Shown piece by piece: positions 1-34,744 of a stretch of DNA of 34,744 nucleotides. The notes under the pieces are model-generated. The model saw nothing but the letters and a program-made list of their open reading frames with translations, was not told the DNA's origin and made no database searches. The number at the start of each line of letters is the position of its first letter. The stretch's first letter is position 1. The position numbers and the translations under genes are program-made. The stretch comes from an uncultured Photobacterium sp. (lineage in GTDB: Bacteria > Pseudomonadota > Gammaproteobacteria > Enterobacterales > Vibrionaceae): NCBI GenBank assembly GCA_947039005.1, contig CAMQXY010000025.1, positions 1 through 34,744 on the forward strand. The letters are read 5' to 3'.

Positions 1-55
1 AGATCTGTTTTTTATAAAATTAAAACTAGCCTAAGTTTTAATTTAAATATTATTT

Positions 56-331
56 TTATGCAGCAATTGCTATTATTTTTTTATCATCAAATGCAATATG
101 AGTAGCAACGTTTATTTCTGACAACAATAAATAATTTTCTAATTTATTATTGGTATTCACTTCAATCACAATTTGTAAATGGTATTCAATCATCTCTCTA
201 AGGAATGAATAACAATTAATGGTATTACTAATATTTAATTGTTTATAGCATCCTTCCTTTGCATATACCCAAGCATTGTATGTGCACTTATCATTTTCGA
301 GTTGTGCAATAAATTCCGTAATATTTTTCAT
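56..331 (-). CDS. small hypothetical protein, 91 aa
   Basis: I do not recognise the family. The product is a small, soluble-looking protein without a signal peptide or clear membrane segment: polar N-terminus (MKNITEFIAQLENDKC), a central helix-like stretch (SFLREMIEYHLQIVIEV) and a hydrophobic C-terminus ending IIAIAA. The start is well supported by a Shine-Dalgarno AAGGA six bases before the ATG at 331. The gene stands alone. A 26-bp perfect palindrome lies about 62 bp upstream of the start, and an AT-rich inverted repeat (18-27 and 34-43) lies just past the stop. Base composition is low in GC, like the rest of this end of the window. It is probably a real gene because of the ribosome site and full-length frame, but no function can be assigned. 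Confidence 0.6.
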   Translation of the reverse strand: MKNITEFIAQLENDKCTYNAWVYAKEGCYKQLNISNTINCYSFLREMIEYHLQIVIEVNTNNKLENYLLLSEINVATHIAFDDKKIIAIAA

Positions 332-392
332 CTTTAATCCTTTAATGAACGAATCTATGCTATAGACCTAATTAGTATGCAGTAAAATTACG

Positions 393-418
393 TAACTAAA
401 AATATATATTTTTAGTTA
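393..418. repeat. 26-bp perfect palindrome upstream of the 91-aa gene
   Basis: Each 13-base arm reads TAACTAAAAATAT and its exact complement follows with no spacer. It lies about 62 bp upstream of the small gene ending the window on the minus strand and 174 bp before tag. It could be an operator or simply an AT-rich extrusion-prone dyad; nothing else in the window repeats it. Confidence 0.6.
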
Positions 419-591
419 ATATAAAGAATGTGAGATAGATAAGTATTTTGAAGTAATAATGATGCTTACGAATAACGTGTATTAAAATATCTTAGAATTA
501 AAGGGATTTAATGTTAGATATATTTATTAATGGTTGGTTTTTTTTATGATGCAGATGGTGCTTAATTGTTAACATTAAGGTTGACATTGTT

Positions 592-1191
592 ATGAAAGGT
601 CTGAAAAGTTGCTGTGCTTGGGCACTTAACTCTGACATAGAGCGTCAATATCATGATAATGAGTGGGGTGTATCCCATAAAAATGATAATTATTTGTTTG
701 AATTTTTAACATTAGAAGGCGCTCAAGCAGGGCTTAATTGGTATACTATTTTAAAAAAGCGTGCGAGTTATCGAGATGCCTTTGAAGGGTATGATATTGA
801 TAAACTTGCGGCCTATAATGAGCAAGAAATCGAGTTACGGATAACGGCAATCATTGCTCATTATGATGTTGTTCGCCATCGAGGTAAATTACGTTCTGTA
901 TTTACCAATGCCCGTGCCGCTAAAGTATTACAAATCCAATATGGTAGTTTAGCTACGCCATTGTGGCAATTTGTGAATAATGAGCCACAAATTAATCATT
1001 GGCAATCGAATGATCAAGTCCCAGTCACAACAGCAACATCACTTGCTCTTAGTCAATTTCTAAAACAGCATGGGTTTAAATTTATTGGTAATATAACCTG
1101 TTATGCATTTATGCAAGCGGTAGGAATGGTGAATGATCATACGATTAATTGTCATTGTTATCACCGTATTGCAAACGGCATAATAAAGTAA
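592..1191 (+). CDS. tag: DNA-3-methyladenine glycosylase I (Tag)
   Basis: Base-excision repair enzyme that removes 3-methyladenine from alkylated DNA in the cytoplasm. At 199 aa it is slightly longer than E. coli Tag (187 aa). Visible family signatures are the N-terminal Cys followed by W (SCCAWALNSD), YHDNEWGV with the zinc-binding His, LTLEGAQAGLNWYTIL containing the acidic residue of the base pocket, and the C-terminal DHTINCHCYHR with the H-x3-C pair that completes the zinc site. All zinc ligands known in E. coli Tag therefore appear to be kept. The ATG at 592 is preceded by AAGG, but about 12 bases away, so translation initiation may be modest. The next gene, a metal exporter, begins 82 bases later on the same strand; cotranscription is possible but not shown. 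Confidence 0.93.
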   Translation: MKGLKSCCAWALNSDIERQYHDNEWGVSHKNDNYLFEFLTLEGAQAGLNWYTILKKRASYRDAFEGYDIDKLAAYNEQEIELRITAIIAHYDVVRHRGKLRSVFTNARAAKVLQIQYGSLATPLWQFVNNEPQINHWQSNDQVPVTTATSLALSQFLKQHGFKFIGNITCYAFMQAVGMVNDHTINCHCYHRIANGIIK

Positions 1192-1273
1192 GCAGGAAGG
1201 TAAAAAAGATCACATTTTGTGAGTTAAATTCGTTATCATAATCGCATCCATTTTTCTTATTTTATGGGGCGTT

Positions 1274-2203
1274 ATGTCAAAGGCGGCAGTTAAGTTAATT
1301 CAGAAGGTTACCTGGGTTGGGTCTATTGCAAACATTGCTTTAGCATTTATAAAAATTACCATAGGTAAACTTACTGGCAGTCAGGCGCTTATTGCCGATG
1401 GTGTACACAGTTTTTCTGACTTGGTAACAGATACTGCTATTCTAATAGGCTCTCGTTATTGGACGGCACCTGCTGATAAGGAACATCCTTATGGGCATGG
1501 TCGTTTTGAAACATTAACTAATATTTTTATTGGCTTTATTTTAGCCATTGTGGGCATTGGTATCGGTTGGGATTCATTACATTCAATTAGTAGTGAATCA
1601 CACTCAGCCCCTGGTATGTTAGCGTTTAGTGCTGCTGTGGTGTCTATTGTTGTCAAAGAAGCACTTTATCGTTGGACGGCAATTCAAGCCAAAACAATTA
1701 ATAGTCGTGCATTGTATGCTAATGCTTGGCACCATCGTTCTGATGCATTAAGTTCATTACCCGTTGCTATTGCAGTGATAGCAAATTACTTTTTTCCAAC
1801 CTTTCATTATTTAGATCAAATTGCGGCATTGATTGTCACGGCGATGATTTTAAAAGCGTCGTTTGAAATTTTATGGCCAGCTATTTTAGAATTGACTGAA
1901 GCAAAAGCTGATTCTGATATTGAAAAACAAATTAAAGCGTATGCTGCTGAAGATAAAAATATCAAAGAAGTACATGCAATAAGAAGTCGTCGTACGGGTA
2001 GTACCATTTTATTGGATTTTCATTTATTAGTTGATCCTGAAATGAGCGTTGAACATGCTCATAATATTACCGAAAACTTTAAAACTCATTTATTGGATGA
2101 GTTAGATGAAGTTGTGGATATTATTATTCATATTGAGCCCTATAATTGCCAAGAACGAAAGGAAAATTTGTGCGGTGATGATTGCGATAAGATAAAAAAA
2201 TAG
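1274..2203 (+). CDS. cation diffusion facilitator family metal exporter
   Basis: Inner-membrane divalent-metal/proton antiporter of the CDF family, 309 aa. The sequence has six predicted membrane segments followed by a cytoplasmic C-terminal domain (about residue 210 onward) with the usual ferredoxin-like metal-sensing character. The transport site is H-x3-D in TM2 (HSFSD in ADGVHSFSDLVTD) and H-x3-D in TM5 (HHRSD in NAWHHRSDALSSL). HxxxD in both helices is the arrangement associated with zinc-type members, whereas FieF/YiiP has D in the first position, so I do not use the fieF name. The HPYGHGRFE loop after TM2 is also conserved in the family. GGGGCGTT precedes the ATG. A hairpin terminator follows the stop. 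Substrate (Zn, Fe, Mn, Co) is inferred only; no metal-responsive operator was recognised upstream. Confidence 0.9.
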   Translation: MSKAAVKLIQKVTWVGSIANIALAFIKITIGKLTGSQALIADGVHSFSDLVTDTAILIGSRYWTAPADKEHPYGHGRFETLTNIFIGFILAIVGIGIGWDSLHSISSESHSAPGMLAFSAAVVSIVVKEALYRWTAIQAKTINSRALYANAWHHRSDALSSLPVAIAVIANYFFPTFHYLDQIAALIVTAMILKASFEILWPAILELTEAKADSDIEKQIKAYAAEDKNIKEVHAIRSRRTGSTILLDFHLLVDPEMSVEHAHNITENFKTHLLDELDEVVDIIIHIEPYNCQERKENLCGDDCDKIKK

Positions 2204-2220
2204 CAGCGGATAGTTTAAGC

Positions 2221-2256
2221 GATAACAAGACCGATTATTAAGTCGGTCTTGTTATT
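2221..2256. terminator. shared hairpin between convergent CDF gene and lplA
   Basis: A stem with AACAAGACCGA pairing to TCGGTCTTGTT, extendable by two A-T pairs on the outside, lies between the CDF stop (2203) and the lplA stop (2278). The flanks are T/A rich rather than a clean U-run, so it is a moderate terminator serving both strands. Confidence 0.75.
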
Positions 2257-2277
2257 ATCTTAATCATTGTAATCACG

Positions 2278-3297
2278 TTAGTTAATGGTGTTGTGTAACC
2301 AACTATCAATATCCATTAATACATCATTATAGTGCGGATATTCGATAGTTAAATTATTAATAACAGTACTAATCGCTGCTGCATTATAAGGTTGGTTGAT
2401 TAATTGCTGTTCTAATAGTTCTAATGGTGCTGGATCTAAACTGTCGCTAAACAATTTTACATCAGTAATGTTACCTTTATTAATATCGAGATGAAGCTCA
2501 ACGCCGCCCCAAATAAAACGCTCATCAAGACTATGTGTAAATTGAGGTGTATTGCCAAAATTCCAGTCCCAGCGACTAAATTTAGCAAAGGTTTCATTAA
2601 AGCCCGTTAATTCAGGTAGTGCTTGTGGCGAAATATGTTCGGCTGCAACGTGTTCATTATAATAATCACAAAATGTCTCAATAATGGCATCACAGACCAT
2701 TTTATGATCAATATTATTGACGATTTGGTTAAGATTTGTCACACGTGAACGTACCGAGGTGATCCCTTTAGCTGCGAGTTTCTTTTTATCAGGATTAAGA
2801 TAATTTGCTAATCGTGTTAAATCGGCACTCAGTAATAATGTGCCATGATGAAAACCACGATCCATTGTCTCACGGTATGCTGAGCCTGAAAACTTACGTT
2901 CTCCCTCTGCATCTTCAACAACCAAATCATTACGGCCTGTTGCTTTACCATTAATACCAAGTTGTTTAAGTGCGGTAAGGACAATATCGGTTGATATTGT
3001 TTTATTGTAATCAGGCTTTCCTGCCATAAAGGTAAAATTGGTATTACCAAGATCATGAAATACCGCACCACCACCACTTTGGCGACGGGCAAGGGTAATA
3101 CCATCTTGCTCCATTTTAAGCGTATTACATTCTTTCCATGGGTTTTGTGCTCGTCCGATGACAACAGTATTGTCATTTCTCCATAAGAAGAGTACCCGTT
3201 GCTGGGGCGACATTGTCCGGAAAATAGCATCTTCTACAGCAAGATTGAACCATGGATTGGTTGAGTCTGAAATCAGCACTCTAATTTTTGATGACAT
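2278..3297 (-). CDS. lplA: lipoate-protein ligase A
   Basis: Activates free lipoate with ATP to lipoyl-AMP and transfers it to the lipoyl domains of PDH, OGDH and the glycine cleavage H protein (salvage route, cytoplasm). At 339 aa it matches E. coli LplA (338 aa) nearly end to end by eye. Signatures: [19 protein letters not shown], the substrate loop [16 protein letters not shown], the lysine-containing [12 protein letters not shown] that contacts lipoyl-[15 protein letters not shown] and [19 protein letters not shown]. The C-terminal accessory domain (about 250-339) is present with its [11 protein letters not shown] motif. Two ATGs are adjacent; I use the second ([12 protein letters not shown]) because AGGT lies seven bases before it and it matches the E. 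coli N-terminus; the first would add one residue. It converges on the CDF gene with a shared terminator. Confidence 0.95.
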
Positions 3298-3400
3298 CAT
3301 GCATACCTGACTAAATGTGGATGCAATGAATTTACCCTGTGATTCGAAAGAGGTAAAGCGTGGTTAATATAGAAGAGGATATTTTGTTTAATAGCGGCAA

Positions 3401-3447
3401 TAAAAAAACCAAATCACATCCTATAAACTGGAGCAGATATGATTTGG
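3401..3447 (-). terminator. intrinsic terminator read on the minus strand
   Basis: A 12-bp stem, CCAAATCACATC (3409-3420) with GATATGATTTGG (3436-3447), has one G-U pair. Read on the minus strand it is followed directly by a run of seven T. It lies upstream of lplA and about 300 bases past the 39-aa gene, so the transcript it ends either has a long 3' region or starts between 3450 and 3750. Confidence 0.65.
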
Positions 3448-3681
3448 TAACATGTTTTTAATTATGGCTTGCCTAGAGAATCTTGTTGTTTTCTAGATCA
3501 TGAAATTAGAATAGCATTACAAAATTGATATAAAAATAGCGATAATTGCAAGGTAAGGTTACTGTTTGTCATTGTTTTATAAAAAGAATATTAGTAAATC
3601 ATAATAAATAAAACAGCAAGCTAACGAAGAATATTGAGAATGACAAGAAGGGAATATAAAGGAAGTAAATAAAGCAGTAAG

Positions 3682-3703
3682 AGCATGGATTGATCACCAT
3701 GCT
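3682..3703. repeat. 7-bp GC-containing hairpin
   Basis: AGCATGG and CCATGCT flank an 8-base loop. It sits 48 bases past the stop of the 39-aa gene. On neither strand is there a clean T-run, so it is a possible weak terminator or RNA stem only. Confidence 0.4.
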
Positions 3704-3750
3704 ACCTTTAATCTATTTATGGTATCAAAAGATATCCACCATTAGATTTG

Positions 3751-3870
3751 TTACTGATTGCTTGTTGTTTGTTCTGTTGGTGTTGGTTGACTTACTTGGT
3801 TAAAGACATCATACGTGATGAAGTAGCCAATCAGTAAAATGAGGGGGATGAATTTTATCCACTTGTTCAT
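3751..3870 (-). CDS. 39-aa single-pass membrane peptide
   Basis: A small frame reading MNKWIKFIPLILLIGYFITY and then DVFNQVSQPTPTEQTTSNQ. It has a short basic start, one hydrophobic helix (about residues 5-20) and a polar tail rich in Gln, Thr and Pro, the layout of small bitopic inner-membrane proteins with the tail outside. TTAGG lies about nine bases before the ATG. It stands alone in an 813-base gap between lplA and the MaoC gene, with a possible terminator hairpin at 3682-3703 and a clear one at 3401-3447. The family is unknown to me. Support is the membrane-peptide composition plus ribosome site; it could still be a chance frame. Confidence 0.5.
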   Translation of the reverse strand: MNKWIKFIPLILLIGYFITYDVFNQVSQPTPTEQTTSNQ

Positions 3871-4058
3871 AATTATACCTAACCCAAAAATGTTCGGCTA
3901 CCATACCAGCCTTCTTCATTGGGTAAATAACTATTAATGAAAAATTAGGTTTATATTATCAGATCAGCAAGATAGAAAAATAAATAACACAATGAATTGA
4001 ATGCTTTTTTTTGCTTCTTTCATTAAGTGGTTGTAATGAGTAATTGTAATAAATAGAT

Positions 4059-4082
4059 AAAAAGCCGACGAGTCGGCTTTTT
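4059..4082. terminator. strong bidirectional terminator after the MaoC gene
   Basis: AAAAAGCCGA pairs perfectly with TCGGCTTTTT around a CGAG loop, giving T-runs on both strands. It lies 32 bases past the MaoC stop and will end that transcript. Confidence 0.9.
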
Positions 4083-4113
4083 GGAAACAGGTATAGGTGT
4101 TCTGACTGTCAAA

Positions 4114-4803
4114 TTAGAAATAAAGGCGCATGACTGATTCAGCAACACAAGCTGGGCGACGGCAGCCTTCTATTTCAACGGTAATTTCTTGGACTATCTC
4201 TAATCCACGTTTAATGGGGGTTACCGATTGAATTTTTGTTCTTGCACGAATATTAACCCCTGTTTTTACAGGATAAGGGAATCGAACTTGGTTAAGGCCA
4301 TAATTGACAGTCATTTTTGCAGATGGAAATTTTGGACTAGCAGGATCGACACTGTCAGTTAAGACTGAGAGGAGTGAAAGCGTTAAAAAACCATGTGCGA
4401 TGGTTGTTTTAAATGGAGATTCTGCGGCTGCTTTTTGTGGATCGGTATGGATCCATTGATGATCGTCAGTAACATTAGCAAAGTTATTGATGCGTAACTG
4501 ATCGACGGTTAACCATTCACCGACATGAATTTCTTCACCTAATGATGCAGTAAGCTCAGCCATAACTTTAGTCGCTTCTGGGTGCATCTCAAGAACAATC
4601 GGATCAGAGACGGTGTCACCGTTAGATATTGATACGAGGTTATGATCTTTTACCCAAGTTGCAAAATGGCTGCTATTGGCTTTATTGAGGAATTCGATCC
4701 AATAATCACGGATCGATGGTGATAGCCAGTCTTTAAATTCAAACTGGTGATGTGATAACACGTCACGTTTACGTTTGATAAAATCGACTACTTTTACTTT
4801 CAT
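4114..4803 (-). CDS. MaoC-like (R)-specific enoyl-CoA hydratase
   Basis: Hotdog-fold acyl-CoA hydratase, 229 aa, probably acting on (R)-3-hydroxyacyl/enoyl-CoA in beta-oxidation or polyhydroxyalkanoate-related lipid metabolism. The diagnostic hydratase motif is plain near residue 125: INNFANVTDDHQWIHTDPQK followed by PFKTTIAHGFLTLSLLS, with the Asp-x4-His catalytic pair of MaoC/PhaJ proteins. The first ~80 residues (KRKRDVLSHHQFEFKDWLSP...) form an extra N-terminal region not needed for the fold, which is seen in longer MaoC proteins. I place the start at the ATG at 4803 (MKVKVVDFIK), preceded by AAGG about nine bases away; an ATG 30 bases further out has no ribosome site. A FadR-shaped 17-bp palindrome lies about 106 bp upstream. 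No pha or fad genes are adjacent, so the pathway is inferred. Confidence 0.88.
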   Translation of the reverse strand: MKVKVVDFIKRKRDVLSHHQFEFKDWLSPSIRDYWIEFLNKANSSHFATWVKDHNLVSISNGDTVSDPIVLEMHPEATKVMAELTASLGEEIHVGEWLTVDQLRINNFANVTDDHQWIHTDPQKAAAESPFKTTIAHGFLTLSLLSVLTDSVDPASPKFPSAKMTVNYGLNQVRFPYPVKTGVNIRARTKIQSVTPIKRGLEIVQEITVEIEGCRRPACVAESVMRLYF

Positions 4804-4882
4804 AGAGCATAACCTTAGTTTGAAATGCCACATCTGGGTTTGAGGCAGGGCATTGTAGCTATTATTTACAGTAGTACAACTG

Positions 4883-4902
4883 GTATTTTTTATAAAAAAT
4901 AC
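4883..4902. repeat. 20-bp perfect AT palindrome in the MaoC/astB divergent region
   Basis: GTATTTTTTA is followed directly by its exact complement. It lies seven bases from the 17-bp dyad at 4909-4925 in the divergent promoter region and may be part of the MaoC promoter. Confidence 0.5.
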
Positions 4903-4908
4903 TTATAA

Positions 4909-4925
4909 AACTCATCGGATGAGTT
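4909..4925. promoter_or_regulatory. 17-bp operator-like dyad, FadR-like geometry
   Basis: AACTCATC, one central G, then GATGAGTT: a perfect dyad with the same length and outer bases as the FadR operator (AACTGGTC-n-GACCAGTT) but CA/TG in place of the central GG/CC. It sits 106 bp upstream of the MaoC start and 211 bp before astB; a GntR-family regulator is an inference. The rest of 4804-5135 shows no ArgR box or other clear site. Confidence 0.45.
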
Positions 4926-5135
4926 GATTTTAAAGGATGTTGATACCGTTACGCAATAATTAAATGGCGTTTTTTAACGATTAGTATAAAACACTGAAGT
5001 TAACAGTAAAAAGCATTGCTAAATATTACTTATGAGGATAATAAACCATGAGGTCTTAACTGATACTGAAAGAAGGACAATAGCCACACGCTATAATAAT
5101 AGTATCTGCTTATATTGATCATGGAGGAAGTGTGG

Positions 5136-6473
5136 ATGATTGCACATGAAGCTAATTTTGATGGGTTAGTTGGACCAACACATAACTATAGTGGCTTATC
5201 GGTGGGAAATATTGCATCGGCAACTTACAGTCATCAAATATCAAACCCTAAGAGTGCGGCATTACAGGGTCTGAATAAAATGAAAGTGTTAGCTAATCTA
5301 GGATTGATCCAAGGGGTTATTGCTCCTCAGATGCGGCCGGATATAAAAATGCTCCGTCGATTAGGCTTTAATGGTAGTGATCGTTGTGTATTACAACAAG
5401 CATCACAACATGCTCCTAAGTTATTGACCAGTTGTTATTCAGCGTCAAGTATGTGGGCTGCCAATGCTGCAACAGTATCTCCTTCAGCAGATACTGCGGA
5501 TAAACGTGTACATTTTACCGTCGCTAATTTAGCTAGCCATTTTCATCGCTCAATCGAACATCAAACCACATCACGTATTTTGGCTGCGATGTTCAATAAT
5601 GATAATTATTTTTGTCATCATCAACCATTACCGGTATCGGCACAGTTAGGTGATGAAGGCGCAGCTAATCATAGTCGTTTTTGTCATCAGCATGGTGAAC
5701 CAGGGGTCGAAATGTTTGTTTTTGGACGCTATGGTTTTGATCAACGGCAACAAGCCCCAACACGTTATCCTGCACGACAGACCTATGAGGCCAGCGCAGC
5801 TATTGTGCGTTTACATCAATTAGATCCACAACGTGTTGTAATGGCACAACAGAATCCATTACTGATAGATCAAGGTGTATTTCATAATGATGTTATTGCC
5901 GTTGCTAATCAGCATACCTTATTTTGTCATCAACATGCTTTTTTAGATCAAGCTGATGTTTATCAGCAGTTACAGCAAAAAATGGGGATGGCACTTTCTA
6001 TTATAGAAGTACCCAATAATGTGATCAGTGTGGATGATGCGATTAGTAGTTATTTATTTAATTCGCAATTAGTGACCTTACCTAATGGTGATGTCAGTTT
6101 AGTTTTACCGCAACAGTGTCAACATAATCCACGGATATGGCAGTATATACAGCAGTTATTGCAAACATCGTCGGACATTAATCGAGTTGATTTATTTGAT
6201 TTGAATCAGAGTATGCAAAATGGTGGTGGGCCGGCATGTCTACGTTTAAGAGTGGTATTAACCGATCAAGAACAGCAAGCGGTGAATCCTGCAGTATTAT
6301 TAACGGATACATTATTTAAACGCTTACAAGTGTGGATTAACCGACATTATCGAGATCAGTTAGTAGAAGCTGATTTGGTTGATCCAGAGCTATTACATCA
6401 GTCACAAACAGCATTAGATGAGCTTACCCAGATCTTAAAATTAGGTGCGGTCTATGATTTTCAACGAGTATAA
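5136..6473 (+). CDS. astB: N-succinylarginine dihydrolase
   Basis: Second enzyme of the arginine succinyltransferase (AST) pathway: hydrolyses N2-succinylarginine to succinylornithine, 2 NH3 and CO2 in the cytoplasm. 445 aa against 447 in E. coli. The catalytic triad is visible at near-identical positions: Glu174 in [12 protein letters not shown], His250 in [12 protein letters not shown] and Cys368 in [13 protein letters not shown]. The N-terminal [19 protein letters not shown] is the family signature. The start is the ATG at 5136: GGAGGA lies seven bases before it and the protein then begins like E. coli AstB; upstream in-frame starts at 5115 and 5121 lack a ribosome site. Unlike the E. coli astCADBE operon the gene is alone here, so astC, A, D and E must lie elsewhere if the pathway is complete. 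No ArgR box was found upstream. Confidence 0.95.
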
Positions 6474-6520
6474 TCCGCAGGTGAGTGTATAGATTAACTG
6501 CGAATTATAAACGTAGGGCA

Positions 6521-7003
6521 TTATTTTTTGTTAAAGATAGTTGAAGCGAAATTTTTCAGATTATTAAGATCCATTAAATCATCAATACTATGAATTTCAC
6601 CTACGGGTTGAACCAGTAAATTATGGTCAATATCACCACCCGGACTAGCCTGATCGATCATGGTAGGTAAAGCGTCTTGTAGGCCAACAATGACATCTTG
6701 CTCCTCCATTTTAAGTTCAGAGGCTAACGCGGCAAGTTTTTCTGAACTAAAGATAGTGGTTATGTGGGTGGCTGAAATATGGGCGTTAACATCGTTGCTA
6801 AGCCAAGAGGTGGCTATGTGGGATAAATCAGCTTGATGAAGATCTTGAATAATAGCTTGGAGGTTAACGTGTTGGCCTTGGGCGTTACCACTTAATAAAC
6901 GAGACAGTGCTGCAAAAATACTATTTTCATCGGTAAGTTGGGTATTTGCAGCTGATTGATTAAAAAATTGTGCTCCAATACGAACTATTTCTATTATATT
7001 CAT
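6521..7003 (-). CDS. YidB-like (DUF937) family protein
   Basis: A 160-aa protein of the YidB/DUF937 family, whose biochemical role is not established. The family pattern is visible: an N-terminal helix (IVRIGAQFFNQSA), LSRLLSGNAQGQHVNLQAI, DLSHIATSWLSNDVNAHIS, FSSEKLAALASELKMEEQD and the conserved end of the domain LQDALPTMIDQASPGGDID. About 30 residues after the domain are a variable tail. No signal peptide or membrane segment is seen, so it is probably cytoplasmic. The gene is convergent with astB; the 47-base gap holds only a weak imperfect repeat. It has no operon partner on its strand. Confidence 0.75.
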   Translation of the reverse strand: MNIIEIVRIGAQFFNQSAANTQLTDENSIFAALSRLLSGNAQGQHVNLQAIIQDLHQADLSHIATSWLSNDVNAHISATHITTIFSSEKLAALASELKMEEQDVIVGLQDALPTMIDQASPGGDIDHNLLVQPVGEIHSIDDLMDLNNLKNFASTIFNKK

Positions 7004-7223
7004 GACTAAAATTCCTTGCTTGATAAGATCATTATGCGGTTACTAAAAATAGTGATAAAGATGTCACGCATAAAATCTAATAAGCGCATGTTATATTTCC
7101 TATGGTGTCTATTTCAAGTGCTTATTAATAAACATGTGGTTAATAATACAAAAAGTAGATCAAATTATCAGCATTTTCGGACATTTTAATGTGAAAAAAG
7201 GTTATTGCAATGTACAGCAATGC

Positions 7224-7253
7224 TTGACCTATTTTAGAGCAAACAGAGATAAT
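7224..7253 (+). promoter_or_regulatory. sigma-70 type promoter for the yaiL-like gene
   Basis: TTGACC, an 18-base spacer and GATAAT, lying 63 bases before the start codon at 7316. The match to the -35 and -10 consensus is good. The rest of 7004-7315 shows nothing else apart from the dyad at 7257-7274. Confidence 0.55.
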
Positions 7254-7256
7254 GGT

Positions 7257-7274
7257 ACTCATTAATCAATGAGT
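7257..7274. repeat. ACTCATT/AATGAGT dyad in the 5' leader
   Basis: ACTCATT and AATGAGT are separated by four bases, just downstream of the predicted -10. A further ACTCAT at 7284-7289 can pair with the same AATGAGT, so two alternative hairpins are possible in the leader of the yaiL-like gene. Confidence 0.45.
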
Positions 7275-7315
7275 GAAATAATTACTCATCGCCACGAATA
7301 ATTGATGGAGTTTCA

Positions 7316-7837
7316 ATGGCAAAGCTAAGCCTACAAGAACAAATGCTAAAAGCTGGTCTTATTGATAAGAAGAAGCTAAAAAAAGCCGGTAAGACAACCA
7401 AGAAATCACGTACACAAGCAAAAGAAGCAAAAGCTGCTGTTGAGGAGAATCGTGTCTCTCAGTTAGAGAAAGATAAAGCACTTAATCGTCAGCGAGATGA
7501 AGACGCACAACAAAAAGCATTTATCTCACAAGTAAAACAATTGATAGAGATGAACCGCCTAGATCGTAATCATGGCGATATTGGCTATAACTTTACCGAT
7601 GGTACTACGGTTAAGAAAATTTATGTTGATAAGATAATCCAAACTCAGCTTGTGAATGGTCGTCTTGCGATTGCACGTTATCTTGATGGTTATGAAGTTA
7701 TTCCTGCGGCTGTTGCCGATAAGATTGCGCTTCGTGATCAAGAATCGATTGTACTGAATAATGTGGTTGATAAAAGTATTGTTGATGAAGATGATCCATA
7801 TGCAGATTTTGTTATCCCTGATGATTTGATGTGGTAA
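7316..7837 (+). CDS. DUF2058 family protein (YaiL-like)
   Basis: A 173-aa, strongly charged protein of the DUF2058/YaiL family, annotated in enterobacteria as nucleoid- or nucleoprotein-associated, with unknown mechanism. Family features: N-terminal SLQEQMLKAGLIDKKKLKK, a lysine/arginine-rich coiled-coil-like segment (about 20-75: KKSRTQAKEAKAAVEENRVS), then the folded C-terminal part beginning KQLIEMNRLDRNHGDIGYNFTDGTTVKKIYVD, and an acidic tail DEDDPYADFVIPDDLMW. The basic N-terminus and acidic C-terminus would suit RNA, DNA or ribosome contact, but that is inference. GGAG precedes the ATG. The gene is monocistronic: its own promoter lies upstream and a strong terminator follows within 17 bases. 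Confidence 0.85.
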   Translation: MAKLSLQEQMLKAGLIDKKKLKKAGKTTKKSRTQAKEAKAAVEENRVSQLEKDKALNRQRDEDAQQKAFISQVKQLIEMNRLDRNHGDIGYNFTDGTTVKKIYVDKIIQTQLVNGRLAIARYLDGYEVIPAAVADKIALRDQESIVLNNVVDKSIVDEDDPYADFVIPDDLMW

Positions 7838-7853
7838 AAACCATTCAATACAG

Positions 7854-7880
7854 AAAGCCTCTATTATAGAGGCTTTTTTT
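7854..7880 (+). terminator. intrinsic terminator of the yaiL-like gene
   Basis: AAAGCCTCTA pairs with TAGAGGCTTT around a TTA loop and continues into a run of seven T. Confidence 0.92.
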
Positions 7881-8038
7881 ATAACTAAAATATTTGGCGA
7901 AGGGATGTTTTAGGTATTACTGTTTTAAATGAGCCCACAAAAAGGGTAATGCGTCTTAATTAAAGTAATCGTTTGCTCATTAAATGTTGGTTAAAGGCGG
8001 TTGTAATTCAATGAAATAGGGAATATTTTAATGAGAGT

Positions 8039-8078
8039 ATTTATCATTTGCATTGTTGATACGATGACAATGATAAAT
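8039..8078. repeat. 10-bp inverted repeat upstream of the phosphohexomutase gene
   Basis: ATTTATCATT and AATGATAAAT are separated by 20 bases, about 90 bp before the start codon. A related ATGATAAT follows at 8087. It may be an operator or low-complexity sequence. Apart from this and the terminator I see no clear feature in 7838-8168. Confidence 0.35.
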
Positions 8079-8168
8079 AAACGCATAATGATAATGTCAA
8101 CAGTCAACAAAATAGCTCTGACGTTATTATTGAGTTGTGATGATGATAAACGTACTAGGATAACCATA

Positions 8169-9872
8169 ATGAATAATGAAATCACACGTTGGTTACAACG
8201 TGACCCTGACCCTAAATCACGTCAAGAATTACAACAATTAGTTGCCGAGAATGCGACGGCTGAATTAGCGGATCGTTTTAATGGGCGGCTAGAGTTTGGC
8301 ACTGCAGGTTTACGTGGTGTTGTGGGGGCTGGGCCTAATCGTATGAATCGATTAGTTATTCAAGAAACGGCAACTGGATTAGGTCAATATTTATTACGTA
8401 CAGATAGCGCCGCTGCTCATAAAGGGGTGGTGATTGGTTATGATGGCCGACCTGATTCGCGTCAATTTGCTCACGACACGGCGGCGGCATTAGTTGCACA
8501 AGGTATTAAAGTTTATTTAACCATTAAAGTTGCCGCAACACCTATTGTCGCTTTCGGTGTTAAGCATTTACACGCAGCTGCTGCCGTGGTTGTTACCGCG
8601 AGCCATAATCCGCCCGCTTATAATGGCTTTAAAGTTTATTGGAATAATGGTGCTCAGATTATTCCGCCTCATGATGCAGGTATTGCAGCTGAAATTGATA
8701 AAGCTACCCAATCTGAATTACACCTTATGGATTTAGCTGAAGCCGAAGCAAAAGGCTTATTGGTTTGGTTAGATGAGGCATATTATCAAGATTATCGTCA
8801 GGCAATAAATAACAACCCATTATTAAATAATCACCATAATCCACAAGAGATTCGTCTGGCTTATACTGCAATGCACGGTGTTGGTGCTGAAATGGCTGAA
8901 ACATTATTAGCAGATGCGGGGTTTGAGCATGTTTATAGTGTTGCTGCTCAACGTGAACCTGATGGGGCTTTCCCCACCGTTAAGTTTCCTAACCCTGAAG
9001 AGCCTGGTGCGATGGATCTTGTTATTGCCGAAGCAAAACAGCATGGTGCAATATTAGCGTGTGCTAATGATCCCGATGCTGATCGTTTTGCGGTGGCAGT
9101 ACGTCGTAATGATGGCGAATATCAGATGCTTACAGGCGATCAGGTTGGCACATTATTTGGGTACTATTTGCTTACTCATGTGCAAGCATCTACCAGTTTA
9201 GTTGGTAATACCATTGTATCGTCAACGTTACTCGGTAAAATTGCAACGGCACTTGGGGCGCAATATTATCAAACGCTAACGGGTTTTAAATGGCTAACCA
9301 ATGTCGCAATGGATCGTCAAACACCAGAGCAACAATTCCTTTTTGCCTATGAAGAAGCGTTAGGTTATACCATTGGTAATACAGTATGGGATAAAGATGG
9401 ATTATCGGCATTAGTTGCATTTTCGCAATTAACCGCAGAATTAACGGCTAATGGACAAACTGTTTGGGATCAGCTGGAAGCTATTTACCGTGAATATGGT
9501 TTATATATTAATGCTCAACGCAGTATTGCACTTGATCCAACCGCTGCGCCAATAGGTGATTCGTTACGTGCAATGCCACCACAAGCGATTGCAGGGTTGG
9601 CTATTCATAGTACTGAAGATTTTAAAACCTCATTGCGTACTTTTGCTGATGGTTCTGTTGAGGCGATTGATTTACCGATCAGTGATGTATTGATTTATCA
9701 TCTTGAAGAGGGGGCGCGTGTTGTTGTTCGCCCTTCAGGTACTGAGCCTAAATTGAAATGTTACTATGAAGTTGTGGAGCCAATGAGCCAAGAAGAGACA
9801 TTTGAACATGCTCAACTACGAGCACAAGAAACAATGGATCGATTAATTGCTCAACATCAAGCATCATTATAA
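8169..9872 (+). CDS. phosphohexomutase (phosphomannomutase/phosphoglucomutase family)
   Basis: Interconverts hexose 1- and 6-phosphates (glucose and/or mannose) in the cytoplasm, feeding cell-envelope sugar synthesis or glycogen and maltose use. 567 aa, the length of the long PGM/PMM class (Bacillus PgcA and eukaryotic PGM2 type). All four active-site loops are visible: LEFGTAGLRGVVGAGPNRMN at the N-terminus, the phosphoserine loop VVTASHNPPAYNGFKVYWNN, the metal loop ACANDPDADRFAVAV, the sugar-specificity loop FAYEEALGYTIG and the C-terminal phosphate-binding RPSGTEPKLKCYYEV. The ATG at 8169 (MNNEITRWLQRDPD) is chosen because AGGA lies eight bases before it and the family N-terminus begins there; an in-frame ATG at 8031 would add 46 unlike residues. 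Substrate preference cannot be read from the sequence. Confidence 0.92.
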   Translation: MNNEITRWLQRDPDPKSRQELQQLVAENATAELADRFNGRLEFGTAGLRGVVGAGPNRMNRLVIQETATGLGQYLLRTDSAAAHKGVVIGYDGRPDSRQFAHDTAAALVAQGIKVYLTIKVAATPIVAFGVKHLHAAAAVVVTASHNPPAYNGFKVYWNNGAQIIPPHDAGIAAEIDKATQSELHLMDLAEAEAKGLLVWLDEAYYQDYRQAINNNPLLNNHHNPQEIRLAYTAMHGVGAEMAETLLADAGFEHVYSVAAQREPDGAFPTVKFPNPEEPGAMDLVIAEAKQHGAILACANDPDADRFAVAVRRNDGEYQMLTGDQVGTLFGYYLLTHVQASTSLVGNTIVSSTLLGKIATALGAQYYQTLTGFKWLTNVAMDRQTPEQQFLFAYEEALGYTIGNTVWDKDGLSALVAFSQLTAELTANGQTVWDQLEAIYREYGLYINAQRSIALDPTAAPIGDSLRAMPPQAIAGLAIHSTEDFKTSLRTFADGSVEAIDLPISDVLIYHLEEGARVVVRPSGTEPKLKCYYEVVEPMSQEETFEHAQLRAQETMDRLIAQHQASL

Positions 9873-9921
9873 TTCAGACGATGGTTATATGGTAAAACTG
9901 AACTCTGGTCGATTTTCAGTG

Positions 9922-9927
9922 TATAAT
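9922..9927 (+). promoter_or_regulatory. possible -10 box for the 58-aa gene
   Basis: A perfect TATAAT lies 41 bases before the start codon at 9969. The matching -35 (CTGAAC or TGAACT) is poor, so this is tentative. Confidence 0.35.
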
Positions 9928-9968
9928 CGCAACAGATTGAATTTATTTTAGATAACCAAGGGTTTACC

Positions 9969-10145
9969 ATGCACGATCTTAATTTATCGTTACCTGATGA
10001 TTATGAAAAAGAGCCAGAATTGCCGATCCCATCGATTGACGATCAAAAGAAAATTGTAGCAGAGCTTAAGCGTTTAGAAGCTGCGGGTGAATTAACCCCT
10101 GAAATCTTACATGCATTTATGACCGGTGAGCGTTTACCCGAATAA
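9969..10145 (+). CDS. 58-aa acidic hypothetical protein
   Basis: A short frame starting MHDLNLSLPDDYEKEPELPI, continuing PSIDDQKKIVAELKRLEAAG and ending ELTPEILHAFMTGERLPE. The middle looks like one amphipathic helix (QKKIVAELKRLEAAGELTPEILHAFM) with an acidic, proline-rich N-terminus; there is no membrane segment. Support for a real gene is good: AAGGG six bases before the ATG, a TATAAT upstream, codon use like the neighbours and a strong terminator 23 bases after the stop. It is 96 bases downstream of the phosphohexomutase gene and may be cotranscribed or have its own promoter. I do not recognise the family. Confidence 0.72.
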   Translation: MHDLNLSLPDDYEKEPELPIPSIDDQKKIVAELKRLEAAGELTPEILHAFMTGERLPE

Positions 10146-10167
10146 GGTAATGTGATCTTTGCAAAAT

Positions 10168-10220
10168 AAAAGCCTCTTGCTGTACTTCATTTGTTATTGA
10201 AGCAGTAAGAGGCTTTTTTT
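10168..10220 (+). terminator. strong terminator after the 58-aa gene
   Basis: AAAGCCTCTTGCTG pairs with CAGTAAGAGGCTTT (one G-U), with an inner ACTTCA/TGAAG pairing, and runs into TTTTTTT. An A-run on the other side could also help stop brnQ transcripts. Confidence 0.9.
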
Positions 10221-10237
10221 ATTCGGTAAGAATATAA

Positions 10238-10277
10238 GATAAAAGAGCGTATTGATAACCCCAATTATCGTTACGCT
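10238..10277 (-). terminator. terminator of the first brnQ gene
   Basis: Read on the minus strand, AGCGTA pairs with TACGCT and inside it GATAA pairs with TTATC, followed by CTTTTATC. It begins ten bases after the brnQ stop. Confidence 0.7.
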
Positions 10278-10286
10278 TTTATATCA

Positions 10287-11621
10287 CTAATTTTTTACTG
10301 CTGAATCTAAACGGTAATCAACGATATTGAACTTGCGTGCTACTATCGGTAAACGAGCCATTACGGTTGTCACAAATAAGATCAGTAATGTTGGTAATAA
10401 CCAACTAGCATGTGCTTGATATAGCGGTAATGTATGATTGAAAAATTGATTAAGTTCTGTTGGCATTTTACCTAAAATACTGACGGCATCAACAGTACCA
10501 AATACTACCGCAGTGACTAATACAGAAGTATGAGTCAATGTTGAAACGTGAATGGTCGAAGCGGTTAAAGAGGCAAATACTAATGCAATCGCGACGGGGC
10601 ATAATACTAAGATAGCCGGTAAGCTAACTTTCAAAATATCATTAAGACCAAAGTTAGCAATCATGCCAGTCAATACCACAATAATTGTTGCGGTAAAACC
10701 AAATGAGGCTTTGAATGTTTGTTGGTAATATTCAGCGCAGGCATTGGTTAAGCCAACGGTTGTGGTCAAGCATGCCATGATAATAATTGCCGCCAGTAAC
10801 CATTGACCATAGATTCCAAATTCACCCGCAACATAACGAGTCAGGATCACACTGCCGTTCATGCCATGGGTCGCAATAGACGTTGAGGTTGCACCGACAT
10901 ATCCCATCGCAATATAACAACTGCCCATTAATACAAAATAGATCATTGCGACTTTAAATGAGACGCTAGCGATCCCTTTTTGTGATACCACACCTTTAGC
11001 TTTAATCGCTTGAATGATTACCCAACCAAACCCTACTGCCGCGATAGCATCCATGGTCATGTAACCTTGGATTAAACCACTGGTTACAGCGCTATGTTGA
11101 TAATCACCATAAGGTGCTGCTGGTACACCAAGCGGTGAAATGAATGCTGCTAGTCCTAAACCGGCTAATAATAAAATTAGCGCAGGTGTCATGATTTTAC
11201 CGATGTAATTAACAAGGTTACCGGGTTTAAACGCTAAAATTAACGTTAAGGCAGAGAATACGATAGAGAAAGCAACTAGATGATCTGCTTTGAAAAAAGG
11301 TTTTAATCCCATCTCATAAGCAACAGTAACGGCACGTGGCATACCAAACGCTGGACCAATTGCTGTAAATAATAGGATCCAGAATGTGGTTGCTAACCAT
11401 TTAGGTAGTGCTTTAGTGAGGTTTTTAGTGCTGCCAATACGGCCGAGTACAATAATAGTAAAAGCGGGTAAACCCACAGCAGTGACTAAAAATCCACTCA
11501 TTGCTGATGTTAATGATGTACCTGCATCTAAACCCATCGCTGGGGGGAAGATCAAGTTACCAGCTCCTAGAAAGAGTGCGAAGGTCATTAGGCCGATAGC
11601 GAGTAAGTCTTGTGTTTTCAA
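10287..11621 (-). CDS. brnQ: branched-chain amino acid transporter BrnQ, copy 1
   Basis: Inner-membrane Na+- or H+-coupled symporter of the LIVCS family taking up leucine, isoleucine and valine. About 444 aa with some 12 hydrophobic segments. The family start LLAIGLMTFALFLGAGNLIFPPAMGL is close to E. coli BrnQ, and TAVGLPAFTIIVLGRIG, FGMPRAVTVAYEMG, GYMTMDAIAAVGFGWVII and ACLTTTVGLTNACAEYY are typical. I favour the TTG at 11621 as start (MKTQDLLAIG): AGGT lies eight bases before it, and the same sequence layout recurs in copy 2; the ATG at 11636 lacks a ribosome site but would add five residues. A leader peptide gene and alternative hairpins lie upstream (11757-11935). Copy 2 lies upstream on the same strand; the two are clearly duplicates by eye, probably over half identical. 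Confidence 0.95.
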   Translation of the reverse strand: MKTQDLLAIGLMTFALFLGAGNLIFPPAMGLDAGTSLTSAMSGFLVTAVGLPAFTIIVLGRIGSTKNLTKALPKWLATTFWILLFTAIGPAFGMPRAVTVAYEMGLKPFFKADHLVAFSIVFSALTLILAFKPGNLVNYIGKIMTPALILLLAGLGLAAFISPLGVPAAPYGDYQHSAVTSGLIQGYMTMDAIAAVGFGWVIIQAIKAKGVVSQKGIASVSFKVAMIYFVLMGSCYIAMGYVGATSTSIATHGMNGSVILTRYVAGEFGIYGQWLLAAIIIMACLTTTVGLTNACAEYYQQTFKASFGFTATIIVVLTGMIANFGLNDILKVSLPAILVLCPVAIALVFASLTASTIHVSTLTHTSVLVTAVVFGTVDAVSILGKMPTELNQFFNHTLPLYQAHASWLLPTLLILFVTTVMARLPIVARKFNIVDYRLDSAVKN

Positions 11622-11756
11622 ATGTTGTACCTGCATTGTAGTGAATGTCGAACAGTAATTAATAACTTAAATAGATAAGTATTAGAGTGCTGTCGCTTCG
11701 TTAATAATGGTTCCGCAGGTTTGCTGAAAGAAGATATGAAGAGTTGAAACAATCCT

Positions 11757-11810
11757 CCATCAGCATGGCTGACGGAAGCTTGCCCGCCAGCCTAGCGAAT
11801 AATCACTAGG
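11757..11810 (-). promoter_or_regulatory. transcription attenuator of brnQ copy 1
   Basis: Four segments on the minus strand form exclusive pairs. Segment 1 CCTAG (11810-11806, codons 42-44 of the leader) pairs with CTAGG (11795-11791). Segment 2 GGCTGGCGG (11792-11784) pairs over nine bases with segment 3 CCGTCAGCC (11775-11767). Segment 3 CCGTCAGC can instead pair over eight bases with segment 4 GCTGATGG (11764-11757), followed by TTGTTTC and a G-poor, TC-rich stretch. A ribosome stalled at the Ile/Val codons would free segment 2 and block 3:4. The tail is not a classic U-run, so termination may be Rho-assisted; that part is inference. Confidence 0.7.
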
Positions 11811-11935
11811 ATAAAAGCGGAAATAATTCGAGATGCTTTTTTTATTACTATAGAAGTAACTTCAATCCAAGCATTAGCCGCTTGTATTGATGCTAAGTGT
11901 TTTTGTTCTCTATGTTCAAACGCTGTTGAATACAT
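11792..11935 (-). CDS. brnQ copy 1 leader peptide, Ile/Val/Leu-rich
   Basis: A 47-codon frame ending WIEVTSIVIKKASRI then ISAFILVIIR. It contains nine Ile, three Val and two Leu, and 12 of its last 24 codons are branched-chain amino acids. Its stop codon overlaps the first strand of the downstream hairpin, exactly as in the leader peptides of ilvGMEDA, ilvBN and leuABCD operons (established examples). It should be translated only to sense charged Ile/Val/Leu-tRNA and control brnQ, whose start lies 170 bases further on. The ATG at 11935 has only a weak GAAG ribosome site and a shorter initiation further in cannot be excluded. No other gene overlaps it. The product itself is probably functionless. 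Confidence 0.68.
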   Translation of the reverse strand: MYSTAFEHREQKHLASIQAANAWIEVTSIVIKKASRIISAFILVIIR

Positions 11936-12159
11936 ACTTAACAACTTCTATTAATGAATAAGTGAAATACAGGTTAAAAATATAAAGAAAACGGAGTGTT
12001 GTAAATAACTTTCTTCATTTTTTTTTTAATAATTGTGAAAAAATCTGATTAAAGCGTTTAATGTTAAATAGTTACTGGATTGTAGGGGGTTTATTTTGAG
12101 TTATCGTAACAATATCGATTGGTTATGTTGTTAGTTGTCGTTTTTTTAAATCCAAAGTG

Positions 12160-12191
12160 TCAATAAGAAGGGCTAGAAATTTACTAGCCCT
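12160..12191 (-). terminator. terminator of brnQ copy 2
   Basis: On the minus strand AGGGCTAG pairs with CTAGCCCT around a seven-base loop and continues TCTTATT. It separates copy 2 from the leader of copy 1, so each copy is its own transcription unit. Confidence 0.8.
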
Positions 12192-12215
12192 GTAATGACT
12201 ATTATTTAGATGGTG

Positions 12216-13535
12216 TTAGCTTGCAATAACACTTTCGTGACTTTTATATTCACGTGCACACACTTTACTGATGAGAATAGTGATGGCAACAGGTACTAAC
12301 CAAGATGCATGTGAGTTAAATAATGGTAACCAGCGTTCGGCACCAAGGGCTATTGTTGCTGGTAGCTTACCTAAAATATTTAATGCATCAATACTACCAA
12401 ATAGTGTTGCCACGATGACTACTGTTGTCTGACTAATCGAAATCCGGCGTTGTTCTGGCGTTGAGTGATTTCGAATGAAAAATGTCGAGATAATCAATGA
12501 AATTGAAATAGGGCACAAAATTAAAATGGCAGGAAGGCTGACTTGAATAATGGTTTCCAATCCAACGTTAGAAATAATCGCCGTTAGTACCATAATTATG
12601 GTGGCACTAAGTTTGAATTTTACGCCATAGGTATTTTTATAATATTCACCATTGGCATTGGTTAGACCTACGGTGGTCGTTAAACACGCCATTAATGTAA
12701 TCGTTGCTAACAATAGTTGTCCCATCGTCCCAAATTCACCCGCCGCATAACGAGTAAGAATTTCACCACCATTAGTTGCTTGTGGCGCAATCTGAGATGA
12801 CGTTGCCCCTAAATAACCCATAGCAAGGTAACAAAGTGACATTAGAACGGCATAAATAAGTGCGATACGAAGAGTATAGTAAGAAATGGCTTTGTTGCAT
12901 GTCACACCGGTATTACGAATAGTTTGAATGATCACCCAGCCAAAAGCGACTGCCGCAATGGCATCTAATGTCATGTAGCCTTGGATTAGTCCATTAACAG
13001 TAGGCGCTTGGCGGTAGGTTTCAATTGCTGCTGTTGGTGAGCCTAAAGGATTAACCACCGCTGAAATAGCCAGTAAGGCTAACATTGCAATAAGCGCAGG
13101 CGTCATTACTTTACCAATATAATCAACGAGTTTTCCGGGTTTAAGTGCCAGTACTAATGTTAGTGCACAGAAAATGGCGGAGAAGATCATTAATCCGTTA
13201 CCAGAATAAAAAGGTTTTATTCCCATTTCATAGGCAACGGTAACGGCACGCGGTAAAACAAAAGCAGGGCCAAGTGTTGTTAGCACTAAGAACCAAAAAG
13301 AACGATCCATCCATTTTGGTAATGCAGCAGTTAATTTGTCAGCAGAAGATAATCGTCCAAGAACAACCAGTGTTAATGCGGGTAAGCCAACGGCAGTTAG
13401 CAAAAATCCAGCAATAGCAATTAACCAGTTTTCACCCGCTTGTTGTGCCATAAGAGGGGGGAATATTAAGTTACCAGCACCGAGAAATAATGCAAAGGTC
13501 ATAAAACCAATGGCTGCAAGTTCTTTTGTTTTCAA
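12216..13535 (-). CDS. brnQ: branched-chain amino acid transporter BrnQ, copy 2
   Basis: Second LIVCS-family Leu/Ile/Val symporter, about 439 aa with some 12 membrane segments. Diagnostic stretches: ELAAIGFMTFALFLGAGNLIFPP, LTAVGLPALTLVVLGRLS, VLPRAVTVAYEMGIKPFYSG, QGYMTLDAIAAVAFGWVIIQ and CLTTTVGLTNANGEYYKNT. The likely start is the TTG at 13535 (MKTKELAAIG), with TAAGG eight bases before it; another in-frame TTG at 13553 has no ribosome site. A valine-rich leader peptide and exclusive hairpins lie upstream, and a terminator follows. Having separate attenuators suggests that the two copies answer to different amino acids (Val here, Ile for copy 1). Substrate preferences may differ, but this cannot be read from the sequence. 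Confidence 0.95.
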   Translation of the reverse strand: MKTKELAAIGFMTFALFLGAGNLIFPPLMAQQAGENWLIAIAGFLLTAVGLPALTLVVLGRLSSADKLTAALPKWMDRSFWFLVLTTLGPAFVLPRAVTVAYEMGIKPFYSGNGLMIFSAIFCALTLVLALKPGKLVDYIGKVMTPALIAMLALLAISAVVNPLGSPTAAIETYRQAPTVNGLIQGYMTLDAIAAVAFGWVIIQTIRNTGVTCNKAISYYTLRIALIYAVLMSLCYLAMGYLGATSSQIAPQATNGGEILTRYAAGEFGTMGQLLLATITLMACLTTTVGLTNANGEYYKNTYGVKFKLSATIIMVLTAIISNVGLETIIQVSLPAILILCPISISLIISTFFIRNHSTPEQRRISISQTTVVIVATLFGSIDALNILGKLPATIALGAERWLPLFNSHASWLVPVAITILISKVCAREYKSHESVIAS

Positions 13536-13608
13536 ATGACATACCTTATTCAAAATAAACAGTTTGAGTCAGTATGCTGGAAGAGATAATTAGAAGTGAA
13601 ATTCATAT

Positions 13609-13658
13609 CCGCCAGCGTTACTGACGAATAAATTAACCGTCAGCGTCAGAAAGTGACG
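13609..13658 (-). promoter_or_regulatory. transcription attenuator of brnQ copy 2
   Basis: On the minus strand CGTCA (13658-13654, within the Val codons) pairs with TGACG (13648-13644); CTGACG (13643-13638) pairs with CGTCAG (13626-13621); and that same CGTCAG can pair with CTGGCG (13615-13610) around a TAACG loop. These are the 1:2, 2:3 and 3:4 pairings of a classic attenuator. After 3:4 come AATTTCACTTC and further TC-rich, G-poor sequence rather than a pure U-run. The 3:4 element matches that of copy 1 in sequence as well as position. Confidence 0.68.
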
Positions 13659-13741
13659 ACGACGACAGATTTTAGCGTACAAGCAATCGGTCTGGTTGCT
13701 GTAGCAATAGCATCCTGATTGTTGTTAATGTTCTGAGACAT
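13646..13741 (-). CDS. brnQ copy 2 leader peptide with four consecutive Val codons
   Basis: A 31-codon frame, MSQNINNNQDAIATATRPIA then CTLKSVVVVTF. Codons 26-29 are GTC GTC GTC GTC, a codon otherwise uncommon in this AT-rich window, and the stop TGA falls inside segment 2 of the attenuator. This is the expected layout for a valine-sensing leader peptide controlling the transporter 111 bases downstream. The ATG at 13741 has only a poor ribosome site (AGAG about ten bases before). It occupies the 355-base gap between brnQ copy 2 and yjjG, where I could not identify a convincing promoter. Confidence 0.7.
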   Translation of the reverse strand: MSQNINNNQDAIATATRPIACTLKSVVVVTF

Positions 13742-13908
13742 AGCTTATACGCTCTAAGAAAAATGAAGTTTAAACTTAATCGGAATTGATTCAATTGTAA
13801 AGCGTGATGAGAAAATAAACGACGTTTTTTTAATGATTATAAATCAGATGCCATATAAATAACTGAATTATAGTCATTATGTAATGGCAACTGGTTGTTT
13901 ATAAATAT

Positions 13909-14583
13909 TCACATAAGTAAAAGCGTTTGTAATTCAGCCAATGAGGATACGGTATAAGTGGGGGTAATACCTATTGGTTGTGGTTTTTGTTCAATATTGA
14001 GCCAACATGTATCCATACCGGCATTAATTCCACCTAAAATATCAGAGTGTGGGTTATCACCAACCATTAATATCTGCTGCCGTTGAGTCATATTCATTTT
14101 CTGACAGGCATAATCAAAAATCTGAGTATCAGGTTTTGCTACACCGACTTGCTCTGAGATAATGAGCACATCAAAAAAATTCGTAAATCCCGTACGTTGT
14201 AAACGAATTTCCTGTAACGCAGTAAAACCATTAGTAATAATGCCTAATTTTGCATGTTGACTTAATGCTTCAAGTAGCGATTTAGCCCCCGCTAATGGTG
14301 TACAAATATCAGCCATCGCCATTAAGAAATCGTGATTAAGCTGTTCTGTGGATAGAGAAAGTGCGGTTGCCCATGTTTCAAAGCGAATATTTTGTAATTC
14401 AGAGGCTGAAATGATGCCATTTTGATAATCCACCCACAATGGTTTATTAATCGCTTCATATTGCTCGAAATCAGCATTAGTAAAGGTAATATTATGACGA
14501 GAAAACATTAGCTGAAGACCACGAAAGGCATCAAAATGAAACAAAGTTTCATCAGCATCAAATAAAATCCATTGGTACTTCAT
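13909..14583 (-). CDS. yjjG: HAD-family 5'-nucleotidase YjjG
   Basis: Cytoplasmic haloacid-dehalogenase-type phosphatase that hydrolyses dUMP, dTMP, UMP and non-canonical pyrimidine monophosphates (house-cleaning role known in E. coli). 224 aa against 225 in E. coli and nearly collinear. Motif I is [11 protein letters not shown] with nucleophile Asp9 and acid/base Asp11; motif II IITNGF; motif III lysine in [12 protein letters not shown]; motif [13 protein letters not shown]. The C1 cap contains [12 protein letters not shown], conserved with E. coli. The gene is alone on its strand upstream of the brnQ attenuators, with no clear terminator following. Divergent from the GlsB/YeaQ gene. Confidence 0.93.
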
Positions 14584-14826
14584 TACACGTAATTCTCTAT
14601 TTCAATGATCGAAAATGCTATTTCATTAACTCTTATTAAACGGCTGTAGTTTACTTGAAATAAGTAAGTACAAGCCAGTAAATTGCGATGAATAAGTACA
14701 ATATATGGTGTTATTTCTATAAATATGAAATTTTTATTGAACTCAATAGTGTGATATATGTCTACTTATACCATAATCACAGCATCTCTTTTTAAGAGTG
14801 AAAATTTAGCTAATTGAGGAAAAAAA

Positions 14827-15075
14827 ATGGGTATTTTATCTTGGATCATTTTAGGTTTAATCGCTGGTGCATTAGCTAAATGGTTAATGCCTGGTAAAGA
14901 TGGCGGCGGCTGGATTGTGACAATGGCACTAGGTATTGGTGGTGCTTTTGTGGGTGGCTTTGTCGGTAAATTTATTGGTTTAGGTCATGCTAATGGTGTA
15001 AACCTAGGTAGTATCATTACTGCGACATTAGGCGCTTTCATATTACTATTTGTTTATAATCGATTTATTCGTTAA
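14827..15075 (+). CDS. GlsB/YeaQ/YmgE family stress-response membrane protein
   Basis: An 82-aa inner-membrane protein with three hydrophobic segments: MGILSWIILGLIAGALAKWL, then IVTMALGIGGAFVGGFVGKFIG and a last segment IITATLGAFILLFVYN before the basic end RFIR. The glycine-rich GGAFVGGFVG and the LIAGALAKWLMPGKDGGG loop are characteristic of the family (formerly called transglycosylase-associated), whose members are often induced by general stress; the molecular role is not established. TTGAGGA lies eight bases before the ATG. The gene is monocistronic with a strong terminator. Confidence 0.9.
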   Translation: MGILSWIILGLIAGALAKWLMPGKDGGGWIVTMALGIGGAFVGGFVGKFIGLGHANGVNLGSIITATLGAFILLFVYNRFIR

Positions 15076-15109
15076 TAAGCATAGTATTAACGTTGTTATT
15101 AAAAGTCAT

Positions 15110-15140
15110 AAGCGAGCCGTTTTGTACGGCTCGCTTTTTT
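15110..15140 (+). terminator. terminator of the GlsB/YeaQ gene
   Basis: AAGCGAGCCGT pairs perfectly with ACGGCTCGCTT around TTTGT and ends in six T. Confidence 0.93.
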
Positions 15141-15406
15141 ATTCTCTTATTTTTTATTAGAACAACGATCATCCTTAAAAATCTCCTCTTAGCTTTATAA
15201 TGATATTTTTATATAAATATTATCTTTGTATATCTTGCTATTTTACATTTAAAATTCCTGCTTTTTTAGATCTTGTGGCTAAAAAGTAATGTTATTAGTG
15301 TAACTTGTTGCAATAATGTTAGGCGCAAAACCTAAATTTGTGTTTTTTTTTCGCTAAACTAAAAAAGATCAATCACACTGTGTTCTGATTCTTAATGACA
15401 AAAATC

Positions 15407-15421
15407 ATAACGAATCGTTAT
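15407..15421. promoter_or_regulatory. 15-bp palindrome upstream of the chitinase gene
   Basis: ATAACGA, one central A, TCGTTAT: a perfect dyad 67 bases before the chitinase start, flanked on both sides by AAAATC. A TATAAA at 15438-15443 could be the -10, which would put the dyad on the -35. The regulator is unknown. The rest of 15141-15475 is AT-rich without further clear signals. Confidence 0.45.
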
Positions 15422-15487
15422 AAAAATCAGTTAAATCTATAAAAACTGATAGAGCAATTAGCGCTTAATCATAACGTGGAGCACAAA

Positions 15488-17836
15488 ATGGAAAAGGGAT
15501 TTAATAAAACCAAAGTTGCCGGTATTGTTGCAGGCTTGTTGTTAGCAAGTACGGTGACGCAAGTACAAGCGGCACCGACCCATGATAAAAATGTGATTGG
15601 TTATTTAACTCAATGGGAAGCATGGAAAGGCACTAATGCAGGTTTTTCTGTGAAAGGTGAAGCGACCCATTTGAACGTAGATATGGATATTTACTCTATT
15701 TTAAACTTCTCATTTTTTGGGGTTGCAAAGGACGGTTCATTACACAGTGGTGATTTACGCAATAAACAAATTTATAAGCCAGGTAGTGAGCAAGAGCCGG
15801 GATCATTATTACATCCTGATGTGTATTCAAGCTGGGATTTCCATATTTTGTGGGGAGAACTGGAATATATTCACCAATACCCCGTTAATGAACCGTGGGA
15901 TGCTGAAAATTTAGAGAAAGTAAAAGCACAAGGTTTTGTGAAAAGTGGTAAAGGCTGGCGTCATAAGCCAACAGGTATTGAAGGTAATATGCCTATTCCT
16001 CTTAAAAAAGAAGGTGGCGCTCCAGGTTTGATTGATCTTGCGAACCAAAAAGGCGTTAAAGTTATGGCGTCGTTAGGTGGTTGGAGTATGTCTAAGCACT
16101 TTCCTGAAATGGCGGCAGATCCGGTAAAAAAGGCACGTTTCCTTAAAGATTTAGATAAATTAATGGCATTAGGCTTCCATGGGATTGATATTGATTGGGA
16201 ATACCCAGGATTTGGTGGAATGAACTTTGCGGGAGATCCGGCTGATTTCGCTAACTTTGAACAATTAATGGAAGACATTCGTAAACGTATTGGTCCTGAT
16301 AAATTACTTACCGCAGCATTCTCTGCTTCAACAGCTAAACTTGAAGGGTTTAATTGGCCACGTCTCGTTAAGTCAATGGATTACTTTAACATGATGACGT
16401 ATGACCTTAATGGTTCATGGTCAAATGTAACGGGGCATAATGCACCTTTGTATCCATACCCAGAAGAAGAATTTAAAGGGCTTGATTTAGAAACTTTACG
16501 TATTTGGATGGCTGATAAAGGGATCCCATCAGATAAAATTAACTTTGGTGCAGCATTTTATGGCCGCGGTGTTCAAACCACTGAAACGGATGCTTATTTA
16601 GGTGCGCCAACTGATAAACGTATGTATACCATGTCAGTAGACGGTCCATTGTTAACCGCTGTTGATGTTGATAACTGGAAAGAATTTGAAGGTTCTCCAA
16701 ACTATAACTACATTGTTAAAACCCCAGGCTGGGAACATAAGTGGGATGTAAATGCAGAAGTGCCTTATGCAGTTAAAGGTAAATATTTTTTAAGTTATGA
16801 TGATGTTCCTTCTATTAAGAAGAAAGCACAATACATTGTTGATAATGATTTAGGTGGCGTGATTGTTTGGCAAGTACATGGTGATATTCAATGTGAAGGT
16901 ACTTTTATTAACCATGGCAGTAAACTAAAAGAATGTACTAAATTAAGTTCGCCATTGGCTGAAGCAATTGATGACGTTTTTAGTGCCAATACAACCCCGA
17001 ATGCAGCCCCTGAATTAACTGTACCAAATGCTCAAGTTGCCACTGCGGGTGAAACTATCAGTTTTAGTGTTTCAGCAACAGATGCTGATGGCGACAGCTT
17101 AATTTTTAGTTCAGTAGAAGCACAAGTTACCGATAATGGTGATGGTACAGCAACCGTGACTTACACTGCACCAAATTCGGCGACAGATATTGTGACATCA
17201 GTAATCATTAAGGTGACTGATGGTCGTAAGAGTGTAACTAAAGCTGTGGTAGTAAACGTTAAAGGTTCTGGAGTAGTCGAAAATACAGCGCCAGAGCTGA
17301 CTGCACCGATAGCTGTTGAGGTTGAAAGTGGTCAAGATGTCGTTATTACTGTAACAGGTACGGATGCTGACGCTGATGCGTTGACGTATTCTTCTTCTAT
17401 GGGACAGGTTGTTACTACGGCGACAGGGGCTGATGTTACTGTAACAGCACCAACAACTGATATTGATATGGTTATCAATGTTGTAATTATGGTTACTGAT
17501 GGTCAAGCATCAGCACAGAAAACGGTTGTGGTTAACGTTAAAGCTGAGGCTGGTGTTGTTGGTGATACGTGGGATGTAAATACTATTTATAACTCAGGTG
17601 ATACTGCGGTCTATAATGGCATTACTTATACCGCCCAATGGTGGACTAAAGGTGAAACACCAGGAATATCATCGGTATGGGTTGAAGCAGATACGGGTGA
17701 AGTTGGTAGTTGGTCTGCATCTAAAACCTATAATAGTGGTGATGAGGTTACCTTTGACGGCAATAGCTATAGTGCTAAATGGTGGACTAAAGGCGATCAG
17801 CCGGGTAATGCCAATGGACCTTGGGAGCGTATTTAA
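15488..17836 (+). CDS. secreted GH18 chitinase with two Ig-like and two chitin-binding modules
   Basis: Extracellular enzyme that hydrolyses beta-1,4-linked N-acetylglucosamine polymers, 782 aa. Modules: Sec signal peptide (1-28, VAGIVAGLLLASTVTQVQA); GH18 barrel (about 35-490) with GVKVMASLGGWS and the catalytic DxxDxDxE motif GIDIDWEYPG, Glu238 being the proton donor, plus YFNMMTYDLNG and the barrel-closing GVIVWQVHGD; two bacterial Ig/cadherin-like repeats (about 505-595 and 597-690) sharing APELT...TDADxDxLxxSS and VTDGxxS; two tandem CBM5/12 modules at the end sharing WWTKGxxPG. The start is the ATG at 15488, with GTGGAG six bases before it; the in-frame GTG at 15476 is part of that ribosome site. 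Monocistronic. Vibrionaceae chitinases are commonly induced by chitin oligosaccharides, but no known operator was identified. Confidence 0.95.
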   Translation: MEKGFNKTKVAGIVAGLLLASTVTQVQAAPTHDKNVIGYLTQWEAWKGTNAGFSVKGEATHLNVDMDIYSILNFSFFGVAKDGSLHSGDLRNKQIYKPGSEQEPGSLLHPDVYSSWDFHILWGELEYIHQYPVNEPWDAENLEKVKAQGFVKSGKGWRHKPTGIEGNMPIPLKKEGGAPGLIDLANQKGVKVMASLGGWSMSKHFPEMAADPVKKARFLKDLDKLMALGFHGIDIDWEYPGFGGMNFAGDPADFANFEQLMEDIRKRIGPDKLLTAAFSASTAKLEGFNWPRLVKSMDYFNMMTYDLNGSWSNVTGHNAPLYPYPEEEFKGLDLETLRIWMADKGIPSDKINFGAAFYGRGVQTTETDAYLGAPTDKRMYTMSVDGPLLTAVDVDNWKEFEGSPNYNYIVKTPGWEHKWDVNAEVPYAVKGKYFLSYDDVPSIKKKAQYIVDNDLGGVIVWQVHGDIQCEGTFINHGSKLKECTKLSSPLAEAIDDVFSANTTPNAAPELTVPNAQVATAGETISFSVSATDADGDSLIFSSVEAQVTDNGDGTATVTYTAPNSATDIVTSVIIKVTDGRKSVTKAVVVNVKGSGVVENTAPELTAPIAVEVESGQDVVITVTGTDADADALTYSSSMGQVVTTATGADVTVTAPTTDIDMVINVVIMVTDGQASAQKTVVVNVKAEAGVVGDTWDVNTIYNSGDTAVYNGITYTAQWWTKGETPGISSVWVEADTGEVGSWSASKTYNSGDEVTFDGNSYSAKWWTKGDQPGNANGPWERI

Positions 17837-17860
17837 GCTTATTGTTACTATTAAATAATA

Positions 17861-17912
17861 AAAAGCCCAGTTATTGTATGTGATAAACATATTTAAATAA
17901 TTGGGCTTAATT
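17861..17912 (+). terminator. terminator of the chitinase gene
   Basis: AAGCCCAGTTATT (17863-17875) pairs with AATAATTGGGCTT (17896-17908), one G-U, followed by AATTTAT. Confidence 0.75.
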
Positions 17913-18226
17913 TATATTATGATTATAGTTGATATAATTGTTTTTTGTGGTGTTTGGTTGTTTAATCATCTTTGGCATGTTGAATGCTAATGTATAGCGT
18001 AGATATTATTCATGTGGATTATTTCATTGTTAAATATAAATTATTTTTAATAAAATGACATAAAATTGATTGTAAATATAAATTATTAAATTATTATATT
18101 GCTGATAATTTTACATGTATATATTTAATAAATCCTTGAATTGTTATTATTTTTTCTATGTTTTATTTTTATATTGTTGTTGGTATTGATGTGTAAAATA
18201 AATTAAGAATAACTAAACGAGGTATT
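17913..18226. other. very AT-rich intergenic stretch, no feature seen
   Basis: About 310 bases of extremely low GC before the ATP-grasp gene. GAGG at 18220-18223 is its only clear signal, three bases before that gene's start and so close for a ribosome site. No repeat ends, tRNA or integrase remnant are visible. The composition suggests silenced or recently acquired DNA, but that is inference. Confidence 0.5.
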
Positions 18227-19258
18227 ATGAAGAATAGTAAATTACGCCGTACTATTTTTGAAATAAGAGCAAATCTAAAACATTTCAAATATGGTCTAAA
18301 AAATAAAGGTTCATTTAAGTGTAGTAATGAATTAAGTCCTATTACTGGGCGGTTTTGGACGCATCAATATCAATTAACCTCTGGTATTCAGTCGGATAAG
18401 TATTTGTCTGAAACTTTCTATCATAATAGAGTCGAAGGTAAGTTAAACAATTATAATGTTGCAGGGTATTTCGATCATAAAGGTTATTTTGATACTGTAC
18501 TCGGTTCGCATACTATAAAATGTTTGATAAATAAAATTTCTGATTGTATTTATGATGAACATGGTGAAGTGATCACCATTCAACAGATGGTTGATATTTT
18601 AACAGCTGATGAGAAGCTTGAATTTGTCGTTAAAGTGAGTTCAGGAACTGGTGGTGGCGTTGGGGTAACTATTGGTACTTTCTCTGAAGTTAAAAGCACC
18701 ATTGAAAGTTTGTTAGATGATAAAATAGATTTTATTATTCAGCCGCTTATATACCAACATCATGAATTAAGTAAGTTTAATCCGACATCAATTAATACAC
18801 TCCGTGTAATGACAATGCGTTGTCATGGTGAAATTCATTTTATTTCATCTATTTTACGAATGGGTAATGGCGGTCGTGTAGATAATGCATCTAGTGGTGG
18901 TATTTCAATTGGTATGGACCACACTGGAAAATTAAACAAACGTGGTTTTAATTATGCATTAGATAAAGTGTTTTATAATCATCCATTTTCTAATATTGAT
19001 TTTTCTGATGATCATCACGTTCCATTTTTTGCTGATATTATTGAATTAGCAAAAGAAAAGCATAAAAAATTAAAAAGCCAAGATTTAGTTTCATGGGATC
19101 TCACTGTTGATCAAAATGGTGTTATTTCTATTATTGAATATAATATTCTTTGGGCTGATATTAGTTTTCATCAGGGAAATAATGGTCCTGTTTTTGCTCC
19201 ATTCTTTGATTTTATTAAAGAAATAAACAGTAAGACTAAGCCTAAAAATATATTATAG
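18227..19258 (+). CDS. sugar-transfer-associated ATP-grasp family protein
   Basis: A 343-aa protein resembling the ATPgrasp_ST family, ATP-dependent ligase-fold proteins that usually sit in polysaccharide or glycoconjugate loci. Seen: EFVVKVSSGTGGGVGVTIG (nucleotide loop), DFIIQPLIYQH, NTLRVMTMRC, ILRMGNGGRVDNASSGGISIGMD with the conserved R-x-G and VDN-GGI pattern, and SWDLTVDQNGVISIIEYNI with the metal-binding acidic and Asn residues near the end. A basic N-terminal region (1-45) precedes the fold. No signal peptide. There are no glycosyltransferase or polymerase genes nearby, which is unusual for the family, and codon use and flanks are lower in GC than the chitinase gene next door, so horizontal acquisition is plausible. 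Substrate unknown. Confidence 0.78.
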   Translation: MKNSKLRRTIFEIRANLKHFKYGLKNKGSFKCSNELSPITGRFWTHQYQLTSGIQSDKYLSETFYHNRVEGKLNNYNVAGYFDHKGYFDTVLGSHTIKCLINKISDCIYDEHGEVITIQQMVDILTADEKLEFVVKVSSGTGGGVGVTIGTFSEVKSTIESLLDDKIDFIIQPLIYQHHELSKFNPTSINTLRVMTMRCHGEIHFISSILRMGNGGRVDNASSGGISIGMDHTGKLNKRGFNYALDKVFYNHPFSNIDFSDDHHVPFFADIIELAKEKHKKLKSQDLVSWDLTVDQNGVISIIEYNILWADISFHQGNNGPVFAPFFDFIKEINSKTKPKNIL

Positions 19259-19274
19259 CGTTAATGTAATAACG

Positions 19275-19325
19275 AAAAGCCCGTTATCTTATTTATTCTT
19301 ATGAAACTTAAGACCGCGGGCTTTC
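19275..19325. terminator. bidirectional terminator between convergent genes
   Basis: AAAGCCCG and CGGGCTTT form the base of a hairpin with an inner TCTTA/TAAGA stem. It serves the ATP-grasp gene and, read from the other side, the RelA/SpoT-like gene that stops at 19345. Confidence 0.75.
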
Positions 19326-19344
19326 TTGTCTTTAAATATCATCA

Positions 19345-20124
19345 TTATGCAGCTTGAGGTTGTAAATAATCTAGCCATGCTGTTTGGTATAGCTGGCAGG
19401 ATTGTTGACGTAACTTATTGATCTGTGCTATTTCAAATTCAGATAATGGACGCTGTTGTTGCTGTGCTAAACGTTCAATATGTTGAATTTTTTCGTAAAG
19501 GTCATGCTCTGGACCATTTTTGATGGTAGATATATTATTTAAATGTAGCTGAACTTCAGTAATAATTTGACTGTGAGGTAAGCGTACTAAGACATTTAAA
19601 TCACGGTAGCCTGATGGGGTTGGATTTTTAAAACGATTTTTTACACTAACGATTGTTGCTTCTTTTGCCAGTAATTCATAAGCTTGAATTAATGCGGGAA
19701 TATTTTTTGCAACAATAGAGCCACGTGCTATATCAGTGATTTTGTCTGTCTCGCCTTGCAGTTCTGTGGCGATTTTGTATTGTGCACGTTGTGCTGATTT
19801 AATACTAGGAATGATGATATTAGTAGTTGATGCAAGACTGACACTTTGCAGTAATGTTTGTAACTCAATTTGTGCGTCAGTCGCCGCTAAATACAGATCA
19901 TCAAAATTATTAAAGGGTTGACGGAGATTATCATCTTTCCATGATTGAATACTGTATAAACCACTTAAGTCGCGCTGAAAAGCTTTACGACTTGCTTGTG
20001 CTTGGCGTGTTGGTGATTGGTCATGGGTATTAAAAGCGGGAGTAATAGCTGGTGCAGCCACCACAGAGCGGCTGAGCATGCAAAAAAGAACAAAACTTGT
20101 ACGTAAAACAGATTTTATGTTCAT
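19345..20124 (-). CDS. exported RelA/SpoT-like nucleotidyltransferase-fold protein
   Basis: A 259-aa protein with a predicted signal peptide (1-24, LRTSFVLFCMLSRSVVAA) followed by a domain resembling the RelA/SpoT synthetase fold. Landmarks: RAQYKIATELQG, Asp131 in ITDIARGSIVAKN, KNRFKNPTPSGYRDLNVLV (172-180) and Glu190/Gln192 in ITEVQLHLNNI. In ppGpp synthetases the GYxSxH histidine stacks on the substrate; here that place is Asn177, so canonical (p)ppGpp synthesis is doubtful. The export signal is also odd, since ATP and GTP are absent from the periplasm, suggesting another role or delivery to another cell. A C-terminal helical part (215-255) follows. The 232-aa paralogue lies 225 bases upstream on the same strand, about half identical by eye. 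Function unknown; RelA-fold toxins and effectors are a known alternative. Confidence 0.72.
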   Translation of the reverse strand: MNIKSVLRTSFVLFCMLSRSVVAAPAITPAFNTHDQSPTRQAQASRKAFQRDLSGLYSIQSWKDDNLRQPFNNFDDLYLAATDAQIELQTLLQSVSLASTTNIIIPSIKSAQRAQYKIATELQGETDKITDIARGSIVAKNIPALIQAYELLAKEATIVSVKNRFKNPTPSGYRDLNVLVRLPHSQIITEVQLHLNNISTIKNGPEHDLYEKIQHIERLAQQQQRPLSEFEIAQINKLRQQSCQLYQTAWLDYLQPQAA

Positions 20125-20349
20125 TAAACAACTCCTAAAAATACTGCAATTGCAATATCAAAACATACTAAAACGGGTCTTACTAAAAAGTTTGTATGTA
20201 TAGTATTGGTTGTAATGTGTCATCTGTTTGTATGCTAGTAACTATAGACTGAATGTATATTGAATACTGTGCTTATATTCATATTTTTGAATTATTTTTT
20301 ATAGCTTATCTCTATTATTCATAATCATATACAAGCGGGATAATGATCG

Positions 20350-21048
20350 TTAACTTGCTAAACGGCTATTGGTGATATATTGCAGCCAAACTCGGTGATA
20401 AAGATATTGTGATTGGCGGCGTAATTTTTTTATTTTTTGTTGTTCTAATTCGTGTAGTAATCGTGATTCAATCATTGCTTGACGTTCAATCTTTTGAATT
20501 TGCTCATAAATTGAATGTTCAGTACCATTTTTTATAGATGCTATTTTTTTTAGATGTAATTGGATTTCAGCAATGAAATGGCTGTTAGGTAATTTTATTA
20601 ATAGCTTTATGTCACGATAACCAGAGGCTGTTGGTCGGCTAAATCGGTTTTTAACCCCGCAAACATCCGCATATTGTATTAAGTAATCGTAGGCTGATAG
20701 TAAGTCATTCATATTGGTAGCGACTATTGAACCACGCACGAGATCGGTTAATGCTTCCGGCTTGCCATCAAGTTCAGTCGTGATTTTTTGTTGGGCGCGA
20801 AATTGTGATTTTTGACCTGGCAGGATTGCGTGACAATCATTATGTAATGCGGTTTTTTGGAGCAACTGATTAAGTTCTATTTGTGCAAATTTAGCATGTT
20901 TATATAATTCCTCAAACTGTTGATGAGGCTGTTGAAGATTATCATAACGCCAGTCGTTAATAATATTAAGTCGGTTAGACATCGTACCATTAAGTACCAT
21001 AGAACGTGTCTGATGGATAGGTATCTGAGAATATGAAACAGTAACCAT
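20350..21048 (-). CDS. RelA/SpoT-like fold protein without signal peptide, paralogue
   Basis: A 232-aa paralogue of the adjacent exported protein. It keeps the same order of motifs: FRAQQKITTELDG, Asp102 in LTDLVRGSIVATN, KNRFSRPTASGYRDIKLLI (143-151), Glu161/Gln163 in IAEIQLHLKKI, IKNGTEHSIYEQIQKIERQ, and a basic helical end KIKKLRRQSQYLYHRVW. The GYxSxH histidine position is Lys148. The N-terminus (MVTVSYSQIPIHQTRSMVLN) is not a signal peptide, so this copy should stay in the cytoplasm or leave by another route. The start is firm: TAAGGAG five bases before the ATG. No terminator was seen in the 225-base gap to the next copy, so read-through is possible. Function unknown. Confidence 0.7.
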   Translation of the reverse strand: MVTVSYSQIPIHQTRSMVLNGTMSNRLNIINDWRYDNLQQPHQQFEELYKHAKFAQIELNQLLQKTALHNDCHAILPGQKSQFRAQQKITTELDGKPEALTDLVRGSIVATNMNDLLSAYDYLIQYADVCGVKNRFSRPTASGYRDIKLLIKLPNSHFIAEIQLHLKKIASIKNGTEHSIYEQIQKIERQAMIESRLLHELEQQKIKKLRRQSQYLYHRVWLQYITNSRLAS

Positions 21049-21365
21049 TTTTACTCCTTAGCCGTCTTTAGCAAATGGCAGCTAAATCGGTATTTTTCGA
21101 TGAACATCCTGTTCTGACGCTAAATATAATACTTTTTTAAATATTATCAATGATATTTTGCATCACAATGTTAACTTATTTGTTACATATTGTTTTTGTC
21201 ATCAATATCGTGATTAAAGCGGTGTAAAATGCAGCATAGTAACGAGATTAATATCAAGATCAGGGATTATGAGTAAATAATTGATATGGTTGGTATCTGT
21301 GAGTTATCGTATAGTGTTTATTCAATAAGTTTGGTACTTAGAGAAATGTTTTTTAAGGAAAAAAA
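21049..21365. other. divergent intergenic region, no clear site
   Basis: About 317 AT-rich bases between the divergent RelA/SpoT-like gene and the zinc-ribbon membrane protein gene. Only the ribosome sites at each edge are clear (TAAGGAG and AAGGA); I could not identify convincing promoters, repeats or small genes. Confidence 0.45.
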
Positions 21366-21695
21366 ATGCAGGAAAATTTATTAATCGGTTTTGTCGTGGT
21401 TTGGTTAGGTTTAACGGTAGGCAGTGTGATGTTGTTTCAACGCGGTAATGATGTGGCTAAAAAACGTCGTTTGTGGCCAATTTATACTGTGTTTAGTAAT
21501 GTTGTAATTGGGGGGTTTATTGTTTTTATGCAGCCACCGATGACATGGATGATTGCGATATTAATTTTATTGGTACCAGTTACATTCCTGACTATTCGAT
21601 CAACAAAATTTTGTGATAGCTGTGGACAGGCAAGTCGTTCTCCTTTCTTTATGAAGCCACCACAAACGTGTAGTCATTGTAAAAAGCCACTATAA
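21366..21695 (+). CDS. membrane protein with C-terminal zinc ribbon, 109 aa
   Basis: I do not recognise the family. The protein has three hydrophobic segments (LLIGFVVVWLGLTVGSVMLF; WPIYTVFSNVVIGGFIVFM; MTWMIAILILLVPVTFLTI) and then a cytosolic-type zinc ribbon made of CDSCG and CSHCK spaced 18 residues apart, ending KKPL. Such small ribbons bind structural zinc and often mediate protein or nucleic-acid contacts. AAGGA lies seven bases before the ATG. The gene is single, convergent with the HopJ gene 54 bases later. Function cannot be assigned. Confidence 0.72.
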   Translation: MQENLLIGFVVVWLGLTVGSVMLFQRGNDVAKKRRLWPIYTVFSNVVIGGFIVFMQPPMTWMIAILILLVPVTFLTIRSTKFCDSCGQASRSPFFMKPPQTCSHCKKPL

Positions 21696-21749
21696 CTTAT
21701 TGGGTAGTATGATAAAAGCCACTGGAATGATGATATCAAACGGTGGTTT

Positions 21750-22109
21750 TCATGCTTCTGTTTTCAGGCTAAGTGGGAAGTGGTCAAAGTGAATACCCGT
21801 TGCACCTGAAGTCATAAATTGACGAATGTTTTGATGATCATTATTTTGAGGATGTTTAAGTACATCGTCGCGATAAAATGTGCCAAAACAGGCTAAGGTG
21901 TCAGTTTGTGATAGTTGATGTAGCGATGCAAATGCGAAGATTTTACATGATCCTTCGTTGGTTCCTGCTAGGTTGATAATTGTATTGTCATTAATACCAT
22001 TAGTGAACCGCGTTGGTTGATAGTGATAATGGTTATTGATAATTGTAATGATGTCATGAAAATTAATGCAGTTTGGCGTATGCTTAATTTTTTGGATGAT
22101 AGCGTTCAT
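21750..22109 (-). CDS. HopJ family protein
   Basis: A 119-aa protein of the HopJ family (first named from a Pseudomonas syringae type III effector but widespread in non-pathogenic gammaproteobacteria; housekeeping role unknown). The conserved core is unmistakable: RFTNGINDNTIINLAGTNEG, SCKIFAFASLHQLSQTDTLA, CFGTFYRDDVLKHPQNNDHQ and NIRQFMTSGATGIHFDHFPL. No signal peptide or secretion context is seen here, and there are no type III genes, so an effector role is unlikely. AAGGA lies five bases before the ATG. The DUF2750 gene upstream on the same strand ends in its own terminator. Confidence 0.9.
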   Translation of the reverse strand: MNAIIQKIKHTPNCINFHDIITIINNHYHYQPTRFTNGINDNTIINLAGTNEGSCKIFAFASLHQLSQTDTLACFGTFYRDDVLKHPQNNDHQNIRQFMTSGATGIHFDHFPLSLKTEA

Positions 22110-22133
22110 ACTATTCCTTCGTATATAAAGGGT

Positions 22134-22163
22134 ATTAAAAAGAAGGCCAGCATAATGCTAGCC
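22134..22163 (-). terminator. terminator of the first DUF2750 gene
   Basis: On the minus strand GGCTAGC pairs with GCTGGCC (one G-U) around ATTAT and runs into TTCTTTTTAAT, just upstream of the HopJ gene. Confidence 0.8.
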
Positions 22164-22186
22164 TATAGAAATATAATGAATGTAAC

Positions 22187-22579
22187 TTAGCGACGTTTAT
22201 TCGCTAATGTTTTTAATTCATAGTCCAGTTCATCAGGGTAGATAACTAGACCTTCTTGTTCCGGAATAGGGAATACAACCAATGCCAGTTCGTCATCCTC
22301 TAAACCATGAGTCCAGCGGCTATGCCATTTATTCAATGAAATAGCTTCTGCTTTACATGTTTCCCATTCGCCTGTTGCCCATGCTTCTGCAAATTCTTTA
22401 TTGGGCCATACAGGTACGCAATCTTCATCGTCAGTATTGAGCATAACGCATCCATGCTCATCGATGAGAATCCATATTTCACGGTTAGCAACCACTTCTT
22501 TTACTAAGTGTTTATAGCGTTTTTCAGCATCAAAACTCTGGATTGTTTCAATCATTGCAGCATCTAATGGGGTAGACAT
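22187..22579 (-). CDS. DUF2750 family protein, copy 1
   Basis: A 130-aa acidic cytoplasmic protein of the DUF2750 family, unknown function. Typical features: RYKHLVKEVVANREIWILID, then VPVWPNKEFAEAWATGEWETCK and a C-terminal block ALVVFPIPEQEGLVIYPDEL. The same plan (an EVWxL-like strand, a P-x-W xx-xxAxxxA segment, then a block that reads the age of a value followed by P-x-E/D-L) recurs in the second copy at 34117-34470, though sequence identity is low. AGGA precedes the ATG. A GGATAAC/GTTATCC hairpin lies about 55 bases upstream. Single gene with its own terminator. Confidence 0.82.
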   Translation of the reverse strand: MSTPLDAAMIETIQSFDAEKRYKHLVKEVVANREIWILIDEHGCVMLNTDDEDCVPVWPNKEFAEAWATGEWETCKAEAISLNKWHSRWTHGLEDDELALVVFPIPEQEGLVIYPDELDYELKTLANKRR

Positions 22580-22634
22580 ACTGTAGTCCTATTTATTACG
22601 TATTGTTATTTTAAGCAAGGATAAAACAAAATAG

Positions 22635-22665
22635 GGATAACGTCTTGTGTTATCCGTGCTTTTTT
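22635..22665 (+). repeat. terminator-like hairpin upstream of DUF2750 copy 1
   Basis: GGATAAC and GTTATCC pair around a seven-base loop; on the plus strand GTGC and six T follow. No plus-strand gene ends here, so it is either a leader hairpin of the minus-strand gene or the end of an unannotated plus-strand RNA. The rest of 22580-22991 is very AT-rich with nothing else clear. Confidence 0.4.
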
Positions 22666-22991
22666 CTGTACTAATGTCATTTTAGTTTATTTGGTTGGTG
22701 TATAGATAGCCGTATTATGATGCATGTTTAAATGTATAAAAAAAACAATAAAATACAATATTTTCTTTTTTTGTTTTTTTTAAAGATAAATAAATCATAT
22801 AATTATTTTGAGCATATATTTTTTTAATCCAATGAAATATAACAAGTATATAAGTATTTATATTCTTAATAATTTTAAGATAGTATGTTTTTATTGTTAT
22901 TCTTAACCTTGATACAATGCAAAATACACTGATGTTACCTATATTTTTTAATATAAATCGATCATGGCTATTTTCTTAAAAGGTGACTCTA

Positions 22992-24338
22992 ATGGTAGCT
23001 ATAAATGATAAAAAAAAGAGTAATGGACGTCTTGTTGCCATTGGGTGCACGTATGAACCTTGGATTGCATTATTAGAACAAGCGGGTTGGAAAACACATT
23101 GTTGTTATGATTTACGAACCGCAGATGCAATATTAGAAGAATATAGTCCATGTGTTTGTATTGTTGACTTAAGTAATAATGATTTCAGCTTAAATAGTAT
23201 TTCTCAACGAGCCAATAAAACTAAGCATGTAAAATGGATTGCGATAATTAAAAAGGAACAATTAAAAATTGATTCTATTTGCCAATTCATTAATAACTTC
23301 TGTGTTGATTTTTTCTCGACGCCAATACCATCAAGTCAATTATTAGACACAGCAGGGCATCAATTAGGGATGTTAGAAATTGAGTCGACATCTTGGGTTG
23401 ATGCGAATCATCAATGTGAAATTGGATTATATGGGGAATCTAAATCGATTAAGCATCTCAGAGACATGGTAAAAAGAGTTGCTATTACAGATGTTAATGT
23501 ATTACTCAGTGGCGAACAAGGTGTTGGTAAGGAACTGATTGCTAAAACCATCCATAATCTAAGTAAACGTCGTAATGATGATATAACCATTATTAATTGT
23601 TCTTCATTAACTGAGGGTGATGAACGTATCTCTTTTTTAGAACCTGTACATGATACTCGTTCTGGTCATGTTATTAAAAATGGAACAGTATTACTTAATG
23701 GTGTAGAAGAGCTTTCTAAACCGTTACAGCTAAAGTTGCTTAATTATTTGCAGCAACCCGAAAATGAAAGATTAAATGAACATGATTTTTTTGATGTGCG
23801 TATTATTACATCATCAAGTATTGATTTAGAATATGCAGTAAAAAATGAGACGTTTAATAAAGAGCTTTATTATCGTTTAAATGTCTTTCATGTTGTCGTG
23901 CCGACACTAAGAGAACGCGGTGCAGATATTATATTATTAGCTGAGTATTATTTACAAAAATACGCTAAGGAATATAACACGCTGGCAATGCATTATAATG
24001 AAGACGCTAAGCAGTTATTGTTACGATATAATTGGCCGGGTAATGTGCGTGAACTTATTAATCAAGTTAAGCGGGTTTCATTATTAAATGATAGTAATGA
24101 AGTTAGTCTCGATCATTTCGATTTACCCAAAAAAACCAATGCGAGACAGAGTTTACGTACGATAAAAGATGAGGCTGAAAAAGATGTTCTGGTAACTATG
24201 CTTGAAGCACACAAAGGTCAGGTTGCATCTGCAGCGAAAGATCTTGGTGTTTCACGTGCAACGATGTATCGGCTCTTGAATAAGCATAATATTATTCCAG
24301 ATGTGCGTTATTGTAATGGCGGCTATGCAGCTGAATAG
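22992..24338 (+). CDS. vpsR: VpsR-like biofilm transcription regulator with degenerate AAA+ domain
   Basis: Homologue of Vibrio cholerae VpsR, the c-di-GMP-responsive activator of exopolysaccharide genes; 448 aa. Receiver-like domain 1-125 with the VpsR hallmarks GCTYEPWIALLEQAGW, IVDLS (Asp59, the VpsR phospho-site) and ICQFINNFCVDFFSTPIP plus GHQLGML. AAA+ domain 145-385: Walker A GEQGVGKE (Lys180) is kept, but the GAFTGA sigma-54 loop is missing (NCSSLTEGDERISFLEP leads straight on) and Walker B reads GTVLLNGVEEL, with Asn-Gly for the catalytic Asp-Glu. The arginine-finger region YYRLNVFHVVVPTLRERGADI remains. Fis-type helix-turn-helix 410-440. It should act with sigma-70 without ATP hydrolysis. 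Start at the ATG 22992 because AAAAGG lies eight bases before it; a GTG nine bases earlier is inside that ribosome site. Its stop abuts the next, convergent gene. Confidence 0.85.
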   Translation: MVAINDKKKSNGRLVAIGCTYEPWIALLEQAGWKTHCCYDLRTADAILEEYSPCVCIVDLSNNDFSLNSISQRANKTKHVKWIAIIKKEQLKIDSICQFINNFCVDFFSTPIPSSQLLDTAGHQLGMLEIESTSWVDANHQCEIGLYGESKSIKHLRDMVKRVAITDVNVLLSGEQGVGKELIAKTIHNLSKRRNDDITIINCSSLTEGDERISFLEPVHDTRSGHVIKNGTVLLNGVEELSKPLQLKLLNYLQQPENERLNEHDFFDVRIITSSSIDLEYAVKNETFNKELYYRLNVFHVVVPTLRERGADIILLAEYYLQKYAKEYNTLAMHYNEDAKQLLLRYNWPGNVRELINQVKRVSLLNDSNEVSLDHFDLPKKTNARQSLRTIKDEAEKDVLVTMLEAHKGQVASAAKDLGVSRATMYRLLNKHNIIPDVRYCNGGYAAE

Positions 24339-25304
24339 TTATGTGTCTTGAGTTAAATCAACCTTTAATGTAAATAATAATGGGCAATGATCACTCAGCG
24401 TAAATCGTGAGAGTTGTTGTTTATCATACTGAATTTGACGTTGGGCAAGGGCATTAATTGTATTGCTTGCGAAAAGATGATCAATCAGTTTCCGATAAGT
24501 GCGATAGCGGTTGGCTTTCGTTGCTACTCTTACCGTACAGTTGGCGTTAATCGAGGCTGATAGCTGGTTCATCGATGCAGGATCTTTGGTGATTGTATTG
24601 ATAAAATAATCATTATCGACGATTCGATGGTTAAAATCCCCCACAATAATGAACGGTTGTGATAGTTGGTGTTGAGTATTAACCCATTGCTTAATTAATT
24701 TAAGTTGTTGGGCAAGGGTTTTACAGGCTTTACTTTTTTGTTTGGATAATTGCTTGGCAGTAAAGCAACCGGATTTAAGATGAAGATTGAGTAATACAAC
24801 CGGTTGTTGATTGATGGTAATACGAATAATACTGCCATAACGTAATTTGTTTTTAAAAGGCATCGTAATACCTGTTGCTCTCGCAGGAGAGCTTAATTGT
24901 GATAGGTCTGTCATGTTGTCGACAATAATCTCACGCTTAACCGCAAATCCCGTATATTGATTGTTTGTTTTAAAACGGTCATGTGGGATTTTTTCGCGAT
25001 CTGAAAGATAAATGTCATAGTGTTGTTGGTTGATCACACGGTATAAAGCTTCAATGCTATCAACTTCTTGAAATGCTAGAATATCGGGTGAATAAGTCAT
25101 AAAAAGTTGTTGTAACGCCTGATAATCAGCATGAGATCGTACAATTGGCGATGTTGGTTTGATCGATAGCCATTGCATATTCCAACTCATCAAAGTAATA
25201 GATTGAGCGTAGTTATTACTTTTTGCGTAGCTATTATGTATTGGTACAAATATTAATAATAGTATCCAAAAATATAAATAAGGCATAGTCATTGTTGTCG
25301 TCAT
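24339..25304 (-). CDS. exported endonuclease/exonuclease/phosphatase family protein
   Basis: A 321-aa member of the Mg-dependent EEP (DNase I-like) superfamily with an N-terminal signal peptide (YLYFWILLLIFVPIHNSYA), so probably periplasmic or secreted. Catalytic blocks in order: LMSWNMQWL (metal Asn), ILAFQEVDS (metal Glu), VLLNLHLKSGC (His), IIVGDFNHR (Asp, Asn), LIDHLFAS and LSDHCPLLF (Asp-His). All catalytic residues are present, so it should be an active nuclease or phosphodiesterase; the substrate is open. The start is uncertain: in-frame ATGs occur at codons 1, 5 and 7 and none has a ribosome site. A 17-bp inverted repeat surrounds codon 1. The stop is immediately adjacent to the vpsR stop, with no terminator between. 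Confidence 0.85.
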   Translation of the reverse strand: MTTTMTMPYLYFWILLLIFVPIHNSYAKSNNYAQSITLMSWNMQWLSIKPTSPIVRSHADYQALQQLFMTYSPDILAFQEVDSIEALYRVINQQHYDIYLSDREKIPHDRFKTNNQYTGFAVKREIIVDNMTDLSQLSSPARATGITMPFKNKLRYGSIIRITINQQPVVLLNLHLKSGCFTAKQLSKQKSKACKTLAQQLKLIKQWVNTQHQLSQPFIIVGDFNHRIVDNDYFINTITKDPASMNQLSASINANCTVRVATKANRYRTYRKLIDHLFASNTINALAQRQIQYDKQQLSRFTLSDHCPLLFTLKVDLTQDT

Positions 25305-25333
25305 TATTATTGGCAGAACAATGACTATGCCTT
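25280..25333. repeat. 17-bp perfect inverted repeat enclosing the EEP start codon
   Basis: AAGGCATAGTCATTGTT (25280-25296) and its exact complement (25317-25333) flank a 20-base loop. In the minus-strand mRNA the loop holds the first ATG and the 3' arm encodes codons 4-8. It is GC-moderate and followed by no T-run, so it is more likely an mRNA structure or operator than a terminator. Confidence 0.7.
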
Positions 25334-25428
25334 GAATATTTTCAAACAGGCATTATTTATGATGTGCTAGGGCGATAGTGCCACCACCATTATAGTTGAG
25401 CGTAATAATAGCATGACACGTTTCATTT

Positions 25429-26535
25429 TTATGTGGCGCAGTATTGGTTTCGTCCTGATTCTTTAGCGCGATAAAGATTGTTATCAGCAACGTTAATTAA
25501 TTGATTAGGTCGTTGATTTGCTTGCCAGGTGGCGATACCTTGGCTGACTGTGATGTATTGATTAATATTGGAACATGGATGAGGTGTTGCTAATGCTGCT
25601 AAGTTTTGTTGGATACGATTAGCAACCTTACATGCACCATTGATATCAGTATTGGGCAGTAATACGACAAACTCTTCACCACCATAACGAGAGACGGTGT
25701 CGTTATTTCTCAATAAGCTATTACTGATCGTTGCTGCAACTTCTTTTAAACAGATATCACCTTTAACATGGCCTAAAGAGTCATTAAAAAGCTTAAAATA
25801 GTCAATATCAATTAAAATGATCGACAGTGGGATCTGATGATGTTTAGCATTAATAATTTGTTTGTTAATAGAAAAATCAAAAAAACGGCGATTATTAATC
25901 TGTGTTAGTTGATCAGTAAAAGATAATTTTGATAGCTGGTTAAGTAAACGTTTATTGTCATGTTCTTGTTTAATACGGGTCGTAAACCATTTAAAAAGTA
26001 ATTGTCGACCTGATTCAAGAATAATGATGGTAATGGTCAGTTTGGTAAAAGCAAAGAGTAGGTTAAAGCGAGGATCTTCAATGCTGTACCAAGTCGTAAA
26101 AATTAAGATAGGGATAGTCGCTAAATAGACGGCGACACGGTATGTATAAAATCCTAGTAGAACAACGAGAAATAAGAGATTCCCTACGATCTCAACAATA
26201 ACATAGGCGTGACCTAAGTTATTCAGGTGAAGAATAGCGCTGCCCCATGTGATACCAAATAATAAAGCATAAATGGATGAGATTATTTTGTAATGTCGAA
26301 GAGTTTTATGATGAGAAAAGAAAAGCCATCCGGCACTAAAGAGTATTCCTTGCAGGAGAAACTGTACGGTAGTCAGTAGTAAATAGTTATGTTTTTTATC
26401 AATAAAATCAACCCAGATAACAATCGTGATCAAGGTTAATGTAATTAATGATATTTTAGATGCCCAGATAAAGCCAATACGTAGATTTTTATATGTTGTG
26501 TTATCTATACGTGTATCTAGTGACGACAAATCCAT
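25429..26535 (-). CDS. membrane-bound diguanylate cyclase (GGDEF)
   Basis: Makes cyclic di-GMP from two GTP at the inner membrane, 368 aa. The N-terminal half (about 18-190) holds six or seven hydrophobic segments without a recognisable sensor family. A linker helix (QEHDNKRLLNQLSKLS) leads to the GGDEF domain from about 205: FTDQLTQINNRRFFD, LIDIDYFKLFNDSLGHVKGD, and the active-site motif GGEEF at 285-289. The product-inhibition I-site RxxD is intact at Arg276-Asp279, five residues before GGEEF, so the enzyme should be active and feedback-controlled. It lies on the same strand as the exported EEP gene and next to the VpsR-like gene, whose V. cholerae counterpart binds c-di-GMP. Signal sensed unknown. 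Confidence 0.92.
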   Translation of the reverse strand: MDLSSLDTRIDNTTYKNLRIGFIWASKISLITLTLITIVIWVDFIDKKHNYLLLTTVQFLLQGILFSAGWLFFSHHKTLRHYKIISSIYALLFGITWGSAILHLNNLGHAYVIVEIVGNLLFLVVLLGFYTYRVAVYLATIPILIFTTWYSIEDPRFNLLFAFTKLTITIIILESGRQLLFKWFTTRIKQEHDNKRLLNQLSKLSFTDQLTQINNRRFFDFSINKQIINAKHHQIPLSIILIDIDYFKLFNDSLGHVKGDICLKEVAATISNSLLRNNDTVSRYGGEEFVVLLPNTDINGACKVANRIQQNLAALATPHPCSNINQYITVSQGIATWQANQRPNQLINVADNNLYRAKESGRNQYCAT

Positions 26536-26726
26536 TCTGCCACATCCATAATTATTGAATAGAACAATAGTGTAAAGTATTGTGCGAAAGGCAAGAAATT
26601 TTTTTTAAATTTTCTTTGAATGTGACAATAAATTTATTGACAATGAGCTTTCTAAATACGGTTACATTCAAAATTTTGTGACGGGTCATAATCATCGTTC
26701 ACAAGACAAACTGCTCGTTATAAAAA

Positions 26727-26740
26727 TTGATCTCGATCAA
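26727..26740 (+). promoter_or_regulatory. perfect FNR box of the nrdD promoter
   Basis: TTGAT-CTCG-ATCAA matches the FNR consensus exactly. Its centre (26733.5) is about 41 bases before the start point expected from a -10-like CCTAAT at 26763-26768, the class II activation position. This fits oxygen-sensitive NrdD. Confidence 0.85.
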
Positions 26741-26768
26741 GGTTTCTTTGCGCTAGATCGCGCCTAAT

Positions 26769-26784
26769 ACACCACATCTTGTTG
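26769..26784 (+). promoter_or_regulatory. NrdR box 1 (degenerate) of nrdD
   Basis: ACACCACATCTTGTTG matches the 16-bp NrdR consensus (acaCwAtATaTwGwgt) at 11 positions including all strong ones. It begins exactly 31 bp before box 2, the usual spacing of tandem NrdR boxes, and overlaps the proposed -10. Confidence 0.65.
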
Positions 26785-26799
26785 CCGCTTATAAAAAGA

Positions 26800-26815
26800 A
26801 CACTATATTTTGTGT
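26800..26815 (+). promoter_or_regulatory. NrdR box 2 of nrdD
   Basis: ACACTATATTTTGTGT matches the NrdR consensus at 15 of 16 positions. The ATP/dATP-sensing repressor NrdR is expected to bind the pair and repress when dATP is plentiful. Confidence 0.82.
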
Positions 26816-26857
26816 TTAAGTGACAGTGTCATTTTTCTGTGATTTTAGGAGCCTTGT

Positions 26858-28993
26858 GTGAATCCTGTAGTAATAAAGCGTGATGGTTGCCGTGTATCTT
26901 TCGATGTTTTACGCATTAAAGAAGCCGTTATTGGGGCAGCAAATTCCATCAGCGATTCAGAGTGTCATACAATGGATGAGGCTTACGCTACGTCAGTAGC
27001 TGAAGCGGTATTAGCACAATTTGCTGATATTGAAAATGTTGATATTCACTCCATTCAAGAAGCTGTAGAAACACAGCTAATGGCAGGTCCACACAAGATT
27101 GTTGCTCGTGCTTATATTGAATATCGTCATGATCGTGATATTTCTCGTGAGAAGAAAAGTCGTTTAAATAATGAAATTCGTGGCTTAATAGAACAAAGCA
27201 ATGCTTCATTATTAAATGAAAATGCTAACAAAGACAGTAAAGTGATCCCGACACAACGTGATTTATTGGCTGGTATTGTTGCTAAGCATTATGCAACCCA
27301 ACATTTGTTACCGCGTGACATTGTTAAAGCACATGAAAGTGGTGAAATTCACTATCATGATTTAGATTACTCACCATTTTTCCCAATGTTCAACTGTATG
27401 TTGATTGATCTTAACGGCATGTTAACTCATGGCTTTAAGATGGGTAATGCTGAGATTGATACGCCTCGATCAATTTCAACGGCAACAGCGGTCACAGCGC
27501 AAATTATTGCGCAAGTTGCGAGCCATATTTATGGTGGTACTACGATTAACCGTATTGATGAAGTGTTAGCACCTTATGTTACCGTTAGTTATGCTAAGCA
27601 TTTAGAAGTAGCAACAGAGTGGGGCATTGCAGATCCTATTGCTTTTGCACAAGCCCGTATTGAAAAAGAATGTTATGACGCATTCCAATCATTAGAATAT
27701 GAAGTAAACACATTACATACTGCGAACGGTCAAACACCTTTTGTAACATTTGGCTTTGGTTTAGGCACATCGTGGGAATCGCGTTTAATTCAACAATCTA
27801 TTCTTAAAAACCGTATTGCGGGTTTAGGTAAAAATCATAAAACAGCGGTATTCCCTAAGCTTGTTTTTGCAATTAAAGACGGCTTAAATCATAAACAAGA
27901 TGATGCTAACTACGATATTAAGCAATTGGCATTAGAGTGTGCATCTAAGCGTATGTACCCTGATATTTTAAACTATGACAAATTAGTTGAAGTAACCGGT
28001 TCGTTTAAAACCCCGATGGGCTGTCGTAGCTTCCTTGGTCCTTATGAAGAAAACGGCGAACTTATTCATGAAGGTCGAAATAACCTTGGTGTCGTAAGTA
28101 TTAACTTGCCACGTATTGCGCTAGAAGCAAAAGGTGATGAAGCCCGTTTCTTTGAGATCTTAGATGAGCGTTTAGCATTATCTCGTCGTGCGCTAGATAC
28201 ACGTATTACCCGTTTAAATGGCGTAAAAGCACGTGTGGCTCCTATCCTTTATATGGAAGGTGCATGTGGCGTGCGTCTTAAAGAAGATGATGATGTATCA
28301 GAAATTTTCAAACATGGTCGTGCTTCAATTTCACTAGGCTACATTGGTATTCATGAAACCGTGAATGCCTTGTACGGTAATGACACTCACGTTTATGATA
28401 GTGAAATGCTACGTGAAAAATCGGTTGCTATTGTTCAGCGTTTACGTGATGCAACGGATGCATGGAAAGAAGAGTCAGGTTATGGCTTCAGTCTTTACAG
28501 CACCCCAAGTGAAAATTTATGTAGCCGCTTCTGTGCCATTGATACCAAAGAATTTGGTGTTGTTGCTGGTGTAACTGATCGCGGTTTCTATACCAACAGC
28601 TTCCACTTGGATGTTGAGAAAAAAGTGAATCCATATGACAAGATTGACTTTGAAATGGCATACCCTGATATCGCGAATGGTGGCTTTATTTGCTATGGCG
28701 AATACCCAAATATTCAGCATAACCTTGAAGCATTAGAAAACGTGTGGGATTACAGTTATACCCGTGTGCCTTATTACGGTACTAATACACCGATTGATGA
28801 ATGTTATGAGTGTGGCTTTACAGGTGAATTTGACTGTACTAGCAAAGGCTTTACTTGTCCTAAATGTGGTAACCATGAGCCATCAAAAGTATCTGTAACT
28901 CGTCGCGTATGTGGTTACTTAGGTAGCCCAGATGCACGTCCATTTAACTTTGGTAAGCAAGAAGAAGTTAAACGTCGCGTTAAGCATATGTAG
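26858..28993 (+). CDS. nrdD: anaerobic ribonucleoside-triphosphate reductase
   Basis: Class III oxygen-sensitive glycyl-radical reductase that makes dNTPs from NTPs using formate, cytoplasmic. 711 aa against 712 in E. coli. N-terminal ATP cone (about 1-95, VVIKRDGCRVSFDVLRIKEA) for allosteric control, then the barrel with LPRDIVKAHESGEIHYHDLD and GTTINRIDEVLAPYV. The C-terminal zinc site has CYECG and CPKCG, and the glycyl-radical loop RRVCGYLGSPDARPFNFG carries radical Gly686. The start is GTG at 26858, six bases after AGGAG. Expression is predicted under FNR (on without oxygen) and NrdR. nrdG follows 111 bases later on the same strand after a small hairpin, and supplies the radical. Confidence 0.97.
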   Translation: MNPVVIKRDGCRVSFDVLRIKEAVIGAANSISDSECHTMDEAYATSVAEAVLAQFADIENVDIHSIQEAVETQLMAGPHKIVARAYIEYRHDRDISREKKSRLNNEIRGLIEQSNASLLNENANKDSKVIPTQRDLLAGIVAKHYATQHLLPRDIVKAHESGEIHYHDLDYSPFFPMFNCMLIDLNGMLTHGFKMGNAEIDTPRSISTATAVTAQIIAQVASHIYGGTTINRIDEVLAPYVTVSYAKHLEVATEWGIADPIAFAQARIEKECYDAFQSLEYEVNTLHTANGQTPFVTFGFGLGTSWESRLIQQSILKNRIAGLGKNHKTAVFPKLVFAIKDGLNHKQDDANYDIKQLALECASKRMYPDILNYDKLVEVTGSFKTPMGCRSFLGPYEENGELIHEGRNNLGVVSINLPRIALEAKGDEARFFEILDERLALSRRALDTRITRLNGVKARVAPILYMEGACGVRLKEDDDVSEIFKHGRASISLGYIGIHETVNALYGNDTHVYDSEMLREKSVAIVQRLRDATDAWKEESGYGFSLYSTPSENLCSRFCAIDTKEFGVVAGVTDRGFYTNSFHLDVEKKVNPYDKIDFEMAYPDIANGGFICYGEYPNIQHNLEALENVWDYSYTRVPYYGTNTPIDECYECGFTGEFDCTSKGFTCPKCGNHEPSKVSVTRRVCGYLGSPDARPFNFGKQEEVKRRVKHM

Positions 28994-29024
28994 CTGTTAT
29001 CAATAGCATTATTTAGTTGTAAAC

Positions 29025-29048
29025 AAGAAGTGCCTCAGGGCACTTCTT
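29025..29048 (+). terminator. hairpin between nrdD and nrdG
   Basis: AAGAAGTGCC pairs perfectly with GGCACTTCTT around a TCAG loop, followed by ATGTTTTAAG. The 10-bp stem with a poor T-run suggests partial termination or a processing/stabilising stem that sets NrdD above NrdG. Confidence 0.6.
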
Positions 29049-29104
29049 ATGTTTTAAGTGTTGGTTGAATAGTCAACGCTAGCTGCAGTTAATCGAGATA
29101 GAGA

Positions 29105-29578
29105 ATGAACTACCATAATTACTACCCTGTAGATATCGTTAATGGCCCTGGCACTCGCGTAACCTTATTTGTTTCGGGTTGTGTCCATCAGTGTAGAGGG
29201 TGTTATAACCAAAGCACATGGCGTTTAGATGCAGGTCATCCATTTACCCAAGAGATGGAAGATAAGATCATTAACGATCTTAACGATACCCGTATTAAAC
29301 GGCGTGGGTTGTCATTATCAGGTGGTGATCCGCTACATCCTCAAAATGTTGCAGCGGTTTTGAAATTGGTGAAGCGAGTACGTCAAGAATGTGTTGGTAA
29401 AGATATTTGGTTATGGAGCGGGTATTTATTGTCAGATCTTACGCCAGAGCAACAGCAAATTGCGGATTTAATCGATGTCATGGTTGATGGTAAATATGAA
29501 CAAGCCCAACGAAATCCTTCTTTGGTATGGAAAGGCAGTGAAAATCAGATTATTCATTATTTTAAAATGGATAAATAA
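29105..29578 (+). CDS. nrdG: anaerobic ribonucleotide reductase activating protein
   Basis: Radical-SAM activase that uses a [4Fe-4S] cluster and S-adenosylmethionine to create the glycyl radical on NrdD. 157 aa, close to E. coli NrdG (154). The cluster motif is Cys26-x3-Cys30-x2-Cys33 (SGCVHQCRGCYN), followed by LSLSGGDPLHPQN (SAM-binding GGDP) and a C-terminal DVMVDGKYEQAQRNPSLVWKGSENQ. The ATG at 29105 has only a weak GAGA-type ribosome site. It is 111 bases after nrdD; cotranscription is expected but attenuated by the hairpin between them. Confidence 0.96.
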   Translation: MNYHNYYPVDIVNGPGTRVTLFVSGCVHQCRGCYNQSTWRLDAGHPFTQEMEDKIINDLNDTRIKRRGLSLSGGDPLHPQNVAAVLKLVKRVRQECVGKDIWLWSGYLLSDLTPEQQQIADLIDVMVDGKYEQAQRNPSLVWKGSENQIIHYFKMDK

Positions 29579-29828
29579 TAACTGAGTCATTTAGCCGTGA
29601 CGAAAATTATATTTCACCGATATGTTTTAAGTCTGTTTTCTTGTACTGTCATTAAACTTATCCACTGTTTCTGTGCATAACTATGGGAAAACATCGTGAA
29701 TACAGCAGTAGTTTACTTTGTTGATCTTAAACAATGCTTTATCAATTAAAAAAATATTCTTTGTATAGAGGAGATGTTTTTTATTGTTTATCGTTGATTT
29801 TTAGATGAAATTTCTTTGCTCTTTATTA

Positions 29829-29868
29829 AAAATTCATTATATTAATACGATGAAATATAATGAATTTT
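29829..29868. repeat. 15-bp perfect inverted repeat upstream of the EIIC-EAL gene
   Basis: AAAATTCATTATATT (29829-29843) and its exact complement (29854-29868) flank a 10-base loop, 64 bases before the start codon. There is no T-run after it, so an operator or mRNA stem is more likely than a terminator. I see no other clear feature in 29579-29932. Confidence 0.6.
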
Positions 29869-29932
29869 ACAATGTAGATATCATTATTTATATTGGTTTA
29901 GCTTAGCGCTTAGTATAGAAGCAGAAAATATT

Positions 29933-31987
29933 ATGCCAATGTTTAAAAGAATGTCCCATTTGTCTGCTAATAAGTATCTTGTTGCAGTTTCAAATGTTTT
30001 TTTAATGGCATTGCCATTGGTGTTAATTTCAACTTTTTGTGAACTGGTCGCGCTAATCTGTGATTATTTTAATTTTAGTGATTTTGGTAAAACGGTTCAT
30101 TATGTAGGCGAAACAACGGGGATCATGATCCCTATCGTGGTCAATTTTTATTTAGCAACTTATTTATCAGCCGTAAAGCGTATTCCAAAGGGTACCGCGA
30201 TTGCTACATCCTTAACGGTATTTTTTATTGTTTCTTATCAATGGAATTTAATTTCGCCCCTTATTCCTCTTCCTGTAAGTTTTCCCGTCTCATTGTTTAC
30301 TGCGTATATTTCTTGTGAAATCATTGCTAAATTAAAAAACATTCGAATATTTAGAGTAAAGGCTAACCATTCTTTTATTGATATTTCAATGAGCATGTTA
30401 GCGGGTTCAATTGTTACTATTTCAATGGCTTTGTCTATAAGTTTTATGTTGCGAAAAATATTTGAACAGTTATCAGTAATGGTTTCTTGGTCTTTTATTC
30501 CTCGTTTAGACCCAACTTCATTTTTAGATGGACTTATTTATGAAGTGCTACGTGGCTTATTTTGGTCTATAGGAATTAATGGTCATAATATATTACAGAT
30601 GTATAAATCTGAACTCTATGATATTACTATTATAAATATTACAGAATGGCATAATTTTGGTGTTGATTTAAATATCTTAAGTACTAATTTTTATGACTTT
30701 TTTACCGGTATTGGTGGTAGCGGTAATATGTTGAGTTTGGCTATCTGTATGATTTTTTTTGCTAAAAGTAAAGGTTATAAAATGTTAGCTAAATCGGCAT
30801 TAGTACTTTGCTTATTTAATGTTAATGAACCCATTTTATATGGTATTCCAATTATTTTTAACCCGATTATGATTATCCCATTCTTATTAGTACCCGCTGT
30901 GAGTTTTGTTGTGGCTTATAGCGCTATTTATATAGGTATTGTGCCACCATTAAGTGAAATTCATAGTTGGTTAATGCCGCCTTTTATTAGTGGGTATTTG
31001 GCGACAGGAGGGGCAATTTCAGGGGCTTTATTACAATTATTATTAGTTGTAATAGGTATAACTATCTATTTACCCTTTTTTAAATTAATGGATAAACGCA
31101 GTTTGGGTATTGGTGTCTCTGATATATTTTCAAATCGTTTATTTACTAGTGATGAAATTGAGGTTAAAACGCGTTTAACCAGTTTTATTCCATCATTACA
31201 TATTAATCTTAGTGCCCAACAACAAATTGAAAAATTACAGGCAGAAGGTGAATTTATTCTTTATTATCAGCCTCAAGTTGATATCAAAAATAATAAGATT
31301 AGTGGTTATGAAGCTTTGATTCGTTTTAGGAATCATCAAGGGAATATTTTACCACCAACATTTATTTCTGCGTTTAATCAACTAGGCTTAATGCCTGAAT
31401 TAGATTTATGGGTATTAGATAAAGCGATAAAAGCGGCAGAAAAATTTATCGTCATTAACCCTGATTTTAAAGTGTCGATTAATATTTCACCTGATACTTT
31501 ACTATCTAAAAACTTTGTTAGGATTGTAAAAGATCGTATTACGGATAGTTCATTGTCTTTTCGGCATATAGAACTTGAGTTTACGGAAGAGTTATTAATT
31601 CTAGATGAAGTGAAAGTGACTCAAGTAATGTTTGAATTACATGCTTTAGGGATTTCTGTCGCATTAGATGATTTTGGTACTGGGTATTCTTCATTGGCAT
31701 ATTTATCGCGATTTGAGTTTGATAAAGTTAAGATTGATCGTTCTTTAGTGTTGAATCTTGATTGTCAACGCGGTAAAGAGTTATTTCAAATAGCGGTACA
31801 GTTAGGGAAAATTACTCAAGCTGATATTGTTGTTGAGGGTGTTGAGCAACAATCAGAGCTAGATTTCATTGCCTCATTAGGTGTGCGTTACATTCAAGGC
31901 TTTTATTTTTATCAACCAATGTCTGAAGATGATTTATTACACGGTGGTTTATTAACGCAACAGTCGCATGAAGTTGTTGATTATTAA
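29933..31987 (+). CDS. PTS EIIC - EAL fusion c-di-GMP phosphodiesterase
   Basis: A 684-aa inner-membrane protein joining a sugar-PTS permease domain to a c-di-GMP-degrading EAL domain. Residues about 1-395 match the EIIC of the cellobiose/lactose class: GLFWSIGINGHNILQMY, GIGGSGNMLSLAI and FNVNEPILYGIPIIFNPIMI, with about ten hydrophobic segments. No EIIA or EIIB domain is attached. The EAL domain runs from about 425 to 665 with the E460-A-L motif in GYEALIRFRNHQG, SINISPDTLL, IELEFTEELL, ALDDFGTGYSSLAYL, KVKIDRSLV and VVEGVEQQSELDFI, ending QGFYFYQPM; the metal and catalytic residues all seem present, so it should be active. Inference: sugar binding or transport modulates c-di-GMP hydrolysis. 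The start is uncertain by a few codons (ATGs at 29933, 29939 and 29951). Confidence 0.88.
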   Translation: MPMFKRMSHLSANKYLVAVSNVFLMALPLVLISTFCELVALICDYFNFSDFGKTVHYVGETTGIMIPIVVNFYLATYLSAVKRIPKGTAIATSLTVFFIVSYQWNLISPLIPLPVSFPVSLFTAYISCEIIAKLKNIRIFRVKANHSFIDISMSMLAGSIVTISMALSISFMLRKIFEQLSVMVSWSFIPRLDPTSFLDGLIYEVLRGLFWSIGINGHNILQMYKSELYDITIINITEWHNFGVDLNILSTNFYDFFTGIGGSGNMLSLAICMIFFAKSKGYKMLAKSALVLCLFNVNEPILYGIPIIFNPIMIIPFLLVPAVSFVVAYSAIYIGIVPPLSEIHSWLMPPFISGYLATGGAISGALLQLLLVVIGITIYLPFFKLMDKRSLGIGVSDIFSNRLFTSDEIEVKTRLTSFIPSLHINLSAQQQIEKLQAEGEFILYYQPQVDIKNNKISGYEALIRFRNHQGNILPPTFISAFNQLGLMPELDLWVLDKAIKAAEKFIVINPDFKVSINISPDTLLSKNFVRIVKDRITDSSLSFRHIELEFTEELLILDEVKVTQVMFELHALGISVALDDFGTGYSSLAYLSRFEFDKVKIDRSLVLNLDCQRGKELFQIAVQLGKITQADIVVEGVEQQSELDFIASLGVRYIQGFYFYQPMSEDDLLHGGLLTQQSHEVVDY

Positions 31988-32087
31988 TACACTGTGGAGT
32001 TAATCGTAATAGTAAAGACGGTTATGCTTCCATATTGAGCACTTATACGGTAAATTCGCTCTCCTTTTGTGCTCTATTGGGGACGTT

Positions 32088-32351
32088 ATGTCACGTACTA
32101 TTGTTTATACCTACAAAGAAGAAGAAAAGCGTTTAATTTTCTCTTTTGATATACACCGTAACATTCATGAAGCGGTAGCTGCTGCTGAAGGTATTGATTT
32201 AACGACATTTCTAAAGATGGAGCAACAAGTTGAAGCAGTATCTACGTGTAGTAAAGCTGGACGTGAATATCGAGATAGCTATTTCCGCAAGTTAGGCTTT
32301 GGTAAAATTGCACTTGCGAAGAAAGAAAACCGCGGTGTCGGTGAAAAATAA
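32088..32351 (+). CDS. DUF2960 family protein
   Basis: An 87-aa basic protein of the DUF2960 family, found in Vibrionaceae and relatives; function unknown. The family pattern is an N-terminal beta segment RTIVYTYKEEEKRLIFSFD, HEAVAAAEGIDLTTFLKMEQ and the C-terminal YRDSYFRKLGFGKIALAKKE. I start at the ATG at 32088 (MSRTIVYTYK), with GGGGA four to nine bases before; an in-frame TTG at 32067 would add seven unlike residues. Single gene with a strong terminator ten bases after the stop. Confidence 0.85.
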   Translation: MSRTIVYTYKEEEKRLIFSFDIHRNIHEAVAAAEGIDLTTFLKMEQQVEAVSTCSKAGREYRDSYFRKLGFGKIALAKKENRGVGEK

Positions 32352-32360
32352 AATATTTAT

Positions 32361-32388
32361 AAAAAGCTGACTTTGAGTCAGCTTTTTT
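32361..32388. terminator. bidirectional terminator between DUF2960 and MazG-like genes
   Basis: AAAAAGCTGAC pairs with GTCAGCTTTTT around a TTTGA loop, with T-runs on both strands. It serves both convergent genes. Confidence 0.93.
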
Positions 32389-32403
32389 ATTACTGCTGAT
32401 TTG

Positions 32404-32787
32404 TTAATCCAATTCGTTATATTTTTTCGCTGAGCCATAACACTTGTTAATCGGATATTTAGCGGCATTTTGTTGTAATTTATCTTGGCAAGCCTGCATT
32501 ACATCAATATCACATTTATCTGCTAATCGTAGTAAATACATCATGACATCTGCAATTTCTTCTGCGGCATGATGTTTCTTTTCTAAAGGAAGTTGCTGGC
32601 TTTGTTCGGGTGTTAGCCATTGGAATATTTCTAGTAATTCACCAACTTCACCACTTAGGGCCATAGCAAGGTTTTTTGGCGTATGAAATTGGTCCCAATT
32701 ACGCAGGCGTGCAAATTCAGCTAAGGTTTGCTGTAGTTGTTGAATGTCATTAGATGACGTTGTAGGTGGAATATTCGGTGCTGTCAT
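32404..32787 (-). CDS. MazG-like nucleotide pyrophosphohydrolase
   Basis: A 127-aa all-alpha NTP pyrophosphohydrolase of the dCTPase/RS21-C6 type, which cleaves (d)NTPs to (d)NMP and PPi and cleans up modified nucleotides. The Mg-binding carboxylates are clear: ALSGEVGELLEIFQWLTPEQ (E-x-x-E) and HHAAEEIADVMMYLLRLADK (E-E-x-x-D). LRNWDQFHTPKNLAMAL at the N-terminus and NAAKYPINKCYGSAKKY at the end are typical. Proteins of this class work as dimers or tetramers. It lies 80 bases downstream of rarD on the same strand, with no clear terminator between, so cotranscription is possible. The exact nucleotide substrate cannot be read from sequence. Confidence 0.9.
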   Translation of the reverse strand: MTAPNIPPTTSSNDIQQLQQTLAEFARLRNWDQFHTPKNLAMALSGEVGELLEIFQWLTPEQSQQLPLEKKHHAAEEIADVMMYLLRLADKCDIDVMQACQDKLQQNAAKYPINKCYGSAKKYNELD

Positions 32788-32867
32788 AGCAGTTTCCTAA
32801 ATAGAGGCAGGAAAAAATAGCGTAGCCTAACGAGGATGGATGATCATCTCGAGAGACTACACATTGA

Positions 32868-33773
32868 TTAGTGATTGGGCATAATATTTTTTTTACGACG
32901 AAAGAGAGCAGGTAATGCTTCAACAGTACAAAATACTAACCCTAACCAAATTAAACCAAAACTAATGGCTTTAGTTTGATCAAAGACTTCACCAAATAAG
33001 AATACTGCCAATAAAAATTGTAAGCTTGGTTCAATATATTGCATTAAACCCACCATAGTAAGACTGGTACGATTAAGTGCTAAGGCAAAAAATATCAAGG
33101 GTGCAACTGTAACAGGCGCCGCACCAGCATAAAGTAAGAAGGTGGTTGTTCCTGATGTGAGGGCAACACTATCGCCACTAAAATATAGCCATATCATATA
33201 GATGAGAGCGAAAGGGGTTAATATGGCAGCTTCAATCGTTACCGAGGTAAGTGCATCATATTTGATGTATTTTTTTGTTAAGCCATAAACTGCAAAAAAA
33301 CTGCCCATGATTAACGAGAGCCAAGGTAATTGACCGTATTGCCATACTTGATAACCAATGCCTAAAAGAGCGAGAATAACAGCTACAACTTGTGCTTTGG
33401 TGAGCTTTTCTTTTAAGAAAAACATACCTAATGCAATCGCAAATAGCGGGTTGATAAAATAACCTAAGCTTGCGGCCAATACTTCACCATGGGTGATCGC
33501 CCATGTAAATGCATACCAAGAGACACTCATGATTACGCCTGCAAAACCACACATTGCCAATGATTTCTTATCAGCAAGGATGTCTTTGATGGCAGGAATA
33601 GGTTGTCGAAGTAATATCATAACAATTAACATTACAGGTACAGAGAAAATAAGCCTTAATGCGAGTAATTCATTGGTATTTGCTTGAGGTAAATATTGGT
33701 AGTAAAGCGGTAATACTCCCCAAAGAATGAATGAAAATGCCGCAAGCATATTACCTGCACGACGTGATTGCAT
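32868..33773 (-). CDS. rarD: EamA family transporter RarD
   Basis: A 301-aa inner-membrane protein of the drug/metabolite transporter superfamily with ten hydrophobic segments (two EamA repeats), the RarD subgroup (E. coli RarD 296 aa; named chloramphenicol-sensitive, true substrate unproven). Recognisable stretches: MLAAFSFILWGVLPLYYQYL, MSVSWYAFTWAITHGEVLAA, SLGYFINPLFAIALGMFFLK and the end LTMVGLMQYIEPSLQFLLAV with FGEVFDQTKAISFGLIWLGL. TAGGTG lies five bases before the ATG. The MazG-like gene follows on the same strand. Confidence 0.93.
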   Translation of the reverse strand: MQSRRAGNMLAAFSFILWGVLPLYYQYLPQANTNELLALRLIFSVPVMLIVMILLRQPIPAIKDILADKKSLAMCGFAGVIMSVSWYAFTWAITHGEVLAASLGYFINPLFAIALGMFFLKEKLTKAQVVAVILALLGIGYQVWQYGQLPWLSLIMGSFFAVYGLTKKYIKYDALTSVTIEAAILTPFALIYMIWLYFSGDSVALTSGTTTFLLYAGAAPVTVAPLIFFALALNRTSLTMVGLMQYIEPSLQFLLAVFLFGEVFDQTKAISFGLIWLGLVFCTVEALPALFRRKKNIMPNH

Positions 33774-34083
33774 GTTAACACCTAAAATTAAAAAGTAGTT
33801 GTTGTCTCAAGATCATTTCAATATTGAGGCGTTGTTGTGATGAATGATCAAAGTGGCGCTCAGGCCTAAGATACCATCCTAGTGTAAAGTGATAACATTC
33901 GCCGTTATTTTGTCATTGAATTTCTATAAGTCAATATACGCTATGCAGAAAAGCTATTCATTGATACTGTGCATCTTCTATTGTTGTTATACAGTAAACA
34001 TTTACTAAATAATAATGCTGCTAAGGTGTTTTTTTTGATAAAATATCTAAGTAGGGTAAAGGTTGATATATTTAACTGATAAA

Positions 34084-34096
34084 GCCATATTATGGC
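34084..34096. promoter_or_regulatory. 13-bp dyad in the leader of DUF2750 copy 2
   Basis: GCCATA, one T, TATGGC, 20 bases before the start codon. It could overlap a -10 (ATATTA) or form a short stem near the ribosome site. Apart from this, 33774-34116 shows only a long-looped GATCATT/AATGATC repeat and no gene. Confidence 0.35.
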
Positions 34097-34116
34097 ATTT
34101 AAATTGAGAGAAAATA

Positions 34117-34470
34117 ATGACTAAATTAACTGCAGATATCCAAGCAAATAAAGCTTTGTTCGTAACAGAAACACAAGCAACGCGCGTTGTTTGGAGCCTT
34201 CGTAACGAAGAGGGTGATTGGTTATCTGTTGCCTCTTCTGAATTTGAAGACTCTGAAGTGATGCCATTTTGGTCAAATGAAGCCGATGCTAAAGTACAGT
34301 GTGCTGATGAGTGGGCAGAGTTCCAACCAAGTGAACTACCACTAGACATTTTTATTGAAGACTGGATGATCACTCTAGTAGAAGATGGTGTTTTAGTTGG
34401 TTTGAACTGGAATGAATCACTGGAAGGTGTTGAATTAGAACCTTCAGATGTGGCTAAGCTTTACCTATAA
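34117..34470 (+). CDS. DUF2750 family protein, copy 2
   Basis: A 117-aa acidic cytoplasmic protein of the DUF2750 family, unknown function. Features: FVTETQATRVVWSLRNEEGD, VMPFWSNEADAKVQCADEWA, LPLDIFIEDWMITLVEDGVL and the end VGLNWNESLEGVELEPSDVA. It shares the family plan with copy 1 at 22187-22579 (W-x-L strand, P-x-W-x-x-x-x-x-A segment, acidic C-terminus) but is diverged, so these are distinct family members. The ATG is preceded by only a weak GAGAG ribosome site. Single gene with a terminator beginning 24 bases after the stop. Confidence 0.85.
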   Translation: MTKLTADIQANKALFVTETQATRVVWSLRNEEGDWLSVASSEFEDSEVMPFWSNEADAKVQCADEWAEFQPSELPLDIFIEDWMITLVEDGVLVGLNWNESLEGVELEPSDVAKLYL

Positions 34471-34493
34471 TTGTTTTATGTAAAATAAAATTG

Positions 34494-34545
34494 ACCCTGT
34501 GAATCATAATGAAATGTTTATTTCCTTATTTTCATAGGGTTTTTA
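34494..34545 (+). terminator. terminator of DUF2750 copy 2
   Basis: ACCCTGTGAA (34494-34503) pairs with TTCATAGGGT (34531-34540), one G-U, and continues in TTTTTA. It overlaps the 3' end of a doubtful minus-strand frame. Confidence 0.75.
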
Positions 34546-34724
34546 TTATTGAGCATAAAGCCAATGGCATACCAATGTGAAACATCTTCAATATTACTAA
34601 TATAGAAATAAAAAGCCTCGTATTTAATCTGAAAAAGATACAGTAGAGAGTTAAATGATTTCATTATATTTATTGCTGTTATTGTATTAATTTTTCTTTC
34701 GCTTTCGTGTGTGTTTTTCATCAT
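34518..34724 (-). CDS. doubtful 68-aa hypothetical protein
   Basis: A frame starting MMKNTHESERKINTITAINI with an aromatic-rich middle (YLFQIKYEAFYFYISN, EDVSHWYAIGF). No ribosome site precedes either ATG, and its stop lies inside the loop of the neighbouring gene's terminator. The composition is protein-like, but no family is recognised and no upstream sequence is available past the window end. Treat as possible only. Confidence 0.25.
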   Translation of the reverse strand: MMKNTHESERKINTITAINIMKSFNSLLYLFQIKYEAFYFYISNIEDVSHWYAIGFMLNNKNPMKIRK

Positions 34725-34744
34725 GCTGTAATCTATTATATCTG

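Follow-up and report, generated by a model that had tools for sequence, protein, structure and literature searches.

Probable leader-peptide frames with isoleucine, valine or leucine codon runs precede three brnQ importer genes in Photobacterium

The window analyzed here is the whole of a 34,744-nucleotide stretch of DNA from an uncultured Photobacterium sp. (assembly GCA_947039005.1, contig CAMQXY010000025.1), and it carries two brnQ genes for branched-chain amino acid importers (PF05525) on the minus strand: brnQ-1, of type B1 (10287..11621), and brnQ-2, of type B2 (12216..13535). The start of brnQ-1 was placed by comparison with relatives. It is probably the TTG at 11621-11619 and not the ATG at 11636, because three related loci (L008, L009, and L010) have an in-frame TAA between the two, and GCAGGU at 11629..11634 (minus strand) is its probable ribosome-binding site by sequence comparison. 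The 52 B1-type genes that we compared begin with TTG in 36 cases, GTG in 7, and ATG in 9. For brnQ-2, the start is probably likewise a TTG (13535) and not the first in-frame start of the region 13533-13553 (minus strand). A terminator scan found a terminator-like hairpin behind brnQ-2 (12169..12191, minus strand), so that brnQ-1 probably relies on a promoter of its own. A promoter-like site, TTTACA-17-TATTTT, lies at 11977..12005 (minus strand), in a region where the promoter scan returned 9 sites against 10.6 expected from shuffling; by eye, most B1 and B2 leaders are preceded by TTTACA-like elements. On the plus strand, a long ORF at 15476-17836 encodes what we take, from its sequence features, to be a secreted glycoside hydrolase family 18 chitinase.

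Between the two brnQ genes and on their strand lies a frame of 47 codons plus TAG (11792..11935; ATG at 11935, TAG at 11794-11792), whose peptide is MYSTAFEHREQKHLASIQAANAWIEVTSIVIKKASRIISAFILVIIR. The initial annotation had described a 47-codon frame in which Ile, Val, and Leu make up 12 of the last 24 codons and whose stop codon overlaps the second of four pairing segments; the frame is exactly as described, on the minus strand, and the overlap was borne out. Segment 1 (CCUAGUGA, 11803..11810), segment 2 (11784..11798, with the stop codon inside), segment 3 (CUUCCGUCAGCC, 11767..11778), and segment 4 (GCUGAUGGAGG, 11754..11764) were delimited on the minus strand by folding, pairing analysis, and alignment. 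Hairpin 1:2 joins 11810-11803 to 11798-11791 (8 pairs including G-U), hairpin 2:3 joins the GGCUGGCGG of segment 2 (11792-11784) to 11775-11767 (9 pairs), and hairpin 3:4 joins 11778-11768 to 11764-11754 (11 pairs). The length of 2:3 is therefore the one first reported, whereas 1:2 and 3:4 had been given only 5 and 8 pairs. Thus the leader has the layout of an attenuator: its ORF spans segment 1, its stop lies at segment 2, and its hairpins are mutually exclusive. Behind 3:4 the sequence reads AUUGUUUCAACUCUUC, in agreement with the earlier remark that a pure U-run is missing there. It is followed on the same strand by a pyrimidine-rich stretch (11723..11752), the 3′ part of which (11735-11723) can pair with segment 4 (4:5), and by a downstream element 6 (ACCUGCGGAA, 11711..11720) that complements segment 3 as well as the brnQ-1 ribosome-binding site.

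By itself, the frame is modest evidence: 12 or more Ile, Val, or Leu codons in the last 24 were reached in 35 of 2000 dinucleotide shuffles of the brnQ-1 upstream region. The fold of the leader has a z score of -4.8, and none of 200 shuffles was equally low. We accept the leader as real because of its conservation. Used as the query against our genome collection, the BrnQ-1 protein led to 47 loci in Photobacterium, Moritella, Psychromonas, Aliivibrio, and Vibrio, which together with the window and second copies at four loci make up the 52 B1-type genes; all were chosen by the protein and not by the leader. Alignment across relatives, the check that had been proposed at the outset, bore out both the frame and its amino acid run: every one of the 52 upstream regions has the frame, a stop that starts UAGGCUGRCG, and then CCGUCAG and GCUGRYGG. 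This confirms that the Ile frame and the exclusive hairpins before brnQ-1 are real and conserved. The run is mainly Ile in 46 of these leaders and mainly Val in 6, the Vibrio rows L044 and L051 being scored as Val by just 4 to 3, and the usual C terminus of the B1 leader peptide is IIxAIILVII(N/R). Ile occupies positions -30, -18, -9, and -6 in 45, 47, 51, and 48 of the 52 leaders, respectively, and the third base varies while the amino acid is kept (at -18, ATT in 33 and ATC in 14).

The same region had first been read as a single Ile leader in front of the first brnQ. The leader stands, but it is not alone, as Val and Leu leaders precede two paralogues: it is one of three, with Ile on brnQ-1, Val on brnQ-2, and Leu on brnQ-3. 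The Val leader ORF of brnQ-2, MSQNINNNQDAIATATRPIACTLKSVVVVTF (ending ...SVVVVTF), lies at 13646..13741 on the minus strand, where it is matched by the covariance model R2 and the fold has a z score of -4.7; alignment places its segments 2 (13643-13637), 3 (13630-13621), and 4 (13615-13606) within 13606..13643 of the same strand. The third brnQ, elsewhere in the genome (G000:C55), has a Leu leader ending ...LLLLLSLNLIQG. Four BrnQ genes were found in this genome, all above the Pfam cut-off for PF05525, and the fourth (G000:C2, L001) has no obvious leader by eye. Each class thus has a short leader ORF with a codon run for one amino acid. The Val run is common to all 35 B2 leaders analyzed, with Val at -18, -15, -12, and -9 in 32, 35, 34, and 34 of them. 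This set omits four loci where the start codon was missed (L013, L015, L022, and L047), one that starts within the gene (L018), as well as identical sequences; 36 were kept, and L026 was then removed for its wrong frame. Among 81 family genomes we found 13 B3 loci, 12 with a clear Leu run and one (L102) with a weaker run; Leu stands at -27, -24, and -18 in 13 of 13. Third bases vary here as well, at -12 in both classes: GTC 19, GTT 13, and GTG 2 in B2, and CTT 5, CTG 5, CTA 1, and CTC 1 in B3.

Structure alignments comprised 40 of 43 distinct B1 sequences (A1), 29 of 31 from B2 (A4), and all 13 from B3 (A5). In B1, 97.1% of cells were paired in 1:2 (six-pair core), 99.2% in 2:3, and 95.6% in 3:4; for 2:3, the values in B2 and B3 were 97.5% and 100%. 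Covariation in the stems, which had been suggested as a check, was found in part. It is clear in 3:4 of B2, which is 100% paired and has 9 two-sided cells with A-U to U-A swaps; its paired cells, two-sided cells, and score were matched by none of 500 shuffles, while two of the five measures, the number of pairs and types, did not go beyond shuffles (64 of 500). The base of 3:4 covaries clearly in B2 (P 0.001) and modestly in B1 (P 0.035) but not in B3 (P 0.73). Two-sided change is absent from 2:3 in all three alignments and from the core of 3:4 in B1, is limited to 2 cells in 1:2 of B1, and amounts in 3:4 of B3 to one cell (L109), not beyond shuffles (141 of 500); it is thus clear for 3:4 of B2 only. 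The need to pair with 2 as well as 4 would be expected to keep segment 3 invariant. Segment 3 also finds a partner in the stretch further downstream, beyond shuffles at P 0.05 or less in 76% of B1, 87% of B2, and 69% of B3 leaders. Pairing of segment 4 with the pyrimidine stretch (4:5) reached the same threshold in 53%, 61%, and 8%, respectively, that is, above shuffles in B1 and B2 and not in B3.

From these features we consider it very likely that the leader peptides sense amino acids, the leader frames presumably being translated. On balance we favor the overall explanation that brnQ-1 carries a ribosome-sensing leader on a branched-chain importer, one of three such leaders. When the cognate charged tRNA is short, the ribosome would stall on the codon run and cover segment 1, leaving segment 2 free to pair with 3; hairpin 3:4 would then be blocked and brnQ expressed. 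When the amino acid is plentiful, a ribosome at the stop codon would cover segment 2, 3:4 would form, and expression would drop. That shortage of the cognate amino acid raises, and does not lower, brnQ expression is likely. The drop would most plausibly result from Rho terminating transcription in the stretch after 3:4, which is rich in C and poor in G; in the B1 class, an occluded brnQ ribosome-binding site might contribute. As folding does not discriminate between Rho and its main rival, we state the output only as a preference, while the sensor is stated with high confidence.

Rho as the main output, a participant that the initial annotation had already suggested and to which we give a little less than an even chance, fits the composition behind 3:4, which is suggestive: C exceeds G there by a mean of 7.4 per 40 nt in B1, 9.0 in B2, and 11.9 in B3, against a standard deviation of 4.2 in other noncoding windows (mean 0 by construction). 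By its composition, the pyrimidine-rich stretch at 11723..11752 is a possible Rho site. Against this, in the window itself 40 nt counted from inside hairpin 4 hold only 10 C and 5 G for B1 and 8 C and 6 G for B2. It also counts against the favored explanation that equilibrium folds in which segment 2 was masked frequently preferred 4:5 to 3:4 (mean 0.57 versus 0.32); in the stalled state the pyrimidine stretch was less open in 10 leaders and more open in 1.

The main rival is translational attenuation, in which the position of the leader ribosome sets the pairing of the brnQ ribosome-binding site and transcription is affected secondarily, as proposed for toiL-topAI. Several observations speak for it. 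In B1, an upstream element complementary to the ribosome-binding site varies in step with it: CCUGC or UCUGC goes with GCAGG in 17 of 17 members of one group, the remaining 35 mostly combine GUCC and GGAC, and two Vibrio have GUCUU with AAGAC; in every class a further downstream stretch can pair with segment 3; and the start codons of brnQ-1 are often weak. Complementarity of the ribosome-binding site to an upstream element, however, reached P 0.05 or less in only 39% of B1 leaders and did not go beyond shuffles in B2 (0%) or B3 (8%), so the hairpins that can be drawn by eye in B2 and B3 gained no support from the shuffle test and an occluded ribosome-binding site was dropped as the general output. 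Folding also depends little on ribosome position: with the ribosome at successive codons the curves were nearly flat, and accessibility of the ribosome-binding site barely shifted. Where B1 did shift, the direction was opposite to that expected under purely translational control: stalling made the brnQ-1 site less accessible in 30 of 52 leaders and more accessible in 3. We regard this reading as unlikely, if still the closest competitor of the Rho output.

A second rival is transcription attenuation of the textbook kind, in which 3:4 would be an intrinsic terminator, if a weak one; the initial annotation had invoked this layout, and the hairpins fit it. A simple terminator scan accepts the window's 3:4, whose 11 pairs are followed by AUUGUUUC, and in 14 of 100 leaders the best 8 nt after 3:4 contain 5 T. 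However, that scan, which is laxer than the T count, returned 3 sites in the region against 2.4 +/- 1.7 in shuffles, which is chance level, and across the 100 leaders of the three classes no intrinsic terminator with a U-run was found at 3:4, the best 8 nt never holding as many as 6 T. The comparison was with ilvG of the same genome (L199, G000:C8), which has the leader MRITATFLTLIINVIVVIMSPRREFAGVS and an ordinary terminator with six T; ilvG is the only positive control, the leuA contig ending 122 nt upstream of the gene. The rich leader and the exclusive 1:2, 2:3, and 3:4 pairings of the textbook scheme are thus present and conserved, whereas its terminator is not. We therefore rejected an intrinsic terminator as the general output, since no class keeps the U-run, and consider classical attenuation improbable. 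The three leader classes, all without a conserved U-run, would be good subjects for the study of stalled-ribosome control without an intrinsic terminator.

If the frames were not sensors but coded for small hydrophobic proteins with an independent function, as membrane peptides or toxin-like products, this would account for the conservation of their short hydrophobic C termini across species. But the N termini diverge between species, the run tracks the paralogue (Ile, Val, or Leu) and has been exchanged in one clade, and the stop codon lies inside an RNA hairpin, its position varying in B3, all of which makes such a function very improbable. A chance frame with chance hairpins, for which the shuffle P of about 0.02 for the frame alone leaves some room, has a negligible probability given conservation in all 52 B1-type regions, the existence of three classes, and the B2 covariation.

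Leader-peptide attenuators of the ilvGMEDA, ilvBN, and leuABCD operons are textbook cases for biosynthetic operons in gamma-proteobacteria. The brnQ leaders resemble them in having a short ORF enriched in codons for the regulated amino acid, the exclusive 1:2, 2:3, and 3:4 pairings, and the stop at segment 2. They differ in controlling importer paralogues, one leader per amino acid, in lacking a conserved intrinsic terminator, and in having extra downstream pairings and a segment 2 that starts at the stop codon. The initial annotation did not know of leader attenuation as an established control of BrnQ, and we too found no description of it in the openly accessible literature. Rfam gave no match in the window and nothing relevant at E values up to 5, and the T-box covariance model had no match there either. 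RF00512 had 8 matches in the genome, none over the cut-off and none at brnQ genes; an ORF scan of seven of these places showed no convincing branched-chain leader. Attenuation of ilvGMEDA in Vibrio alginolyticus is cited in PMC9409037. In Firmicutes, according to PMC2494555, T-boxes control LIVCS (BrnQ) transporters, a likeness in that BrnQ-family genes are under amino-acid-specific control in cis. T-boxes read uncharged tRNA directly, whereas the brnQ leaders would act through a translated codon run. In Escherichia coli, the upstream ORF toiL of toiL-topAI senses ribosome-targeting antibiotics (PMC12121999), and as proposed here a stalled upstream ribosome alters pairing near the ribosome-binding site of the next gene, with Rho acting downstream; unlike the brnQ leaders, toiL as described there has no amino acid codon run. 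Staphylococcus aureus likewise has BrnQ paralogues, BrnQ1 and BrnQ2, which differ in substrate range, BrnQ2 being described as dedicated to Ile; there, brnQ1 is under CodY and the leader attenuator is on ilvD (PMC5794164).

Within the family, the covariance models matched 64 of 296 genomes (R1), 57 of 247 (R2), and 53 of 247 (R3), raw counts that include cross-hits between classes. The best 30 R1 matches (L052-L081) all lie before a B1-type brnQ and all have a leader frame; of 16 further regions with weak or unclear R1 hits, 13 have a brnQ by tblastn, and the R1 hits L089 and L095 look like chance. At L094 (G073:C462), a decayed B1-type brnQ was seen by eye behind remnants of the leader hairpins. 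In an order-wide sample of 295 genomes, R1 matched 12, including six outside the family, while strong R3 hits were confined to the family, three weak ones (L186-L188) falling in other families.

Ile, Val, and Leu leaders occur together in 35 of 52 genomes of the genus, the Val leader being of B2 type in 29 and on a B1-type copy in 6; for most genomes the leader class is a model hit, codons having been read at the fetched loci and genomes sorted by hand, and many are the same assemblies as those of the named loci, which means that genomes and named loci do not form independent sets. Seven others have different combinations, and ten match none of the three leader models (G007, G032, G052, G064, G072, G095, G103, G133, G150, and G152), G150 and G152 being incomplete assemblies. 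The B2 Val leader was found in 33 genomes, a B1-type Val leader in 7, and both in none (hypergeometric 0.0004 for 52 genomes, phylogeny ignored), absence being judged by the covariance model and concerning the B2 leader, not the B2 gene. In six of the seven genomes with a B1-type Val leader, the neighboring B1 copy retains an Ile leader. A protein tree made by a quick method, with long branches flagged and with one short B3 protein (L110) and one identical B2 protein left out, placed the four named species whose Val leader is of B1 type in one clade (support 100), which sits with the Ile-leader B1 genes (support 91). Val leaders therefore have at least two origins.

We propose tentatively, and as something short of probable, that Photobacterium splits import into three separately sensed channels through Ile, Val, and Leu leaders on three brnQ genes, that this set is under selection, a duplicate of the Ile lineage with Val codons replacing a missing Val leader, and that the hairpins form a new terminator-less relay to Rho, the ribosome-binding site, or both. 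Leader-peptide attenuation would then act here on importers, as a matched set with one sensor per branched-chain amino acid, and the codon runs would predict the amino acid served by each BrnQ paralogue in a family whose specificity is hard to annotate. PMC2494555 cautions that specific control need not imply specific transport. The lineage with Val codons on the Ile-type copy would amount to a natural experiment in sensor retuning. The seventh genome with a B1-type Val leader (G123, L206) has a single B1-type leader with the mixed run MNTIISVVVLVIVI, 5 Val and 4 Ile, which may stand midway between Ile and Val specificity.
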